DNA from: Motilibacter deserti
GTDB lineage: Bacteria > Actinomycetota > Actinomycetes > Motilibacterales > Motilibacteraceae
Assembly: GCF_011250635.1 (NCBI RefSeq)
Contig: NZ_JAANNP010000001.1
Coordinates: 271,480 to 335,479, forward strand
DNA length: 64,000 nt
Reading direction: 5' to 3'
Of this stretch, positions 1 through 64,000 are shown piece by piece. Every line of letters starts with the position of its first letter. Positions within the stretch are counted from its first letter, which is position 1. Made by a program: the position numbers and the translations under genes. Under the pieces are notes generated by a model that saw only the letters and a list, made by a program, of their open reading frames with translations, did not search any database and was not told where the DNA came from.

Positions 1-149
1 TCAGGCCAGCAGGCGGATCGTGAGCCAGAAGCGTTCGAAGACCGTCCCCATGTCGCGCGGCGCGCCTGCGCGGATCCACCACCTCCGCGTACCGTCTGAC
101 TCGCGGCGGGCGCTCAAGCCGCGCCCCGGAGACGCCGAGGACCCGAAGG

Positions 150-1550
150 ATGCCAGTGCACAACCGATCCCGTCTGGGCCTCGCCGTCCTGAGCGCGCCC
201 GTCGCCGTCGCCCTCGCCGCGGGCGTCATCACCAGCGGCAGCAGCAACGACCTCGCGCAAGCGGCGTCGGCGGCGTACTGCCCCAGCCCGAGCGCCAGCG
301 CCGAGCCAACGTCCCCCGACCCCGCGCCGACCGACGGCTGGTGCCCGGCCGACGGCGCCACCGCGCTGCCCACGCTCCCGGCGCCGGCACCCACCAAGCC
401 GGCGGCCCTGACGGCCGACGCGAAGATCGCCTCCCTCGTCCCGTCGCGCATCGCCTCGCTCAGGCTCGGTGGGCGGGTCGGGGCGTACGTCAAGGACCTG
501 GCCACCGGCGAGGAGCTGGTGGCGTCCGGCGCCGACAGCGCGCTGATGCCGGCCTCCACGACCAAGCTCGCCACCGCCGCGACGGCCCTGACCGCGCTCG
601 GCCCCGACGCCCGCTTCACCACGAAGGCGCTGCTGCGCGGGAGCACGCTGACGATCTACGGCGGGGGCGACTCCTCGCTCACGACGCGCGGCGTCCGGGC
701 GCTGGCCGACCGCGCCGCCGCCGCAGCCCGCGGTGCCGGTGTCAGGAAGCTGCGCGTGATCGTGGACGACTCGTACTTCCCGGCGCCGACGCTGGCCCGC
801 GGCTGGGCCCGGGGCTACGTCCCCGGGTCGGTCTCGCCGGTGCGCGCGCTCGACCTGGACCAGCGCGTCAGCATGGACACCAGCATGCTCGCCGGCAAGG
901 CGTTCGCCGCGCAGCTCAAGCGGCGCGGGCTGCAAATCGCCTCGGTCCGCCGCGGCCGCACCCCGGCCGGCGCGGCCGAGGTGGCGGCGGTGCAGGGCTC
1001 GCGGCTGTCGGCCATCGTCAAGCAGATGCTGCAGGTCAGTGACAACGACATCGCCGAGAACCTCGCGCGGCACGTCGCCGTTTCGCAGGGGTACGCCCCC
1101 GACTGGGCCGGCGCTGCGGCGGCCCGCACCGCCGTGCTGATCCAGCTCGGCGTGCCGCTCACGGGCGTCCGCATCGACGACGGCAGCGGGCTGTCGCGGA
1201 CGAACCGGCTGACCGCGCGGGCACTCGTCGCGATCCTCGAGCTGGCCGCGGACCCGGCACGGCCCGAGCTGGCCCCGATCTTCACCGAGGGCGGCCTGCC
1301 GACCGCTGGGAGGACGGGCTCGCTGCGCCCGGCGCGCGGCCGCTTCGTGACCGCGCCCTCGAAGTGCGCGACGGACAAGCTGTGGGCCAAGACCGGCCTG
1401 CTGCGCGACGTCGTCTCGCTGGCCGGGCTGACCTACGGCAAGGACGGCGAGCTCAAGGCCTTCGCGTTCGTGGTCAACGGGCCGAAGTCGACGCTGACGC
1501 AGCGGCGCAAGGTCGACGCGGTCGCCGCGACGGTCACGGGCTGCTGGTAG
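150..1550 (+). CDS. dacB: D-alanyl-D-alanine carboxypeptidase/endopeptidase (PBP4, S13 family)
   Basis: Exported class C penicillin-binding protein that trims or cleaves peptidoglycan cross-links. An Ala-rich signal-type segment spans residues 8-28, followed by a Pro/Ser-rich spacer to about residue 85. All three catalytic motifs of the S13 family are visible: SxxK as STTK at 136-139, SDN at 297-299 and KTG at 414-416. The length of 466 residues is normal for the family. The ATG start is supported by GAGGA at 137-141, 8 nt upstream. The gene converges on trpD, with stop codons 2 bp apart. Endopeptidase versus carboxypeptidase preference cannot be read from sequence. Confidence 0.93.
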   Translation: MPVHNRSRLGLAVLSAPVAVALAAGVITSGSSNDLAQAASAAYCPSPSASAEPTSPDPAPTDGWCPADGATALPTLPAPAPTKPAALTADAKIASLVPSRIASLRLGGRVGAYVKDLATGEELVASGADSALMPASTTKLATAATALTALGPDARFTTKALLRGSTLTIYGGGDSSLTTRGVRALADRAAAAARGAGVRKLRVIVDDSYFPAPTLARGWARGYVPGSVSPVRALDLDQRVSMDTSMLAGKAFAAQLKRRGLQIASVRRGRTPAGAAEVAAVQGSRLSAIVKQMLQVSDNDIAENLARHVAVSQGYAPDWAGAAAARTAVLIQLGVPLTGVRIDDGSGLSRTNRLTARALVAILELAADPARPELAPIFTEGGLPTAGRTGSLRPARGRFVTAPSKCATDKLWAKTGLLRDVVSLAGLTYGKDGELKAFAFVVNGPKSTLTQRRKVDAVAATVTGCW

Positions 1551-1552
1551 CC

Positions 1553-2623
1553 CTAGCTCCCGGCACCCAGCCGCTGGCTGACGGCGGCCCACCGGTCGAG
1601 CGTCGTCACCGCGGCGCCCGAGTCGACCGCCTCGGCCGCGCGCACGACGCCGGCCCGCAGCCGCTCCTCCAGCGGCGTCGTCGGCTCGGTGTCGACCGCG
1701 TCGAGCGCGACGAGGGCCGCGGCGGCGTTGAGCAGCACCGCGTCGCGCACCGCGCCGGCCTCGCCGCCGAGCACCCGCTGGGCGACCTTCGCGTTGTACG
1801 CCGCGTCCTCGCCGCGCAACGCCTCGGCCGGGGCGCGGGAGACGCCGAGCGCCTCCGGCGTGACCGTGCACTCGGACACGGAGCCGGAGCGGACCTCCCA
1901 GACCCGCGAGGGGCCGGTGACGGTGAGCTCGTCGAGCCCGTCCTCGCCGCGGAAGACCAGCGCGGACGTGCCGCGAGCGGCGAGCACCGACGCCATGACG
2001 CCGGCCATGCGCGGGTCGGCGACGCCGACGGCCTGGGCGGCGGGCTGCGCCGGGTTGGCCAGCGGGCCGAGGAAGTTGAAGACGGTGGCGACGCCGAGCT
2101 CGCGGCGCGGCACGGCGGCGTGCCGGAGCGCGGGGTGAAAGAGCGGGGCGAAGCAGAACGCGATGCCGGCCTCGTCGATGCAGGCCGGGATCGCGTCCGG
2201 CCGCAGGTCGACGACGACGCCGAGCGCCTCGAGCAGGTCCGCGGACCCGGACCGCGACGACGCGGCGCGGTTGCCGTGCTTGACGACCCGCCCGCCGGCC
2301 GCGGCGACGACCACAGCGGACATCGTGGAGATGTTGACCGTGTGGGCGCGGTCACCACCGGTGCCGCAGGTGTCGACCGCGGCCCCCGGCACCTGCGTGC
2401 GCTGGGCGTGGGACAGCATCGCCGCAACGAGGCCGCCGACTTCCTCGGGCGTCTCGCCCTTGGCCCGGAGCGCGACCGCGAAGCCCGCGATCTCCACCGG
2501 TGTGGCCGCACCCTGCATGACCTGGTCCATCGCCCAGGAGGTGTCCTCGGCGGACAGCGCCTCGCCGCGCAGCAGGGCCTGCAGCAGGTTCGGCCACGTC
2601 CGGGTGGCGACCGCCGTGCTCAT
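1553..2623 (-). CDS. trpD: Anthranilate phosphoribosyltransferase
   Basis: Second step of tryptophan synthesis: transfer of phosphoribose from PRPP to anthranilate, in the cytoplasm. The 356-residue product has the PRPP-binding GTGGD loop at residues 87-91 and the KHGNRA segment at 115-120, both diagnostic of TrpD. The start ATG (MSTAVATR) overlaps the TGA of the upstream receiver-like gene by two bases, which implies translational coupling. The reading frame stays open further upstream, but that part is the shadow of the neighbouring gene. No other trp gene is in the window; solitary trpD loci away from the main trp cluster are common in actinobacteria. Confidence 0.95.
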
Positions 2624-3114
2624 CGGGCCGCCGCGCCGGCCAGGCGCGTACGCAGCAGCTTCGCGGCGGCGTCCGCGAGCAGCACCGGGTCCAGCGGGTG
2701 CGGGACGGCAGCGTCGGCCCGGGACCAGGCGGCGAGCCAGTCGTCCTGCGGCCGTCCGGTCAGCACGAGCACCGGCGGGCACTGGTAGACCTCGTCCTTG
2801 AGCTGGCGGCAGAGCCCCAGCCCTCCGGACGGGACGGCCTCGCCGTCCAGCACGACCAGGTCGACGCCGCCGCGCCGCAGCGACTCCAGGACCGCGGGCT
2901 GCGTGGCGCACTCGACGTACGCGACGCGCGGCACGTCGCGGGCGGGCCGACGGCCGAGCGCCGCGGTCACCCGTTCGCGGATCGTGCGGTCGTCGCTGTA
3001 GACGAGGACCGTCACGGTCTCCTCGGGCATGCTCTTCTCGGGCAGCGTCGTCTCAGGCATGGTCGTCTCGGGCTCAGTGCTCTCGGGCGAGCTGCCCAGC
3101 TCCTGCGTCGCCAT
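2620..3114 (-). CDS. Response-regulator receiver-like protein upstream of trpD
   Basis: A 164-residue protein made of a low-complexity N-terminus and one CheY-like receiver fold with no output domain. The conserved core starts near [10 protein letters not shown] (about residue 33) and contains VVLDGEA, where the Asp would be the phosphoacceptor. The first 32 residues contain imperfect repeats of MPET/LPEK/MPEE, so the true start may be the internal ATG of the MPEETV segment. Streptomyces carries a similar stand-alone receiver near trpD and the qcr genes (family knowledge, from memory). A possible -10, TAGAGT on the minus strand at 3170-3165, lies upstream. Its partner kinase and target are unknown. 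Confidence 0.75.
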
Positions 3115-3210
3115 CGGTGCGGCCGGCTCCCTGCTGTCGACGACGGGGGCGTCGACGAAGCCGGACTCTACCGGGCACGCCGGCTCCGCTCGCGGCTATA
3201 GCGCGCCGGC

Positions 3211-3693
3211 TCAGGCGAGCCGCATCAGGAGCCCGGTCCGCCACCGCCCGGGGTCGGGCTCCTGCCGGGGGTCGGTCTCGTACGACTCGAGCCGGCACGC
3301 CCACTCCTCGGCGTCGGCGGCGGCGACGCGGTCCCACGCGAGCCCCTGCTCCTCGCCCCAAGCCAGCAGCCGCTCCGTCGCGTCGGCGAGGCCGTCGAAG
3401 TGCCCGACGTGCTCCGACGCGGCGTAGCGCCCGCCGGGCAGGGCCCCGGCGTAGAACCCGTCCCCGACGTCCACCGGGCCCGGGACAGGGACCCCCGCCT
3501 CCACCCGCAGGGTCCCGTCCGCGCGGAAGACGAGGTAGCGCAGGAAGGGAGCGCCCGCAAGGGGCACGTCCCGCGCGGCGAGCCGGCCGAGGAGCTCGGG
3601 GAGGCGGTCCGCGATCTCCCCGATCGTGTCCATCCGCACGTCGCGGGCCGTGCCGACGTACGCCTGCTCGCCCCGCTCGACGATGTACGGCAC
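3211..3693 (-). CDS. GyrI-like / AraC-type effector-binding domain protein
   Basis: A 160-residue soluble protein resembling stand-alone effector-binding domains (GyrI/SOUL-like fold). Features fitting this are the early Y-V-G-T-A-R-D segment, the central P-F-L-R-Y-L-V-F and E-A-G-V-P-V-P-G-P-V strands, and a final helix E-T-D-P-R-Q-E-P-D-P. The GTG start at 3693 was chosen because GGGAGG lies 7 nt upstream and the conserved region begins there. The frame stays open another 270 bp upstream without family similarity. The gene is divergent from an HxlR regulator, which may act on it. These domains usually bind small hydrophobic ligands; the ligand here is unknown. Confidence 0.75.
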   Translation of the reverse strand: MPYIVERGEQAYVGTARDVRMDTIGEIADRLPELLGRLAARDVPLAGAPFLRYLVFRADGTLRVEAGVPVPGPVDVGDGFYAGALPGGRYAASEHVGHFDGLADATERLLAWGEEQGLAWDRVAAADAEEWACRLESYETDPRQEPDPGRWRTGLLMRLA

Positions 3694-3781
3694 TTCTGCC
3701 TCCCTTGGCCCGTTGCCGGGACACGTCCTGCGCCACGGTGCGGCCACAAGTCCTACAAGACAACTGATTGAGCGTCTACCC

Positions 3782-3811
3782 GTACCGGGAAGTACGAGTA
3801 CATTAGTTCTC
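3782..3811 (+). promoter_or_regulatory. Leaderless promoter of the HxlR gene with GTAC repeats
   Basis: The hexamer TACATT at 3799-3804 is 7 nt before the GTG start of the HxlR gene and fits an actinobacterial -10 of a leaderless transcript. Three GTAC tetramers (3782, 3792, 3798) surround it; the first two form GTAC-N6-GTAC, a plausible autoregulatory site. No Shine-Dalgarno sequence precedes the start. Confidence 0.5.
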
Positions 3812-4489
3812 GTGGCAACCAGGCGGGAGTACTTCGACGGGTGCGCCGCGGCGCACGCCCTGGACCTGGTCGGCGAGCGATGGGCGCTGCTCGTCGTCCG
3901 CGAGCTGGTCCTCGGGCCGAAGCGCTTCACCGACCTGCGCACCGGGCTCCCCCTCGCGAGCCCCAACGTGCTGTCGCAGCGGCTGCGCGACCTCGAGCAG
4001 GCCGCGATCGTGCGTCGACGGCGCCTTCCTCCGCCGGCTGCGTCCGCGGTCTACGAGCTCACCGAGTGGGGCCGCGGCCTCGAGCCGGTCCTGCAGGCGC
4101 TCGGCCGCTGGGGCGCCCGCTCCCCCAGCCTGCCCGCCGCCGAGGGCATCGGCCTGGACTCCTTCGTCCTCGCACTGCGCACGATGTACGACGCGGGCCG
4201 GGCGGACGGGCTGCGGGCTACGTACGAGCTGCGGCTGGGCGACCACAGCTTCGTCGCCGTCGTCGACGCCGCCTCGTTCGACGTCCGCCCCGGGTCCCTC
4301 CGCGCGGCGGACGCCGTGCTCACCGCCGCCCCGAGCGCACTGGCGGCCGTGGTGTTCGACGAGCGCACGCTCGCGGAGGCGGTCGCGTCCGGAGACGTCA
4401 AGGTCGAGGGCGACCCGGAGGCCGCGGAGCGCTTCGTCGGGCTGTTCCCGATGCCTGAGCCCGCACCGGCGTTCGCCCCCGCCGACTGA
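3812..4489 (+). CDS. HxlR-family transcriptional regulator with C-terminal SCP2-like domain
   Basis: A 225-residue regulator. Residues 1-100 are an HxlR winged helix: a Cys in the first helix (DGCAAAHALDLVGERW), the hallmark G-P-K-R-F-T-D-L and N-V-L-S-Q-R-L-R-D-L-E recognition helix, then the wing. Residues 120-215 resemble a sterol carrier protein-like domain (ending G-D-V-K-V-E-G-D-P-E-A-A), a known actinobacterial HxlR architecture. The GTG start follows from homology and from the -10 box 7 nt upstream; the frame is open further 5' but that sequence is not conserved. The Cys may sense oxidants, as in some HxlR proteins. Its target is likely the divergent effector-binding gene or itself. 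Confidence 0.87.
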   Translation: MATRREYFDGCAAAHALDLVGERWALLVVRELVLGPKRFTDLRTGLPLASPNVLSQRLRDLEQAAIVRRRRLPPPAASAVYELTEWGRGLEPVLQALGRWGARSPSLPAAEGIGLDSFVLALRTMYDAGRADGLRATYELRLGDHSFVAVVDAASFDVRPGSLRAADAVLTAAPSALAAVVFDERTLAEAVASGDVKVEGDPEAAERFVGLFPMPEPAPAFAPAD

Positions 4490-4506
4490 GGCGCACCCCG
4501 CCCGGA

Positions 4507-4529
4507 GGCCCGGAAAGAAATTTCGGGCC
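4507..4529 (+). terminator. Hairpin terminator after the HxlR gene
   Basis: A GGCCC stem plus GAAA/TTTC closes on a GAAA tetraloop, with one bulged G. It lies 17 bp after the HxlR stop. There is no U-tract, as is usual in high-GC actinobacteria. Confidence 0.6.
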
Positions 4530-4634
4530 CTGTGTCGAAGTACGGTCTGCTCGTTCGTCGCAGTGACAGAGCGACGGGTCGATCCGCGGCGAAGGAGCAG
4601 CGGGCCTCCGCTCGTGACCGAGAGGGACACTCCG

Positions 4635-5063
4635 ATGCGCTTCATGATGATCGTCAAGGCCACCGCGGACTCCGAGGCCGGCGCCATGCCGACGACCGAG
4701 GAGCTCACCGCGATGGGGGCGTACAACGAGGAGCTCGCCAAGGCTGGCGTGCTGCTCGCCGGTGAGGGGCTGCACCCGAGCTCGAAGGGCGCCCGCGTCG
4801 TCTTCTCGGGCGACTCGCGCACGGTGCTCGACGGCCCCTTCGCCGAGACGAAGGAGCTGATCGCGGGCTTCTGGCTCATCCAGGCCAAGTCGCTCCAGGA
4901 GGCCGTCGAGTGGGCGAAGCGCTGCCCCAACCCGATGCGCACCGAGTCCCAGATCGAGGTGCGGCAGGTCTTCGACGCCGATGACTTCGGTGACGATCTG
5001 ACCCCCGAGCTGCGTGAGCAGGAGGACCGGCTGCGCGCCGAGACCGCGCAGCGCCAGGGCTGA
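4635..5063 (+). CDS. YciI / DGPF-domain protein
   Basis: A 142-residue small alpha/beta-barrel protein of the YciI-like superfamily. It begins with the typical MRFMMIVKA strand and carries LDGPFAETKELIAGFW, the DGPF signature. The upstream in-frame codons from 4563 are not conserved, so the ATG at 4635 is preferred, with GAGAGGGA about 8 nt upstream. A possible -10, TACGGT, is at 4541-4546. It lies 12 bp before an ECF42-like sigma factor, and ECF42 genes are characteristically linked to DGPF proteins. The biochemical role of DGPF partners is not settled. Confidence 0.88.
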   Translation: MRFMMIVKATADSEAGAMPTTEELTAMGAYNEELAKAGVLLAGEGLHPSSKGARVVFSGDSRTVLDGPFAETKELIAGFWLIQAKSLQEAVEWAKRCPNPMRTESQIEVRQVFDADDFGDDLTPELREQEDRLRAETAQRQG

Positions 5064-5075
5064 CGGGTCGGCAGC

Positions 5076-6350
5076 GTGGGCGCTGGGGCGACCGCACGGG
5101 CCATCGAGGCGGTGTGGCGCATCGAGTCGGCCCGCCTGATCGCCGGGCTCGCCCGCGTCGTCCGCGACGTCGGGCTCGCCGAGGACCTGGCGCAGGACGC
5201 GCTCGTCGTCGCGCTGGAGAAGTGGCCGGAGTCAGGCGTCCCGGACAACCCGGGCGCCTGGCTGATGGCCACGGCCAAGCGCAAAGGCATCGACCTGCTC
5301 CGGCGCGACGTCATGCTCGACCGCAAGCACGCGGAGATGGCGCACGCGCTGGAGCAGCGCCAGGAGTCCGCACCGGACGACGACGACGTCGACGGCGTCC
5401 AGGACGACCTGCTCCGGCTCGTCTTCACGACCTGCCACCCGGTGCTGTCGACCGAGGCCCGCGTGGCGCTCACGCTGCGCCTGGTCGGCGGGCTGACCAC
5501 GGCCGAGATCGCGCGGGCGTTCCTGGTGCCGGAGCCGACCGTCGGCCAGCGCGTCTCGCGGGCCAAGCGCACCCTGGCGACGGCGAACGTGCCGTTCGAG
5601 GTGCCTACCGGCGCGGAGCTGGCGCCCCGGCTTGCCTCGGTGCTCGACGTTGTCTACCTGGTCTTCAACGAGGGCTACTCCGCGACCGCGGGCGAGGACT
5701 GGATGCGGCCCGCGCTCTGCGAGGACGCGCTGCGCCTCGGGCGCGTCCTCGCGCAGCTGATGCCTCGTGAGCCCGAGGTGCACGGGCTGGTCGCGCTGAT
5801 GGAGGTGTCGGCGTCCCGCACCCACGCGCGGACGGCGCCGGACGGCTCGCCGGTGCTGCTGGCCGACCAGGACCGGTCCCGCTGGGACCCGATGCTCGTA
5901 CGCCGCGGCCTGGCCGCGCTCGAACGCGCCGAGCAGCTCGGCGGGGCGCTCGGGCCGTACGCGCTGCAGGCGGGTATCGCGGCGTGCCACGCCCGGGCGC
6001 GGACCGCCGAGGAGACCGACTGGGAGCGGATCGTCGCCTTCTACGACGCGCTCGCCCAGCTCGCCCCCTCGCCCGTCGTCGAGCTCAACCGGGCGGTGGC
6101 GGTGTCCATGGCGTACGGCCCGGCCGAGGGGCTCGCCCTCGTCGACCAGCTGATCGACGCCCCTGCGCTGCGCGGCTACCACCTGCTCCCGGCGGCACGG
6201 GCCGACCTGCTGGCCAAGCTCGGCCGCACCGACGAGGCGCAGGAGGATCTGGCCCGGGCCGCGTCGCTCACCCGCAACGTCCGCGAGCGCACCCTGCTGC
6301 TCGAGCGCGCCCGTCGCCTCGCCGGCCCGCACGGCTCGGCCCTGGGGTGA
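5076..6350 (+). CDS. ECF42-type RNA polymerase sigma factor with C-terminal helical (TPR-like) domain
   Basis: A 424-residue sigma-70 family protein. Sigma region 2 (residues 12-80) contains R-D-V-G-L-A-E-D-L-A-Q-D-A and N-P-G-A-W-L-M-A-T-A-K-R. Region 4 (about 118-170) contains the helix-turn-helix L-T-T-A-E-I-A-R-A-F. The remaining ~240 residues are helical with F-N-E-G-Y-S-A and E-L-N-R-A-V-A-V-S-M motifs, matching the ECF42 extension. No anti-sigma gene is adjacent; in this group the extension is thought to control activity in cis. The GTG start at 5076 lies 12 bp after the DGPF gene with only a weak SD, so co-transcription is likely. Confidence 0.9.
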   Translation: MGAGATARAIEAVWRIESARLIAGLARVVRDVGLAEDLAQDALVVALEKWPESGVPDNPGAWLMATAKRKGIDLLRRDVMLDRKHAEMAHALEQRQESAPDDDDVDGVQDDLLRLVFTTCHPVLSTEARVALTLRLVGGLTTAEIARAFLVPEPTVGQRVSRAKRTLATANVPFEVPTGAELAPRLASVLDVVYLVFNEGYSATAGEDWMRPALCEDALRLGRVLAQLMPREPEVHGLVALMEVSASRTHARTAPDGSPVLLADQDRSRWDPMLVRRGLAALERAEQLGGALGPYALQAGIAACHARARTAEETDWERIVAFYDALAQLAPSPVVELNRAVAVSMAYGPAEGLALVDQLIDAPALRGYHLLPAARADLLAKLGRTDEAQEDLARAASLTRNVRERTLLLERARRLAGPHGSALG

Positions 6351-6368
6351 GGCGCGGCCCGTGGCGGT

Positions 6369-7316
6369 TCAGCCAGGCAGCACCGGGTCCGGGGTACGCG
6401 CCGGCTCGGGCGAGCGCTCAGCGGGGGCCGGCCGCGCCGACAGCGTCGACCCGACGCTCGCCGCGACGACGACCGCGACGGCCACCGCCTCCAGCGGCCG
6501 CATCCCCTGCGACAGCAGCACCCAGCCGGCGAGGACAGCGACGACCGGCTCGAGGCTGAGCAGCACTCCGAACAGGCTCTTCGGCAGCCGGCGCAGCGCG
6601 GCGAGCTCGAGCGAGTACGGGATCACCGAGGCGAGCAGGCCGGTGCCGGCGGCGAGCAGCAGCAGGTCCGGCTGCGTGAAGGCCGCGGACGCACCGTGCG
6701 CGCCGGCGGGCAGCAGCACCAGGGCGCCGATCGCGACGGCGACGGCGAGCCCGCCGTGGCCCGGGACGGCGGCCCCCACTCGGGCGCTCGCCAGGATGTA
6801 GCCGGCCCAGAAGACGGCGGCGACGAGCACGAGGACGACGCCGACGGGGTCGAGCCCCTCCCCGTCCAGGCCCTCGCTGCCCGCCCAGAGCAGCACGACG
6901 CCGATGCCGGCGAGCAGCACCCACGCCAGGTCGCGGGCGCGGTGCGTGAGCACCGCCGCGAGCGCGAGCGGGCCGAGGAACTCGATCGTCACCGCGGTGC
7001 CGAGCGGGATGCGGTCGATCGCCGCGTAGAAGAAGCCGTTCATCCCGGCCATGGAGACGCCGAGCACCGCGATGGCCCGCCACTGCCGGGCCTCCCACTT
7101 GCGCACCCGGGGGCGGACCGCGACGAGCAGGATCAGGGCGGCGAGCCCGAGCCGGAGCAGCGTCGCCCCGGTGCTGCCGGTGGAGTCGAAAAGGTGGGCG
7201 GCCAGCGCGGCGCCGAGCTGCAGCGACGAGCACGACGCGAGCACCATGGCCACGGCGGTGCCGCTCGTCCAGTTCCGGGACGGGGCAGGCACGGGCAGGC
7301 GCAGCGAGTCGTTCAC
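6369..7316 (-). CDS. EamA-family (DMT superfamily) transporter, RhtA-like exporter
   Basis: A 315-residue inner-membrane protein with about ten hydrophobic helices in two EamA repeats. Visible family segments include L-R-L-G-L-A-A-L-I-L-L, G-M-N-G-F-F-Y-A-A-I-D-R-I-P-L-G and I-P-Y-S-L-E-L-A-A-L-R-R-L-P. These resemble the threonine/homoserine exporter RhtA. GTG is chosen as start because a well-formed promoter ends 6 nt upstream, which implies a leaderless message. It is divergent from a LysR regulator that probably controls it. The substrate (amino acid or related metabolite) is inferred only from the family. Confidence 0.87.
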   Translation of the reverse strand: MNDSLRLPVPAPSRNWTSGTAVAMVLASCSSLQLGAALAAHLFDSTGSTGATLLRLGLAALILLVAVRPRVRKWEARQWRAIAVLGVSMAGMNGFFYAAIDRIPLGTAVTIEFLGPLALAAVLTHRARDLAWVLLAGIGVVLLWAGSEGLDGEGLDPVGVVLVLVAAVFWAGYILASARVGAAVPGHGGLAVAVAIGALVLLPAGAHGASAAFTQPDLLLLAAGTGLLASVIPYSLELAALRRLPKSLFGVLLSLEPVVAVLAGWVLLSQGMRPLEAVAVAVVVAASVGSTLSARPAPAERSPEPARTPDPVLPG

Positions 7317-7322
7317 CCTTCA

Positions 7323-7351
7323 ACTATCGGGAGCATCGAAGCTCCAGTCCA
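7323..7351 (-). promoter_or_regulatory. Promoter of the EamA gene with operator palindrome in the spacer
   Basis: On the minus strand, TGGACT (7351-7346) and GATAGT (7328-7323) are separated by 17 nt and resemble -35 and -10 boxes. The spacer holds an inverted repeat, GGAGC-N6-GCTCC (7330-7345). Only 6 nt separate the -10 from the GTG start. Binding in the spacer would block transcription; the divergent LysR protein is the obvious candidate. Confidence 0.55.
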
Positions 7352-7370
7352 GCGAATTGTTGTGAGGGAT

Positions 7371-7393
7371 ACTCGTCAGCAGAACTGACGAGT
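7371..7393 (+). promoter_or_regulatory. Perfect 9-bp inverted repeat upstream of the LysR gene
   Basis: ACTCGTCAG-N5-CTGACGAGT is a perfect inverted repeat that ends directly before the GGAGG ribosome-binding site (7394-7398) of the LysR gene. It is likely the LysR binding site for autoregulation, or an mRNA hairpin next to the SD. Confidence 0.6.
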
Positions 7394-7402
7394 GGAGGCT
7401 GC

Positions 7403-8344
7403 GTGCTCGACGTCCAACGGCTCCGGCTGCTGCGCGAGCTCGAGCGGCGGGGCACGCTGGCGGAGGTCGCGCGCGCCCTGGCGTACAGCCCCTCCGCGGT
7501 CTCCCAGCAGCTCGCGCAGCTCGAGGCCGAGGCGGGCGTGCGCCTCCTCGACCGCGTGGGGCGCGGAGTGCGCCTCACCGAGCAGGCCCGCGTCCTCACC
7601 CGGCACGCGGACGTCATCCTGGAACGGCTCGAGCTCGCCGAGGCCGAGCTCGCCGCGTCGCTCACGCAGGTGAGCGGAACGCTCCGGGTCGCGTCCTTCC
7701 AGACCGTCCTGCTCGCCCTCGTGCCCGCGACGCTGTCCCGGCTCGCACAGCTGCACCCCGGGCTGCGCGTGCAGATCGCGCAGCGCGAGGCCGAGCCGGC
7801 GTTTGCCGGCCTGCTCGCGCACGACTTCGACGTCGTGCTGGGCGAGGAGTACCCCGGCCTGCCGGAGCCGCTGCGCGCCGGGGTCGACGAGGAGGACCTC
7901 GCGCACGACGAGCTGCGGCTGGCCGTCCCGCCGACCGGTCCGCTCAGCACCGTCGACGGGCTTGCCGACCTCGCCGGGGCGCCCTGGGTGCTCGACCCCG
8001 AGCGCGCCGCGCCCGGCCAGTGGGTGCGCAGGCTCTGCCGCAGCGCGGGCTTCGAGCCCGACGTCCGCTTCGACAGCCTCGACCTGCTGCTCCACGTCCA
8101 CCTCGTCGAGACCGGGCACGCCGTCGCGGTGCTGCCGGACCTGCTGTGGGCCGAGCGCGAGCCCCGGCTGCGCCTGCTGGAGCTGCCCCGGCGCCCGCAC
8201 CGCCGGCTGTTCACCGGCGCCCGGCGCGGGAGCGCGGGCCACCCGGCCGTACGCGCCTTCCGCACCGCGCTGCGCGAAGCGCTCGAGGCGACCCGGCCCT
8301 CGTCGCGCCCCGACGCTGCGGCAGGGCACATCGGGCCGTCGTGA
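7403..8344 (+). CDS. LysR-family transcriptional regulator
   Basis: A 313-residue LTTR. The N-terminal winged helix-turn-helix (residues 1-60) starts MLDVQRLRLLRELERRGTL and contains Y-S-P-S-A-V-S-Q-Q-L-A-Q-L-E, typical of the family. It is followed by the linker helix and a periplasmic-binding-like effector domain (about 90-300). The GTG start has GGAGG 4 nt upstream. Divergent orientation to the EamA exporter, with two palindromes in the 86-bp gap, suggests it controls that exporter in response to an intracellular ligand, as LysE/LysG-type pairs do. The ligand is unknown. Confidence 0.9.
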   Translation: MLDVQRLRLLRELERRGTLAEVARALAYSPSAVSQQLAQLEAEAGVRLLDRVGRGVRLTEQARVLTRHADVILERLELAEAELAASLTQVSGTLRVASFQTVLLALVPATLSRLAQLHPGLRVQIAQREAEPAFAGLLAHDFDVVLGEEYPGLPEPLRAGVDEEDLAHDELRLAVPPTGPLSTVDGLADLAGAPWVLDPERAAPGQWVRRLCRSAGFEPDVRFDSLDLLLHVHLVETGHAVAVLPDLLWAEREPRLRLLELPRRPHRRLFTGARRGSAGHPAVRAFRTALREALEATRPSSRPDAAAGHIGPS

Positions 8345-8389
8345 GCCGCGCGCGGTGACGCCGGCGGGCGACGTGACCGGCGCCGGAGC

Positions 8390-8806
8390 TCAGGAGCGTG
8401 GCCCGGCGCCGCCCGGGCCGCAGACGTCCCAGCCGGCGACGTCGCCGCCGAGGCGTTGGGCCAGACCCGCCATCCGGCTGCGCTCGCGCGACAGGACCAG
8501 CCCGGACGGCACCTCGACGCGGCTCGCCCGCACCCGCCACGTGCCGTCCACCGGCCGGCCCGCCAGGGCGTACCCCTCCTCGGCGACCACGGCGCCGGCC
8601 TCCTCCGCGGCCTCGCGGGTCGGCAGCACGAGGTGGTGCCGGACCAGCAGAGGCACGGTGACGTCGACCCCGCGCTCCGCCAGCTCCGCGAGCACGCTGG
8701 AGTCCGACCGCGCGGGGTCGTCGCTGCCGCCGAGCACGGGCAGCGAGCCGTCGTCCGCGTACGCCGGCGCCGGCTCGTCGCGCCGGCGCCGCCAGGGGAG
8801 CCTCAC
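8390..8806 (-). CDS. RraB-like (regulator of RNase E activity B) family protein
   Basis: A 138-residue protein with a basic N-terminus ([10 protein letters not shown]). Its core, about 35-130, resembles the RraB fold: H-H-L-V-L-P-T-R-E-A-A-E-E-A, then G-Y-A-L-A-G-R, a W-R-V-R-A strand and A-Q-R-L-G-G-D-V-A-G-W-D. In Escherichia coli RraB binds and modulates RNase E; in actinobacteria the role is untested. The GTG start overlaps the TGA of the upstream FAD/Fe-S oxidoreductase by 3 bases, so the two are translationally coupled. Confidence 0.65.
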   Translation of the reverse strand: MRLPWRRRRDEPAPAYADDGSLPVLGGSDDPARSDSSVLAELAERGVDVTVPLLVRHHLVLPTREAAEEAGAVVAEEGYALAGRPVDGTWRVRASRVEVPSGLVLSRERSRMAGLAQRLGGDVAGWDVCGPGGAGPRS

Positions 8807-11800
8807 CGGGCCAGCCTCCTCGCCACGGCCGCACCCGCAAGGACCAGGGCCCCGACCGCGACGGCGTCGGCGGCCAGCCCGTCCCGGCCGGCAGACGCAC
8901 CCGAAGGCGGCGGGCCCTCGGCACCCCGCACCGCGGCGGCGAGCAGCTCGGCGGCGTGCCGGGGGCGGGCCGTGACGTCGGACTGCTCGACCTGCGTCCG
9001 GCAGCTGAAGCCGTCGGCCAGCACCTGCTCCTCAGCGCCCAGCCTGCGCAGCCGGGGCAGCAGGGCGTGCTCGGCCACCGCCTGCGAGACCTCGTAGTGG
9101 CCGTTGGTGAACCCGAAGTCCCCGGCGAGCCCGCAGCAGCCGGCGTCGAGCACCTCGACCTCGGCCCCCGCCCGCCGCAGCAGCTCGGCGTCGGCGTCGT
9201 AGCCCATCACCGCGTACTGGTGGCAGTGCCGTTGCACGACGGCCCGACCGCCCACCGCGGCAGGCGGGCGCCACTCCGGCGCGCGCGCCGCGAACAGCTC
9301 CCCCAGCGTCACCGTGGCCTGCCGCAGCCGCTCCACGTCCGGGTCGTCGGGGAACAGCTCGGCGGAGTCGGCGCGGAACACCGCGGTGCAGCTCGGCTCC
9401 AGCCCCACGACGGGGCGACCGGCGTCCAGGTGCGGCCGCAGCGCGTCGACGGCCCGCCGCAGCACGCGGCGAGCCACGTCGAGCTGGCCGGTCGTCACCC
9501 AGGTCAGCCCGCAGCACAGCGGCCCCTCGGGCAGCACGACGCGGAACCCCGCGTCCTCCAGCACCTCGACCGCCGCCCGCCCCACCTGCGGCGCGAGCGC
9601 GTCGGTGAAGGTGTCCGGCCAGAGCAGCACCTCACCGCGCCGGCCGTCGCCGCGCGGGCCGTCGCCGCGCGGGCCGCGCCGGGCGTACCAGCTGGAGAAG
9701 CGCTCGTCCGCCACCTGCGGCAGCGTGCGCTGCTGCGCGATGCCGCCGGCCCACTTGACCCCTCGCGAGAGCAGCGGCGCGGAGGCGACGGCGTTCACCA
9801 CGCGCGGGGCGCGGGTCGCGGCGCGCAGCCAGACCGGGAGCCAGCCCATCGCGTAGTGCGCCCGAGGGCGCAGCCGCCCCGCGTAGTGGTGGGAGAGGAA
9901 CTCCGCCTTGTAGGCCGCCATGTCCACGTTCACCGGGCAGTCGGTCTTGCACCCCTTGCAGGCCAGGCAGAGGTCGAGCGCGCGCAGCACGTCGGGCGAG
10001 CGCCAGCCGTCCTCCCGCACCGTCCCGTCGTCGCGCATGAGCTCGAAGAGCAGCCGTGCCCGGCCCCGCGTCGAGTGCTCCTCCTCCCCCGTCGCGCGGT
10101 AGCTCGGGCACATCACGCCACCGACGTGGGAACGGCACTTGCCCACTCCTACGCAGCGCGCGGCTGCGCCGACGACGGAGCCGCCGTCGTGCGGGTAGCC
10201 GAACTGTTGCTTCCCTGGAGGAGGGGTCAGAGGTGCCAGGAGGCGGAGGTCGGCGTCGAGCGCGTACGGGGCGACGACCTTGCCCGGGTTCATCCGGTCC
10301 AGCGGGTCGAACGCCGCCTTGAGCTCGCCGAACGCGCGCACCAGCCGCGGGCCGAACATGCGGTCCAGCAGCTCCCCGCGGGCCTGGCCGTCCCCGTGCT
10401 CGCCCGACAGCGAGCCGCCGTACGCCGCAACGAGGTCGGCGGCCCGCTCGAGGAAGCGGCGGAAGGCGCGTACGCCCTCGTCGGAGCGCAGGTCGAAGGG
10501 GATGCGGGCGTGCACGCACCCATGGCCGAAGTGGCCGTAGACCGAGTGCTGCTCGTAGCCGGACTCGACGAGCAGCGCCTTGAGGTCGCGCAGGTAGTCG
10601 GCGAGCCGCTCCGGCGCGACGGCCGAGTCCTCCCAGCCCGGGTGCGTGTCCGGCCGGCCGGGGACGTGCGCGGTGGCCCCGAGCCCGGCCTCGCGGATCT
10701 GCCACAGCTGGCGCTGGTGCGCGCGGTCGCGCAGGACCACGGACGGAGTGGCGCGCCCGGCGGTCCGGACGAGGGCCTCGGCCTGCGCCGCGGCCTCCGC
10801 GGGCGTGTCGCCGGCGAACTGCGCCATGAGATAGGCCCCGCCGGGCGGCAGCAGCCCGAGCACCTCCGGCTCGAGGTGCTTGTCGCGCTGGAACTCCACG
10901 AGCTCCGCGTCGAAGCCCTCCAGAGCGATCGGACGGTGCTCGTTGATCGGCGGCACCGCTCGCGCCGCGGCGACCAGGTCGGGATAGGCGAGCACGGCCA
11001 GCGCGGTAGCGGCCGGCAGGGGGACGAGCGCCAGCTCGGCCCGGAGCACCGTGACGAGCGTCCCTTCCGTGCCCACGAGCAGGCGCGCCAGGTCGACCTC
11101 GCCCTCCGGCAGCAGCGCGTCCAGGCTGTAGCCGGACACCCGGCGCGGGATGTCGGGGAAGCGGTCGCGGACCTCGTCGGCGTGCCGGTCGCGCAGCTGC
11201 GCGAGCGCGCTGTGCAGCCGGCCCAGCTCGCCGGGCAGATCCGCGCGCAGGCCGCCGGGCCCGAGCGGCCCGGCCCAGAACCGCAGCCCGCCGTAGGTCA
11301 GCACCTCCAGCCGCCGCACGTTGTCCACCGTGCGCCCGTATCCCTGCGCGCTGGCGCCGCAGGAGTCGTTGCCGATCATCCCGCCGAGGGTGCAGTTGGC
11401 GTGGGTGGCCGGCTTGGGACCGAACTGCAGCCCGTACGCCGCGAGCTGCCGGTTGAGCTCGTCCAGCACGATGCCCGGCTCGACCGCGCACGTCCGCGCA
11501 ACGGGGTCGACCGAGAGCAGCCGGTTGCAGTGCTTGCTCCAGTCGATCACGACCGCGACGTTGCATGCCTGCCCCGCCAGGCTCGTCCCGCCGCCGCGCG
11601 AGAGCACGGGCGCGCCGAGCTCCCGGCACACGGCGACCGCTTCGACCGCGGCCTCGACGGACCGCGGCACGACGACCCCGATCGGCACCTGCCGGTAGTT
11701 CGAGGCGTCCGTGGAGTAGGCGCCGCGGCTCCCCGGATCGAACCGGACCTCTGCGTCGACGCGCCGTTCCAGCTCCTCCCGGAGCCCACGGACGTCCACG

Positions 11801-11817
11801 TACGGCGCACCTGGCAC
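8803..11817 (-). CDS. FAD-binding and [4Fe-4S] oxidoreductase (D-lactate/glycolate dehydrogenase-like fusion)
   Basis: A 1004-residue fusion. Residues ~35-200 are an FAD_binding_4 domain ([20 protein letters not shown]). Residues ~250-540 are the FAD-linked oxidase C-terminal domain ([14 protein letters not shown]). Next come two Cys-rich ferredoxin-like motifs (CVGVGKC..CP and [12 protein letters not shown]) and two CCG-type domains ([15 protein letters not shown]). A hydrophobic helix ends the protein. This is the architecture of large Dld/GlcD-GlpC fusions oxidising 2-hydroxyacids to the quinone pool. GTG at 11817 has an AGGA SD; the open frame further upstream overlaps ctaE and is not conserved. 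The substrate is not determined by sequence. Confidence 0.88.
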
Positions 11818-11827
11818 GCGCGCATCC

Positions 11828-11843
11828 TGCCGAACGTTCGGCA
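11828..11843. promoter_or_regulatory. Perfect 16-bp palindrome before the FAD/Fe-S oxidoreductase
   Basis: TGCCGAACGTTCGGCA is self-complementary over 16 bp and ends 11 bp upstream of the GTG start. It is probably an operator. It lacks the N4 spacer of the actinobacterial LexA box, so it is not an SOS site. The cognate regulator is not encoded next to it. Confidence 0.5.
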
Positions 11844-11959
11844 ATCGGCGGGCGCCGGGACGGTGCGCCACGCGGGCAGCACCCTCCGCGACGGCCGGTG
11901 TGCGGCGCGCCACGCTCCCCCGCCGCGCCGCTCCGCCGACGGAGTGGCACGATGTCCGC

Positions 11960-12568
11960 GTGGCTACGGCAGCAGCGGTGGAGACAACGGTCGCCCATGC
12001 TCCGGCGAACCGGCCGAACATGGTCTCGGTAGGGACCATCGTCTGGCTCTCGTCGGAGCTCATGTTCTTCTCGGCGCTCTTCGCCATCTACTTCACACTC
12101 CGCTCAGTCACTGGGCAGGAGTTCTGGGACAGCCGCAACGAGCTGCTGAACGTCCCGTTCTCGACGACGAACACCACCGTCCTGGTCCTGTCCTCGGTGA
12201 CGTGCCAGATGGGCGTGTTCGCGGCCGAGCGCGGCGACGTCAAGCGGCTGCGGCAGTGGTTCGTGCTCACGTTCCTCATGGGCGCGTTCTTCATCGGCGG
12301 GCAGGCGTACGAGTACGCCGAGCTGTTCCGCGAGGGGCTCACCCTCGCCTCGGACTCGTACGGCTCGATCTTCTACCTGTCCACCGGGTTCCACGGCCTG
12401 CACGTCACCGGCGGCCTGTTCGCCTTCCTGCTCGTCCTCGGGCGCACCTACGTCGCGAGGCGCTTCACCCACGAGCAGGCGACCAGCGCGATCGTCGTGT
12501 CGTACTACTGGCACTTCGTGGACGTCGTCTGGATCGGCCTGTTCGCGACGATCTACCTGCTCAAGTGA
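11960..12568 (+). CDS. ctaE: Cytochrome c oxidase subunit III (aa3-type)
   Basis: A 202-residue integral membrane subunit of the aa3 terminal oxidase. It has the five-helix pattern of actinobacterial CtaE, with conserved [15 protein letters not shown] and F-H-G-L-H-V-T-G, ending [10 protein letters not shown]. The GTG at 11960 gives the usual N-terminus ([11 protein letters not shown]); the frame is open upstream but there it overlaps the divergent oxidoreductase leader. It heads ctaE-qcrC-qcrA-qcrB, the order seen in mycobacteria and Streptomyces. In this group, oxidase and bc1 form an obligate supercomplex. Confidence 0.96.
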
Positions 12569-12576
12569 GAGGCGAC

Positions 12577-13467
12577 GTGAGCGACTCCAACATGCGCCCA
12601 GAGGACTCCTCCGACCTCGCCCCGGCCACGGCTGCCGCAGGCGCCGTCGAGCCGGACGCCGTCGAGCGCGCTCCGGCGGCCGCGGTCCCGGCGCGTACCC
12701 GCAAGCCGCTGCGCCGCCGCCCGCTGGGCGCCTCGCTCCTGCTGCTCGTCGCGCTCGGCCTGGTCGGCGCCGTCTACTCGCTGTTCGCCCCGGCGAACGC
12801 GGACGTCGACGCCCCGGGCAGCGCCCAGGCCGGCCGGGAGCTCTTCCTCGCGAACTGCTCCTCGTGCCACGGGACGCAGGGCCAGGGCTCCTCGGCCGGG
12901 CCGACGCTCGTCGGCGTCGGCGCGGCCTCCGTCGAGTTCCAGGTCGGCACCGGCCGCATGCCACTGGCCCAGCCCGGGGCACAGGCGCCCCGCGACTACG
13001 TCCGCTTCAGCGACGAGGAGATCGCCGACATGGCGGCCTACGTCGCCACGCTCGGCCCGGGCCCGTCCATCCCCTCGGACGAGGACCTCGACCTGTCCGA
13101 GGCGGACGTCACCCGCGGCGGCGACATCTTCCGCACCAACTGCACGATGTGCCACAACTACGCGGGCTCCGGCGGCGCGCTGACCGAGGGCAAGTACGCC
13201 CCGTCGGTCAACCAGACCTCCCCGCGGCACATCTACGAGGCCATGCTGACCGGCCCGCAGAACATGCCTGTCTTCGCCGACAGCCAGCTGACGCCCGAGA
13301 TGAAGCGCGACGTGATCGCCTACATCAAGACCAGCTCCGAGCACCCCAGCCCCGGCATCACCGGCCTGGGTGCCCTCGGGCCGTCGGCCGAAGGCCTCTT
13401 CGGCTGGGTCGTCGCGCTGGGCCTGCTGCTCGCCTGCGCGGTCTGGCTCACGCAGAAGGCGAAGTAG
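12577..13467 (+). CDS. qcrC: Cytochrome bc1 complex diheme cytochrome c subunit
   Basis: A 296-residue membrane-anchored diheme cytochrome cc. An N-terminal anchor spans about 50-72. Two CxxCH heme sites are at C94-H98 (CSSCH) and C189-H193 (CTMCH). A C-terminal anchor lies near 270-290. It replaces the soluble cytochrome c and passes electrons from the Rieske centre to CtaC CuA within the supercomplex. The GTG start is preceded by GAGAGG and lies 8 bp after ctaE. The open frame extends thousands of bases upstream as an antisense shadow; the conserved N-terminus and SD fix the start. Confidence 0.96.
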   Translation: MSDSNMRPEDSSDLAPATAAAGAVEPDAVERAPAAAVPARTRKPLRRRPLGASLLLLVALGLVGAVYSLFAPANADVDAPGSAQAGRELFLANCSSCHGTQGQGSSAGPTLVGVGAASVEFQVGTGRMPLAQPGAQAPRDYVRFSDEEIADMAAYVATLGPGPSIPSDEDLDLSEADVTRGGDIFRTNCTMCHNYAGSGGALTEGKYAPSVNQTSPRHIYEAMLTGPQNMPVFADSQLTPEMKRDVIAYIKTSSEHPSPGITGLGALGPSAEGLFGWVVALGLLLACAVWLTQKAK

Positions 13468-13542
13468 CCCCCTGATGCCCCACACCGCACCCACCGCTCG
13501 GGATCTGGCGCGCAAGCCCCGGACGCAGGAGACGCAACACGC

Positions 13543-14730
13543 ATGAGCACCAACGACGAGGCCCCAGGCCCTTCCGAGCATGTGATGGGCGGGTCGATCC
13601 CGGGACGGCACGCCGCCCCGCAGACCAACACCGCGCCGGGCGAAGGCACCAGCCCCCACGCGCCCGGCGAGGGCGGGTCCCTCCCCGTCGCTCCCGGTCC
13701 GCACGGCTCGGCCGAGCGGTTCTCCGACCCGGGCCTGCCGGCTCACGTCCACCGCTCGACGGACACGGACCCGAAGGCCGCCAAGCGCGCCGAGCGTCAG
13801 ATCACGCTGATGTTCCTGCTGTCGCTGGTCGGCGTGCTGCTCTTCATCTTCGGCTACTTCGCGTTCGGCCTGCCCAGCGGCGACAACTACCGCTGGTCCA
13901 CGATCGTGCTCGGCCTGGGGATGTTCCTCGCGCTGTTCCCGATCGGCGCGGGCATGATCCAGTGGGCCAAGGCCCTCATGCCCGACGAGGAGATGGTCGA
14001 GAAGCGCAAGCCGATCCGGTCCACGGACGAGGACCGCGAGGAGACCGCGCGGATCTTCCAGACCGCTGGCGAGGAGACCGGCTTCGGCCGTCGCAAGATG
14101 CTCTGGGGCAGCATGGTCGCCGCGATGGGCGGCTCGAGCCTGCTCGCGATCCTTCCGCTCAAGGACCTCTGGCTGCGCAACCGCAGCACGGACCCGTGGG
14201 TGCAGCTGAGCCACACCGCGTGGCACGAGGGCGCGCGCCTGGTGCGCGACCCAACGGGTGAGCCGCTGCGCCCGGAGGAGATCCCGATCGGTGGCGTCGT
14301 GCACGTGCTGCCCGAGGCGCCGCAGCGCTCGGAGTCCAGCGAGGACGTCGAGGAGGTCGCGGACACCGAGCACGAGGGCCTCTCGCTGAACGACAAGGCG
14401 AAGGCCGCCGTCATCGTCATGCGCCTGGCCCCCGAGGACGTCGAGTACGACGAGTCCCGGGTCGGCAAGGACTACCAGGGCATCTACGCCTACTCCAAGA
14501 TCTGCACGCACGTCGGCTGCCCCGTGGGGCTCTACGAGCAGCAGACGCACCACCTGCTCTGCCCGTGCCACCAGTCCACGTTCGACGCCTCGCGCCACTG
14601 CGCCGTGATCTTCGGCCCGGCGGCGCGGCCGCTGCCTCAACTCGCGATCACCGTGGATGCAGACGGATACTTGGTGGCACAGGGCGACTTCGAGGAGCCC
14701 GTGGGTCCGAGCTTCTGGGAACGGGGCTGA
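13543..14730 (+). CDS. qcrA: Cytochrome bc1 complex Rieske iron-sulfur subunit
   Basis: A 395-residue actinobacterial QcrA. A Pro/Gly-rich cytoplasmic N-terminus of about 85 residues is followed by hydrophobic helices near 88-109, 119-140 and 186-205. The Rieske fold has C321-T-H-V-G-C326 and C340-P-C-H343-Q-S as the 2Fe-2S ligand boxes. It receives an electron from quinol and hands it to QcrC. The ATG has GGAG upstream. The gene follows qcrC by 75 bp and precedes qcrB by 3 bp. Confidence 0.96.
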   Translation: MSTNDEAPGPSEHVMGGSIPGRHAAPQTNTAPGEGTSPHAPGEGGSLPVAPGPHGSAERFSDPGLPAHVHRSTDTDPKAAKRAERQITLMFLLSLVGVLLFIFGYFAFGLPSGDNYRWSTIVLGLGMFLALFPIGAGMIQWAKALMPDEEMVEKRKPIRSTDEDREETARIFQTAGEETGFGRRKMLWGSMVAAMGGSSLLAILPLKDLWLRNRSTDPWVQLSHTAWHEGARLVRDPTGEPLRPEEIPIGGVVHVLPEAPQRSESSEDVEEVADTEHEGLSLNDKAKAAVIVMRLAPEDVEYDESRVGKDYQGIYAYSKICTHVGCPVGLYEQQTHHLLCPCHQSTFDASRHCAVIFGPAARPLPQLAITVDADGYLVAQGDFEEPVGPSFWERG

Positions 14731-14733
14731 CAC

Positions 14734-16338
14734 ATGTCGATGTTGGGAGACGCTGCCGGCGGCGCCGGCCGCTATCTGGACGACCGGCTCGGCCTGGCCA
14801 AGGTCGTCCGCAAGAACATCCGCAAGGTGTTCCCGGACCACTGGTCGTTCATGCTGGGCGAGATCACGCTCTACAGCTTCATCATCCTGCTGCTGAGCGG
14901 CACCTTCCTCACCCTCTTCTTCGACCCGTCGATGACCGAGACGGTCTACAACGGCGCCTACGGCCCGCTGCGCGGCGAGGAGATGTCCCGCGCCTACGCC
15001 TCGGCCCTGGAGATCTCGTTCGAGGTCCGCGGCGGCCTGATCATGCGGCACATCCACCACTGGGCCGCCCTGATCTTCATCGCCGGCATGGTCGTGCACG
15101 CCTTCCGCACGTTCTTCACGGGCGCGTTCCGCAAGCCGCGTGAGATCAACTGGCTGCTCGGTGTCGCCCTGCTCGTCCTCGGCCTGCTCGAGGGCTTCAT
15201 GGGCTACTCGCTGCCAGACGACCTGCTCTCCGGCACGGGCCTGCGCATCGCCGAGGGCGTCATCCTGTCGATCCCGCTCGTGGGGTCGTACATCCTGATG
15301 TTCTTCTTCGGCGGCGAGTTCCCGGGCGTGGACCTCATCCCGCGCATGTACATGGTCCACATCCTGCTGGTGCCCGGCCTGATCCTGGCGCTCATCGCGG
15401 CCCACGTCGGCCTGGTGACCTACCACAAGCACACGCAGTACCCGGGCGCCGGCCGCACGGAGAAGAACGTCGTCGGCTACCCGCTGCTGCCGGTCTACGC
15501 GGCCAAGGCAGGCGGCTTCTTCTTCGTCGTCTTCGGCGTGATCTGCGGCATCGCGGCGCTCGTGCCGATCAACCCGATCTGGCAGTACGGCCCCTACGAC
15601 CCCAGCGAGGTCACCGCGGGCTCGCAGCCCGACTGGTACATCGGCTTCCTCGAGGGCTCGCTGCGCCTGATGCCCAACTGGGAGATCGAGTTCTGGGGCA
15701 ACACGCTCTCGCTGAACGTGCTGATCCCCTCGCTCGTCGTCCCCGGGATCATGTTCACGATCTTCGCGCTCTACCCGTTCATCGAAGCCTGGGTGACCGG
15801 CGACAAGCGCGAGCACCACATCCTCGACCGGCCGCGCAACCAGCCGGTCCGCACCGGCCTCGGCGTCATGTTCATCACCAGCTACACGATCCTCTGGATC
15901 GCGGGCGGCAACGACATCATCGCCATCACGTTCGGCCTGTCGATCAACGCGATCACGTGGTTCATGCGCATCGCGTTCTTCGTCCTGCCTCCGCTGGCCT
16001 TCTGGGTGACCAAGCGCGCTTGCCTCGGGCTGCAGCACCGCGACAAGGACAAGGTGCTCCACGGCCGCGAGACCGGCATCCTCATGCAGCTCCCCCACGG
16101 CGAGTTCATCGAGGTGCACGAGCCGATCACGCCGGAGGAGCGCTGGCGGCTCACCTCGCAGGAGATCCAGCGGCCGGCCGCCCTCCCGGCCAGCGCAGAC
16201 GGGAACGGTGTCGCCCCCCGCGGCGCCCTCGCCGGCAAGCTGCGCAGCAAGGTCTCCCGCTGGTACTTCGAGGACCGCGTCGAGCCGGCCACACCGGCCG
16301 ACGTCCACGAGCTGGAATCCAGCGGCGGGCATCACTGA
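14734..16338 (+). CDS. qcrB: Cytochrome bc1 complex cytochrome b subunit
   Basis: A 534-residue multi-helix cytochrome b that forms the quinol-oxidising and quinone-reducing sites. Visible family features are paired heme-ligand histidines (H-I-H-H-W and a later A-A-H-V-G-L-V-T-Y-H-K-H), G-Y-S-L-P-D-D-L-L-S-G-T-G, and N-P-I-W-Q-Y-G-P-Y in the Qo region. The C-terminal ~110 residues are a soluble extension (H-G-E-F-I-E-V-H-E-P) typical of actinobacteria. The start ATG follows the qcrA stop by 3 bp. The operon ends here with a strong hairpin. Confidence 0.96.
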   Translation: MSMLGDAAGGAGRYLDDRLGLAKVVRKNIRKVFPDHWSFMLGEITLYSFIILLLSGTFLTLFFDPSMTETVYNGAYGPLRGEEMSRAYASALEISFEVRGGLIMRHIHHWAALIFIAGMVVHAFRTFFTGAFRKPREINWLLGVALLVLGLLEGFMGYSLPDDLLSGTGLRIAEGVILSIPLVGSYILMFFFGGEFPGVDLIPRMYMVHILLVPGLILALIAAHVGLVTYHKHTQYPGAGRTEKNVVGYPLLPVYAAKAGGFFFVVFGVICGIAALVPINPIWQYGPYDPSEVTAGSQPDWYIGFLEGSLRLMPNWEIEFWGNTLSLNVLIPSLVVPGIMFTIFALYPFIEAWVTGDKREHHILDRPRNQPVRTGLGVMFITSYTILWIAGGNDIIAITFGLSINAITWFMRIAFFVLPPLAFWVTKRACLGLQHRDKDKVLHGRETGILMQLPHGEFIEVHEPITPEERWRLTSQEIQRPAALPASADGNGVAPRGALAGKLRSKVSRWYFEDRVEPATPADVHELESSGGHH

Positions 16339-16355
16339 GGCACCCCCGCACCACA

Positions 16356-16404
16356 CCGAAGGGCGGGTACGCGGCGCGAGCCGTGTGCCCGCCCTTCGGC
16401 TTTC
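16356..16404 (+). terminator. Terminator of the ctaE-qcrCAB operon
   Basis: A perfect 12-bp stem, CCGAAGGGCGGG with CCCGCCCTTCGG, closes on a 20-nt loop and is followed by CTTTCGG. It begins 18 bp after the qcrB stop. Confidence 0.8.
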
Positions 16405-17301
16405 GGGGCGCTGGCGCAGCTGGGACCGAGGGATTGGCGTCGAGCGTCCGCACGCGCCCGCGGTCACGTCCCCGACCGCACCCGCGCACCCTCCGGCCCG
16501 CGCTCACTCGGGTGCCCGCTGCTGACCGGGACTCCAGGAGACCTTGCGTGCGCCAGAGCACGCCACGACGAGCTTCACGCTCCACAACCTCGACGTCAGG
16601 CGCGGCCACTCGGTGTCACCCGCCCGGCCGTCGGCCCCGGTCGCGCCACCGTGCGCACCACCAGGCGGGTCATGACCGGCGCAACGGTGCACGACCTCGA
16701 ACTCGTCAGCTACACCGGCCCGTGCACCCCACGGACGTCCGCGCGTACCGACCGCTCTCCCCACCGCGCATCGACGGCACTCGAGCCGAAGACCGTGGCC
16801 ATAGCCCCGGGACCCGCGCGCCGCCTGGTGTGCCGCTGAGCACGCCATTGCGAGCGTCACGCTCCACGGCGTCGACGCCCGCCCGGTCGACAGCCGATCA
16901 GAGCCCGGGGCCGCCGTCAGCCGCGATGCCACGCCCGAGCTGCAGGCCACGTTCGCGCCGTGCAGCTCGACCTCCGGCTTGTGATCGGCGTCGAACGGCA
17001 GCAGCATCGGCCGTTTCGATGGCTACGGGCCTCACGGCCGACAGCTGCCGCAGGCGCCGGCCTGTCGGTGCGGCGCCCGGAATCGCATGGCGGCGGGCGC
17101 TCAGCCCCTCGCCCAGGCCGACGCACGGGATCACCCGCCGCACCTGCCGCCTACCCCGGCCCTGACCCAGCACGATCAACGGACCTCCGGACGCGCCGCG
17201 TCCAGCGCGCCCCCTGGCTCCCCAACGGTTCCAGCACCGGCCCGGGCTCCAAGCACCGGCACCATCGCGGGCACGCCCCCGCGCAGAGGTCACCGACGCA
17301 C
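16405..17301. other. Gene-free stretch between qcrB and the L,D-transpeptidase
   Basis: About 0.9 kb with no convincing gene on either strand. Open frames exist (for example minus strand 16504-17007) but have no SD, no recognisable domain and biased random-looking composition. The plus strand shows scattered, degenerate copies of a short motif reading like T-L-H-x-L-D-V in different frames, suggesting decayed repeats or a pseudogene remnant. Confidence 0.5.
16556..16876 (+). repeat. Pair of imperfect ~39-bp direct repeats
   Basis: Copy one (16556-16594) and copy two (16838-16876) both begin GAGCACGCCA and share CACGCTCCAC and CGACG blocks at the same spacing, with roughly 80% identity by eye. 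Fainter related segments occur near 16680 and 16950. They read as T-S-F-T-L-H-N-L-D-V and A-S-V-T-L-H-G-V-D-A, as if derived from one repeated protein motif. Confidence 0.45.
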
Positions 17302-17332
17302 GAAGGGCCTGGCCGCATCGGCCAGGCCCTTC
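17302..17332 (-). terminator. Terminator of the L,D-transpeptidase gene
   Basis: A perfect 13-bp stem, GAAGGGCCTGGCC with GGCCAGGCCCTTC, has a 5-nt loop and lies 15 bp beyond the stop on the minus strand. It may also block readthrough from the opposite direction. Confidence 0.8.
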
Positions 17333-17347
17333 AGCAGGAGGAGCGGG

Positions 17348-18577
17348 TCAGGACAGCGCGCTGCCCTCGAGCCACTCCTTCCACGAGACGTTCCAGTCGG
17401 TCCAGCCGTTGCCGGGCTCGAGCTTGCGCGAGGAGCCGGTGACCTTGATGACGTCACCGATGAGGGAGTTGTCGAACAGGCGCTTGGCGTTGGCCATGCT
17501 CATGCCGACGCACCCGTGGCTGACGTTCGCCGAGCCCTGCGACCCGGTCGACCACGGCGCGGCGTGGACGAACTCGCCGGAGTTCGTGACGCGCATCGCG
17601 TAGGGCACGTCGAGCCGGTAGTACTCGGGGTCGCCCTGGGAGATGCCTGTCGTGGCAGCGTCCATGACCTTCATCTCGTACTTCTCGCTGATCACCTTCG
17701 TGCCGCCGCGGGTCAGGAAGCCGCCCTTGCCGGTGGTGACCGGGATCGTCGCCCAGACCTTGCCGTTGCGGCGGACGATCATGCGGTGCTTGGCCACGTC
17801 GACCGTGCTGATCATCGAGGCGCCGACGGAGAACTTCACGACGCGGTCGGACTCTTCGGTCCCCCAGGCGCCGTCCTCGGCCGCGACGCCGTTGAGCGCG
17901 ACCTTCAGGGTGACCTTCGTGTAGGCCGGCCAGAAGGTCTTGGGCCGATAGTGCACCTCGCGGTCGCTGGTCCAGCTCCAGGCGCCGGGCGCCGACTTGG
18001 TCGACGTGACCGTGAGGCCGCGCTCGACGTCGTCCTTCTGGTCGTCCGGCACGTCGGCGTTGAGCCGGACGACGATCGGCATGCCGACGCCGACGGTCGT
18101 GCCGCTCAGCGGCGAGATGCTGGTGTCCAGGACCTCCTTCGGCCGCACCGTGGTGAAGCGGGTGGTCCTGGCGGCGACCCGGTCCTCGGCGTCGCGAGCT
18201 GTGACGCGAACGCTGTAGCGGGTAGCCGGCTCGAGCGGGGCTGCGGGCTCCCACGTCTTGCCGTCCGCGGCGAGGGCGCCCTTGACGGGGTTGCCGTCGC
18301 CGTCGGTGACGGCAACGCCGCGCAGGGAGCCGTCCGTGACGGAGAGGACGACGTCGGAGTCGAGGCCGATGCCGCGCGAGCCGCCCGCCGGGTCGATGAC
18401 GATCTTCGCCGTCGACGCGGTGGCTGTCGGGCTGGGCGTGGAGCCGGAGACGGCCGCGATCGCCTCGGTCCCCGACTCACACGCCGCAAGGGCCGGCAGC
18501 AGGGCGACCGCGCTCAGGGACGCGACGAGCTGGAGGACACGCCGCCTGCGCGGGACCCCCGTAGACGTGCAGGACAC
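17348..18577 (-). CDS. L,D-transpeptidase lipoprotein (LppS/LdtMt2-like)
   Basis: A 409-residue exported enzyme that makes 3-3 peptidoglycan cross-links or anchors proteins to the wall. A signal peptide ends in the lipobox L-P-A-L-A-A-C, so it should be lipid-anchored. Two immunoglobulin-like domains (about 55-150 and 155-260) precede the YkuD catalytic domain. That domain has H-A-A-P-W-S and, 12 residues on, S-H-G-C-V-G-M-S with the nucleophilic Cys. This matches the actinobacterial Ldt layout. The GTG start has GGAGG 4 nt upstream. It sits between the bc1 and cytochrome oxidase operons. Confidence 0.93.
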   Translation of the reverse strand: MSCTSTGVPRRRRVLQLVASLSAVALLPALAACESGTEAIAAVSGSTPSPTATASTAKIVIDPAGGSRGIGLDSDVVLSVTDGSLRGVAVTDGDGNPVKGALAADGKTWEPAAPLEPATRYSVRVTARDAEDRVAARTTRFTTVRPKEVLDTSISPLSGTTVGVGMPIVVRLNADVPDDQKDDVERGLTVTSTKSAPGAWSWTSDREVHYRPKTFWPAYTKVTLKVALNGVAAEDGAWGTEESDRVVKFSVGASMISTVDVAKHRMIVRRNGKVWATIPVTTGKGGFLTRGGTKVISEKYEMKVMDAATTGISQGDPEYYRLDVPYAMRVTNSGEFVHAAPWSTGSQGSANVSHGCVGMSMANAKRLFDNSLIGDVIKVTGSSRKLEPGNGWTDWNVSWKEWLEGSALS

Positions 18578-18693
18578 CGATCCTCCGATCGAGACATCTC
18601 CGGCCGCCGGCGCGGCGCAAGACCAGACAAGTGTCCCTGATCAGCCCGTCCACGGCCAGCAACGACCCGCCCCGGAGGGGGTGCGGCACGTCA

Positions 18694-18723
18694 CGCCCCG
18701 CCGGCTGAACCTCCGGCGGGGCG
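18694..18723 (-). terminator. Terminator of the ctaC-ctaD-ctaF operon
   Basis: A perfect 11-bp stem, CGCCCCGCCGG with CCGGCGGGGCG, and 8-nt loop lie 17 bp beyond the ctaF stop on the minus strand. Confidence 0.78.
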
Positions 18724-18740
18724 AGGACGTGCGGCTGACG

Positions 18741-19136
18741 TCAGTGCGAGTGCTCGCCTCGGTAGTACTCGAAGACCAGCCCGATGACGGCCAGGATGAG
18801 GAACACGGCGCCGAGGCCGACCAGCCACCAACCGAAGACGAGCCCGAGCGTCACGACCGCGGCGCCCGCCGCGACGGCCAGCGGCCACCAGCTGGTGGGG
18901 CTGAAGAAGCCGATCTCCCCGGCGCTCTCCGCGATCTCGGCGTCCTTGCGGTCCTCGGGACGCAAGCCGATCCGGCGCGCCGTGAACAGCGTGTAGAAGC
19001 CGACGAGGAGCGCCAGTCCGGCCGTGAACGCGAGTGCCGTCGTGCCGGCCGGCTCCCCCGTGACCACCCCGTAGATGATCGCGATCAGGCCGAAGAAGAT
19101 GACACCGGACGCGAACAGCCAGCCCTCGACCTTCAT
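18741..19136 (-). CDS. ctaF: Cytochrome c oxidase subunit IV (actinobacterial CtaF)
   Basis: A 131-residue membrane protein with four hydrophobic helices: two N-terminal and two C-terminal, around the loop [15 protein letters not shown]. That loop and the F-F-S-P-T-S-W-W-P motif are hallmarks of the small oxidase subunit specific to actinobacteria. The ATG overlaps the ctaD stop by 4 bases, so translation is coupled. It is the last gene of the operon, just ahead of a hairpin terminator. Confidence 0.95.
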
Positions 19137-20851
19137 CGACGGTCCTCCAGGTCCGGCTCACCAGCGATCTGATCGAGCAGCGTCTTGCCGGGCGTCGGGG
19201 TGTCGACGCGCGGAACCTCCGGGTGGTGCAGGTCGAACGCCGGCCGCTCCGAGCGGATCCGCGGCAGCTCGAGGAAGTTGTGCCGCGGAGGCGGACAGGA
19301 CGTCGCCCATTCGAGGCTGTTGCCGTAGCCCCACGGGTCGTCGACGGTGACTCGACGGCCGCTCTTGGAGGTCTTCCACACGTTGTAGATGAACGGCAGC
19401 ATCGACGCGCCGAGCACGAACGCCCCGATCGAGGAGACCGAGTTGAGCGTCGTGAACCCGTCGGCGGCGAGGTAGTCGGCGTAGCGACGCGGCATGCCCT
19501 CGGCACCGAGCCAGTGCTGCACGAGGAACGTGAGGTGGAAGCCGATGAACAGCAGCCAGAAGTGCAGCTTGCCGAGGCGCTCGTCGAGCATCCGCCCGGT
19601 GAACTTCGGCCACCAGAAGTAGAACCCGCCGAACGTCGCGAACACGACGGTGCCGAACACCACGTAGTGGAAGTGGGCGACGACGAAGTAGGAGTCGTTG
19701 GCCTGGAAGTCCAGCGGCGGCGAGGCGAGGATCATGCCGGTGAGGCCACCGAACAGGAACGTCACCAGGAAGCCGATCGACCACAGCATCGGCGTCTCGA
19801 AGGTGATCGAGCCGCGCCACATGGTGCCGATCCAGTTGAAGAACTTCACGCCCGTCGGCACCGCGATGAGGAACGTCATCAGCGAGAAGAACGGTAGTGA
19901 CACCGCTCCCGTCGGATACATGTGGTGCGCCCACACGGTCACCGAGAGGCCCGCGATGGCGATCGTCGCGAAGACCAGGCCCTTGTAGCCGAAGATCGGT
20001 TTGCGGCTGAAGACCGGGATGATCTCGCTGATGATGCCGAAGAACGGCAGGGCGATGATGTAGACCTCGGGATGGCCGAAGAACCAGAACAGGTGCTGGT
20101 AGAGGATTGCACCGCCGTTGGCCGGGTCGAAGATGTGCGTCCCGAGGTTGCGGTCGGTGAAGAGGCCGAACAGCGCCGCGGTGAACACCGGGAACGCCAT
20201 CAGCACCAGCACGCTGGTGAGCAGGATGTTCCAGGTGAAGATCGGCATGCGGAACATCGTCATGCCGGGCGCGCGCATGCAGAAGATCGTCGTGACGAAG
20301 TTGACGCCGGCGAGGATCGTGGAGAAACCGGAGAGGATGACGCCCGCGACCGCGAGGTCGGCACCGACGCTCGGTGAGTAGATCGTGGACAGCGGCGTGT
20401 ACATGTACCAGCCGAAGTCCGCCGCGCCTTCCGGCGTGAAGAAGCCCGCCGCGGCGATGAGCCCACCGAACAGGAACAGGTAGAAGCCCATCATGTTCAG
20501 CCGCGGGAACGCGACGTCCGCCGTGCCGATCTGCAGCGGCATGATGATGTTGCCGAACCCGACGAAGGTTGGGGTCGCGAAGAACAGCAGCATGATGACG
20601 CCGTGCATCGTGAAGAGCTGGTTGTACTGCTCTTCACTGACGAAGTCGAGACCCGGCCGGGCGAGCTCGGCACGGATGACGAGCGCGAGCACACCACCGA
20701 TCAGGAAGAAGGCGAACGAGGTGATGAGGTACATGTAGCCGATGACCTTGTGATCCGTGGACGTCAGCCACGAGATCAGGATCCGGCCCTTCGACTTGCC
20801 CCGGACGATCGCGCTCTCGTTGAGCGTCTCGGGGTTCTCGATCGCTGTCAT
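19133..20851 (-). CDS. ctaD: Cytochrome c oxidase subunit I (aa3-type)
   Basis: A 572-residue heme-copper oxidase core subunit that holds heme a, heme a3 and CuB and reduces oxygen to water. Twelve helices are apparent. The CuB/heme region shows [17 protein letters not shown] and H-F-H-Y-V-V-F-G. The N-terminus contains [11 protein letters not shown] as in other CtaD. Its ATG overlaps the ctaC stop by 4 bases. Partner subunits CtaC and CtaF are adjacent; CtaE is in the bc1 operon. Confidence 0.97.
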
Positions 20852-21759
20852 TCCGATTCCGTCTCATCGGTCTCAGGGTCGATGGTCAGGCTCTCGCCGG
20901 ACCTCGGCTGCTGCGGGCCCTCGACGTCGGTGAGGTCACCGACGTTGCCCTGGGCGCGCAGCGCCTCGAGCTGGCGGTCGTACTCGGCGCGCTCGACGAC
21001 GGCGACGTTGAACAGCATCCGTGCGTGGTAGGTGCCGCAGAGCTCGGCGCACTTGCCGGCGTAGAACCCGACCTTCGTCGGCGTCAGCTCGAAGCTGTTG
21101 ACGCGGCCCGGGATCATGTCCTTCTTGAAGATGAACTGCGGGACCCAGAACGAGTGGATGACGTCGCGCGCCACCACGTCGAAGTGGACCTTCTCCCCGA
21201 CCGGGAGATAGAGCGTCGGCGGCTCGCCGGGGGTGCCGGCCTGGAAGACGCCCGCGTCCAGGTAGTTGAAGTCCCAGCTCCACCGCTTGCCGACGACGCT
21301 GACGTTGACCGCAGCGTCGTTCTTGACGTCGCCGACCTCGTTCTGGTCGCGCGCGGTGAAGTAGAAGTAGACGAGGACCATGACGATCGGGAGCGTCGTG
21401 TAGAGCACCTCGACCGGCAGGTTGTAGCGCACCTGGGGCGGCAGGCCGGTGTCCGTCGCCTTGCGGCGGTAGACGACGCAGGCCGCGAGGATCAGCGCCC
21501 AGACGATGGCGCCGGTGATGAAGGCCGCGGCCCAGGCGCCCTGCCACAGGGTCGTGATGCGGTCACCGTGGTCGGTGACGCTCTCGGGCAGGCCGCCGCG
21601 GGCCCATTGGTCGTTCAGCTCCGAGGAGCATCCGCTCAGCACCAACGGCGCGAGCACGAGGAGAGTCAGGGGACGTCGCCACCTGCGCCGCGGCTGCAGC
21701 GCCGCGCTGGGCGGGCTGGCCGGCGAGGTGGCCCGAGGACCGTACGGACGCACTCGCAA
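20848..21759 (-). CDS. ctaC: Cytochrome c oxidase subunit II (CuA-containing)
   Basis: A 303-residue subunit that accepts electrons at CuA. A basic N-terminus leads into a lipoprotein signal with L-V-L-S-G-C, followed by two membrane helices (about 75-97 and 110-135). The cupredoxin domain has V-I-H-S-F-W-V-P and the CuA loop [12 protein letters not shown], so all CuA ligands are present. A charged tail of about 40 residues follows. The GTG start has GAAGGG about 7 nt upstream. It is the first gene of ctaC-ctaD-ctaF and is divergent from the cysteine desulfurase across a 237-bp gap. Confidence 0.96.
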
Positions 21760-21996
21760 CCCTTCTCCCGCGGCGCTGGCCGAACCCTGCCGTGAGGGAA
21801 GCCCGACGCCGGTCGAACTCGTTTTTCCTGGCTCGGGAACAGTACTACCGGGCTCCGGGCGGTGCTTGGCGGGGCACGCTGAGCGATGGTTTGTGCGTTA
21901 GAACACGGTCTCGAGACCCCGCAGCGGAAGAAGCCCCCACGCTCGCCGGGGCTGCCCGCGCCTCATCTGCGCTAGGGCGCCGGGCATGCTTGGGGC

Positions 21997-23157
21997 GTGG
22001 CGGAACAGCGTGCCTACCTCGACGCGGCGGCCGGTGAGCCGCTGGCCCCGGTGGCGCGTCAGGCCCTGCTCGCCGCGCTCGACGACGGCTGGGCGGACCC
22101 GCGGCGGCTCTACGCCGAGGGGCGTCGCGCCGCCCTGCTGCTCGACGCGGCCAGGGCCTCCGTGGCGGCCGTGCTCGGCGCCCACCCGGACGAGGTCTCC
22201 TTCACCGGCTCCGGCACCCAGGCGGCCCACCTGGCCGTGCTCGGCGGGCTGGCCCGGCGCCCGGGGTCCGGCGGCGGGGCGTACGGCCGGCTGGTGGCCA
22301 GCGCGGTGGAGCACTCCGCGGTGCTCGCGGCCGGCACGCTGGCGGAGGGTTCCGGCGGCGGCGTCGAGACGGTCGGGGTGGACCGGCTCGGCAGAGTGGA
22401 CGCCGCTGAGTTCGTCCGGGCCGTCCACGCGCGCCCGACGGCCCTCGCGGCGCTGCAGTCGGCGAACCAGGAGGTCGGCACGGTCCAGCCCGTCGACGCC
22501 GTGCACGAGGCGTGCCGGGCGGAGGGGGTGCCGCTGCTGGTCGACGCGGCCCAGACCGTGGGGCGGATGGCGGTTCCCCCGTGGGACCTGCTCACGGCCA
22601 GCGCGCGCAAGTGGGGCGGGCCTCCCGGCGTCGGCGTGCTGGCGGTGCGCCGGAGCGTTCGGTGGCGGGCGCCGTTCCCCGCCGACGAGGCCGAGGGCGG
22701 GCGCGTGCCGGGCGGGGTGGGCCTGCCGGCGGTGCTCGCGGCGGCCACGGCGCTCGAGGCGGCCGTAGCCGACGCGGCCACGGAGTCCGCACGGCTGCAC
22801 GCGATCGTCGCGCGGCTCCGCGCCGAGCTGCCGCAGCTCGTCCCGGACGTGGAGGTGGTGGGCGATCCGGACGACCGCCTCCCGCACGTCGTGACCTTCT
22901 CCTGCCTCTTCGTCGACGGCGAGGCCCTCGTCACCGAGCTGGACCGGCTGGGGTTCGCCGTCGGCTCGGGCTCGGCGTGCACGGCGAGCACCCTGCGGCC
23001 CAGCCACGTGCTGGCGGCGATGGGGGTCCTCACCCACGGCAACGTCCGGGTCTCGCTGCCGCGCGGGGCGGCCGAGTCGGACGTGGAGCGGCTCCTGACC
23101 GTGCTGCCGGGGGTCGTCGCCGGGCTTCGGGAGCGGGCCGGGGTGGCCGGGCTGTGA
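21997..23157 (+). CDS. Cysteine desulfurase (class V aminotransferase, NifS/IscS-like)
   Basis: A 386-residue PLP enzyme that moves sulfur from cysteine to an acceptor. The PLP site is intact: H106 (VEHSAVL), N-Q-E-V-G-T-V-Q-P-V, D183-A-A-Q-T-V-G and the Schiff-base lysine K205 (SARKWGG). The sulfur-carrying Cys is C328 in G-S-G-S-A-C-T-A-S. The protein is slightly short for IscS and lacks a SufE or IscU neighbour. Instead, the TusA-like gene overlaps its stop codon, pointing to thiolation or sulfur relay. The GTG start has no strong SD; CATGCT 6 nt upstream could be a leaderless -10. Confidence 0.9.
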   Translation: MAEQRAYLDAAAGEPLAPVARQALLAALDDGWADPRRLYAEGRRAALLLDAARASVAAVLGAHPDEVSFTGSGTQAAHLAVLGGLARRPGSGGGAYGRLVASAVEHSAVLAAGTLAEGSGGGVETVGVDRLGRVDAAEFVRAVHARPTALAALQSANQEVGTVQPVDAVHEACRAEGVPLLVDAAQTVGRMAVPPWDLLTASARKWGGPPGVGVLAVRRSVRWRAPFPADEAEGGRVPGGVGLPAVLAAATALEAAVADAATESARLHAIVARLRAELPQLVPDVEVVGDPDDRLPHVVTFSCLFVDGEALVTELDRLGFAVGSGSACTASTLRPSHVLAAMGVLTHGNVRVSLPRGAAESDVERLLTVLPGVVAGLRERAGVAGL

Positions 23158-23396
23158 CCGAGCAGGACGATCTCGCCGCCGAGGTCGACGCGCTGGGCCG
23201 ACGCTGTCCCGTCCCGGTGATCGAGCTCGCCCGCCACGTCCTGGACGTCCCGCCCGGTGCGCTGATCGCGGTCCTCGCCGACGACGAGGCGGCGCGGGTG
23301 GACGTCCCTGCGTGGTGCCGCATGCGGGGCCACGAGTACGTCGGGGAGCGGCCGCGCGAGCGGGGCGCCGCGTACGTCGTCCGCCGCCTGCACTGA
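23154..23396 (+). CDS. TusA/SirA-like sulfur carrier protein
   Basis: An 80-residue protein of the TusA family. The defining motif is L-G-R-R-C18-P-V-P-V-I-E-L, where C18 would carry persulfide. It continues with V-L-A-D-D-E-A-A and a C-terminal strand after R-G-H-E-Y. Its GTG start overlaps the cysteine desulfurase stop (GTGA), so the two are made together, and it is the likely acceptor of that enzyme. No TusBCDE or sulfurtransferase gene is nearby, so the final destination (tRNA, cofactor or Fe-S) is open. Confidence 0.87.
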   Translation: MTEQDDLAAEVDALGRRCPVPVIELARHVLDVPPGALIAVLADDEAARVDVPAWCRMRGHEYVGERPRERGAAYVVRRLH

Positions 23397-23491
23397 CCGC
23401 CTGCGGCTCCCACCGGGGCGCGCGACGACGCAGCCCGGCTGCAGCGGGACCGGTGCGGGGCCGTGCCCGTCGCCGGCGGCGCAGCCCCGGC

Positions 23492-24172
23492 TCAGCGCCG
23501 CCCGTCGTCGAGGGCGGCCGGCAGCGGCAGCTCGAGCGCGGCCCGCAGCAGGCGCAGGTAGCGGCGGCGCGAGACCTCGACCACGCCCAGCGAGGCCAGG
23601 TGCGGGGTGCTCCACTGGACGTCGAGCAGCCGCGGCTGCCCGTCCTCGCTCAGCAGCCGCACCAGGTGCACGAGGGCCACCTTGGAGGCGTCGACCGCCC
23701 GGTGGAACATCGACTCCCCCGCGAAGAGCCCGCCCACGGCCACGCCGTACAGGCCGCCGACCAGCTCGGGGCCGTCCCACACCTCGACCGAGTGCGCCCA
23801 GCCCAGCTGGGACAGCCGGACGTACGCGGCGCGGATCTCGTCGTCGATCCAGGCCCCCTCGCGCGCCGGGTCGGCGCACGCATCCACGACCTCGGCGAAG
23901 GCCTGGTCCACCGTGACGGTGTAGCGCCGCAGCGACCGGCGCAGCGACCTGCTGACGCGCAGGCCGTCGAGCGGCAGCACGCCGCGCGGGCCGGGCGACC
24001 ACCAGGCGAGCGGCCCGTGGACCCCGTCGAGCCGCATCGGGAACAGCCCGCTGCGGTACGCCTCGAGCAGGGTGCCCGGCTCGAGGTCGGCCCCCACGCC
24101 GGCGATCTCGCCGAGCAGCGGCGCTCCCGCGCGCGGGAGCGACCAGCGCGTAGGCGGCGGCTCGACGGGCAC
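23492..24172 (-). CDS. aat: Leucyl/phenylalanyl-tRNA-protein transferase
   Basis: A 226-residue N-end-rule enzyme that adds Leu or Phe to proteins with N-terminal Arg or Lys, marking them for Clp degradation. Signature segments are Y-R-S-G-L-F-P-M, the tryptophan pair of A-W-W-S-P-G-P-R-G-V-L-P, S-V-E-V-W-D-G, G-G-L-Y-G-V-A-V-G-G and F-A-G-E-S-M-F. The length is typical. A run-in of Pro-rich residues precedes the conserved start, so the exact start is moderately certain. It is convergent with the TusA-like gene. Confidence 0.93.
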   Translation of the reverse strand: MPVEPPPTRWSLPRAGAPLLGEIAGVGADLEPGTLLEAYRSGLFPMRLDGVHGPLAWWSPGPRGVLPLDGLRVSRSLRRSLRRYTVTVDQAFAEVVDACADPAREGAWIDDEIRAAYVRLSQLGWAHSVEVWDGPELVGGLYGVAVGGLFAGESMFHRAVDASKVALVHLVRLLSEDGQPRLLDVQWSTPHLASLGVVEVSRRRYLRLLRAALELPLPAALDDGRR

Positions 24173-24211
24173 GGGCGGCGCGGCGGGCTCGGGTGCTCTG
24201 CCGGCTCTGGG

Positions 24212-26135
<1,924 letters not shown>

Positions 26136-26139
<4 letters not shown>

Positions 26140-26507
26140 TGGAACGAGTCCCCGCAGGCGCAGGAGTTCTGCGCGTTCGGGTTGTCGATCGTGAAGCCCT
26201 GCTTCTCGATGGTGTCGGTGAAGTCGATGACCGCGCCGGTCAGGTAGGGCGCGCTCATCCGGTCGACCACGACGCCCACGCCGCCGAACTTCTTGACGAT
26301 GTCGCCATCGAGGGCGCGCTCGTCGAAGAAGAGCTGGTAGCGCAGGCCCGAGCAACCACCCGGCTGCACGGCCACGCGCAGCTGCAGGTCCGTGCGGCCC
26401 TCCTGCTCGAGCAGGCTACGGACCTTGCTCGCCGCGACGTCCGTGAGGACGATGCCGTCCGCGACCTCGGTGCCGGCGGTCGAAAGGGTTTGGTCCGAAA
26501 CAGTCAT
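26136..26507 (-). CDS. erpA: A-type iron-sulfur cluster carrier (HesB/IscA/ErpA family)
   Basis: A 123-residue Fe-S carrier that delivers clusters to apo-enzymes. The three conserved cysteines are present: C52 in P-G-G-C-S-G-L-R-Y and C116/C118 in the C-terminal N-S-C-A-C-G-D-S-F. The ATG at 26507 gives the normal length; AGGAG lies 10 nt upstream. The frame continues upstream without conservation. Possible clients in the window include NadA and the Fe-S oxidoreductase. The stop codon overlaps the presumed start of the DUF4115 gene. Confidence 0.95.
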
Positions 26508-26593
26508 GCTGCAGGCGCTCCTGTCCTGATGCCTCCCGGGGACCGGGTGCCGGCCCCCGCTATGACGGAGTCCAACACCGACGGCGTCCCGTT

Positions 26594-26615
26594 GCTTCCA
26601 CGTCCATGGAAGCAC
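26594..26615. promoter_or_regulatory. Inverted repeat upstream of erpA
   Basis: TGCTTCC-N8-GGAAGCA is a perfect 7-bp inverted repeat 87 bp before the erpA start. Its GGAAGCA half matches the GAAGCA end of the nearby direct repeats, suggesting one regulator binds both places. Confidence 0.45.
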
Positions 26616-26702
26616 ACTGAGCGGACGATCACCGCGTCTCGGAAGAACGACATCCCGCACGTCTGCTGCGCGGTCACCGTGCGTCATCTCGTGGCCGCCT
26701 GC

Positions 26703-26742
26703 CGTTCCGGAGAAGCACCAACGCCGTTCCCGGGAAGCACCC
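26703..26742. repeat. Two 18-bp direct repeats in phase (candidate operator)
   Basis: CCGTTCC-N4-AAGCACC occurs at 26703-26720 and 26725-26742. The 22-bp period places both copies on the same face of the helix. They lie 140-180 bp upstream of nadA. Confidence 0.5.
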
Positions 26743-26881
26743 GCAGGCCCCGGCTGTTGCCCCGAGGGGCGGCGAGGTCAGGTCGCGGTGACGCGAGGCC
26801 GACGTCCCCTGTGCGTCCGTCGGCGCCCCGCCGCAGGACCGTGGGAAAATAGTGCGTCCCCTGAACGAGCCCGGGAGCCCC

Positions 26882-28156
26882 GTGAGCCCTTCGACCGCCG
26901 CCCACCCCGCCGTCACGCTGCCCGGCCAGCCGCCGGCACCGGGAGGCGCTCCGGCAGCCCCCGCCGGCGCCGAGCTCCCGCTCGGGGTCGCGCCGTCCCC
27001 GCTGGCCCTGCTCCTGCTCGGGCGGGACCGAGACCTGGCCAGCGAGCGCGGGGTCGACTGCCCCGGGGACCTGCCGGCCGCGAGCGACCCCGCCCTGGCG
27101 GACCGGGCGCGCCGGGCTCGCGCGGCGCTCGGCGACCGTGCTTTCGTCCTCGGGCACCACTACCAGCGCGACGAGGTGATCGAGTTCGCCGACGTCACCG
27201 GCGACTCGTTCAAGCTCGCCCAGCAGGCCGCCGCCCGCCCGGAGGCGGAGTACGTCGTGTTCTGCGGCGTGCACTTCATGGCCGAGTCCGCGGACATCCT
27301 CACCTCGCCGTCCCAGCAGGTCGTGCTGCCCGACCTCGCCGCCGGCTGCTCGATGGCGGACATGGCCGCGCTCGGGCAGGTCGAGGACGCGTGGGAGGTG
27401 CTCGCCGAGGCCGGCCTCGCCGACTCGACGGTCCCCGTGGCCTACATGAACTCCAGCGCCGCGATCAAGGCGTTCACCGGGCGCAACGGCGGCACCATCT
27501 GCACCTCCTCCAACGCCGACCGCTCCCTGCGGTGGGCCTTCGAGCGCGGCGAGCGCGTGCTCTTCCTGCCCGACCAGCACCTCGGGCGCAACACCGCCGT
27601 CCTGCAGCTAGGGCTCTCGCTGGAGGACTGTGTGGTCTACAACCCGCACAAGCCGGGCGGCGGAGTGACGGTCGAGCAGCTGCGCGCGGCCAAGATGATC
27701 CTCTGGCGCGGCCACTGCTCGGTGCACGGCCGCTTCTCCAAGGACAACGTGGACGACGTACGCGCCCGCATCCCCGGCGTCAACGTGCTCGTCCACCCGG
27801 AGTGCCGCTTCGACGTGGTCACGGCGGCCGACTCCGTCGGCTCGACGGAGCACATCATCCGCACCCTCGAGGCGGCGCCCGCCGGGTCGTCCTGGGCCGT
27901 CGGCACGGAGCTCAACCTGGTGTCGCGGCTGGCGAAGGCCCACCCGGACAAGCAGATCGTCTTCCTGGACAAGACCGTCTGCTACTGCTCCACGATGAAC
28001 CGCATCGACCTGCCGCACCTGGTCTGGGCGCTCGAGTCCCTGGTGGAGGGCCGCATGGTCAACCGGATCGTGGTCGACGGCGACACCGCGCACTGGGCGA
28101 AGGTCGCCCTGGAGCGGATGCTGGCGCTGCCCGGGAGCGGCACGACGCGCGGGTGA
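26882..28156 (+). CDS. nadA: Quinolinate synthase
   Basis: Condenses iminoaspartate with dihydroxyacetone phosphate to quinolinate in NAD synthesis, using a [4Fe-4S] cluster. From the chosen GTG the product has 424 residues and matches the long Streptomyces-type NadA: G-H-H-Y-Q-R-D-E-V-I, F-C-G-V-H-F-M-A-E-S-A, N-S-S-A-x-I-K-A-F-T-G, H-P-E-C-R-F-D-V-V and the late C-Y-C-S-T-M-N-R-I-D. The cluster cysteines are in C-G-V-H-F, H-P-E-C and the late C-Y-C. GTG at 26882 has GGGAG upstream; GTG at 26852 is also possible. No nadB or nadC is adjacent. Confidence 0.94.
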   Translation: MSPSTAAHPAVTLPGQPPAPGGAPAAPAGAELPLGVAPSPLALLLLGRDRDLASERGVDCPGDLPAASDPALADRARRARAALGDRAFVLGHHYQRDEVIEFADVTGDSFKLAQQAAARPEAEYVVFCGVHFMAESADILTSPSQQVVLPDLAAGCSMADMAALGQVEDAWEVLAEAGLADSTVPVAYMNSSAAIKAFTGRNGGTICTSSNADRSLRWAFERGERVLFLPDQHLGRNTAVLQLGLSLEDCVVYNPHKPGGGVTVEQLRAAKMILWRGHCSVHGRFSKDNVDDVRARIPGVNVLVHPECRFDVVTAADSVGSTEHIIRTLEAAPAGSSWAVGTELNLVSRLAKAHPDKQIVFLDKTVCYCSTMNRIDLPHLVWALESLVEGRMVNRIVVDGDTAHWAKVALERMLALPGSGTTRG

Positions 28157-28173
28157 TCGACGCGGGCTTAGTT

Positions 28174-28202
28174 GCCCGTACCAACGGGCGTAGGGTCGCC
28201 TC
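28174..28202 (+). promoter_or_regulatory. Leaderless promoter of the 10-methyl fatty acid operon
   Basis: TAGGGT (28191-28196) lies 6 nt before the GTG start and fits a leaderless -10. Just upstream is GCCCGT-N4-ACGGGC (28174-28189), a perfect inverted repeat that could be an operator or part of the nadA terminator. Confidence 0.5.
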
Positions 28203-29591
28203 GTGGAACACATCGGCGTCGACAGCGCTGACCAGGCGGGCTACCGCCGGCGTCGGGATCGGCTGCTGCAGGACTACGCGGCGATTCCGCCGGGCGCCCC
28301 GGTCCGGCTGAAGAAGCGCACGTCCAACCTGTTCCGCACCCGCCGGCCGGTGACGACGCCGGGGCTCGACGTCACCGGCTTCGACGGGGTGCTCTCGGTC
28401 GACCCGGTCGCCCGGACGGCCGAGGTGCAGGGGATGACGACGTACGAGCACCTGCTCGACGTCACGCTCGCGCACGGCCTGGCCCCGCTGGTGGTCCCGC
28501 AGCTCAAGACCATCACGCTCGGCGGGGCCGTGACAGGGCTCGGGATCGAGTCGACGTCGTTCCGCAACGGGCTCCCCCACGAGTCCGTCCTCGAGATGGA
28601 CGTGCTCACCGGCGACGGCCGCGTCGTCACTGCGACCCCGGAGGGCGAGCACGCCGCGCTCTACTTCGGCTTCCCCAACTCGTACGGCACCCTCGGCTAC
28701 GCGCTGCGGCTGACCATCGAGCTCGAGCCGGTGCACCCGTACGTCCGGCTGGCCCACGTGCCTTTCCGCAGCGCGGACGAGCTGTTCGCCGCGATGGACG
28801 AGGTGGTGCGCGAGCAGCGCTGGCAGGGCGAGCCGGTGCGCTTCGTGGACGCCACGGCCTTCAGCGAGGACGAGCTCTACCTGACGCTCGGCTTCTGGGC
28901 CGACGGGGCGCCCTACGTCTCGGACTACACCGGGATGGAGATCTTCTACCGCTCCCTGCAGACGCGGCGCGAGGACTACCTGACCGCGCGCGACTACTAC
29001 TGGCGCTGGGACACCGACTGGTTCTGGTGCTCGCGGGCGTTCGGTGCGCAGAACCCGCGGATCCGCCGGCTGTGGCCGAAGCGCTACCTGCGCAGCGACG
29101 CCTACTGGAAGCTCATCGGGCTGGAGGCGCGCTACCACGTCGGGGAGCGCCTTGACCGGGCCAAGGGCAAGCCCCCCGCCGAGCGCGTCGTGCAGGACGT
29201 CGAGGTGCCGATCGCGCGGGCGGCCGACTTCCACACCTGGCTCGCGCGCGAGACCGGGATCCAGCCGATCTGGGCGTGCCCGCTGCGCCAGCGCGACCCA
29301 GCCACGACATGGGACCTCTACGTCATGGATTCCGAGATCACGTATGTGAACTTCGGCTTCTGGTCGACGGTCCCACTCGCGCCCGGGCAGGCGGACGGGC
29401 ACCACAACCGGCGCATCGAGCAGAAGGTGCAGGAGCTCGGAGGACGCAAGTCGCTCTACTCGACGTCCTACTACGGCGAGGACGAGTTCTGGTCTCTCTA
29501 CGGGGGCGAGGCCTACGCGCAGCTGAAGAAGGAATACGACCCGCAGGGCCGCCTGCTCGACCTCTACTCCAAGACGGTCCGGCGGCACTGA
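28203..29591 (+). CDS. FAD-binding oxidoreductase of 10-methyl branched fatty acid synthesis (TmsA/BfaA-like)
   Basis: A 462-residue flavoprotein with a p-cresol methylhydroxylase-type FAD domain at about 50-200 (L-K-T-I-T-L-G-G-A-V-T-G-L-G-I-E-S and N-S-Y-G-T-L-G-Y). The C-terminal substrate domain is rich in Tyr and Trp (D-Y-Y-W-R-W-D-T-D-W-F-W). It matches the flavoprotein paired with UfaA1-type methyltransferases, which reduces 10-methylene to 10-methyl acyl chains (tuberculostearic acid type). The methyltransferase follows 22 bp downstream, so the two form an operon. The start is supported by the -10 box 6 nt upstream. Confidence 0.88.
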   Translation: MEHIGVDSADQAGYRRRRDRLLQDYAAIPPGAPVRLKKRTSNLFRTRRPVTTPGLDVTGFDGVLSVDPVARTAEVQGMTTYEHLLDVTLAHGLAPLVVPQLKTITLGGAVTGLGIESTSFRNGLPHESVLEMDVLTGDGRVVTATPEGEHAALYFGFPNSYGTLGYALRLTIELEPVHPYVRLAHVPFRSADELFAAMDEVVREQRWQGEPVRFVDATAFSEDELYLTLGFWADGAPYVSDYTGMEIFYRSLQTRREDYLTARDYYWRWDTDWFWCSRAFGAQNPRIRRLWPKRYLRSDAYWKLIGLEARYHVGERLDRAKGKPPAERVVQDVEVPIARAADFHTWLARETGIQPIWACPLRQRDPATTWDLYVMDSEITYVNFGFWSTVPLAPGQADGHHNRRIEQKVQELGGRKSLYSTSYYGEDEFWSLYGGEAYAQLKKEYDPQGRLLDLYSKTVRRH

Positions 29592-29613
29592 TGCACACAG
29601 GAGGGGCGCCAGC

Positions 29614-30852
29614 ATGAAGATCGCCGAAGCCTTCGAGGCAGTGGTCGGGCCGAGCGCGCCCGTCGCGTGGAAGGCCTATGACGGCAGCAGCGCCGGCCCG
29701 GCGGAGGCCGCGGTGACGGTGCACCTGCGCTCGCCGCAGGCCGTCTCGTACGTCGTGACCTCGCCCGGCGAGCTCGGCCTGGGCCGGGCGTACGTCTCCG
29801 GCGAGCTCGAGGTCGAGGGGGACGTCTACACGGCCCTGGCCTCGCTGTCGCAGGCCTCCATCGACCGCATCTCGTGGCAGCAGCGGATCGAGGTGCTGCG
29901 CTCGATCGGGCTGCAGGCGCTCAAGCCGCCGCCGCGTCCGGCCGAGGAGGTCGTCCTGCGCGGCGGCCGCCACTCCAAGCGGCGCGACGGCGAGGCCATC
30001 TCGCACCACTACGACATCTCCAACACGTTCTACGAGTACGTCCTCGGCCCGTCGATGGCCTACACCTGCGCCGCCTACCCGACCCTCGACGCGACGCTCG
30101 AGGAGGCGCAGGCCAACAAGTTCGACCTCGTCTGCCGCAAGCTCGGCCTCGAGCCCGGGCAGCGGCTGCTCGACGTCGGGTGCGGCTGGGGCGGCATGGT
30201 CATGCACGCGGCCAAGAACTACGGGGTCCAGGCGCTCGGCGTGACGCTGTCGCGCCGACAGGCCGAGTGGGCGCAGAAGGCGATCGCCGACGCCGGCCTC
30301 GCCGACCGGGCCGAGGTGCGCTTCCTGGACTACCGCGACGCACCGGGCGAGGCGTTCGACGCGGTCAGCTCCATCGGCCTGACCGAGCACATCGGACGGC
30401 GCGAGCTGCCGAGCTACTTCACCCACCTGCGCTCCAAGCTCAAGCCGGGCGGCCGTCTCCTCAACCACTGCATCACCCGGCCCACCAACCTCGAGGGGCC
30501 GCTCAAGCGGAAGGGCTTCATCAACCGCTACGTCTTCCCCGACGGCGAGCTGGTGGGCGTCGGCACGATCATCTCCGCGATGCAGGACAACGGCATCGAG
30601 GTGCGGCACGAGGAGAGCCTGCGCGAGCACTACGCCATGACGCTGCGGGACTGGGGGCGCAACCTCGACGCCAACTGGGACGCAGCCGTGCGCGAGGTCG
30701 GCCTCGGTCGCGCCCGCGTCTGGCGCATCTACATGGCCGGGTGCCGGCTGGCGTTCGAGCGGCGCGGCATCGAGCTGCACCAGGTGCTCGGGGTCAGGAC
30801 GCGCGACGACGGCGACGCTGCGATGCCGCTACGCCCGGACTGGGGCGTCTAG
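29614..30852 (+). CDS. Cyclopropane-fatty-acyl-phospholipid synthase family methyltransferase (UfaA1/TmsB-like)
   Basis: A 412-residue SAM-dependent methyltransferase acting on the double bond of phospholipid acyl chains. The SAM loop is L-L-D-V-G-C-G-W-G-G-M, followed by G-V-T-L-S-R-R-Q and S-S-I-G-L-T-E-H-I-G with the carbonate-site Glu/His region. The N-terminal ~130 residues form the lipid-binding part. AGGAGG lies 8-9 nt before the ATG. Because it follows a TmsA-like flavoprotein, the product is probably a 10-methylene intermediate rather than a cyclopropane. That assignment is from context, not from a diagnostic residue. Confidence 0.9.
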   Translation: MKIAEAFEAVVGPSAPVAWKAYDGSSAGPAEAAVTVHLRSPQAVSYVVTSPGELGLGRAYVSGELEVEGDVYTALASLSQASIDRISWQQRIEVLRSIGLQALKPPPRPAEEVVLRGGRHSKRRDGEAISHHYDISNTFYEYVLGPSMAYTCAAYPTLDATLEEAQANKFDLVCRKLGLEPGQRLLDVGCGWGGMVMHAAKNYGVQALGVTLSRRQAEWAQKAIADAGLADRAEVRFLDYRDAPGEAFDAVSSIGLTEHIGRRELPSYFTHLRSKLKPGGRLLNHCITRPTNLEGPLKRKGFINRYVFPDGELVGVGTIISAMQDNGIEVRHEESLREHYAMTLRDWGRNLDANWDAAVREVGLGRARVWRIYMAGCRLAFERRGIELHQVLGVRTRDDGDAAMPLRPDWGV

Positions 30853-30911
30853 CGCACGATCCGGCACTCGGGCTGCGCCACCCCGCCCGCGCCCTCTACG
30901 GTTCGATCTTC

Positions 30912-31799
30912 GTGGCACAGTCGCCGAGCCGGGGGATCGTGAGGATGGGGCAGGACACACGCTTCGCGCGCGGGGCGTTCGCGAACGCTCCCAGCGCGAT
31001 GGCCATCTGCACGCTCGACGGGGTCGTGATCGACGCCAACCGAGCGCTCGGCGAGCTGGTCGAGCGCCCGGTGTCGGCGCTGCTCGGCGCGCCGTTGTTC
31101 GACATCACGCACCCCGACGACGTGCCCGCCGCCCACGCGGCGTGCGCCCAGCTCAACGCCCAGGGCGGCACGATGCGGCTGCAGTGCCGGCTGCTGACGT
31201 CGCAGGGGGCCGGCGTGCCCGTGCTGGTGAACTCCCGGCTGGTGGCCGAGGACGGCGAGCGGCACATCGTCATGGTGGTCGAGGACGTCACCGAGCTGCA
31301 GGAGGCCGAGGCCCACCTCGCCCACCTCGCCCTGCACGACCCGCTCACGGGCCTGGCCAACCGCCGGCTGCTCGACGACCGGCTCACGCAGGCGCTCGGC
31401 GCCCTGGACCGCACGGGAACGCAGCTGGCGGTGCTGTTCATCGACCTGGACGGCTTCAAGGCGGTCAACGACGCGCACGGCCATGCGGTCGGGGACGTGA
31501 TGCTGCGAGAGGTCGCCGACCGGCTGCGGACGGTGCTGCGGGCGGCCGACACCGCGAGCCGGGTCGGCGGGGACGAGTTCGCGGTGCTCGCCGTGGACGT
31601 GACGCACGGCCAGGCCGAGACGTTGCGCGAACGACTGCTGGCGGCGCTGCGCGAGCCGATCGGCGTCGCCGGCGCAGAGCTGCGCCCCTCGGCGTCCGTC
31701 GGGCTGACGATGGGAAGCGCCGGCGACTCCCCCGCCGACGTGCTCGGCCGCGCGGACAGGGCGATGTACGACGGCCGGGGCCGCCGGCGCGGGGCTTGA
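30912..31799 (+). CDS. PAS-GGDEF diguanylate cyclase
   Basis: A 295-residue soluble signalling protein. A PAS domain (about 20-130: N-A-P-S-A-M-A-I-C-T-L-D-G, I-T-H-P-D-D-V-P) is joined by the usual D-V-T-E-L-Q-E-A-E helix and D-P-L-T-G-L-A-N-R to a GGDEF domain. The active-site G-G-D-E-F is intact at 219-223. An inhibitory RxxD site is at 210-213, five residues earlier, so the enzyme should make c-di-GMP with product inhibition. The start is uncertain: GTG at 30912 (TACGGT 9 nt upstream) or the ATG 33 bp later. It is convergent with pspAB. Confidence 0.88.
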   Translation: MAQSPSRGIVRMGQDTRFARGAFANAPSAMAICTLDGVVIDANRALGELVERPVSALLGAPLFDITHPDDVPAAHAACAQLNAQGGTMRLQCRLLTSQGAGVPVLVNSRLVAEDGERHIVMVVEDVTELQEAEAHLAHLALHDPLTGLANRRLLDDRLTQALGALDRTGTQLAVLFIDLDGFKAVNDAHGHAVGDVMLREVADRLRTVLRAADTASRVGGDEFAVLAVDVTHGQAETLRERLLAALREPIGVAGAELRPSASVGLTMGSAGDSPADVLGRADRAMYDGRGRRRGA

Positions 31800-31802
31800 C
31801 CC

Positions 31803-32369
31803 TCAGAGCCCGGGCGCGCCCCAGACCGCGAACCACCGCGACAGGTCCTGCTCGACCCGCAGGTCGCCCAGCGCACCGCGCGCCTGCAGCTCCAGCGGGT
31901 TGTCGCGCTGCTCCCCGCCGAGCGGCGCGAAGGGATAGAAGGTGCCGCGCTTGTAGAGGTAGACGACGGCCAGCCGTCGCCCGTCCGGCCCCGCGAACGC
32001 CACGACGGAGCAGAGCAGCGCGGGCCCGAACCCCTGGGACTCCAAAGTGGAGTTGACCGCGTGCAGGTCCGTGACGAGGCCGGGCACGTCCCCCGGGTCG
32101 TGCCGGCAGGTCAGCCAGGTGAAGCCGTAGCCGTCGACCGACCGCTCGACGTCGGGCCCCTCGTCCGCGTCCAGCAGGGCCTGGACGTCCGACTCGGTCT
32201 GCGCGAACGCCGCGCCCTCGGCGGCCCGGAAGCAGACCGAGCCCACGCCGGTCGGACGCAAGCCCAGCGCGGCCTCGAGCGTCAGTGCGGCGTCCGGCAG
32301 CGCGAACAGCTCGTCCAGGCTCGGCGGCGGCGGCTGCGCCCGGCCGAGCAGCCGGTCCAGCAGGCCCAT
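31803..32369 (-). CDS. pspAB: PspA-associated protein PspAB
   Basis: A 188-residue cytoplasmic protein beginning M-G-L-L-D-R-L-L-G-R. It contains the family segments A-L-G-L-R-P-T-G-V-G-S-V-C-F-R and F-Y-P-F-A-P-L-G-G-E-Q-R-D-N. It is the fourth gene of a phage-shock-type operon; its ATG shares one base with the htpX stop. PspAB accompanies PspA, PspAA and HtpX in actinobacteria and some archaea. Its molecular role is unknown beyond membrane stress. Confidence 0.9.
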   Translation of the reverse strand: MGLLDRLLGRAQPPPPSLDELFALPDAALTLEAALGLRPTGVGSVCFRAAEGAAFAQTESDVQALLDADEGPDVERSVDGYGFTWLTCRHDPGDVPGLVTDLHAVNSTLESQGFGPALLCSVVAFAGPDGRRLAVVYLYKRGTFYPFAPLGGEQRDNPLELQARGALGDLRVEQDLSRWFAVWGAPGL

Positions 32370-33271
32370 CAGCCGGCCCGCCCGAGCTCGCCGGAGATGC
32401 GCGCCAGCCGGTCGAGCCGGACGTCGAGCGAGGGGTGGGTCGAGAACAGCGAGGAGATGCTGAACCCGCCGGCCAGCGCCGGCGCGAAGAAGAAGGCGTT
32501 GTACGCCTCGGCCTGGCGCAGGTCCCGGGTCGGGATGCGGGCCATCTCGCCCGAGACCTTGACCAGCGCGCTCGCCAGCGCGGACGGCTGGCCGGTCAGG
32601 AGCGCGCCGGCGCGGTCGGCCGCGAGCTCGCGGTATCTCGACAGCGCGCGGATGAGCAGGAAGCTGACGGCGTAGACCGCGACGCTCGCGACGACGACGA
32701 GCAGCACCACCGCGGCGGCGTTGTCCCGGTTGTCGCGGCGCGGCGCGATGCCGCCGTAGAGGAACGAGCGCATCAGCAGGCCGGCGACGACCGAGACGAA
32801 GGAGGCCACCGTCATCACCGTCACGTCCCGGTGCGCGACGTGGCTCAGCTCGTGCGAGAGCACGCCTTCGAGCTCGCGCTCGTCGAGCCGGCGCAGGATG
32901 CCCGTGGTCGCACACACCACCGCCCGCTTCGGCGACCGCCCGGTGGCGAACGCGTTGGGGATGTCGGTGTCCGCGATCGCAACCCGCGGCTTCGGCATGT
33001 CGGCGAGCGCGCAGAGCCGGTCGATGACGGCGTGCAGCTCCGGCGCCTCGGCCGGCGAGACCTCGACGGCACGCATCGAGGCCAGCGCCAGCCGGTCGCT
33101 GAACCACCACTGCACGAAGAGCCCGACGCCGCCGAGGACCAGCACGAGCGGCCAGGGCAGGCCGAGCCCGATGAGCACGGCCATGACGACGACGTAGAGC
33201 AGCCCCAGCAGCACGATGGTGAAGACCATGCGGCCGACGAGGCCCCGGTCCGGCGCGTAGCGGGACCTCAC
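32369..33271 (-). CDS. htpX: M48 zinc metalloprotease HtpX
   Basis: A 300-residue integral membrane protease for quality control of membrane proteins. Two helices lie near 15-57, the zinc motif H-E-L-S-H is near residue 150, and two further helices are around 160-185 and 200-225. The third ligand is probably the Glu in S-R-Y-R-E-L-A-A-D-R-A. The GTG start has no strong SD and lies 28 bp after pspAA. Co-occurrence with pspA indicates a role in envelope stress. Confidence 0.94.
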   Translation of the reverse strand: MRSRYAPDRGLVGRMVFTIVLLGLLYVVVMAVLIGLGLPWPLVLVLGGVGLFVQWWFSDRLALASMRAVEVSPAEAPELHAVIDRLCALADMPKPRVAIADTDIPNAFATGRSPKRAVVCATTGILRRLDERELEGVLSHELSHVAHRDVTVMTVASFVSVVAGLLMRSFLYGGIAPRRDNRDNAAAVVLLVVVASVAVYAVSFLLIRALSRYRELAADRAGALLTGQPSALASALVKVSGEMARIPTRDLRQAEAYNAFFFAPALAGGFSISSLFSTHPSLDVRLDRLARISGELGRAG

Positions 33272-33299
33272 CGCACCGTCCCGGGGACGGCCACGCCGC

Positions 33300-33578
33300 T
33301 CATCCCGGGATCATGCCCTCGTCGGTGAGCAGGCCCCGGACCTCCTCCACCGAGGCGTCCTCGGCGGGGAGCACGGCCTCGGAGGGGACGAGCTCGGAGT
33401 CCGGCAGCTGTGTCCCGTGCGACCGGACGTGGGCGAGCAGGCCGGCGAGCGCGTTGCGGAACGTCGCCTCGTCGGCGAGCGCCACGGCCTTCTCCACGGC
33501 GTCGTCGAGCGTGTTGAGGGCGTCGACCTCGCTGTCGGGGACGTCGTACTGGCCCTCGCCGAGGATGCGGACGATCAC
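33300..33578 (-). CDS. pspAA: PspA-associated protein PspAA
   Basis: A 92-residue acidic protein starting M-I-V-R-I-L-G-E-G-Q-Y-D-V, which is diagnostic of PspAA. Its GTG overlaps the pspA stop by 4 bases, so translation is coupled. In halophilic archaea and actinobacteria it pairs with PspA, perhaps tuning its assembly; the mechanism is not established. Confidence 0.9.
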   Translation of the reverse strand: MIVRILGEGQYDVPDSEVDALNTLDDAVEKAVALADEATFRNALAGLLAHVRSHGTQLPDSELVPSEAVLPAEDASVEEVRGLLTDEGMIPG

Positions 33579-34363
33579 GCCTGGCCCTCCTTCTGCACGT
33601 TGACCTGCCCGACCGCGTTGCCACCAGGGGCGGTCGACCCCTCGATGGCCTGCGGGGCAGGAGCTGCCCCGAGCTCGCCCTTCAGCCGCTGCAGCTCCAG
33701 CTCGACGTCGCTGGTGCTGGAGATGCGGTCCAGCTGCGCGGTGATGTCGTCCTTGGAGGTGCCCGTCGCGTCGTCGAGCGCGCCGGAGGCCAGCAGCTCG
33801 TCGATCGCTCCCGCCCGCGCCTGCATCGACTGGGTCTTGTCCTCGGCGCGCTGGACGGCCAGCCCGACGTCGCCCATCTCCTCGCTGATCCCGGAGAACG
33901 CCTCGCCGATGCGCGTCTGGGCCTCGGCCGCGGTGTAGGTCGCCTTGATGGTCTCCTTCTTCGTGCGGAACGCCTCGACCTTGGCCTGCAGGCGCTGCGA
34001 CGCGAGGGTGAGCTTCTCCTCCTCGGCCTGCAGCTGCGCGTGCTGGGCCTGCAGGTCGGCGATCTGCTGCTGGAGGCCGGAGCGCCGGGTGAGCGCCTCG
34101 CGGGCCAGGTCCTCACGCCCGGCCGCGAGCGCCTGGCGCCCCTGGCCCTCGAGCTTGTCGGCCTGTTGCTGCAGCTGGGCCAGCTGGAGCTCCAGGCGCT
34201 TGCGCGACGTGGCGACGTCGGCGACGCCGCGCCGGACCTTCTGCAGCAGCTCCAGCTGCCGCTGGTAGGAGTAGTCGAGCGTCTCGCGCGGGTCCTCGGC
34301 CGCATCCAGGGCCTTGTTCGCCTTCGCGCGGAAGATCATCGACATCCGCTTCATCACCGACAT
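33575..34363 (-). CDS. pspA: PspA/IM30 family membrane-stress protein
   Basis: A 262-residue, almost wholly helical coiled-coil protein that protects the inner membrane. The amphipathic N-terminal helix (M-S-V-M-K-R-M-S-M-I-F-R-A-K) precedes long heptad-rich segments such as L-Q-Q-Q-A-D-K-L-E and a flexible Ala/Pro tail. The ATG at 34363 has GGAG 5 nt upstream; upstream in-frame sequence is not conserved. It is the first gene of pspA-pspAA-htpX-pspAB. No divergent transcription factor of the ClgR type is adjacent. Confidence 0.95.
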   Translation of the reverse strand: MSVMKRMSMIFRAKANKALDAAEDPRETLDYSYQRQLELLQKVRRGVADVATSRKRLELQLAQLQQQADKLEGQGRQALAAGREDLAREALTRRSGLQQQIADLQAQHAQLQAEEEKLTLASQRLQAKVEAFRTKKETIKATYTAAEAQTRIGEAFSGISEEMGDVGLAVQRAEDKTQSMQARAGAIDELLASGALDDATGTSKDDITAQLDRISSTSDVELELQRLKGELGAAPAPQAIEGSTAPGGNAVGQVNVQKEGQA

Positions 34364-34471
34364 GCCTGCTCCACTCCGGCCGCTCCGTGCCGCTGGTCCC
34401 GGTCTGTCTCGGTCGTCCTGCATCAGGGCGACCGCGGTTCTGGCGTGCCCCTCCCCCGTCAGGCGAACGTC

Positions 34472-34484
34472 TACCCTAAGCAGG
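34472..34484 (+). promoter_or_regulatory. Leaderless promoter of the DUF3043 gene
   Basis: TACCCT (34472-34477) is 7 nt before the GTG start and fits the -10 of a leaderless mRNA. No SD is present. Confidence 0.5.
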
Positions 34485-35099
34485 GTGATCCGGCGCCGCA
34501 GCTCTCCGTCTCCCGTCGACGACCCGCTCGTGAAGGTCCCCGCCGCGGGGGCCGTCGACGAAGGCGCCGACAGCGTCGGCAAGGCGGGCGGCAAGGGCCG
34601 GCCGACGCCCAAGCGGGCGGAGGCCGAGAAGCAGCGGCGCCAGGCCGTACGCCCTCCGAAGGACCGCAAGGAAGCGATGCGCCTCCAGCGCGAGCGCGCC
34701 CGCCAGGAGCGCCAGCAGCGCGTCGAGGCGCTGCGCCGCGGTGACGAGCGCGCCCTCCCGGCCCGCGACCGGGGCCCGGTGCGCAAGTTCGTCCGCGACT
34801 GGGTCGACTCGCGGTGGAACCTCGCCGAGCTCTTCCTGCCGATGGCCGTGGTCGTCGTCGTGCTGTCGTTCGTGCCGGTGGCGGCGGTGCAGGTCGGCTC
34901 GATCTACGTGATGTTCCTGATGTTCGTCGGCATCATCATCGACGCCTTCATCACGGGTGCCCGCCTCCGCCGCATCCTCCCCGCGCGCTTCCCGAACGAG
35001 CAGCGCAAGGGCGCTGTCGCGTACGCCGTGCTGCGCGCCCTGCAGCTGCGCCGGCTGCGGCTCCCGGCCCCGCAGGTGCCGCGGGGCACGAAGGTCTGA
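34485..35099 (+). CDS. DUF3043 membrane protein
   Basis: A 204-residue actinobacterial protein: a long basic, Arg/Lys-rich N-terminus (residues 1-105, with R-P-P-K-D-R-K-E-A-M), two membrane helices (about 110-130 and 135-155) and a basic tail. This matches the conserved DUF3043 family, for which no function is known. The GTG start follows from the -10 box 7 nt upstream; the open frame extends further 5' without conservation. It is divergent from the psp operon. Confidence 0.85.
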   Translation: MIRRRSSPSPVDDPLVKVPAAGAVDEGADSVGKAGGKGRPTPKRAEAEKQRRQAVRPPKDRKEAMRLQRERARQERQQRVEALRRGDERALPARDRGPVRKFVRDWVDSRWNLAELFLPMAVVVVVLSFVPVAAVQVGSIYVMFLMFVGIIIDAFITGARLRRILPARFPNEQRKGAVAYAVLRALQLRRLRLPAPQVPRGTKV

Positions 35100-35133
35100 C
35101 CGACCTGGGGCTCCCGGGACCGGAAAGCCCCCC

Positions 35134-35145
35134 TATGGTCGAGTC
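35134..35145 (+). promoter_or_regulatory. Leaderless promoter of the aldo/keto reductase gene
   Basis: TATGGT (35134-35139) stands exactly 6 nt before the ATG, and there is no SD between them. Confidence 0.5.
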
Positions 35146-36147
35146 ATGGAGTTCCGTCACCTCGGCCGCAGCGGCCTGAAGATCAGCGAGATCGCCTACG
35201 GCAACTGGATCACGCACGGCGGGCAGGTCGAGGACGACGCCGCCACGGCCTGCATCCGCGCGGCGCTCGACGCCGGGATCACGACGTTCGACACCGCCGA
35301 CGTCTACGCAGCGGGCCGCGCCGAGCAGGTCCTCGGCCGCGCCCTCGCGGGCGAGCGCCGCTCCGGGCTGGAGATCTTCACGAAGGTCTACTGGCCGATG
35401 GGCGACGGAGTGAACGACCGCGGCCTGTCGCGCAAGCACATCATGGAGTCGATCGACGGCTCGCTGCAGCGGCTCGGCACCGACTACGTCGACCTCTACC
35501 AGGCCCACCGCTTTGACCACGAGACCCCGCTCGAGGAGACGATCCAGGCTTTCGCCGACGTCGTCCGCGCGGGCAAGGCGCTCTACATCGGCGTCTCTGA
35601 GTGGGACGCCGAGCAGATCCGCGCCGGCAAGAAGCTCGCCGACGAGCTCGGCGTGCACCTGGTCTCGAACCAGCCGCAGTATTCCGCGCTCTACCGGGTC
35701 ATCGAGGCCGAGGTGGAGCCGGCCTGCCGCGAGCTCGGCATCAGCCAGATCGTCTTCTCCCCCATCGCGCAGGGCATCCTGACCGGGAAGTACAAGCCGG
35801 GCCAGGAGCCGCCGACGGGGTCGCGCGCCACGGACCAGAAGGGCGGCGGCGCCGGGTTCATCTCGCGGTGGATGCGCGACGACGTGCTCGAGAAGGTTCA
35901 GCAGCTCGCGCCGCTGGCCGACGAGGCCGGGCTGCCGATGGCTGCGCTCGCGGTCGCGTGGGTGCTGCAGAACGACAACGTCGCCGCCGCGATCATCGGG
36001 GCGTCGCGCCCCGAGCAGGTCGAGGTCAACGTCAAGGCCGCCGGCGTGAAGCTCGACGCCGACCTCAAGGCGAAGATCGACGAGATCCTCGGGGACGTCG
36101 CCGCGACCGACCCGGAGCTCACCCAGAGCCCGAACCCGCGGCCCTAG
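35146..36147 (+). CDS. Aldo/keto reductase (Kv-beta-like subfamily)
   Basis: A 333-residue NADPH-dependent TIM-barrel oxidoreductase. The N-terminus M-E-F-R-H-L-G-R-S-G-L-K-I-S is typical. Catalytic residues fit the family: D in F-D-T-A-D-V-Y (with Tyr), K in F-T-K-V-Y-W-P and H in L-Y-Q-A-H-R-F-D. The cofactor segment is near I-I-G-A-S-R-P-E-Q-V. It most resembles AKRs annotated as voltage-gated potassium channel beta-like or YghZ-type reductases. The physiological substrate is unknown. Confidence 0.92.
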   Translation: MEFRHLGRSGLKISEIAYGNWITHGGQVEDDAATACIRAALDAGITTFDTADVYAAGRAEQVLGRALAGERRSGLEIFTKVYWPMGDGVNDRGLSRKHIMESIDGSLQRLGTDYVDLYQAHRFDHETPLEETIQAFADVVRAGKALYIGVSEWDAEQIRAGKKLADELGVHLVSNQPQYSALYRVIEAEVEPACRELGISQIVFSPIAQGILTGKYKPGQEPPTGSRATDQKGGGAGFISRWMRDDVLEKVQQLAPLADEAGLPMAALAVAWVLQNDNVAAAIIGASRPEQVEVNVKAAGVKLDADLKAKIDEILGDVAATDPELTQSPNPRP

Positions 36148-36158
36148 CCCGCGGCGCG

Positions 36159-36185
36159 CCTCGGGCGGCTACAGTCCGCCCGAGG
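36159..36185. terminator. Bidirectional hairpin between the AKR gene and a convergent small gene
   Basis: CCTCGGGCGG-N7-CCGCCCGAGG is a perfect 10-bp stem 11 bp after the AKR stop. The TAG of the convergent small gene falls inside the loop and its last codons in one arm, so it may serve both genes. Confidence 0.7.
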
Positions 36186-36384
36186 GGCGCAGGCTCATCG
36201 GCCCGTAGACCGTCGCGTCGTCCTCGAGCAGCGTGACCTGCTCCACTCCCTCGGCGAGGAGCGTCCGCCACTCCTCCCCGATCCAGGACTCGGCGTCCGA
36301 CTGCGTCGGGAACCCCGTTCCGGGCAGTGACGCCCCGGTCACCTCGGTCCCGTCCGCGCGCTCGTAGCGCCAGCTCCACGGCAT
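36169..36384 (-). CDS. Small conserved hypothetical protein
   Basis: A 71-residue soluble protein: M-P-W-S-W-R-Y-E, F-P-T-Q-S-D-A-E-S-W-I-G-E, V-Y-G-P-M-S-L. Proteins of this form are widespread in actinobacteria but have no known function. TAAGGT lies exactly 6 nt before the ATG on the minus strand, so it is probably leaderless. Length and motif spacing suggest one alpha/beta domain. Confidence 0.75.
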   Translation of the reverse strand: MPWSWRYERADGTEVTGASLPGTGFPTQSDAESWIGEEWRTLLAEGVEQVTLLEDDATVYGPMSLRPSGGL

Positions 36385-36400
36385 GGCGGGACCTTACGCT
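36385..36400. promoter_or_regulatory. Overlapping divergent -10 elements
   Basis: TAAGGT on the minus strand (36396-36391) serves the small hypothetical gene. TACGCT on the plus strand (36395-36400) could serve the DUF3291 gene. The two boxes overlap by two bases, so the promoters would compete. Confidence 0.4.
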
Positions 36401-36434
36401 CCACCCGTCCGACCCGCCGCCCCGGAGCCCGCCC

Positions 36435-36944
36435 GTGCACCTCGCCCAGGTCAACGTGTCCCGGCTGCTCGCCCCGACGAGCTCCGAGCTGCTGGCCGGC
36501 TTCGTCGCGGCCTCCGGGCCGATCGAGCGGGCGGGCGAGGCCGCCGCGGGCTACGTGTGGCGTACGCAGGCCACCGTCCCGCCCGGCATGCGGACACACC
36601 CCTTCGCCGCCTATCTCGGCGACAGCGCCGGCCTCGTGGTCAACCTCTCGGTCTGGGAGTCGCTCGAAGCCCTCGCCGGCTTCGTCCACACCGGCCCGCA
36701 CCTGCAGGCGCTGCGCCGCCGCCGCTCGTGGTTCGCGCCCCACCCGGGGCCGGCGGCCGTGCTCTGGTGGGTGCGGGAGGGCCACCGGCCGCGCATGCCC
36801 GAGGCCGCCGAACGCCTCGGCCACCTGCGCGCGCACGGCCCGACCGCGTACGCCTTCACCCCGCGGCATCCGTTCCCGGAGCCGGCGGAAGCTCCCGGGA
36901 CGCCCGGCCCGCTCGTCGCGCCCCCTACCGGGACTGACCGGTAG
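36435..36944 (+). CDS. DUF3291 domain-containing protein
   Basis: A 169-residue protein starting V-H-L-A-Q-V-N-V-S-R, with V-V-N-L-S-V-W-E-S-L-E-A-L-A-G-F-V-H and R-R-S-W-F segments typical of DUF3291, a dimeric alpha-beta-barrel relative with no assigned reaction. GTG is taken as start because the conserved strand begins there; no strong SD is visible. The last 20 bp overlap the 3' end of the convergent membrane-protein gene. Confidence 0.8.
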   Translation: MHLAQVNVSRLLAPTSSELLAGFVAASGPIERAGEAAAGYVWRTQATVPPGMRTHPFAAYLGDSAGLVVNLSVWESLEALAGFVHTGPHLQALRRRRSWFAPHPGPAAVLWWVREGHRPRMPEAAERLGHLRAHGPTAYAFTPRHPFPEPAEAPGTPGPLVAPPTGTDR

Positions 36945-38010
36945 GAGGCGTCACCGACCGGTCGGTCAGCGACTCCTCGAGAAGCGCTCCCGCCGCGACA
37001 GCGCTCTCCACGGACGCGAAGACCACGACGCCGTCCCAGATGTGCTCGTAGCTGCCGGCCGCGTCGGGCTGCCCCAGCGTGAGGACCGCCGACGCACTGC
37101 CGGCCCGCAGGACGACCGCCTCGACGCACAGCGCCGACTGCTCGCCGTACGGGCGCCACCACACCGCGACGGCCTGCTCGATGCGGTCCAGGCCGAACGT
37201 GCGCCAGTGCTCGGTCACGTTCCACCAGACGACGTCGCGAGGGGTGACGTGCCGGGGCGCCAGCGTTCCCGCGTACACCAGCAGGCCCTCGTCCAGGCCC
37301 GCCTGCTGCCACGTCGCCGACCACGTCGTGCCGTCGTCCAGGTCGAGCTCGAGCCCCCAGGTCACCGCGTCGTAGCCGTCGTAGGACCAGCTCTGCTCGG
37401 GCTCCACGCCCTCGTACCTCGGCTCGGCATAGCGGACCGCGCAGATCTCCCGCCCGGACAGGCGGGCCAGCTCCGCCTCGTGGGCGTGCCGTCTCGCATC
37501 GTCGGACGCCCACCCCCGCCACTGGCTCCGGGCCGTCTCCGGAGGCAGGCGTGGCAGGAGCCAGCGGCCGCCCACCGCCGTCGCCGCAGACAGGGCGAGC
37601 ACGCCGACCAGGACGAGCAGGGGACGCGCATCTCGCGACGTCGCAGGAGCTCGACTCCCGGCGGTCTCCGGGCCCGATGACGGAAAGAACGGCACGACGA
37701 ACAGCAGGAGCGCGGCGGCAAGGACCACTCCGGCGGCGATGCGCAACGTGATGCGAGCGCTCCGCGGCACCCGGCAGTAGCGCGCGGCCAGCGGCCAGCC
37801 CACCACGCCCACGACGGCGCCGGCCGACAGCAGGACGCCGCTGCTGACCAGCGTCTCGCGGGGCGACGCCTGGGCCCAACCTGCAAGGGCCGTCAGGACG
37901 GCCCAGAGGAACCACCACGCGCCGAGCCACACGACTCCCGTGACGAGCCAGACGACGGCAGGCGTCCACCGCGTACGTGGCGCCGCGTCGAGCCCGTCGG
38001 GAGCGGTCAT
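36925..38010 (-). CDS. Four-helix membrane protein of unknown function
   Basis: A 361-residue protein not recognised as a named family. Residues 15-170 contain four hydrophobic helices; residues 175-361 are a soluble, Trp-rich domain (S-W-S-Y-D-G-Y-D-A-V-T-W-G, T-W-S-A-T-W-Q-Q, V-V-W-W-N-V-T-E-H-W-R-T-F). The soluble part looks like a beta-rich cytoplasmic domain. The ATG at 38010 has AGGA 8 nt upstream. It follows the GH43 gene on the same strand, 75 bp downstream, and may be read through from it. Confidence 0.7.
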   Translation of the reverse strand: MTAPDGLDAAPRTRWTPAVVWLVTGVVWLGAWWFLWAVLTALAGWAQASPRETLVSSGVLLSAGAVVGVVGWPLAARYCRVPRSARITLRIAAGVVLAAALLLFVVPFFPSSGPETAGSRAPATSRDARPLLVLVGVLALSAATAVGGRWLLPRLPPETARSQWRGWASDDARRHAHEAELARLSGREICAVRYAEPRYEGVEPEQSWSYDGYDAVTWGLELDLDDGTTWSATWQQAGLDEGLLVYAGTLAPRHVTPRDVVWWNVTEHWRTFGLDRIEQAVAVWWRPYGEQSALCVEAVVLRAGSASAVLTLGQPDAAGSYEHIWDGVVVFASVESAVAAGALLEESLTDRSVTPPTGQSR

Positions 38011-38084
38011 GCCCGCATCCTGGCGGGGAACGAACGGGCCCGGAGGAGTTTCTTCCCCCGGGCCCACCCATCGCAATACCGCTG

Positions 38085-41000
38085 TTATCCGCCGTGCTCG
38101 GCCAGCAGCGCCCGCGCGTCCGCGATCAGCAGTGCCCGGACCGTGGCGTCGTCGACCCGCCGCTCGGCGTGCTCGACGTACTGCCGCAGGTAGCGCGCCG
38201 CCTTGGCCGGATCGCCCTCGGCCAGCGCCTCGACAACGCCTTCCAACCGGTTGCGCAGGTTGGTGTGCGCGCCCTGGGAGAGCACGCCCGCCGCGAGGTA
38301 GCGGTCGGCCAGGGCCGCGAGGTCGCTTGTGGAGGTCGTCACGGTGAACGTCACCGTCGACACCTGCACGTGGCCCGCCCGGTCGGTGGCCCGGACGACG
38401 AGCGTGTGACTGCCGAGGGCGAGCGTGGCGAGGTCGAGCACGTCTCCGTTGCCCACGGCCTTCGCGTCGAGCGTCGCGCTCGTCGAGGCGACCCCGGAGG
38501 TCGCGTCGCTGGCGGACCAGGCGACCGTCGGCCGGGCCGAGTGCCCGTACGTCCCCCCGCCCGTGACCCCGCCGGTGAGCGTGACCACCGGGCTGAGCGT
38601 GTCCTGCCGCACTGTGAGGTCGGCGGCGGACCCGACGTTGCCGCGGCGGTCGGTCGCGCGCGCCCTGACGGTGGTCGTGCCGTCGGCGACGGCGAACGGC
38701 ACCGTGTAGGGCTTCCAGGTGGTGCCGCCGTCGACGGAGTACTCGATTGACGCGACGCCGCGCGGGTCGGCCGCGGTGACGACGACCGAAGCCGGAGTCC
38801 GGAACCAGCCGTCGGCCCCGTCCGCGCCGGCCGAGGTGGTGACCGACACCTCCGGACCGGTCAGGTCCACGACCACCGGGTCGACCCCGCTCAGCGTCGG
38901 CACGACCTTCTGGATCAGGCCGTCGGCTCCGAAGCGGACGCGGTCGAGAGTGGTCTCCCGGTGCGTGCCGTCACCACCGGGGATGGCGAAGCGGTGGTAG
39001 GCGATGTACCACTCGTCCGTGCCCGGCAGCTGGACGATCGAGCTGTGGCCGGTCCCGAGCAGGCCCTGCGACGGGTCCTTCTCGAGGATGGCCCCGCGGT
39101 AGGTCCACGGCCCGTCGATGCTCGCGGAGGTCGCGTAGCCGACACGGTAGTTCGGCGACCCGGTGTCGTCGATCGCGTACGTCAGGTGGTACGTCCCGTT
39201 GCGGTAGTTGACGAACGCCCCCTCGCGGAAGTCCGTCAGCCCGGTGATGCGCTTGAAGGTTCCCGGCTTGATCGACAGCATGTCGTCGCTGAGCTCGCCG
39301 TAGACCGGGCTGCCGTTGCCCCAGAACAGGTAGTACTTGCCGGTCGCGGGGTCACGGAAGGCCGCCGGGTCGATCGCCTGGCCCGACGTGACGGCCTCGT
39401 TGTTGAGGATCATCGCCGTCGGCTGCGCGGTGAACGGCCCCTCAGGGCTGTCGGCGACCGCGACGCCGATCGTCTTGCGGTTGACGGCCGGGTTGTGGCC
39501 GGAGAAGTAGAAGTAGTACTTCCCGCCGCGCTCGATGATCGTCGGCGCCCAGGCGTTGCCCGTGGCCCACGGGACGTTGCCGTTCGCGCCGTCCAGGGTC
39601 AGGAAGGGCTTCTCCGACCGCTCCCAGTCCACGAGGTTCTTGGACTTCCAGACGTAGAAGTCCTTGCCGCCCCAGCCGGGCGTGCCGTCCGTCGTGGCGT
39701 AGATGTAGAAGGTGTCGCCGAAGACCGCGATGTTCGGGTCCGCGTAGAGCCCCGGGAGCACGGGCGTGCGCATCTGCACCGCCTGCACCGTCCAGGTGCG
39801 CACCTTGCCGTCCGTGCCGGTGACCGTGTACGTGACGGGGCTGGTGAAGTCGCGCGCCGAGCCGTTGGCCGGCGCCACCGTCGCGCCCGCCGAGGTGGCC
39901 AGCGTCGGCGCGAGCTTCGTGACGTCCGTGCCCGGCTTGACGGGCAGGGTGACCCGGCCGGCGTCGGCGTCGATGATGGCCGGGACCTTGAGCTCGGGCA
40001 GGGTCACGCCGACCACTGCAGCGGTGTTCCCCGAAGCGCTCATCACCTCTTCAGCGGACAGTGCGCGGTTGTAGACGGCGAACTCGCGGACCTCGCCCTT
40101 GAGGGTGCGGTCGCCGGTGTAGACCGACTTGCCGAGGTAGTTCGCGAGCGTGTAGCCGTTGCCGATGTCCCCGGGGTCGAGCGTCACGTCGGTGCTGCGA
40201 CCGACCTGCACCCCGTCGAGGTAGAGCGTCGCGGTCGTCCCCGACAGGACGTAGGTCAGGTGCTTCCACACCCCGCGGGCGACCGCTCCGCTGCCGGTGA
40301 CGCCCTGCTCCGTGGTCCAGTTGCCGGAGGCGACGGCGGCCCGGTAGCTGTCGCCGGTGCTGAACAGGTAGCCGCTGCCGGCGCCCGCCGAGTCGGTGTT
40401 GCCGAACCCGTAGATGAAGTAGGGCGTCGCCTGGGTCGGGTCGATCTTGACGTCGGCCTCGATCGTGATGTCCTCGACGCCGGCGAGCAGGTTGTCGGGC
40501 AGGTCGACGTAGTCGTCGACGCCGTCCAGCCGGAGCGAGCCCGCTCCGGTCCAGGTGCCGCCGCCGACGATCGTGCCGTTCTTGCCGTTGCCGGAGCTGT
40601 CGCTGACGGTCGCACCGCTCGTCTGGTCGAACGAGTAGCGCAGGATCTCGCCCTTCGCGTTGCCCGGCACGGGCTCGACCGTGGGGAGGCCGGCACGCAG
40701 CGCGTCCAGCTCGGCCTTCGTCACCGGCACCACGGTGCCGTGGCGCGGGCTGGCCGGCAGGCGGTAGCTCGCGGGGACGGTCCAGTTCGGGCTCTCGAGC
40801 GACGTGCTCGACAGCGGGATGTAGCCGCGCCGGCCGTACTCGTCGACGAAGAGGTAGTAACGCTGGCCGTTCACGTCACCCGGGTTCGCCTTGAACACCG
40901 TCGGGCCCTCGACAGCGGCGGTGCCGGCGTCACGCCCGATGCACGAATCCTGCATCGCCCATGCCGGCTGGCCCGGCAGGTCCACGGCGGTCAGCGAGCT

Positions 41001-42968
41001 CGACTTCTCCTGGATGATGTCGGAGCAGCCGGTGCCGCCCCCGCCCTCGTCCTTGGTGAACCGGTAGTAGGTCCCTCCCTCGCGGATGACGGTCGAGTCG
41101 ATGCGCGACTCGCCCCGGTCCTGCCAGATCTTCGGCTCGCTGAAGGTGACGAAGTCGCGCGTCGTGGCGTAGAGCATGCGGTTGTAGGTGTTGCCGGTGT
41201 GGCCGGGGTCGTTCGCGGCGTAGAGCTTGGAGGCCCAGAAGACGACGTAGGAGCCGAGGCTCTCGTCGTAGTAGGCCTCGGGCGCCCACGTGTTGCCCGC
41301 CGTCTCCGGCGACACGAGCACGTGGCGCTGGTCCGACCAGTTCTTGAGGTCGGTCGACTCCCACACCTCGATGTAGCGGCTGCCCTGGCGCTGCGACGCG
41401 TCCCAGCTCGTCCCGCCGCCGATCGAGAGGTCGGTCGCGATGAGGTAGAACTTGTCGCCCTCCGGCGAGCGGATGACGAAGGGGTCGCGCAGGCCCTTGG
41501 TGCCCTGCGTCGACGTCAGCACCGGCTGCCCGCCGTTGAGCTCGTCCCAGGCGAGCGCGTTGTTGCCGCGGCTGGCCGCCAGGTAGATCTTCTCGCCCGC
41601 GACGCTGTCGCCGGTGAAGTACGCGAACGCGTAGCCGGCGTACGGCGCGAGCGTTGCCTTGGCCCGGACATGCAGGGGCAGCGTGCGGGTCGTGGTCTCC
41701 GCGCCGTACGTCACCGTCGCCGTCAGCGTGACCGAGGTGTCTGCGGCCTGCCGCGTCACCTCGCCGGTGGTGGTGACGACCGCCGGGTCGCTCGAGGCCC
41801 AGGACACCGTGGCCCCGCGGCTCGTCGTCGGCAGCGTGATGTTGCCGCGGACGTCGTCGGCGCTCGGCACCGAGAGCGCGGCAGCGGCCTGCGCCGCGAG
41901 CTGGGCGTCGCTCAGCTGGGCGAGCACGGTGACGGCGAAGGTCTTCGTGTCCGTCTGCCCGCGATAAGACAGGGTCGCCGTGAGCGTGGCGGTGCCGGCC
42001 GGGGAGCCGTAGGCGGGTCGCGTGACCTTGCCGGTCGGCGAGACGACGGCCGGGTCCGAGCTCGACCAGGAGATCGCCGAGCCACCCGCTCCCGACGTCG
42101 GGAGGGTCAGGTCGGCCGTCACGGCGGTGGTGTCGCCGAGCGTGAGGGCGGCCTTGTCGACCGCGACCACGCCGGAGATCACCGTCGAGGCGAGCTCGCT
42201 GACCTCGCCGGCGGCGAGGGCGCGGTCGTAGATCCGGAAGTCGCGGATGCGCCCGTTGAAGAGGCGGTCGCCGGTGTAGACCGACCGCCCGACGTAGTTC
42301 GCCGTGGTCGTGCCGTTGCCGATCTGGCCCGGACGGATCGTCACCCCGGCGTTGCGCCCGACCTCGACGCCGTTCTCGTAGACCACGCCCACGCCGCCGC
42401 CGATCGTCACCGCGATCGACTTCCACACCCCGCGGCTGAGGTTGTAGGACGCGGCCGGGCGGATGTTCTGCTCCGTCGTCCAGTTGCCCGTCGCGATCGC
42501 AGCGCGGTAGTCGTTGCCCGTCGTGAAGAGGTAGCCGTTGCCGGTCGACCCGCTGGTGTTGCCGATGCCGTAGATGAAGTACGGCGTCGCCTGCGCGGGG
42601 CTCACGAGGACGTCGGCGGTCACCGTGACGGCGTCGAGGCCGGCCAGGACGTCGTCCGGCATCTTGACGTAGGTGTTGGACCCGTTGAAGGCCAGGCCCT
42701 CGCCGGGGGCCTCGACCGCGGTCCCGTTGAGGACGCCGTCCCGGCCGTTGCCGGAGGCGTCCTTCGCCACGGTTCCCGTGTCCCCTTGGAGCGGGTAATG
42801 CAGCACGAGCCCGGCGGTCACGTCGGCCGCCACCGCGGACGCCACCGGGGCGGCCACGGCACCGGCCCCGGCGACGGCGAGCGACAGCGACAGCACGGAC
42901 ACGAGCGGCCCGGCGAGGCGCCGGGAAAGGGGCGGCCGGTCGGGCCGGCGCAGGATGCGGCGTTGCAT
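38085..42968 (-). CDS. Giant secreted glycoside hydrolase with two GH43 and two LamG domains
   Basis: A 1627-residue exported protein. In order: signal peptide (1-48), LamG-like domain (~50-265), two bacterial Ig-like domains (~268-435), GH43 module 1 (~440-770), LamG domain 2 (~785-1000), Ig-like domain (~1010-1105), GH43 module 2 (~1115-1400), Ig/OmpL47-like repeats (~1410-1560) and a FIMAH-type helical C-terminus (~1565-1627). Module 2 shows the GH43 acids: A-D-P-N-I-A-V (base), A-I-D-P-A-A-F-R-D and F-R-E-G-A-F-V. It probably attacks arabinan, arabinoxylan or related beta/alpha-furanosides outside the cell. GAGGAG precedes the ATG. A LacI-type operator lies upstream. Confidence 0.9.
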   Translation of the reverse strand: MQRRILRRPDRPPLSRRLAGPLVSVLSLSLAVAGAGAVAAPVASAVAADVTAGLVLHYPLQGDTGTVAKDASGNGRDGVLNGTAVEAPGEGLAFNGSNTYVKMPDDVLAGLDAVTVTADVLVSPAQATPYFIYGIGNTSGSTGNGYLFTTGNDYRAAIATGNWTTEQNIRPAASYNLSRGVWKSIAVTIGGGVGVVYENGVEVGRNAGVTIRPGQIGNGTTTANYVGRSVYTGDRLFNGRIRDFRIYDRALAAGEVSELASTVISGVVAVDKAALTLGDTTAVTADLTLPTSGAGGSAISWSSSDPAVVSPTGKVTRPAYGSPAGTATLTATLSYRGQTDTKTFAVTVLAQLSDAQLAAQAAAALSVPSADDVRGNITLPTTSRGATVSWASSDPAVVTTTGEVTRQAADTSVTLTATVTYGAETTTRTLPLHVRAKATLAPYAGYAFAYFTGDSVAGEKIYLAASRGNNALAWDELNGGQPVLTSTQGTKGLRDPFVIRSPEGDKFYLIATDLSIGGGTSWDASQRQGSRYIEVWESTDLKNWSDQRHVLVSPETAGNTWAPEAYYDESLGSYVVFWASKLYAANDPGHTGNTYNRMLYATTRDFVTFSEPKIWQDRGESRIDSTVIREGGTYYRFTKDEGGGGTGCSDIIQEKSSSLTAVDLPGQPAWAMQDSCIGRDAGTAAVEGPTVFKANPGDVNGQRYYLFVDEYGRRGYIPLSSTSLESPNWTVPASYRLPASPRHGTVVPVTKAELDALRAGLPTVEPVPGNAKGEILRYSFDQTSGATVSDSSGNGKNGTIVGGGTWTGAGSLRLDGVDDYVDLPDNLLAGVEDITIEADVKIDPTQATPYFIYGFGNTDSAGAGSGYLFSTGDSYRAAVASGNWTTEQGVTGSGAVARGVWKHLTYVLSGTTATLYLDGVQVGRSTDVTLDPGDIGNGYTLANYLGKSVYTGDRTLKGEVREFAVYNRALSAEEVMSASGNTAAVVGVTLPELKVPAIIDADAGRVTLPVKPGTDVTKLAPTLATSAGATVAPANGSARDFTSPVTYTVTGTDGKVRTWTVQAVQMRTPVLPGLYADPNIAVFGDTFYIYATTDGTPGWGGKDFYVWKSKNLVDWERSEKPFLTLDGANGNVPWATGNAWAPTIIERGGKYYFYFSGHNPAVNRKTIGVAVADSPEGPFTAQPTAMILNNEAVTSGQAIDPAAFRDPATGKYYLFWGNGSPVYGELSDDMLSIKPGTFKRITGLTDFREGAFVNYRNGTYHLTYAIDDTGSPNYRVGYATSASIDGPWTYRGAILEKDPSQGLLGTGHSSIVQLPGTDEWYIAYHRFAIPGGDGTHRETTLDRVRFGADGLIQKVVPTLSGVDPVVVDLTGPEVSVTTSAGADGADGWFRTPASVVVTAADPRGVASIEYSVDGGTTWKPYTVPFAVADGTTTVRARATDRRGNVGSAADLTVRQDTLSPVVTLTGGVTGGGTYGHSARPTVAWSASDATSGVASTSATLDAKAVGNGDVLDLATLALGSHTLVVRATDRAGHVQVSTVTFTVTTSTSDLAALADRYLAAGVLSQGAHTNLRNRLEGVVEALAEGDPAKAARYLRQYVEHAERRVDDATVRALLIADARALLAEHGG

Positions 42969-42996
42969 CGGTCTCCTCAGCAGAAAGCGGCGATAG

Positions 42997-43014
42997 TGTT
43001 GTTAGCGTTAACAC
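42997..43014 (-). promoter_or_regulatory. LacI-type operator upstream of the GH43 gene
   Basis: TGTTAGCGTTAACA (43000-43013) is a near-perfect palindrome with central CG, the form bound by LacI-family sugar regulators. It is extended by outer GTGTT/AACAC. It lies 32-45 bp upstream of the ATG, next to CACTAT (43000-42995, minus), a possible -10, so it fits repression relieved by a sugar. Confidence 0.65.
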
Positions 43015-43106
43015 GAATGCTGCACCTGCGACTTTCGCCAAGCCCAGGGGCCAGGTCAACCCCCCGTGGGCAACGATTGGGTCGCGATGGCGAGCGGGAG
43101 GACGGC

Positions 43107-43119
43107 TACGGTGCCCGTC
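43107..43119 (+). promoter_or_regulatory. Leaderless promoter of cobU
   Basis: TACGGT (43107-43112) lies 7 nt before the ATG of M-T-A-P-R-P. No cobalamin riboswitch is present between the GH43 operator and cobU. Confidence 0.5.
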
Positions 43120-44163
43120 ATGACGGCCCCGCGACCGCTCCTCCGCCTGGCCGGCACCGGGGCACCTGACGGCTGGCCCGCGCCCGGCTGCCCATGCGCG
43201 TCCTGCGCGCTGGCGGCCGCAGCCCCCCGCCTCCCGCTCGACGTGCACGTGGGCGCGGCACGCCTGCCCGACCACGCGCTCGCGGTGGGGTCCGAGCGGG
43301 TGGTGGACGGCGTACGCGTCGCCCGCCCGGCGCCCGGCGCCTGGGAGGCGACGCTGCCGGACGGCGCGCGTCTGCTGCTCGCCACCGCGGACGAGGTGCC
43401 GCCGGCTTCGCGCCCGGCCTACGAGGTGGTGCTGCTCGGCGACGCGGACGCCGGGCTCCTCGCCGCCCTCCGCCGCTCCGGCGCGGTCAGCCCGTCGACG
43501 CAGGTCGTCGCCGTAGGGCTCTCCCACCGCCACCGTCCGGGGGACGAGCTCGAGCGCGAGCTGGCCGCGATGGGCGTACGCGCCCTGCCCGACGGCGCGC
43601 TCCTCGACCTCGACGCCCCCGCTGCCGTCCCCGCGCCCCCGCGCCGCACCCTCGTGCTCGGCGGCGCACGCTCGGGCAAGTCGGCCGTCGCGGAGCGGCT
43701 GCTCGCCGCCGAGCCCGCGGTCACGTACGTGGCGACCGCCGCACCGCGCGCCGACGACCCCGAGTGGGACGCCCGGGTCGCGACCCACCGCGCACGCCGG
43801 CCTGCGGAGTGGCGCACGGAGGAGACGTACGACCTCGAGCCGTTGCTCGCCGCGGACGGCCCGCCGCTGCTCGTCGACTGCCTCTCGCTGTGGCTGACCG
43901 GCGTCCTCGACGAGTGCGGCGCGTGGGACGACGGCCCGGACGCGCTCCCCCGCGTACGCCGCCGCGTCGACGCGCTCGCCGCGGCATGGCGGGGGACCTC
44001 TCGGCGCGTGGTCGCGGTGAGCAGCGAGGTCGGCAGCGGTGTCGTCCCGGGCACCCCGAGCGGCCGGCTCTTCCGGGACGAGCTCGGACGGTTGAACGCC
44101 GCGATCGCCGCCGAGAGCGAGCAGGCCCTGCACGTGGTGGCCGGTAGGGTCGCCTGCCTGTGA
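43120..44163 (+). CDS. cobU: Adenosylcobinamide kinase/guanylyltransferase with degenerate N-terminal domain
   Basis: A 347-residue bifunctional enzyme that phosphorylates adenosylcobinamide and couples it to GMP in B12 assembly. The CobU part (about 185-347) has the P-loop G-G-A-R-S-G-K-S, the T-H-R-A-R-R-P-x-E-W catalytic segment and V-D-C-L-S-L-W-L. The N-terminal ~165 residues resemble the metallo-beta-lactamase-like domain fused to CobU in actinobacteria ([17 protein letters not shown]). The domain is shortened and no HxHxDH motif is seen, so it is probably inactive. The gene overlaps cobT by 4 bases. Confidence 0.9.
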
Positions 44164-45374
44164 GCCACACTCCACCTGAGAGCCCCATGGACGAGCCCGA
44201 CGCGACGCCCGCGGCGCTCGACGAGACCGACGCCGCCGCGGCGGAGGCCGCCGCGCCGCTCCCGGAGACGCCGGACAGCGCGGCGGCCGAGCCCGCGCTC
44301 ACGGTGGAGGAGCTCAACCTGCTGGGCGGGCGGGTGGAGCACCCGGACGAGGGCGCCCGGCAGGAGACGCGGGCACGCCAGGCCGAGCTGGCCAAACCGG
44401 TCGGCGCGCTGGGCAGCCTCGAGGACCTGTCGGTCTGGGCGGCCGGCGTGCAGCGCACCTGCCCTCCTCGGCCGTTCGAGCGGATCCGCGTCGTCGTGTT
44501 CGCGGGCGACCACGGCATCGCGGCGGGCGGCGTCTCGGCCTACCCGGCCGAGGTGACGGCGCACATGGTCCGCGCGTTCCTCACGGGCACGGCCGCCGTG
44601 AACGCGCTCGCCCGGCAGGCCGGGGCCGAGGTCCGCGTGCTGGACATGTCCGTCGACGCGGACCTGTCCGACGTGCCGGAGGACGTGACGCGGCACAAGG
44701 TCCGCCGGGGCACCGGGCGCATCGACGTCGAGGACGCGATGACCCGGGACGAAGCGGCGACCGCCCTGCTGGCCGGCATGGCCGTCGCGGACGAGGAGGT
44801 CGACGCCGGAGCGGACCTGCTGATCGCCGGCGACATGGGCATCGCCAACACGACCGCCGCGGCCGCCCTCGTCGGTGTGCTGACCGGCAGCGACGCGGCG
44901 ACGGTGTGCGGCCGGGGCACCGGGATCGATGACCGGGGCTGGATGCGCAAGTGCGCCGCGATCCGGGACGCGATGCGGCGCGGCCGGCCGCACATGGCCG
45001 ACCCGATCGCCCTGCTCGCCGCGATCGGCGGCCCCGACCTGGCGGCGACGACGGGCTTCCTGTTGCAGGCCGCGGTGCGGCGGACCCCGGTCGTCCTCGA
45101 CGGCGTCGTCCCCTCGACGTGCGCCGTGCTGGCCCACCGGGTCGCCCCCCGCGCGTCGCTCTGGTGGCTCGCCGGCCACCGCTCGACCGAGCCGGCCCAG
45201 ACGCTCGCCCTGCAGCAGCTCGCGCTCGAGCCGGTCCTGGACCTGAAGCTGCGCCTCGGGGAGGGCACGGGCGCGCTGCTCGCGGTCCCGATCCTGCAGG
45301 CCGCCACCGCGACCTGCTCGGAGATGGCGACCCTCGAGGAGCTCGGCGGTTCGCACGGGGCGGAGCAGCCCTGA
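44160..45374 (+). CDS. cobT: Nicotinate-nucleotide--dimethylbenzimidazole phosphoribosyltransferase
   Basis: A 404-residue enzyme that makes alpha-ribazole phosphate, the lower-ligand precursor of B12. The first ~50 residues are acidic and Ala-rich and not conserved. The catalytic core contains [29 protein letters not shown] and C-G-R-G-T-G-I-D-D. The conserved active-site Glu region is near the C-terminus (L-R-L-G-E-G-T-G-A). GTG overlaps the cobU stop. The operon continues to cobS after 49 bp. Confidence 0.93.
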
Positions 45375-45423
45375 CGCGGGGCCTGCTCGCCCCCGCCGCC
45401 CCCGGTCCCGGACCGCTCGACCG

Positions 45424-46170
45424 GTGACCGTCCTGAGCACGGCCGGCGACGCGCTCCGGCTCGCGGTCGGCACGTTCACCGTCCTGCGGGTGCCCGCGCC
45501 GCGCACGGTCGACGCCCGGGTCGCGGCCGGCGCCATGCTGCTCGGGCCGGTCGTCGGCGCCGGGCTGGGGGCCGTAGCGTCGCTGGCGCTGGCCGTCGTC
45601 GACGAGCTCGACGGGCCGCCGATGCTCGGCGCCGCGGCCGCGCTGGCCGTGCTCGCGGGCCTCACCCGGGCGCTCCATCTCGACGGGCTCGCCGACACCG
45701 CCGACGGGCTGGGATCGGGCCGCCCCTCGGCCGGGGCGCTCGACGTCATGAAGCGGTCCGACATCGGCCCGTTCGGCGTCGTGACCCTCGTTCTCGTGCT
45801 GCTGGCGGACGCAGCGGCGCTGGCGTCGGCACCGGTGGCGGCGCCGGTCGTCGCCGCGGTGGCCGGCCGGGCCGCCGTGACCATCGCCTGCCGGCGCGGG
45901 GTGCCGGCCGCGCGGCCCGGCGGGCTCGGCTCGGCGGTCGCCGGGTCGGTCCCGCCGCTGGCCGCGGTCGCCGTCGCCGTCGCCGCAGTGGGGGTCGGCG
46001 GTGCTTTGCTGGGCGTCCAGGGCGCCGCGGCTGCAGCCGCCGGGCTGATCGCCGCCCTGGCCCTGCTGGCCCGGTGCCGGCGCCGCCTCGGCGGCGTGAC
46101 CGGCGACGTGCTGGGCGCACTGGTGGAGACGGCGACGGTCGTGACCCTGGCCGGGCTCGCCCTCGGCTGA
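45424..46170 (+). CDS. cobS: Adenosylcobinamide-GDP ribazoletransferase (cobalamin synthase)
   Basis: A 248-residue integral membrane enzyme that joins adenosylcobinamide-GDP and alpha-ribazole in the last step of B12 assembly. Six or so helices are visible. Family motifs are present: H-L-D-G-L-A-D-T-A-D-G-L-G (metal-binding Asp box), the downstream M-K-R-S-D-I-G-P-F-G and G-G-V-T-G-D-V-L-G-A near the C-terminus. The GTG start is 49 bp after cobT. It ends the cobU-cobT-cobS operon. Confidence 0.94.
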   Translation: MTVLSTAGDALRLAVGTFTVLRVPAPRTVDARVAAGAMLLGPVVGAGLGAVASLALAVVDELDGPPMLGAAAALAVLAGLTRALHLDGLADTADGLGSGRPSAGALDVMKRSDIGPFGVVTLVLVLLADAAALASAPVAAPVVAAVAGRAAVTIACRRGVPAARPGGLGSAVAGSVPPLAAVAVAVAAVGVGGALLGVQGAAAAAAGLIAALALLARCRRRLGGVTGDVLGALVETATVVTLAGLALG

Positions 46171-46202
46171 GCAAAAGCCCGCGCGCGGCCCGCCGACCGG
46201 GG

Positions 46203-46208
46203 TACGTT
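46203..46208 (+). promoter_or_regulatory. Candidate -10 of the ATPase-fold gene
   Basis: TACGTT fits TAnnnT and would start transcription near 46215, leaving a leader of about 58 nt that holds the GGGAGA ribosome-binding site. Confidence 0.3.
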
Positions 46209-46272
46209 GGGCAACGTTCCGGACATAGCCGATTTCGGACAGTTACTACCCGCACGACTCGGCCGGGAGAGG

Positions 46273-47217
46273 GTGCCTCCGATTCCCAGCATCGCCGACG
46301 AGGCGCTCCGGCTGCCGCCGGAGGCCGCGTCCGTCCCGGCCGCCCGGGCCCTCGTCCGCCGCTGCCTCGCCGACTGGGCCGCGGACGCGGTCGACGCGGC
46401 TGAGCTGTGCATGTCCGAGCTGGCCACCAACGCCGTCCTGCACGCCCGGACGGAGTTCGAGGCCGCCGTGAGCCTCCTCGCGGACCGGGCACGGTTGCAG
46501 ATCCGGGACCGCTCCACGGTGCTCCCCCACCAGGTCGTGCACAGCGACCGGGCGTCCACCGGCAGAGGGCTCGACCTGGTCACCATGCTCGCGGTCGACT
46601 GGGGCGCCGAGCAGACCGACGACGGCGGCAAGGTCGTCTGGTGCGAGCTCAGCGCGCATCCCGCGCTCGCCGAGCCGGACGAGGAGGCCCTGCTGGCCGC
46701 GTGGGGCGACGACGCCGACCTGGAGCGCTCCGAGAAGCCCATCGGCACCGCAGGGCGCGCCGATGACCAGCGGGTCGCCCTGCTCCTGAACTACCCGCTG
46801 CGGCTGTGGGTGCAGGAGCGTGAGCACATCGGCGCGCTGCTGCGCGAGTGCGTGCTGGTCCACGAGGCAGCGGCACGAGGTGGCAGCACCGCACCTCGGC
46901 AGCTGGTCGAGCTGGCCGATCGCATCGCGACCCGGTACCCGACCGTCCACAACCGTGCGGACGCCCAGCGGACCGCCGCCTTCCGGCGCGGCGAGACGAC
47001 GCTGGACCTGGAGTACCCGCTGCCCGAGGGCGTCGCGGAGGTGGTGCGCGCGATGCGCGCGGTCCTCGACGCGCTCGACGCATACGCCGCCGACAGCGCG
47101 CTGCTGACCATGCAGACGCCGCCCGTGCTGCGCCGGCTGCGCGACTGGACCGTCGACGAGCTGACCGCGCAGGCCGAGGGCCGGGCGCCGAGGCCGTGGG
47201 ACGGCCCGCTGGAGTGA
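46273..47217 (+). CDS. HATPase_c-domain protein (RsbW/anti-sigma-like) with helical C-terminal extension
   Basis: A 314-residue protein. Residues ~15-130 form a GHKL/HATPase_c_2 fold like serine-kinase anti-sigma factors: C-M-S-E-L-A-T-N-A-V-L-H-A (N box), a short D-R-S segment in place of a full G1 box, and T-G-R-G-L-D-L-V-T (G2 box). Residues ~165-314 are a helical region not recognised as a known domain. The GTG at 46273 with GGGAGA upstream was chosen; a TTG at 46207 would add 22 residues. No sigma factor or antagonist gene is adjacent. It lies upstream of a membrane diguanylate cyclase. Confidence 0.78.
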   Translation: MPPIPSIADEALRLPPEAASVPAARALVRRCLADWAADAVDAAELCMSELATNAVLHARTEFEAAVSLLADRARLQIRDRSTVLPHQVVHSDRASTGRGLDLVTMLAVDWGAEQTDDGGKVVWCELSAHPALAEPDEEALLAAWGDDADLERSEKPIGTAGRADDQRVALLLNYPLRLWVQEREHIGALLRECVLVHEAAARGGSTAPRQLVELADRIATRYPTVHNRADAQRTAAFRRGETTLDLEYPLPEGVAEVVRAMRAVLDALDAYAADSALLTMQTPPVLRRLRDWTVDELTAQAEGRAPRPWDGPLE

Positions 47218-47548
47218 CGGCGCCGGGGCGACGAGCCTCGCAGCCGTGCGGATCGCCGGGGCGCTCCGCCCGGCCACCCTGAGGCAGCCGGGCCGGAGCG
47301 CGCACCTGGTCCCCCGACCATCCCGACGGACGGGTCGACCGCAGCGGGAGCCGTCCCCTCCACCGCTCCCGAGCGGCACCGCCCGTCCGGGGTCTTCATC
47401 GGCGGGCGAGCGGTGCGGCTGAGCCGATCGGGGCGGCCCGGGCGCCGGATCGCCCGGACGGCGTACGCGCGGCGGTCCCGCTCAGCTGCGCCCCCGCGCC
47501 GCCGATGGGGGCACTGGCCGGGGACGTGCAGACGAAGGGGGCACTGCG
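47218..47548. other. Gene-free interval with a terminator
   Basis: A 331-bp gap between the ATPase-fold gene and the diguanylate cyclase. Apart from the hairpin at 47261-47301 nothing conserved is seen. A promoter for the downstream gene must lie here but no clear -10 stands out. Confidence 0.5.
47261..47301 (+). terminator. Hairpin terminator after the ATPase-fold gene
   Basis: GCGCTCCGCCCGGC pairs with GCCGGGCCGGAGCGC over about 14 bp with one bulge and a 12-nt loop, 44 bp after the stop codon. Confidence 0.55.
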
Positions 47549-49153
47549 ATGCAGGAGCCGCTCGTCTCGCTGTTCCTCCTCTCGTCCGTGGTGTCGGCGG
47601 GCACCGCGCTGCTCGCGTGGCGCCACCGCCGTTCGAGCCCGGCGGCCACTGCCCTCGCCGTGGCGATGCTCGGCCTCGCGTGGTGGTCGGGGTCCCAGGC
47701 CGTGCTGCACAGTGCACTGCCCTACGCCGTGCTGCGCACCGCGCTGGCCCTGGTCTTCGTCGGCGTCGGCGGGGCGGTCGCCGGGTTCTACTGCCTGGGC
47801 CGGGTGGTCGCGGCGCCCGACTGGCGCCCCACCCGGCGCCTGGCCGCACTCCTCTGCCTCGAGCCGGCGTGCACGGTGGCACTTGGCTTCCTGAACCCTG
47901 GTTCGCTGTTCTACCGTTCCGTCGCTGCAGTGGGCGACCCGCCTGTGATCGAGCGCGAGATCGGCCCGCTCTACCTGGCGCACGCGGCCTTCTGCTACGC
48001 ACTGCTGGTCTGGCCCGTCGTCGCGCTCGTACGCCACCGCCGCCAGCTGCCGGCCGCGTACCGGCCGCAGGTGACGTCGCTCCTCCTGGCGAGCACTATC
48101 CCCATGGCCGTCGAGCTTCCCGCCGTGCTCCTCGGCTTCCCCGACGACTACACCCCGGTCGTGTTCGTGCTCAGCGGCCTGGCCGCCAGTTGGGCCGTGT
48201 TCCGGCAGGGGCTGCTGCGCCTGGTCCCGGTAGCGCGCGACCTCGTCGTCGACACGGTCACCGACGCGATCCTCGTGATCGACCCGCTGGGGCGGGTGCT
48301 GGACATCAACGCCTCGGGGCTCGCCCTGCTGCGCCGGCTGCGGCCCTCGACGCCGGACCGGTTGATCGGCCTGCCTGCCGTCGAGCTCATCGGGCCCACG
48401 GTCGTCGGCGAGCTGGACAGGGGCCAGCTGCGCGACGTCGTCGAAGCCGCTCCGGGCTGCTACCTCGACTTCCGGATCTCACTGCTGCACGACGCCCGTG
48501 GCCGCCAGCTCGGCCGGGTCGTGGTCGCCCGCGACGTGTCCGAGCAGCACGCCCAGCAGCTCGCGCTGGAGGCCGCGAACGCCTCGCTCGAAGCGCAGCT
48601 GGCCGAGATCGACCGGCTGCGCGCCCGGCTCGCCGAGGAGGCCACGCGGGACTCGCTGACGGGCCTGCACAACCGCCGGTACCTCGTGCGCGCACTGGAC
48701 CGTGCCCTGTCGGCCGGCCGGGCGGCCGGGCGGCCGGTAGCCGTGGTGCTCATCGACGTCGACCACTTCAAGCGCGTCAACGACACCTACGGCCACGGCG
48801 CCGGCGACCGTGCGCTGAAGGCGGTCGCGCGGATCCTGCAGAGCTCGCTGCGCCGCGGGGAGACGCTCGCACGCTACGGCGGGGAGGAGTTCGTGCTCGT
48901 GATCCCGGGGGCGACGCTCGACACGGCGGTCGCGCGGGCAGAAGCCCTGCGGGGTGCGTGCGCTGCCCAGCCGTTGCGTACGCGCGGGGACGGGGCCGTC
49001 CGGGTGACGCTCAGCGCCGGGGTCGCCGTGACGGACGGCTCGGACGGGCGGACGGCCTCGACGCTTCTCGACAGCGCCGACACGGCGCTCTACGCCGCCA
49101 AGGCCGAAGGACGCGACCGCGTGATCGCCGAGCGGCTCACAGCTCCTCGATGA
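47549..49153 (+). CDS. Membrane diguanylate cyclase (7TM sensor-PAS-GGDEF)
   Basis: A 534-residue membrane protein. Residues 1-225 form about seven hydrophobic helices, like the N-terminal 7TM sensor of some histidine kinases. Residues ~228-345 are a PAS domain (D-A-I-L-V-I-D-P-L-G-R-V). A short coiled coil (A-N-A-S-L-E-A-Q-L-A-E-I) leads to a GGDEF domain with an intact G-G-E-E-F. The position of the inhibitory site reads R-R-G-E, not RxxD, so product inhibition may be lost. GAAGGGGG lies upstream of the ATG. The last 17 bp overlap the convergent DUF305 gene. Confidence 0.9.
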   Translation: MQEPLVSLFLLSSVVSAGTALLAWRHRRSSPAATALAVAMLGLAWWSGSQAVLHSALPYAVLRTALALVFVGVGGAVAGFYCLGRVVAAPDWRPTRRLAALLCLEPACTVALGFLNPGSLFYRSVAAVGDPPVIEREIGPLYLAHAAFCYALLVWPVVALVRHRRQLPAAYRPQVTSLLLASTIPMAVELPAVLLGFPDDYTPVVFVLSGLAASWAVFRQGLLRLVPVARDLVVDTVTDAILVIDPLGRVLDINASGLALLRRLRPSTPDRLIGLPAVELIGPTVVGELDRGQLRDVVEAAPGCYLDFRISLLHDARGRQLGRVVVARDVSEQHAQQLALEAANASLEAQLAEIDRLRARLAEEATRDSLTGLHNRRYLVRALDRALSAGRAAGRPVAVVLIDVDHFKRVNDTYGHGAGDRALKAVARILQSSLRRGETLARYGGEEFVLVIPGATLDTAVARAEALRGACAAQPLRTRGDGAVRVTLSAGVAVTDGSDGRTASTLLDSADTALYAAKAEGRDRVIAERLTAPR

Positions 49154-49814
49154 GTGTGCGCATCGCGTCGTTCTCGCTGGTCTGCTCGGCGAGGATGTGC
49201 TTGGCGATCTTGCGGGTGTAGACGTTCTGCCCCTCGACGACGACCTCCTGCGCCATCTGCAGGGCGCCCAGATGGTGCTCGATCATCTGCCGCAGGAACA
49301 GCTGCGTGGCGGCCGGCGCCTTCGCGGCCTCCAGCCGACGGAGCTGGGCGGGCGTCAGCATCCCGGGCATCGACGCGGCGGCCGACGCTCCGCCCGTCGA
49401 CGTCGCGGCGCGCTCCCCGTGGCCCTCGTGCCGAGCCGTCGCCGGCTCGGACCACGCCTCGAGCCACGCCCCCATGTCCGCGGCCTCGCGCGACTGGTCG
49501 CGAGCGATGTACTCGGCGATCGCGACGACGCGGTCGTGCACGCCCTGCTTCGCAAGCAGCAGCCCGCTCATCCGAACGGCCTGCTGGTGGTGCGGGATCA
49601 TCATCTGCGCGAACGCCACGTCCGCGGAGTTCGGCGGCTTGGGCTGCACCACCGGCTGCGCCGCCGACGCCCCCGAGGAGGACGCCGCTCGCACCGCGGA
49701 CGCCGTGGAGGACACCGCCTGCCCCGACGGCCCGCTTCCTGCGGCGGCGCCGACCGTGCCGACGACGGCCGCGGCCCCGGCGGCGGCCAGCGCAACGAGC
49801 CCGGAAGCTCTCAT
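49137..49814 (-). CDS. Secreted DUF305 protein
   Basis: A 225-residue exported protein with an Ala-rich signal segment (1-27) and a Ser/Ala-rich spacer. A duplicated four-helix DUF305 (ferritin-like) domain follows, carrying His/Met pairs: M-M-I-P-H-H-Q-Q-A-V-R-M and M-I-E-H-H-L-G-A-L-Q-M-A. Some DUF305 proteins bind copper (for example cyanobacterial CopM). Here it lies 99 bp downstream of a copper amine oxidase-like gene on the same strand, so a copper-handling role is plausible but unproven. A hairpin between the two genes may reduce co-transcription. Confidence 0.88.
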   Translation of the reverse strand: MRASGLVALAAAGAAAVVGTVGAAAGSGPSGQAVSSTASAVRAASSSGASAAQPVVQPKPPNSADVAFAQMMIPHHQQAVRMSGLLLAKQGVHDRVVAIAEYIARDQSREAADMGAWLEAWSEPATARHEGHGERAATSTGGASAAASMPGMLTPAQLRRLEAAKAPAATQLFLRQMIEHHLGALQMAQEVVVEGQNVYTRKIAKHILAEQTSENDAMRTLIEEL

Positions 49815-49858
49815 CGTTCGTGCTCCTTCTGCGGGGCAGGGTGCGGAGGTGCGCCGGG

Positions 49859-49889
49859 GCCGGGCCCGCCCGTGGAGGGCAGGCCCGGC
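49859..49889 (-). terminator. Hairpin downstream of the copper amine oxidase-like gene
   Basis: A 13-position stem with one mismatch (GCCGGGCC-x-GCCC) closes on a 5-nt loop 25 bp after the stop. It separates the oxidase gene from the DUF305 gene. Confidence 0.65.
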
Positions 49890-49913
49890 ACCGTCGGCAG
49901 AGTCGGGAAGCGG

Positions 49914-51197
49914 TCAGGACGTGGGCCGGCCCACGCGGCCGTTCACGTAGCGCCGGGTGTCCGGCGTGAGCATGTTCTGCGCGGTGAAGTCGCGCGGCAC
50001 CAGGGTGAAGCCCTGCCAGTGGAACGGCATCGGGCTCTGGTCCTCGTCCCGCGGGATGTGGTGGAAGCCCACCCGCACCCACATCACCGGGTCGGTCATC
50101 GACTCGCCGTTGACGTACTCCGGCAGCGACGTCGCCGTGCACTCCGGGTCCTGGTTGAAGCTGGCGAACTTCTCACACGCACGGTATTGCGTGAAAGACA
50201 CGTCAGGTGCGGTCTCCGGGTGCACCTCGTAGGCGTCGCTCGCACCGAGCTCGAGCTCGTACGACCGCTTGTGCCCGTCCTTGTTCAGCGTCGGGCTGAC
50301 GACCCGCCACCAACGCCGGTTGGCGGTGTTGAACGAGCCCTCGACCGGGATGTCGGTCTTGGTGGTCCGAAGGATTGCCGCCCGCCGGCCGACCTCGCCG
50401 GTGGGGGCGGTGTCGTACTGCTCCACCGCCTCGTTGCCGGCACCGCCGATGTTCCAGTTGATCTTCCAGAACGCCGAGTGGTAGTGGTTCGTCGAGAAGT
50501 CGGCGAGGTTCGTGCCGATCGGCCACCCGTAGTCCGCGGTCGTGTAGTCGGAGGGCGCGAGGTCACCGGTGGCGCCGAGCGCGGTGCTGATCGTGCCGTC
50601 GTCGGCGAACCGCCACTCGGTGACGTACTCGTACCAGTCGATCTTCGAGATGGTGCGCAGCACGAGGTCGTGGCCCTGCTTGGTGTAGAGCGGGCCGGTG
50701 CCGGTCGTGTTCCCCGTCTTCGCCCGATAGGCGAAGCCCGTTTCCTCCTCCGAGACGCAGAGGACGCTCTTGGTGTCCTGCCCCGTGCCGAGCCACTGGC
50801 CGTACACCTTGCCGCCGGGGCACTCCTCCTTCGTCATCGGCTGCATGTAGCGGTCGCCGAAGCCGTACGACGTGATGTCGTTCCACTCGTTGGCGCCGGA
50901 GTCGTAGGGGACGTTCAGCTGGGCGAGGGCGGCGGAGTCGATGACGGTCGTCGGCACGGTCTCGCCCGGGGCCTGGACCGCGATCTTCTCCAGCACCAGG
51001 CCGGTCTTCGCGTCCACCCGCCAGCACATGGTCCAGCGCGTGCCGTTGTGCAGCTTCTCGTTGACGAGCCCGTTGCTTCCGCAGTATTCGGCCCGGTCCT
51101 TCTCCTTGCTCGCCTGCGCCGTCGAGGCGGTGAGGGTCGAGGCGACGAGTATCACGACCGCCGCCCCGACGCTCGCAGAGCTTCTTCTGCCGAGCAT
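49914..51197 (-). CDS. Copper amine oxidase catalytic-domain protein (stand-alone)
   Basis: A 427-residue secreted protein (signal peptide 1-29) that aligns by eye to the catalytic beta-sandwich of copper amine oxidases. L-N-V-P-Y-D and D107-I-T-S-Y-G-F-G match the catalytic-base region. L-V-L-R-T-I-S, W188-Y189-E-Y, G-T-I-S and G-A-T-G match the topaquinone strand. H238-Y-H240 and H380-I-P-R-D-E-D are the three copper ligands. The usual N before the quinone-forming Tyr is W188. The N-terminal oxidase domains are missing from this protein; the gene 17 bp upstream may supply them. GGAGG precedes the ATG. Amine substrate unknown. Confidence 0.85.
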   Translation of the reverse strand: MLGRRSSASVGAAVVILVASTLTASTAQASKEKDRAEYCGSNGLVNEKLHNGTRWTMCWRVDAKTGLVLEKIAVQAPGETVPTTVIDSAALAQLNVPYDSGANEWNDITSYGFGDRYMQPMTKEECPGGKVYGQWLGTGQDTKSVLCVSEEETGFAYRAKTGNTTGTGPLYTKQGHDLVLRTISKIDWYEYVTEWRFADDGTISTALGATGDLAPSDYTTADYGWPIGTNLADFSTNHYHSAFWKINWNIGGAGNEAVEQYDTAPTGEVGRRAAILRTTKTDIPVEGSFNTANRRWWRVVSPTLNKDGHKRSYELELGASDAYEVHPETAPDVSFTQYRACEKFASFNQDPECTATSLPEYVNGESMTDPVMWVRVGFHHIPRDEDQSPMPFHWQGFTLVPRDFTAQNMLTPDTRRYVNGRVGRPTS

Positions 51198-51214
51198 TCG
51201 CGAGGTCCTCCGGT

Positions 51215-52081
51215 TCACTTGAGCTGAGCGACGGTCTTGGTGGACAGGTCGACGACGTAGCCGGTGATGTCGATGAACGGCCCGTCGTCCGGCAGCTGCG
51301 TGATGAACTGCAGGCAGCGGTGCTCGCCGCACTCCTCGGCGCCGACGTCGGCGGGGCCGGCGACGTACGTCATGCCGTTGGTGACGACCTGGTCCGGGGA
51401 CGTGAGCTCGGCCCCGGCGAGCTTGCGGAACCCCTCCTTGAACTCCGCGCTCTCGGGCGCGGCCAGGAAGAGCGCGAAGGCGGTGGCGGTCTCGGTCGGC
51501 GACGCCGGCGGCTGCATGCCCGGCGCCGCCGCCGTCCGCTCCACCTGTCCGGTGGTGAGGTTGACGACGCGCTTGACGAGGGTGTCGTCGGCGTAGTTGT
51601 AGAAGTAGACGGCCGCGCGCCGCGGTGCGTCCTTGCCGGCCTCCCCGGGCAGCGGGTCCTCCAGCTCGAAGGACAGGTACTCCGGCCCGGGCTCGCCCGA
51701 CACGTCCCGCCCGGCCGCGACGAACGCCGGGTCGAGCGCGAGCTGCCGGGCCGTCGCGGCCTCGTCGATCGTCACGGGGTCGCGGCCCGTGCCGGCCCCG
51801 CGCGGCGCGGGTGTCCCGGGCACGGCCTCGACGCTGGCACCTGCCGCCCCGCTCGCTGCGCTCGGAGCGGCCGCGTCCACGTCGGCCGAGCCGGCAGGGG
51901 TGGGCACGAGCGTCGAGCTGTTCGCGCCGAGCGGGATCGCGATCGCGAAGATCACTCCGACCGCGCCGACCACCGCGCTCCCGCGGGCGAGCAACGTACG
52001 GGCGGGAAGGCCCGCGCCCGGCGTCCTCCGTCCGCGTGGCGGGCCTCCGCCCGCCGGCCCCGCCTCCTTCTCGGTCTCCAC
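51215..52081 (-). CDS. Membrane-anchored protein resembling the N-terminal (N3-like) domain of copper amine oxidases
   Basis: A 288-residue protein. A cytoplasmic start is followed by one hydrophobic segment (about 30-52), an Ala/Pro-rich linker and a globular domain from about 100. That domain contains A-A-V-Y-F-Y-N-Y, V-K-R-V-V-N-L-T-T-G-Q-V-E and G-M-Q-P-P-A-S-P-T-E, the pattern of the alpha/beta domain before the catalytic domain in bacterial amine oxidases. One Cys pair is visible (E-E-C-G-E-H-R-C). GTG has AGGAGG 4 nt upstream. It is followed 17 bp later by the catalytic-domain gene, so the two probably act together. Assignment rests on weak similarity plus context. Confidence 0.65.
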   Translation of the reverse strand: METEKEAGPAGGGPPRGRRTPGAGLPARTLLARGSAVVGAVGVIFAIAIPLGANSSTLVPTPAGSADVDAAAPSAASGAAGASVEAVPGTPAPRGAGTGRDPVTIDEAATARQLALDPAFVAAGRDVSGEPGPEYLSFELEDPLPGEAGKDAPRRAAVYFYNYADDTLVKRVVNLTTGQVERTAAAPGMQPPASPTETATAFALFLAAPESAEFKEGFRKLAGAELTSPDQVVTNGMTYVAGPADVGAEECGEHRCLQFITQLPDDGPFIDITGYVVDLSTKTVAQLK

Positions 52082-52443
52082 ACAGCCTCCTCCTCGACGA
52101 CGGCCCGCCGGCCATGAGGCTCGGCGGCGGGGCGCGGTGAGCCGGGCTCCACGGCCCGCTCGGCGCGTCGAGAACTCTGGGTGCTGTGAAGAGGCAACGG
52201 GTTTCGCGACCGTGAAGGTCTGCGCAACGCGACGACGTCGGCAATGGAGAACCCCGGCCCGCGACCGCCCCCCTCGGCGTCCCGGTCACGCGGTGGCCGG
52301 CGCAGGGGCCGGCACCCTGCGGCGCGCGCGCTCCACCGCCGACCCAAAGGCGTCTTTGCGGCGAAACGAGGGGTTAACCGCTCGCTCCTAGATTCTCCGC
52401 CCGAGGGGGTGCAGTCCCTGCCGAATACCCCGACGGAGGAGCG
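52082..52443. other. Divergent control region between the oxidase pair and the IclR gene
   Basis: A 362-bp gap. On the IclR side are CAAAG-N4-CTTTG (52345-52358), the palindrome GGTTAACC (52372-52379) and TAGATT (52389-52394), a possible -10 for iclR. These are candidate IclR sites. No gene is seen. Confidence 0.45.
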
Positions 52444-53238
52444 ATGACGCCTCACACCAACGGGACGACGCACGAGCCCGCCCGCACCGGTGCCCAGGGC
52501 GGCCTCCCCGGGCGCCAGTCCCACGCCGTGCGCAACGCGTTCGCGCTGCTGGAGGAGGTCGCCCGGCTCGGGCCCGGAGTGACGGCCAAGCAGGTCGGCG
52601 CCGGTCTCAGCCTCTCCCCCGCCACGACGTACCGACTGCTGAACCTGCTCGTCGCGCTGCAGTACCTCGAGCGGCAGCCGGGCGCGCGCGGGTTCACGCT
52701 CGGCCACAAGGTCGCCCAGCTGGCCGGGTTCGTCGCCCTCGTGCACGTGCCCGTCGCCGCGCGGCGGCTGCTGGAGGACCTGCGCTCCCGGGTGCGCATG
52801 GGCGTGCACCTGGCGTCGTACGCCGGCGGCGCGCCCGCGCTGGTCGACCCCGACCCGACCCAGCCGCTGCCACCGTCGGAGGCGATCTCCCGACACCTGC
52901 ACGCCTCGGCCTTCGGCAAGCTGCTGCTCGCCGAGTCGGGGGACTGGCGTCGCGCCGTCGGCGAGGGCCCGCTGGACCGGCTGACGCCGCGGACGCTCGT
53001 CTCGCCGCCGGACCTCGACGCGGAGCTGGCCGCGGTGGCGCGCGCCGACATGGCCCACCAGCTGGGCGAGCTGCGCTCGATGCGGGCGTGCGTCGCCCTG
53101 CCGGTGCGCAGCGCGGCCGGGCAGCTCGTGGCCGCCGTGGCGCTGACGGGCGTGCCCGAGCAGATCCGCTCGCTCGACCAGCGGCACCTGGCGTCCACCG
53201 CGCGGACGGCCCGCGAGCTGGCGCCCCTGCTGACCTGA
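52444..53238 (+). CDS. IclR-family transcriptional regulator
   Basis: A 264-residue regulator. The N-terminal winged helix (about 27-85) has V-T-A-K-Q-V-G-A-G-L-S-L-S-P-A-T-T-Y-R-L-L-N-L-L. The IclR effector domain (about 100-260) has H-A-S-A-F-G-K-L-L-L-A and closing C-V-A-L-P-V-R and V-A-A-V-A-L-T-G. The ATG has GGAGGA 3 nt upstream. It is divergent from the copper amine oxidase-like pair and is the most likely regulator of that operon, with an amine-derived acid as possible ligand (inference). Confidence 0.9.
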   Translation: MTPHTNGTTHEPARTGAQGGLPGRQSHAVRNAFALLEEVARLGPGVTAKQVGAGLSLSPATTYRLLNLLVALQYLERQPGARGFTLGHKVAQLAGFVALVHVPVAARRLLEDLRSRVRMGVHLASYAGGAPALVDPDPTQPLPPSEAISRHLHASAFGKLLLAESGDWRRAVGEGPLDRLTPRTLVSPPDLDAELAAVARADMAHQLGELRSMRACVALPVRSAAGQLVAAVALTGVPEQIRSLDQRHLASTARTARELAPLLT

Positions 53239-53256
53239 GCCTGCTGGAAGCCCGCG

Positions 53257-54348
53257 CTAGCGGACCGAGGACTCCACGAACGGCGGGCGCACGACCCGCA
53301 CCCGCGACACGCGCCCGCGGACGTCGAGCGTCAGCTCGGCGCCCACCTCGACGGCCGGGTCCAGCAGGGCGAGCCCGATGCCCACCTGGCGCGTCGGGGA
53401 GAAGGTGCCGCTGGTCACCTCGCCCACCTGCCCCCCGTCGGGGGAGCTGACCGCCATGCCGCGCCGCGGGATGCCGCGGTCGAGCGACTCGATGCCCTGC
53501 AGCACCCGGCGCGGCCCTGCGGCGCGCTCGGCCAGCAGCGCCTCCCGCCCCCAGAACACCGGCTTGGCCCAGCCGACCGCCCACGAGGAGCGCGCCTGCA
53601 CGGGGCTGATCTCCAGCGACAGGTCCTGGCCGTGCAGCGGGTAGCCCATCTCCAGGCGCAGCGTGTCGCGGGCGCCCAGGCCGCACGGCTCCGCGCCGGC
53701 GGCGAGCAGCGCGTCCCACACGGCCCCGGCGTCGGCGGCGGGCAGCACCAGCTCGTAGCCGCGCTCGCCGGTGTAGCCGGTGCGGCAGACCGTGACCGGG
53801 ACGCCGTCGCGCGCGGTGTCGACGAAGGACATGTACGGGTGGCCAGCGGGCAGCGACACGGCCTCGAGCGTCGCGTCGCTGCGCGGCCCCTGCACGGCGA
53901 GGACCGCGTACGAGCCGGAGACGTCCTCGACCCTCACGCCGCTCGGAGCGCCCTCGGCCAGCCGGCGGGCGACCTCGGCGACGTTCGAGGCGTTCGGCAC
54001 GAGCAGCAGGTCGTCCTCGGCGCGCAGGTAGACGATGAGGTCGTCGACGACGCCGCCGTCCTCGGTGCAGCAGAGGGTGTACTGCGCCATGCCCGGAGCG
54101 ATGCGCCCGAGGTCGTTGGTGAGGGTCGAGTTGACGTACGACGCGGCCGAGGCCCCGCGCACGAGGACCGTCCCCAGGTGGCTGACGTCGAAGGCGCCGA
54201 CCCGCTCGCGGACCGCCGTGTGCTCACGGACGACCCCGGCGTACTGCAGCGGCATCTCCCAGCCGCCGAAGGGCGCGAGCTTGGCCCCGAGCGCCACGTG
54301 CCGGTCGTGCAGGGCGGGGCGGCGGGGGGCGGCAGCAGCATCGGCCAT
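53257..54348 (-). CDS. gcvT: Aminomethyltransferase (glycine cleavage system T protein)
   Basis: A 363-residue tetrahydrofolate enzyme that takes the aminomethyl group from the H-protein lipoyl arm. Signature segments are [45 protein letters not shown] and [13 protein letters not shown]. The ATG at 54348 (M-A-D-A) is preferred over one 18 bp upstream because TAGCGT lies 8 nt before it. No gcvH or gcvP is in the window; the shared L-protein (lpdA) is 2 kb away. Convergent with the IclR gene. Confidence 0.95.
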
Positions 54349-54356
54349 GGGGCCGG

Positions 54357-54366
54357 ACGCTAGCAT
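54357..54366. promoter_or_regulatory. Overlapping divergent -10 elements of gcvT and pepA
   Basis: TAGCGT on the minus strand (54362-54357) is 8 nt before gcvT. TAGCAT on the plus strand (54361-54366) could drive pepA with a ~110-nt leader. They share the GCTAGC core, so the two polymerases would exclude each other. Confidence 0.4.
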
Positions 54367-54482
54367 CGAGCGCTTCGATGCCCTCCGGGGCTGATCCGCC
54401 AGGAACCGGTCCAGCCGGCGCCGCCCGAAGCGGCCCGGCCTCCGGTCCCGCGCGGAGTCGCGACACCTGCAAAGGACGGACC

Positions 54483-56015
54483 GTGCCCGAGCTCACGCTG
54501 ACCAGCTCCTCCCCCGCGGGCCTGCGCGTCGACGCCCTCGTCGTCGCGACCCTGCAGGGCCCACGCGGCCCCGTGCTCGCCGAGGGCGCCGAGGAGGTCG
54601 ACTCGGCGCTGGGCGGCAAGCTCGGGCGCACGCTCGCGGCGCTGGGCGCCACCGGCGCGGCCGGCGAGGCCGTCAAGGTCCCCGGCGGCAGCGGCGTGAC
54701 CGCTCCTCTCGTGCTGGCTGTCGGCCTCGGCCCGGCCCCTGCCCGGCGGCGGGGGGAGGCCGGGTCGTACGCCGCGGAGACGCTGCGCCGGGCCGCCGGC
54801 ACCGCCGCCCGCACTCTCGCCGGCACGCGCCGGGTCGCGCTGGCGCTGCCCGCCGCGGACGTCGCTTCCGCCGCCGCGGTGGCCGAGGGCGCCCTGCTCG
54901 GCGCCTACTCCTTCACCCGCTACCGCAACACCTCCGCCGGCCAGCACAAGGCTCCGGTCGAGTCCTTCACCCTCGTCACCCCGGCGGCCCGCGAGCGGGC
55001 CGCCCGCGACGCGGCCGACCGCGCCCGCGCCCTGGCCGCGTCGGTCGAGCTCTGCCGCGACCTGGTCAACACCCCGCCCTCGGACCTGCCGCCCAAGGCG
55101 CTCGCCGACGCGGCGGTCACGGCCGCCGAGGGGCTGCCCGTGACCGTGGAGGTGCTCGACGAGCGCGTGCTCAAGCGCCGTGGGTTCGGCGGCATCCTCG
55201 GCGTCGGGCAGGGCTCTGCTCGGCCGCCGCGACTGGTGAAGCTGAGCTACACCCCGTCCGAGTCCGCGCCCCACCTGGCGATCGTCGGCAAGGGCATCAC
55301 GTTCGACTCCGGCGGCCTCTCGCTCAAGCCCCCGGCGTCGATGGAGACGATGAAGTGCGACATGGGCGGCGCGGCGGCCGTCCTCGGCGCCGTGGTGGCC
55401 ATCGCCCGCCTCGGGCTGCCGGTCCGCGTCACCGGGTGGATGCCGCTGGCGGAGAACATGCCGTCGGGCTCGGCGATCCGCCCATCCGACGTCCTCACGA
55501 TCTACGGCGGCCGCACGGTGGAGGTGCTCAACACCGACGCGGAGGGCCGCCTCGTGCTCGCGGACGCCATCGTCGCGGCGTGCGAGGAGCAGCCCGACGT
55601 CCTGGTCGACACGGCGACGCTGACCGGCGCCCAGCTGGTGGCGCTCGGCTCGCGCACCGCGGCGGTCATGGCGAACGACGAGCAGTTGCGCGAGTCCGTC
55701 CAGGCCGCCGGGGCGCGGGTCGGCGAGAGCGTCTGGCCGATGCCGCTGCCGGAGGAGCTGCGCAAGAGCATGGACTCCCAGGTCGGCGACATCGCCAACA
55801 TGGGCGAGCGCTACGGCGGCATGCTCGTCGCCGGCCTCTTCCTCAAGGAGTTCGTGGCCGAGGGTGTGCCGTGGGCGCACCTGGACATCGCCGGGCCGGC
55901 CTTCAACGAGGGCGAGCCGTTCGGCTACACGCCCAAGGGCGGGACGGGCGCCAGCGTGCGCACGCTGGTGGCCGTCGCCGAGGACCTCGCCGCCGGGACG
56001 CTGCGCACGGGCTGA
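54483..56015 (+). CDS. pepA: Leucyl aminopeptidase (M17)
   Basis: A 510-residue cytosolic dimanganese/zinc peptidase that removes N-terminal residues. The C-terminal catalytic domain shows the M17 metal and catalytic segments: [14 protein letters not shown] (Lys and Asp ligands), M-K-C-D-M-G-G-A-A and the signature N-T-D-A-E-G-R-L. The N-terminal macro-like domain covers about 1-180. GTG was chosen because AAAGGA lies upstream and the N-terminus P-E-L-T-L is conserved. It lies near lpdA as in Streptomyces. Confidence 0.95.
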
Positions 56016-56041
56016 CCCGGGGCCGGCCCTGAGGCGGGTCT

Positions 56042-56085
56042 GGGGCGGCTCGAGGCCAGCTCCGGGGCGGCTCGAGGCCGGCTCT
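56042..56085 (+). repeat. Tandem 22-bp repeat, two units
   Basis: GGGGCGGCTCGAGGCCAGCTCC (56042-56063) is repeated head to tail with two changes (56064-56085). It fills most of the gap between the convergent pepA and hypothetical genes and contains XhoI-like CTCGAG palindromes. Confidence 0.7.
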
Positions 56086-56120
56086 GCCCGGTTGCACGCC
56101 CTGCCCGCGCCGGCGGCGCG

Positions 56121-56489
56121 TCAGACGCTGCCGGTGCGGCGCGCCTTCTCCTCGGCGGCCCGCCGCGCGTTCCACTCCCGCATCCGGCGCGGGTAGCCGA
56201 CCACGGCCGCGTCGTAGCTCGGCACGCCGAGGGCGTTCGCCAGCGAGTGCGCGGCGTGCGCGTCGCGGACCCGGCGCCGGGTCCACTCCCCGGTGTTGGC
56301 GACGAACACGACGGTGGTGGTCGTGACAGCCGTGGGCGGCTCGACGTACGCCTCGACCCCCGTGCGGCTGCCGGCGAACTCGCGCAGGTGGCGCTCGTCG
56401 TCCGACGTCGCGGAGCGCTGCGCGACCGGCCCTCTGGACCTGCCCGACCTGCCCGGCCCTCGGGAGAAGAGCCTGCCGAGCCCGCGCAT
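56121..56489 (-). CDS. Conserved hypothetical protein near lpdA
   Basis: A 122-residue protein starting M-R-G-L-G-R-L-F-S-R-G with a basic N-terminus, then E-A-Y-V-E-P-P-T-A-V-T, V-V-F-V-A-N-T-G-E-W-T-R-R-R and Y-D-A-A-V-V-G-Y-P-R-R-M-R. Similar proteins occur beside pepA/lpd in other actinobacteria (from memory), with unknown function. The ATG at 56489 has GAGGAGGGG upstream; the frame continues 5' but is not conserved. Divergent from lpdA across 217 bp. Confidence 0.72.
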   Translation of the reverse strand: MRGLGRLFSRGPGRSGRSRGPVAQRSATSDDERHLREFAGSRTGVEAYVEPPTAVTTTTVVFVANTGEWTRRRVRDAHAAHSLANALGVPSYDAAVVGYPRRMREWNARRAAEEKARRTGSV

Positions 56490-56706
56490 CCGTCGCCCCT
56501 CCTCACGTGGCCCGGCGCCCCTCGCGGCTCCGGGCGGGCCCCGGCCGCACGCCGGAATGGCCCTACCGATAGGAACGCTAGGACAGCTGGGGCAGTGCCG
56601 TCGCCGGATTGGACCAACCCGGCGCGCTCCTCCCCCGTTCGAGCACGCACCCGTCGAGTGACAAGATTGGCGGGCACGTGCATCCACCACACCCAAGGAG
56701 AGCCAC

Positions 56707-58080
56707 GTGGCGGACAACGCCTTCGACGTCGTGATCCTCGGCGGCGGCAGCGGCGGCTACGCCTGCGCCTTCCGCGCGGCGGAGCTCGGCCTCTCGGTCG
56801 CGCTCATCGAGAAGGACAAGGTCGGGGGCACCTGCCTGCACCGCGGCTGCATCCCGACCAAGGCGTTGCTGCACGCGGCGGAGATCGCCGACGGCGCGCG
56901 CGAGAGCGAGCAGTTCGGCGTCCGCGCCACGCTCGAGGGCATCGACATGCCCGGCGTCAACAAGTACAAGGACGCCACCATCTCCCGCCTATACAAGGGG
57001 CTGCAGGGCCTGGTCAAGGCCCGCAAGGTCACCTACGTCGAGGGCTACGGCAAGCTCGTCGCGCCCGACCTGGTCGAGGTCGAGGGCGCCGCCTACCGGG
57101 GCCGCAACATCGTGCTGGCGACCGGCTCGGTGCCCAAGTCGCTGCCCGGCCTGGAGATCGACGGCGACCGGATCATCACCAGCGACCACGCGCTCCAGCT
57201 CGAGCACGTGCCGAGCTCGGTGATCGTCCTCGGCGGCGGGGTCATCGGCGTCGAGTTCGCCAGTGTCTGGAAGTCCTTCGGCGCCGACGTGACGATCGTC
57301 GAGGCGCTCCCCCACCTGGTCCCCCTCGAGGACGAGGCCAGCTCCAAGCTGCTCGAGCGCGCGTTCCGCCGCCGCGGCATCAAGTACGAGCTGGGCAACC
57401 GCTTCAACGGCGTCGAGCGCACCGAGTCCGGCGTCAAGGTCTCGCTCGCCGACGGCAAGCAGCTCGAGGCCGACCTCATGCTCGTCGCCGTCGGCCGCGG
57501 CCCGGTCTCCCAGGGCCTCGGCTACGAGGAGGCGGGCGTCCGCACCGACCGCGGCTACGTGATCGTCGACGAGTACTGCCGGACCAGCGTCCCGAACGTC
57601 TACGCCGTCGGCGACCTGATCCCGACCCTGCAGCTGGCCCACGTCGGCTTCGCCGAGGGCATTCTCGTCGCCGAGCAGATCGCCGGGGTCGCGACGACCC
57701 CGATCGACTACGACGGCGTCCCGCGCGTCACCTACTCCGAGCCGGAGGTCGCCTCCGTCGGCCTCACCGAGGCCAAGGCCAAGGAGAAGTACGGCGAGGT
57801 CGAGACGCTGGTCTACGACCTCGGCGGCAACGGCCGCAGCCAGATCCTCAAGACGCAGGGCTCGGTCAAGCTCGTGCGCCAGAAGGACGGGCCGGTCGTC
57901 GGCATCCACATGGTCGGCGCCCGCGTCGGCGAGCTCATCGCCGAGGGCCAGCTGATCTACAACTGGGAGGCCCTGCCCGGCGAGGTCGCGCAGCTGATCC
58001 ACCCCCACCCGACGCAGTCGGAGGCGCTCGGCGAGGCGCACCTCGCCCTCGCCGGCAAGCCCCTGCACGTCCACGGCTGA
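56707..58080 (+). CDS. lpdA: Dihydrolipoyl dehydrogenase (E3)
   Basis: A 457-residue FAD/NAD flavoprotein that reoxidises dihydrolipoyl groups in 2-oxo acid dehydrogenase and glycine cleavage complexes. The FAD motif G-G-G-S-G-G-Y is at 12-18. The redox disulfide is C43/C48 in G-G-T-C-L-H-R-G-C-I-P. The NAD motif is G-G-G-V-I-G-V-E-F-A-S, and the C-terminal base is in H-P-H-P-T-Q-S-E. AAGGAGA precedes the GTG. sucB follows after 63 bp, so the E3 and E2 of one complex are co-transcribed. Confidence 0.96.
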   Translation: MADNAFDVVILGGGSGGYACAFRAAELGLSVALIEKDKVGGTCLHRGCIPTKALLHAAEIADGARESEQFGVRATLEGIDMPGVNKYKDATISRLYKGLQGLVKARKVTYVEGYGKLVAPDLVEVEGAAYRGRNIVLATGSVPKSLPGLEIDGDRIITSDHALQLEHVPSSVIVLGGGVIGVEFASVWKSFGADVTIVEALPHLVPLEDEASSKLLERAFRRRGIKYELGNRFNGVERTESGVKVSLADGKQLEADLMLVAVGRGPVSQGLGYEEAGVRTDRGYVIVDEYCRTSVPNVYAVGDLIPTLQLAHVGFAEGILVAEQIAGVATTPIDYDGVPRVTYSEPEVASVGLTEAKAKEKYGEVETLVYDLGGNGRSQILKTQGSVKLVRQKDGPVVGIHMVGARVGELIAEGQLIYNWEALPGEVAQLIHPHPTQSEALGEAHLALAGKPLHVHG

Positions 58081-58143
58081 TCTGATTTCCACCCCCTCTT
58101 CGGATCGTCGTCGATCCGCAGGAACGAGACCCGGAGGCATCCC

Positions 58144-60027
58144 TTGCCGTTCTCGGTGACCATGCCGGCCCTCGGAGAGAGTGTCTCCGAGGGCACCGTC
58201 ACCCGCTGGCTCAAGCAGGAGGGCGACACCGTCGAGGTCGACGAGCCCCTGCTCGAGGTGTCGACCGACAAGGTCGACACGGAGGTCCCGAGCCCGGCGG
58301 CGGGAGTGCTCCAGCGCATCGTCGTCGCGGCGGACGAGACGGTCGACGTGGGCGCCGAGCTCGCGCTGATCGCGACCGCCGACGAGGGGGCAGGCAGCGC
58401 GCCCGCGCCCGCCGCCCAGGACAACATGGCCTTCAACGAGGTCGCGTCCGACTCCGGCGCGCAGGGCGCCGCTTCGGCGAGCTACCCGGCCGCGCCCTCG
58501 AGCGTCCCCGCGCCGTCCGAGCAGCCCATCGTGTCGGCCGGCAACGCCGAGCAGGCGTCTGCCGACGCCCCGCAGGGCGCGCCCTCCGGCGGCGACGGTG
58601 TGCCGGTGAGCATGCCTGCGCTCGGCGAGAGCGTGACCGAGGGCACCGTCACCCGCTGGCTCAAGCAGGTCGGCGACTCGATCGCGGTCGACGAGCCGCT
58701 GCTCGAGGTCTCCACCGACAAGGTCGACACCGAGGTCCCCAGCCCGGTCGCCGGCACGCTGCTCGAGATCACGGTGCAGGCCGACGAGACCGTCGAGGTC
58801 GGGGCCACGCTCGCGATCGTCGGCGCCCCGGGCGCTGCACCCGCAGCCGCGGCCCCTGCTGCTGCTCCGGCCCCGGCTCCTGCCGCTGCTCCGGCGCCCG
58901 CTCCTGCTCCGGCCCCGGCTCCTGCCGCTGCTCCTGCTCCGGCCCCGGCTCCCGCTCCGGCCGCTGCTCCGGCGCCCGCTCCTGCTCCTGCTCCTGCCCC
59001 CGCGGCTCCGGCTCCGGCTGCCGCCGCTCCGGCCCCCGCTCCGGCGGCGGCTCCCGCTGCGGCGCCCGCCCCCAACAACGAGGGCGCCTACGTCACGCCG
59101 CTGGTGCGCAAGCTCGCCGCCGAGCACGGCATCGACCTGTCGACGCTGTCCGGCACGGGCGTGGGCGGCCGCATCCGCAAGCAGGACGTCCTCGAGGCGG
59201 CCGAGCGCAAGAAGCAGGAGCAGGCGCGTCCAGCCCAGCCGGCCGCGGCACCCTCGGCTCCGGCTGCGGCCTCCACCACGGTGGCGGCCCCGCTCGCCGA
59301 GCCGTCGCCGCTGCGCGGGACGCGGGAGAAGATGACCCGCCTGCGCAAGGTGATCGCCGCGCGCATGGTGGAGTCGCTGCAGACCTCCGCGCAGCTCACC
59401 AGCGTCGTCGAGGTCGACGTCACCAACGTCGCCCGGCTCCGTCAGCGGGCCAAGCGCGACTTCGAGGCGCGCGAGGGCGTCAAGCTCTCGTTCATGCCGT
59501 TCTTCGCGAAGGCGGCGGTCGAGGCGCTCAAGGTCCACCCGAAGATCAACGCGAGCATCGAGGGCGACGAGATCGTCTACCACGGCGCCGAGCACCTCGG
59601 CTTCGCGGTGGAGACCGAGCGCGGCCTGCTCGTGCCGGTCATCAAGGACGCGGGCGACCTCAACATCGGCGGCTTCGCCCGCAAGATCGCGGACCTCGCG
59701 GCGCGGACGCGCGACAACAAGGTGACGCCGGACGAGCTGGGCGGCGGGACGTTCACGCTGACCAACACCGGCAGCCGGGGCGCCCTCTTCGACACCCCGA
59801 TCATCAACCAGCCGCAGGTCGCGATCCTCGGCACCGGCGGGGTCGTCAAGCGCCCGGTCGTGATCGACTCCCCGCAGCTGGGCGAGACCATCGCGATCCG
59901 CTCGATGGTCTACCTGTCGCTGTCGTACGACCACCGGATCGTCGACGGGGCCGACGGCGCGCGCTTCCTCGTGACGATCAAGCAGCGCCTCGAGGAGGCG
60001 GCCTTCGAGGCCGACCTGGGGCTCTGA
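58144..60027 (+). CDS. sucB: Dihydrolipoamide succinyltransferase (E2) with two lipoyl domains
   Basis: A 627-residue E2 core of a 2-oxo acid dehydrogenase (2-oxoglutarate type by context). It has two lipoyl domains, each with S-T-D-K-V-D-T (lipoylated K43 and K193). A ~90-residue Ala-Pro linker (about 232-322), a peripheral-subunit-binding domain (about 325-365) and the acyltransferase domain follow, ending with [13 protein letters not shown] (catalytic His/Asp). The TTG start is supported by GGAGG 6 nt upstream and the conserved P-F-S-V-T-M-P. A strong hairpin follows the stop. Confidence 0.95.
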
Positions 60028-60046
60028 GCCTCCGCTCCATCTGCGC

Positions 60047-60080
60047 AGGGCCGGTCGGGACTCGTGTCCCGACCGGCCCT
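60047..60080 (+). terminator. Terminator of the lpdA-sucB operon
   Basis: A perfect 15-bp stem, AGGGCCGGTCGGGAC with its complement, closes on TCGT, 19 bp after the sucB stop. No U-tract. Confidence 0.85.
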
Positions 60081-60385
60081 CCGCCGTTGTGCGCCGCCCA
60101 CTCACCCATCAACCGGGCCAGTGGCTGTCCGCGCTTCCTCCCGGCCCGCGCCGGGACCGAGACCGGGCTCACGAGCGACGTGTGCGCCTCGACGGCCGAG
60201 GACACCGTCGGGCTTGAGCCCGAGCGAAGGTGACCCTCGGCACCATCGTCGCTGCTCCCCCGAACCGGTGATGTCGGGCACAATGGTCCCGAGGGCAGCG
60301 CCGACGCGCGCCCGAGGTCGTCGCACCGCCTGTGGGGCGGGTTCCTTGGTGGACACGCGCAGCGGCCACCATCCGAAGGACTCGA
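60081..60385. other. Upstream region of the DEAD-box helicase gene
   Basis: About 305 bp with no gene. Only CACAAT (60279-60284) resembles a -10, without a matching -35. A leader of about 100 nt would be consistent with post-transcriptional control of a cold-shock-type helicase, but no clear structure was found. Confidence 0.35.
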
Positions 60386-62116
60386 TTGACTCAGCACGCC
60401 TCGACCACTCCTGCCTCCGCGCGCTCGGGCGGCACCCCCGGCGGCCGTCGCCGCCGCGCCGGTTCCGCGCAGGGCCCCGCCCGGCAGGCCCCGGCCGCCT
60501 CGGCCTCCACCAACTCGGCTTCTCCCGGCCCGGACACCCGAGGGCGGGCCGCCGCCCGCCGCGGGACCGCTCCCGCCGCTCCGGCCCCCCTGCTCGACGA
60601 CGCCCTCACCGCGCCCGCGGTCGACGCCGCACCGGTGTCCTTCGCCGATCTCGCGGTGCCGGCGCCCCTGGTCGCCTCGCTGGCCGCCGAGGGCAAGACG
60701 CTCGCGTTCCCGATCCAGGCCGCGACGCTGCCGGACTCGCTGGCCGGCCGGGACGTGCTCGGCCGTGGCGCGACCGGCAGCGGCAAGACCTTGGCCTTCA
60801 GCCTGCCCGTGGTGGCGCGGCTGCTCGCCTCCGGCGCGCGCCGTGAGCGTCGCCGCCCGCACGCCCTGGTGCTCGTCCCGACCCGCGAGCTGGCGAACCA
60901 GGTCGAGGCCACCGTCGCGCCGCTCGCCAAGGCCGCCGGCCAGGTGACAACGGTCGTGTTCGGCGGGGTGTCCCAGTCCCGGCAGGAGGCCGCGCTCAAC
61001 GCCGGCGTCGACATCCTCATCGCCTGCCCGGGCCGGCTCGACGACCTGCTCAAGCAGGGTGTCTGCGACCTGTCCGCGGTGTCGATCAGTGTCCTCGACG
61101 AGGCCGACCACATGGCCGACCTGGGCTTCCTGCCCGTCGTGCGCCGGATCCTGGATCAGACGCCGGCGGGCGGGCAGCGCCTGCTGTTCTCGGCGACGCT
61201 GGACAACGGGGTCGACGTCCTCGTCAAGCGCTTCCTCACGGACCCGCGCGTGCACGCCGTCGCTCCGGCGGCCGCGCCGGTGCAGACCATGGAGCACCAC
61301 ATCCTCGAGGTGGCGAACGACGCCAAGGGCGCCGTCGTCCGCGAGCTCGCGTCCGGCACCGGGCGCCGTGTCCTGTTCACCCGGACCAAGCACCAGGCCA
61401 AGAAGCTCGCCAAGCAGCTGACGGCGGGCGGCGTACCGGCCGTGGACCTGCACGGCAACCTCGCCCAGAACGCCCGCGAGCGCAACCTCGCGGCCTTCAC
61501 CGACGGCTCGGTGCGTGTCCTGGTCGCGACAGACATCGCCGCGCGCGGTATCCACGTCGACGAGATCGAGCTCGTGGTCCACGTCGACCCGCCGGCCGAG
61601 CACAAGGCGTACCTGCACCGGTCGGGGCGGACCGCCCGTGCCGGTGCCTCCGGCGCCGTCGTCACCGTGATGCTGCCCGAGCAGCGTGCCGACGTGGCGA
61701 CGCTGCTCCGACAGGCCAAGGTCGCCGCGCCCATCACGCGCGTCGCCCCCGGTGACGCCACTCTCGCCGGCCTCGTCGGCGAGCGCGCTCCGCACGTCGA
61801 GCCGGCCCCGCCTGCGCCCGTCGAGCAGCCCGCTCGCGCGACCCGGGTCCCCGGCCCACGGGCCGGTGGGAGCCGCTCCGGCGGCCGCGGTGCCGGCGGC
61901 CGTTCCGACGCCGGCCGGGCTGCTGGTGGCGGTCGTTCCGACAGCGCCCGCACTGCGGGCGGCGCCCGGTCCGACGGCGCCCGCGCGACCGGCGCCCGGG
62001 CCCCGCAGTCGGGTGCTCCGCAGCGGCGTACGCCCACCGGTGGCGAGGCCGCTCCGGCCGCCCGTCGTTCGCGCAGCCGTCGTGGTGGCCAGGGCGGGCG
62101 CGTCGCCACCGGGTGA
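60386..62116 (+). CDS. DEAD-box ATP-dependent RNA helicase
   Basis: A 576-residue helicase for RNA remodelling (ribosome assembly or mRNA decay). The N-terminal ~80 residues are basic and low-complexity. The core has the Q-motif region, A-T-G-S-G-K-T at 129-135, P-T-R-E-L-A, D238-E-A-D, S-A-T, then V-A-T-D-I-A-A-R-G and H-R-S-G-R-T-A-R-A-G. The last ~110 residues are an Arg/Gly/Ser-rich tail, likely RNA-binding. The TTG start was chosen because GAAGG lies 6 nt upstream; the longer open frame is not conserved. Confidence 0.93.
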   Translation: MTQHASTTPASARSGGTPGGRRRRAGSAQGPARQAPAASASTNSASPGPDTRGRAAARRGTAPAAPAPLLDDALTAPAVDAAPVSFADLAVPAPLVASLAAEGKTLAFPIQAATLPDSLAGRDVLGRGATGSGKTLAFSLPVVARLLASGARRERRRPHALVLVPTRELANQVEATVAPLAKAAGQVTTVVFGGVSQSRQEAALNAGVDILIACPGRLDDLLKQGVCDLSAVSISVLDEADHMADLGFLPVVRRILDQTPAGGQRLLFSATLDNGVDVLVKRFLTDPRVHAVAPAAAPVQTMEHHILEVANDAKGAVVRELASGTGRRVLFTRTKHQAKKLAKQLTAGGVPAVDLHGNLAQNARERNLAAFTDGSVRVLVATDIAARGIHVDEIELVVHVDPPAEHKAYLHRSGRTARAGASGAVVTVMLPEQRADVATLLRQAKVAAPITRVAPGDATLAGLVGERAPHVEPAPPAPVEQPARATRVPGPRAGGSRSGGRGAGGRSDAGRAAGGGRSDSARTAGGARSDGARATGARAPQSGAPQRRTPTGGEAAPAARRSRSRRGGQGGRVATG

Positions 62117-62138
62117 CGTCCCCCCTCGTGATCTGACC

Positions 62139-62169
62139 GTGGCCCGGCTCCTGCGAGGAGCCGGGCCAC
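62139..62169 (+). terminator. Terminator of the helicase gene
   Basis: A perfect 14-bp stem, GTGGCCCGGCTCCT with its complement, and a 3-nt loop lie 22 bp after the stop. Confidence 0.85.
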
Positions 62170-62255
62170 GCGCATGTCGGGCCGGCTTCCGCGGCGCGTG
62201 GCCCCTTCCCGCGAGTGTCCTGCGGCGCGACCATGGCGACGGGGTAGCTCCCGCC

Positions 62256-63125
62256 GTGACGGAGGTCCTCGATGCTCGTCTCGCCCACCTTGCGCGCCGA
62301 CCGATGCGTCCTGAACCGGTGAGCGCGGTGGCCGGGCGGGTGCCACGGCACAGCTTCGACGCCGAGCTCCAGCGGCACAACGCGATCCTGCGCGAGGCGT
62401 GCGACATCGGCGCGCACGAGCACGTGCTCGACGTCGGGTGCGGGACCGGGCTGACCACTCGGGAGGCCGCCCGGGCGGCATCGTCCGGCAGCGTGTTGGG
62501 GGTCGACACGTCGGAGGCCGCCATCGCGCGTGCCCGGTCGTTGGCCGACTCCGAGGGAATCCACAACGTCGGTTTCGTGTGTGCCGATGCCGAAGTCCAC
62601 GACTTCGCAGGCCGGCGTTTCGATGTCGCCATCAGCCGGTTCGGCACGATGTTCTTCCGGGACCCCGTCGCCGCATTCACCAACATCGGACGGGCACTGA
62701 AGCACGGCGGGCGGCTGGTCATGCTGGTCTGGCAGGCCGCGGAGCTCAACGAATGGGACGTTGAGATCCGCGGAGCGCTGGCCAGGCCCGAGGCCGCGGC
62801 GCCTTCCCCTCCTGACCATCTGGACCCTTTCTCGCTCGGCGAGGCTGCGGTGCTCACCGAGGTGCTGCAGACGGCCGGGTTCACCGGCATTGGCCTTGCT
62901 GACGTCCGCGAGCCCGTCTACTACGGCCCGGACGTAGGCGTCGCCCTCGAATGGGCCCGCGGGTTCGCCAGCACGCGGGCTGTCGTGCAGTCGCTCGATG
63001 CCGTCGCGGCAGAGCGGGCGGAAGCCCGCCTGCAGCGGGTGATCGCGGCGCACCTGTCCGACGAGGGAGTCTGGTTCGAGTCCCGGGCCTGGCTCGTCTC
63101 GGCCCGGATACCAAGCGGGACGTGA
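62256..63125 (+). CDS. SAM-dependent class I methyltransferase
   Basis: A 289-residue Rossmann-fold methyltransferase. The SAM motif is V-L-D-V-G-C-G-T-G-L-T-T, followed by G-V-D-T-S-E-A-A-I and, later, F-D-V-A-I-S-R-F-G-T-M-F-F and L-K-H-G-G-R-L-V-M-L-V-W-Q. It belongs to the broad UbiE/COQ5-like group with unknown substrate. The start is uncertain: the GTG at 62256 gives the longest product, but similar proteins begin close to the H-S-F-D-A-E-L motif, so a GTG near 62321 is possible. Codon use looks slightly less GC-biased than in neighbours. Confidence 0.82.
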   Translation: MTEVLDARLAHLARRPMRPEPVSAVAGRVPRHSFDAELQRHNAILREACDIGAHEHVLDVGCGTGLTTREAARAASSGSVLGVDTSEAAIARARSLADSEGIHNVGFVCADAEVHDFAGRRFDVAISRFGTMFFRDPVAAFTNIGRALKHGGRLVMLVWQAAELNEWDVEIRGALARPEAAAPSPPDHLDPFSLGEAAVLTEVLQTAGFTGIGLADVREPVYYGPDVGVALEWARGFASTRAVVQSLDAVAAERAEARLQRVIAAHLSDEGVWFESRAWLVSARIPSGT

Positions 63126-63232
63126 GCTGGGACTTCTGGCAATCGGGCCTCCCCGAGCCCGGCGTCCGTGCCTCGTGCCGAATCCGCCCGACCTTCTGTC
63201 AATGCCACCGACGCAGCTGCCATTCTGGCGTG

Positions 63233-63730
63233 GTGCGGACACCTGAGGAGCCGCTGCTCACCCTGCGGCCGATGACACTGCAGGAGTTCGAGCCGTGGCA
63301 GGCCGAGCTCTCGCGCGCGTACGCCGCCGAGCAGGTCGCGGCCGGCGTCTGGACGGCAGACGAAGCCTTGGACAGGGCGCTGGAGGGAAGCGCCGCGCTG
63401 CTGCCCGACGGGCTCGCGACGCCCGGGATGCTGCTGCTGCTCGGCGTGCTCCCGGACGGCACGCGGGTGGGCCGGGTGTGGATCGGGCTGCAGCACCCGC
63501 GGGGCATTGCCGGCTGCGCGTTCGTCTACGACCTCGAGGTCGAGCCCGAGCACCGAGGCCGCGGGCTGGGCCGGGAGCTGCTGTCGCTCGGCGAGAGAGC
63601 CGCGCGGGACCACGGGGCGCGCGCGGTCGAGCTCAACGTCTTCGGCACGAACGCCACGGCCATCGCGCTCTACGCGAGCGCCGGCTACCGAGTGGTCACG
63701 CAGCAGATGCGCAAGGAACTCGCGGACTGA
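63233..63730 (+). CDS. GNAT-family N-acetyltransferase
   Basis: A 165-residue acetyltransferase. Acetyl-CoA binding motif A is visible as Y-D-L-E-V-E-P-E-H-R-G-R-G-L-G-R-E-L-L, with motif B as V-E-L-N-V-F-G-T-N-A-T-A-I-A-L-Y-A-S-A-G-Y. The N-terminal half (R-P-M-T-L-Q-E-F) is standard. Two consecutive GTG codons compete as start; the second is 6 nt after CATTCT, a weak leaderless -10. The substrate cannot be predicted. Confidence 0.87.
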   Translation: MRTPEEPLLTLRPMTLQEFEPWQAELSRAYAAEQVAAGVWTADEALDRALEGSAALLPDGLATPGMLLLLGVLPDGTRVGRVWIGLQHPRGIAGCAFVYDLEVEPEHRGRGLGRELLSLGERAARDHGARAVELNVFGTNATAIALYASAGYRVVTQQMRKELAD

Positions 63731-63802
63731 GCCCGGCGTACCTTCCCGGCGCCGCGCCAGAAGGTGGTCGCGGCGTCGAGGAACCGATGGTTGGGTGGCC
63801 GG

Positions 63803-64000
63803 GTGCAGTCGCAGGATTCGCGTCGGGTCACGCTCGTGCTGTGCACCTCGGAGGGTGTGCTGCTGGGCGCGCTGCCCGCCTTCGACGTGCCCGGTCGGTG
63901 GTGGCCCGACGTCGCGCCGGTCGTTGACGGGGCGCGGAAGGCCTTCGGCGTCGAGGTGACCGTGCTCCGGCTGCTGCGGACGGACGGCGGCCGCACCGGA
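63803..64000 (+). CDS. N-terminal part of a phosphotransferase-like protein (cut by window end)
   Basis: The first 66 codons of a gene running off the right edge: V-T-L-V-L-C-T, G-V-L-L-G-A-L-P-A-F-D-V, W-W-P-D-V-A-P-V-V-D-G-A-R and V-T-V-L-R-L-L. This resembles the N-terminal segment of some actinobacterial aminoglycoside-phosphotransferase-like proteins. The catalytic part is outside the window, so the assignment is tentative. The GTG start lacks a strong SD. Confidence 0.5.
   Translation, partial: MQSQDSRRVTLVLCTSEGVLLGALPAFDVPGRWWPDVAPVVDGARKAFGVEVTVLRLLRTDGGRTG

What the first reader, a model, noticed from the sequence alone, without database searches (positions are those of the whole stretch)
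49914..52081. Split copper amine oxidase: catalytic domain and N-domain encoded by two coupled genes
Known bacterial copper amine oxidases carry the N-terminal alpha/beta domains and the catalytic domain in one chain of roughly 600-700 residues. Here a 427-residue secreted catalytic domain with the three copper His follows, after 17 bp, a 288-residue membrane-anchored protein resembling the missing N3-like domain. The two may form a heteromeric, membrane-tethered oxidase.
Basis: partly seen in the sequence, partly recalled or inferred. Interest (0 to 1): 0.72.

Follow-up and report, generated by a model that had tools for sequence, protein, structure and literature searches.

The report
Copper amine oxidase split in two
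A secreted copper enzyme that oxidises amines, always found as one long chain in the enzymes studied so far, is here made from two neighbouring genes, and this two-gene form is kept across many actinobacteria together with an unusual change at the residue next to its catalytic cofactor.

Summary
Window 51215-52081(-) encodes a 288-residue protein, followed after 17 bp by a 427-residue protein at 49914-51197(-). The 427-residue protein is the catalytic domain (D4) of a copper amine oxidase (Pfam E=4e-38), with the TPQ-precursor Tyr, three Cu His, catalytic-base Asp and conserved active-site Tyr. The 288-residue protein has no Pfam match, but its AlphaFold model matches only copper amine oxidases among its 50 best PDB hits. 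Its family profile falls on the N-terminal domains (D2/D3) of single-chain enzymes. So the enzyme is cut at the D3/D4 linker. In 395 genomes of the class, 38 of 39 short catalytic genes have the D2/D3 gene directly upstream, and no strong D2/D3 gene stands alone. All 80 named loci fetched carry the pair. Most members replace the 'strictly conserved' Asn before the TPQ Tyr with Trp (WYEY). Many loci add a conserved block: DUF305/CopM copper protein, IclR regulator, amino-acid permease and S26 signal peptidase; the window has the first two. Best reading: a secreted two-subunit amine oxidase. Assembly, activity and the Trp effect are inferred, not shown. I found no earlier description in the open literature searched.

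The parts
51215..52081 (-). P0002: D2+D3 subunit (288 aa). Residues 1-34 basic/Pro-rich, 35-53 hydrophobic segment, ~55-95 low-complexity linker, ~97-288 D2+D3
   Evidence: AF2 pLDDT over 90 for most of residues 100-288; Foldseek: the 50 listed PDB hits are all copper amine oxidases; NF008559 positions 60-194/648 (E=0.0033); hhalign 96.6% to canonical residues 28-141
49914..51197 (-). P0001: D4 catalytic subunit (427 aa), with signal-peptide-like N-terminus (hydrophobic 8-26) and mature catalytic domain from about residue 39
   Evidence: PF01179 E=4.2e-38; Foldseek copper amine oxidases E about 1e-22; NF008559 positions 246-626/648
51198..51214 (-). 17-bp gap between the two genes, with GGAGG ribosome-binding-site-like stretch before the D4 ATG
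   Evidence: sequence
50625..50636 (-). codons for WYEY (residues 188-191): TPQ-precursor Tyr189, with Trp188 where other copper amine oxidases have Asn
   Evidence: position from the translation; alignment of 128 rows: W in 116, N in 11
49137..49814 (-). DUF305/CopM-like secreted copper-binding protein, downstream on the same strand, 99 bp after the D4 stop
   Evidence: PF03713 E=6e-41; CopM NF049983 82.6 bits, below its 90-bit cut-off; conserved directly downstream in many distant loci
52444..53238 (+). IclR-family regulator, divergent from the pair, 362 bp between the two starts
   Evidence: PF01614/PF09339; conserved near the pair in Phytohabitans, Actinomadura, Plantactinospora, Microbacteriaceae and Nocardioides

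Best explanation
The two genes encode one secreted copper amine oxidase whose chain is divided at the D3/D4 linker. P0001 is the catalytic D4 domain and P0002 supplies D2 and D3 from a separate chain that begins with a hydrophobic anchor or signal. Outside the cell, D2/D3 dock on D4 in the places they occupy in single-chain enzymes and complete the wall of the amine channel, since channel positions 155/156 of the yeast enzyme lie in its N-terminal part. Probable stoichiometry is (D2D3)2(D4)2. Copper, likely delivered by the neighbouring DUF305/CopM protein, drives conversion of Tyr189 to a quinone cofactor. The enzyme then oxidises a primary amine to aldehyde, NH3 and H2O2, with D107 as base. 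The IclR gene probably controls it as a catabolic or scavenging system. Shown: homology, domain assignment, conserved linkage, conserved catalytic residues, gene block. Inferred: complex, stoichiometry, channel role, copper delivery, cofactor, activity, substrate, regulation.
For: P0002 and P0001 hit non-overlapping, collinear parts of one full-length model: NF008559 60-194 and 246-626 of 648. Profile-profile alignments to single-chain enzymes are also collinear: 28-141 (96.6%, E=6.4e-10) and 270-652 (99.3%, E=3e-20). Folds. In the class-wide scan, weak hits of the P0002 profile fall inside the N-terminal part of single-chain amine oxidase ORFs (G298, G211, G128, G353, G383 and others, confirmed). 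Linkage 38 of 39 and 80 of 80, gap -11 to 155 bp, always same strand and order in the set measured. Paired evolution: identity matrices correlate at r=0.87 against a permutation maximum of 0.16; in Actinoplanes cyaneus and A. regularis two different pairs coexist, and both subunits of the second pair are closer to Solirubrobacter's than to the first pair's. Catalytic residues invariant. Copper-protein neighbour.
Against: No complex was predicted or measured. The 'strictly conserved' Asn before the TPQ Tyr is Trp here; in AGAO, N381A makes TPQ 180-fold slower and lowers kcat 160-fold (PMC9491219), so activity cannot be assumed. The Tyr-to-base spacing is 9 residues rather than the 14 inferred from published numbering, and P0002 lacks a long D3 loop of single-chain enzymes. 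One D4 (G182, L028) lives without a partner. Genomic adjacency and paired divergence also fit a functional partner that does not form a stable complex.
Confidence: 0.72

Rival explanations
1. The pair is a surface or matrix enzyme that oxidises amino groups on proteins or polymers of the cell envelope to cross-link them, rather than a nutrient-scavenging oxidase. D2/D3 would be the tether holding the catalytic chain at the surface.
For: Both chains have export-type N-termini. Microbacteriaceae D4 chains end in LxxTG-like motif, hydrophobic stretch and basic tail. An S26 signal peptidase gene lies nearby in several lineages. A Streptomyces secreted copper amine oxidase, HyaS, is reported to affect hyphal aggregation (PMC10771440).
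Against: The IclR regulator and amino-acid permease in the block fit catabolism better. The LPXTG Pfam match is below its cut-off (16 against 20 bits). HyaS kinship was not tested.
Confidence: 0.3
2. D2/D3 is mainly a maturation chaperone or copper-loading platform that helps D4 fold and form its cofactor in the envelope and then leaves, so the active enzyme is D4 alone.
For: Separate chain with its own N-terminal hydrophobic segment; a copper-protein gene in the same block; one orphan D4 (G182) exists, so D4 can do without it in at least one lineage.
Against: D2/D3 keep the amine oxidase fold, and in single-chain enzymes these domains are permanent structural parts; no chaperone-like domain was found.
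Confidence: 0.15
3. The Trp-bearing D4 no longer makes TPQ and is a copper protein with another role (different Tyr/Trp-derived cofactor, or inactive binding subunit).
For: Trp at the position whose mutation cripples TPQ formation and turnover in known enzymes (PMC9491219, PMC3382800), and the T of the T-x-x-N-Y motif is also replaced, usually by K or R. Fixed across nearly all members.
Against: TPQ Tyr, three Cu His, catalytic Asp and active-site Tyr are all invariant in the split family, which is unexpected for a dead or unrelated site. Sister clades with the same split keep N-Y-E.
Confidence: 0.15
4. The pair is an assembly or annotation artefact: a single-chain gene broken by a frameshift.
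For: None beyond the two parts being adjacent.
Against: The same arrangement in over 100 independent loci with gaps of -11 to 155 bp, own start sites and ribosome-binding-site-like stretches, own export signals, and loss of the roughly 60-residue linker.
Confidence: 0.01

Closest known systems
Single-chain copper/TPQ amine oxidases (EC 1.4.3.21; Arthrobacter AGAO, E. coli TynA, yeast HPAO)
   Same: D2, D3 and D4 folds in the same order; TPQ Tyr, three Cu His, base Asp, conserved active-site Tyr and a Cys pair aligned with a conserved D4 Cys pair
   Different: Two genes and two exported chains; Asn before the TPQ Tyr is Trp in most members; Tyr-to-base spacing shortened by 5; short D3 loop; D3-D4 linker lost; D4 about 385 residues
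CopM / DUF305 copper-binding proteins (Synechocystis CopM, PMC4335983)
   Same: The gene just downstream has a full DUF305 domain and an exported N-terminus, and hits the CopM model
   Different: CopM score is below the curated cut-off; linked here to an oxidase rather than to a copper-resistance system
HyaS (Streptomyces coelicolor SCO7657), reported secreted copper amine oxidase affecting hyphal aggregation (PMC10771440)
   Same: Secreted, described as a copper-binding amine oxidase, in an actinobacterium
   Different: Its co-transcribed partner SCO7658 lies downstream (PMC4021200), not upstream; its sequence was not held here, so kinship was not tested

Membership tests
Copper/TPQ amine oxidase (PF01179 catalytic domain) | D4 enzyme domain above the family cut-off | tested here: met
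   131.7 bits against a cut-off of 27
Copper/TPQ amine oxidase (PF01179 catalytic domain) | Three Cu-ligand His (HxH and a distant His) | tested here: met
   H238, H240 and H380 in every aligned full row of 128
Copper/TPQ amine oxidase (PF01179 catalytic domain) | Precursor Tyr within T-x-x-N-Y-D/E | tested here: inconclusive
   Tyr and the following acid are kept; Asn is Trp in 116 of 127 rows, N in split clades of Solirubrobacter and Actinoplanes; the Thr position is mostly K/R/Q
Copper/TPQ amine oxidase (PF01179 catalytic domain) | Catalytic-base Asp and conserved active-site Tyr | tested here: met
   D107 (D-x-x-x-Y-G-x-G) and Y98 (VPY) invariant in the split family; spacing 9, against 14 in HPAO numbering (Tyr305/Asp319, PMC3382800)
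Copper/TPQ amine oxidase (PF01179 catalytic domain) | D2 and D3 domains | tested here: met
   Present, but on a separate chain
Copper/TPQ amine oxidase (PF01179 catalytic domain) | D2-D4 in one chain, homodimer (true of all structurally characterised members; an architecture, not part of the catalytic definition) | tested here: not met
   Two genes in over 100 loci; all structurally characterised members are single-chain homodimers (PMC3382800)
Copper/TPQ amine oxidase (PF01179 catalytic domain) | TPQ formed and primary amines oxidised | not testable with these tools
   Needs protein
CopM metallochaperone family (NF049983) | Score above the curated cut-off | tested here: not met
   82.6 bits against 90; DUF305 domain itself met (140.5 against 27 bits)

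The most novel reading that the evidence does not exclude
The split family is a functionally distinct branch in which Trp replaces the Asn that holds the TPQ ring in place. Either a different quinone or Tyr/Trp-derived cofactor forms, or Trp takes over conformational control in a narrowed active site. The separate D2/D3 subunit then acts as a removable lid or tether that decides where and on what (small amines or surface polymers) the enzyme works.
Probability: 0.2. Interest if true: 0.85.

Novelty: new variant of a known kind. Interest (0 to 1): 0.62.

Why it matters
Structural and mechanistic work on copper amine oxidases rests on single-chain homodimers. A natural two-chain form gives a direct way to ask what D2 and D3 do: add or withhold them and watch cofactor formation, channel shape and substrate choice. 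The Trp at a position called strictly conserved, with natural Asn sister clades that share the same split, is a ready-made comparison for the open question of how TPQ orientation is controlled. The D2/D3 protein is also unlabelled in current family libraries (no Pfam family), so hundreds of actinobacterial genomes carry an unrecognised enzyme subunit.

Tried and rejected
Single-sequence and profile searches of P0002 against PDB sequences found nothing; only the fold comparison and the hits inside full-length genomic ORFs settled it. A first motif scan and a first column mapping had offset errors and were redone (redone in 46, 50); a first all-against-all neighbour comparison timed out (redone in 53). 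Frameshift artefact rejected. Promoter/terminator scan found nothing. Plasmid records hold only distant relatives of P0001 (best rows below 30% identity). Ten literature searches found no description of a two-gene copper amine oxidase in the open-licence library; subscription papers, and the original HyaS paper, were not held, so 'undescribed' is not proven.

Full report
Observation. The window holds, on the minus strand, a 288-codon gene (52081-51215) and, after 17 bp, a 427-codon gene (51197-49914). Each has a purine-rich ribosome-binding-site-like stretch before its start. The genome (4.99 Mb, 269 contigs) has one PF01179 match in all, this one. A second species of the genus has the same pair, 93% and 72-76% identical.

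The 427-residue protein. It matches the copper amine oxidase enzyme domain along its length (PF01179, 131.7 bits) and PDB copper amine oxidases by sequence and by fold (AF2 pLDDT 80, pTM 0.82; Foldseek E about 1e-22). Aligned with 127 other rows, the TPQ-precursor Tyr (Y189), Cu ligands (H238, H240, H380), active-site Tyr (Y98 of VPY) and the base Asp (D107 in D-x-x-x-Y-G-x-G) are conserved, and C126/C147 form a conserved Cys pair. The N-terminus looks like a signal peptide. The active site therefore looks complete, except at one place: the residue before the Tyr, 'strictly conserved' as Asn in the reviewed enzymes (PMC3382800), is Trp.

The 288-residue protein. It has no Pfam family and no PDB sequence match. 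Four lines identify it as D2+D3 of a copper amine oxidase. (a) It hits positions 60-194 of the full-length NCBI model NF008559 (E=0.0033), while the other gene hits 246-626 of the same 648-position model. (b) Its AF2 model (pLDDT above 90 over most of residues 100-288) matches copper amine oxidases in all 50 listed PDB hits, over about 200 columns. (c) In a scan of 395 genomes, weak hits of its family profile (E 1e-11 to 1e-5) fall inside the N-terminal part of ORFs that encode complete single-chain amine oxidases (five confirmed by re-search). (d) Profile-profile comparison with such enzymes places it at residues 28-141 (96.6%, E=6.4e-10) and the catalytic protein at 270-652 (99.3%). The single-chain linker between D3 and D4, about 60 residues, is gone (by inspection).

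Conservation of the pair. In 395 genomes of the class, 39 have a short catalytic protein (over 250 bits) and 38 have a strong match to the D2/D3 profile; each of the 38 lies directly upstream of a catalytic gene, and the single exception is G182, an orphan D4 with a lipoprotein-like N-terminus. Measured gaps run from -11 to 155 bp, always same strand and same order. A scan of one genome for each of 84,980 species found 485 stretches encoding relatives; the best 80 all carry the pair. They come from Micromonosporaceae, Actinomadura, Streptomyces, Microbacterium, Agromyces, Jiangella, Nocardioides and Solirubrobacter. Both samples favour close relatives; distribution outside Actinomycetota was not tested beyond plasmid records. 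In 396 genomes across the phylum, only members of this class matched, although Solirubrobacter lies in another class. The catalytic domains of split enzymes stand together against five single-chain enzymes from the class (support 100/100), though only five, similar, single-chain rows were used and the root is arbitrary. Identity matrices of the two subunits correlate (r=0.87; permuted maximum 0.16); Actinoplanes cyaneus and A. regularis each hold two different pairs, and in the second pair both subunits are closer to Solirubrobacter's than to the first pair's. Pairs therefore move and diverge as units.

First, Trp in place of Asn: 116 of 127 rows, fixed across nearly all split members; the N-Y-E form survives in split pairs of Solirubrobacter and in the second Actinoplanes pair, so the split is not bound to the Trp change. 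In AGAO, N381A slows TPQ formation 180-fold and kcat 160-fold (PMC9491219); in HPAO, N404A gives 5-10% TPQ (PMC3382800). What Trp does is unknown. Second, a gene block: DUF305/CopM directly downstream of D4 (window 49137-49814) recurs in Micromonosporaceae, Actinomadura, Microbacteriaceae, Jiangella and others; an IclR regulator (window 52444-53238) recurs in several lineages; an amino-acid permease and an S26 signal peptidase join in others. Streptomyces loci showed none of the four and have a HEPN/DUF5919 gene downstream.

Mechanism. The most economical reading is a secreted two-subunit amine oxidase: D4 carries the chemistry, D2/D3 dock as in the single-chain enzymes and complete the amine channel, copper comes by way of the DUF305 protein, and the products are aldehyde, ammonia and H2O2. 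Homology, linkage and residues are shown; complex, copper delivery, cofactor, activity, substrate and location are inferred. Membrane anchoring of P0002 is a hydrophobicity prediction (residues 35-53). Physiological role (amine catabolism or surface cross-linking) is open; the IclR and permease neighbours favour the former, sortase-like tails in Microbacteriaceae the latter.

Known or new. All structurally characterised copper amine oxidases are single-chain homodimers of 70-80 kDa (PMC3382800). Ten searches of an open-licence library found no two-gene form; subscription papers were not searched, and HyaS, a Streptomyces secreted copper amine oxidase, could not be compared by sequence. I class it as a new variant of a known kind.

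Noticed in passing
L119 6531-8186(-), L120 6729-8561(+), L121 6799-8421(+): Single-chain ~500-residue proteins without an obvious signal peptide, weak PF01179 (below cut-off), with GWYRY, HRHH and FRHDQN motifs: a third amine-oxidase-like form that also has Trp at the Asn position, in genomes that also carry the split pair.
   Followed up: partly
L117 5443-6543(+) and 6269-7408(+): A strongly diverged D2/D3-like and D4-like gene pair in a genome of the same family as the Streptomyces-type ones (f19), with SAYRL in place of the WYEY motif.
   Followed up: partly
L122 9550-11013(-) (genome G182): Orphan split-type D4 with a lipobox-like N-terminus (GITAC) and no D2/D3 gene found in the genome; long branch in the tree.
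   Followed up: partly
L046 5677-6594(+) and 5910-7163(+): The D4 gene of Phytohabitans suffuscus is read in two overlapping frames, so it looks frameshifted (mutation or sequencing error).
   Followed up: no
L012 2851-4131(+): In Streptomyces-type loci the D4 gene is followed by a conserved HEPN_SAV2148 + DUF5919 gene on the same strand; link to the oxidase unknown.
   Followed up: partly
L061 8534-9163, L073 7405-8622, L074 7661-8215, L128 7078-8073: An S26 signal peptidase gene lies next to the oxidase block in several lineages, which suggests a dedicated processing enzyme.
   Followed up: partly
L005, L006, L007, L016 C-termini of the D4 genes: D4 proteins of some lineages end in LxxTG-like motif, hydrophobic stretch and basic tail, like sortase substrates (Pfam LPXTG match below cut-off).
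   Followed up: partly
window 47549-49153(+): Diguanylate cyclase with 7TM and PAS domains lies just beyond the DUF305 gene, convergent with it.
   Followed up: no
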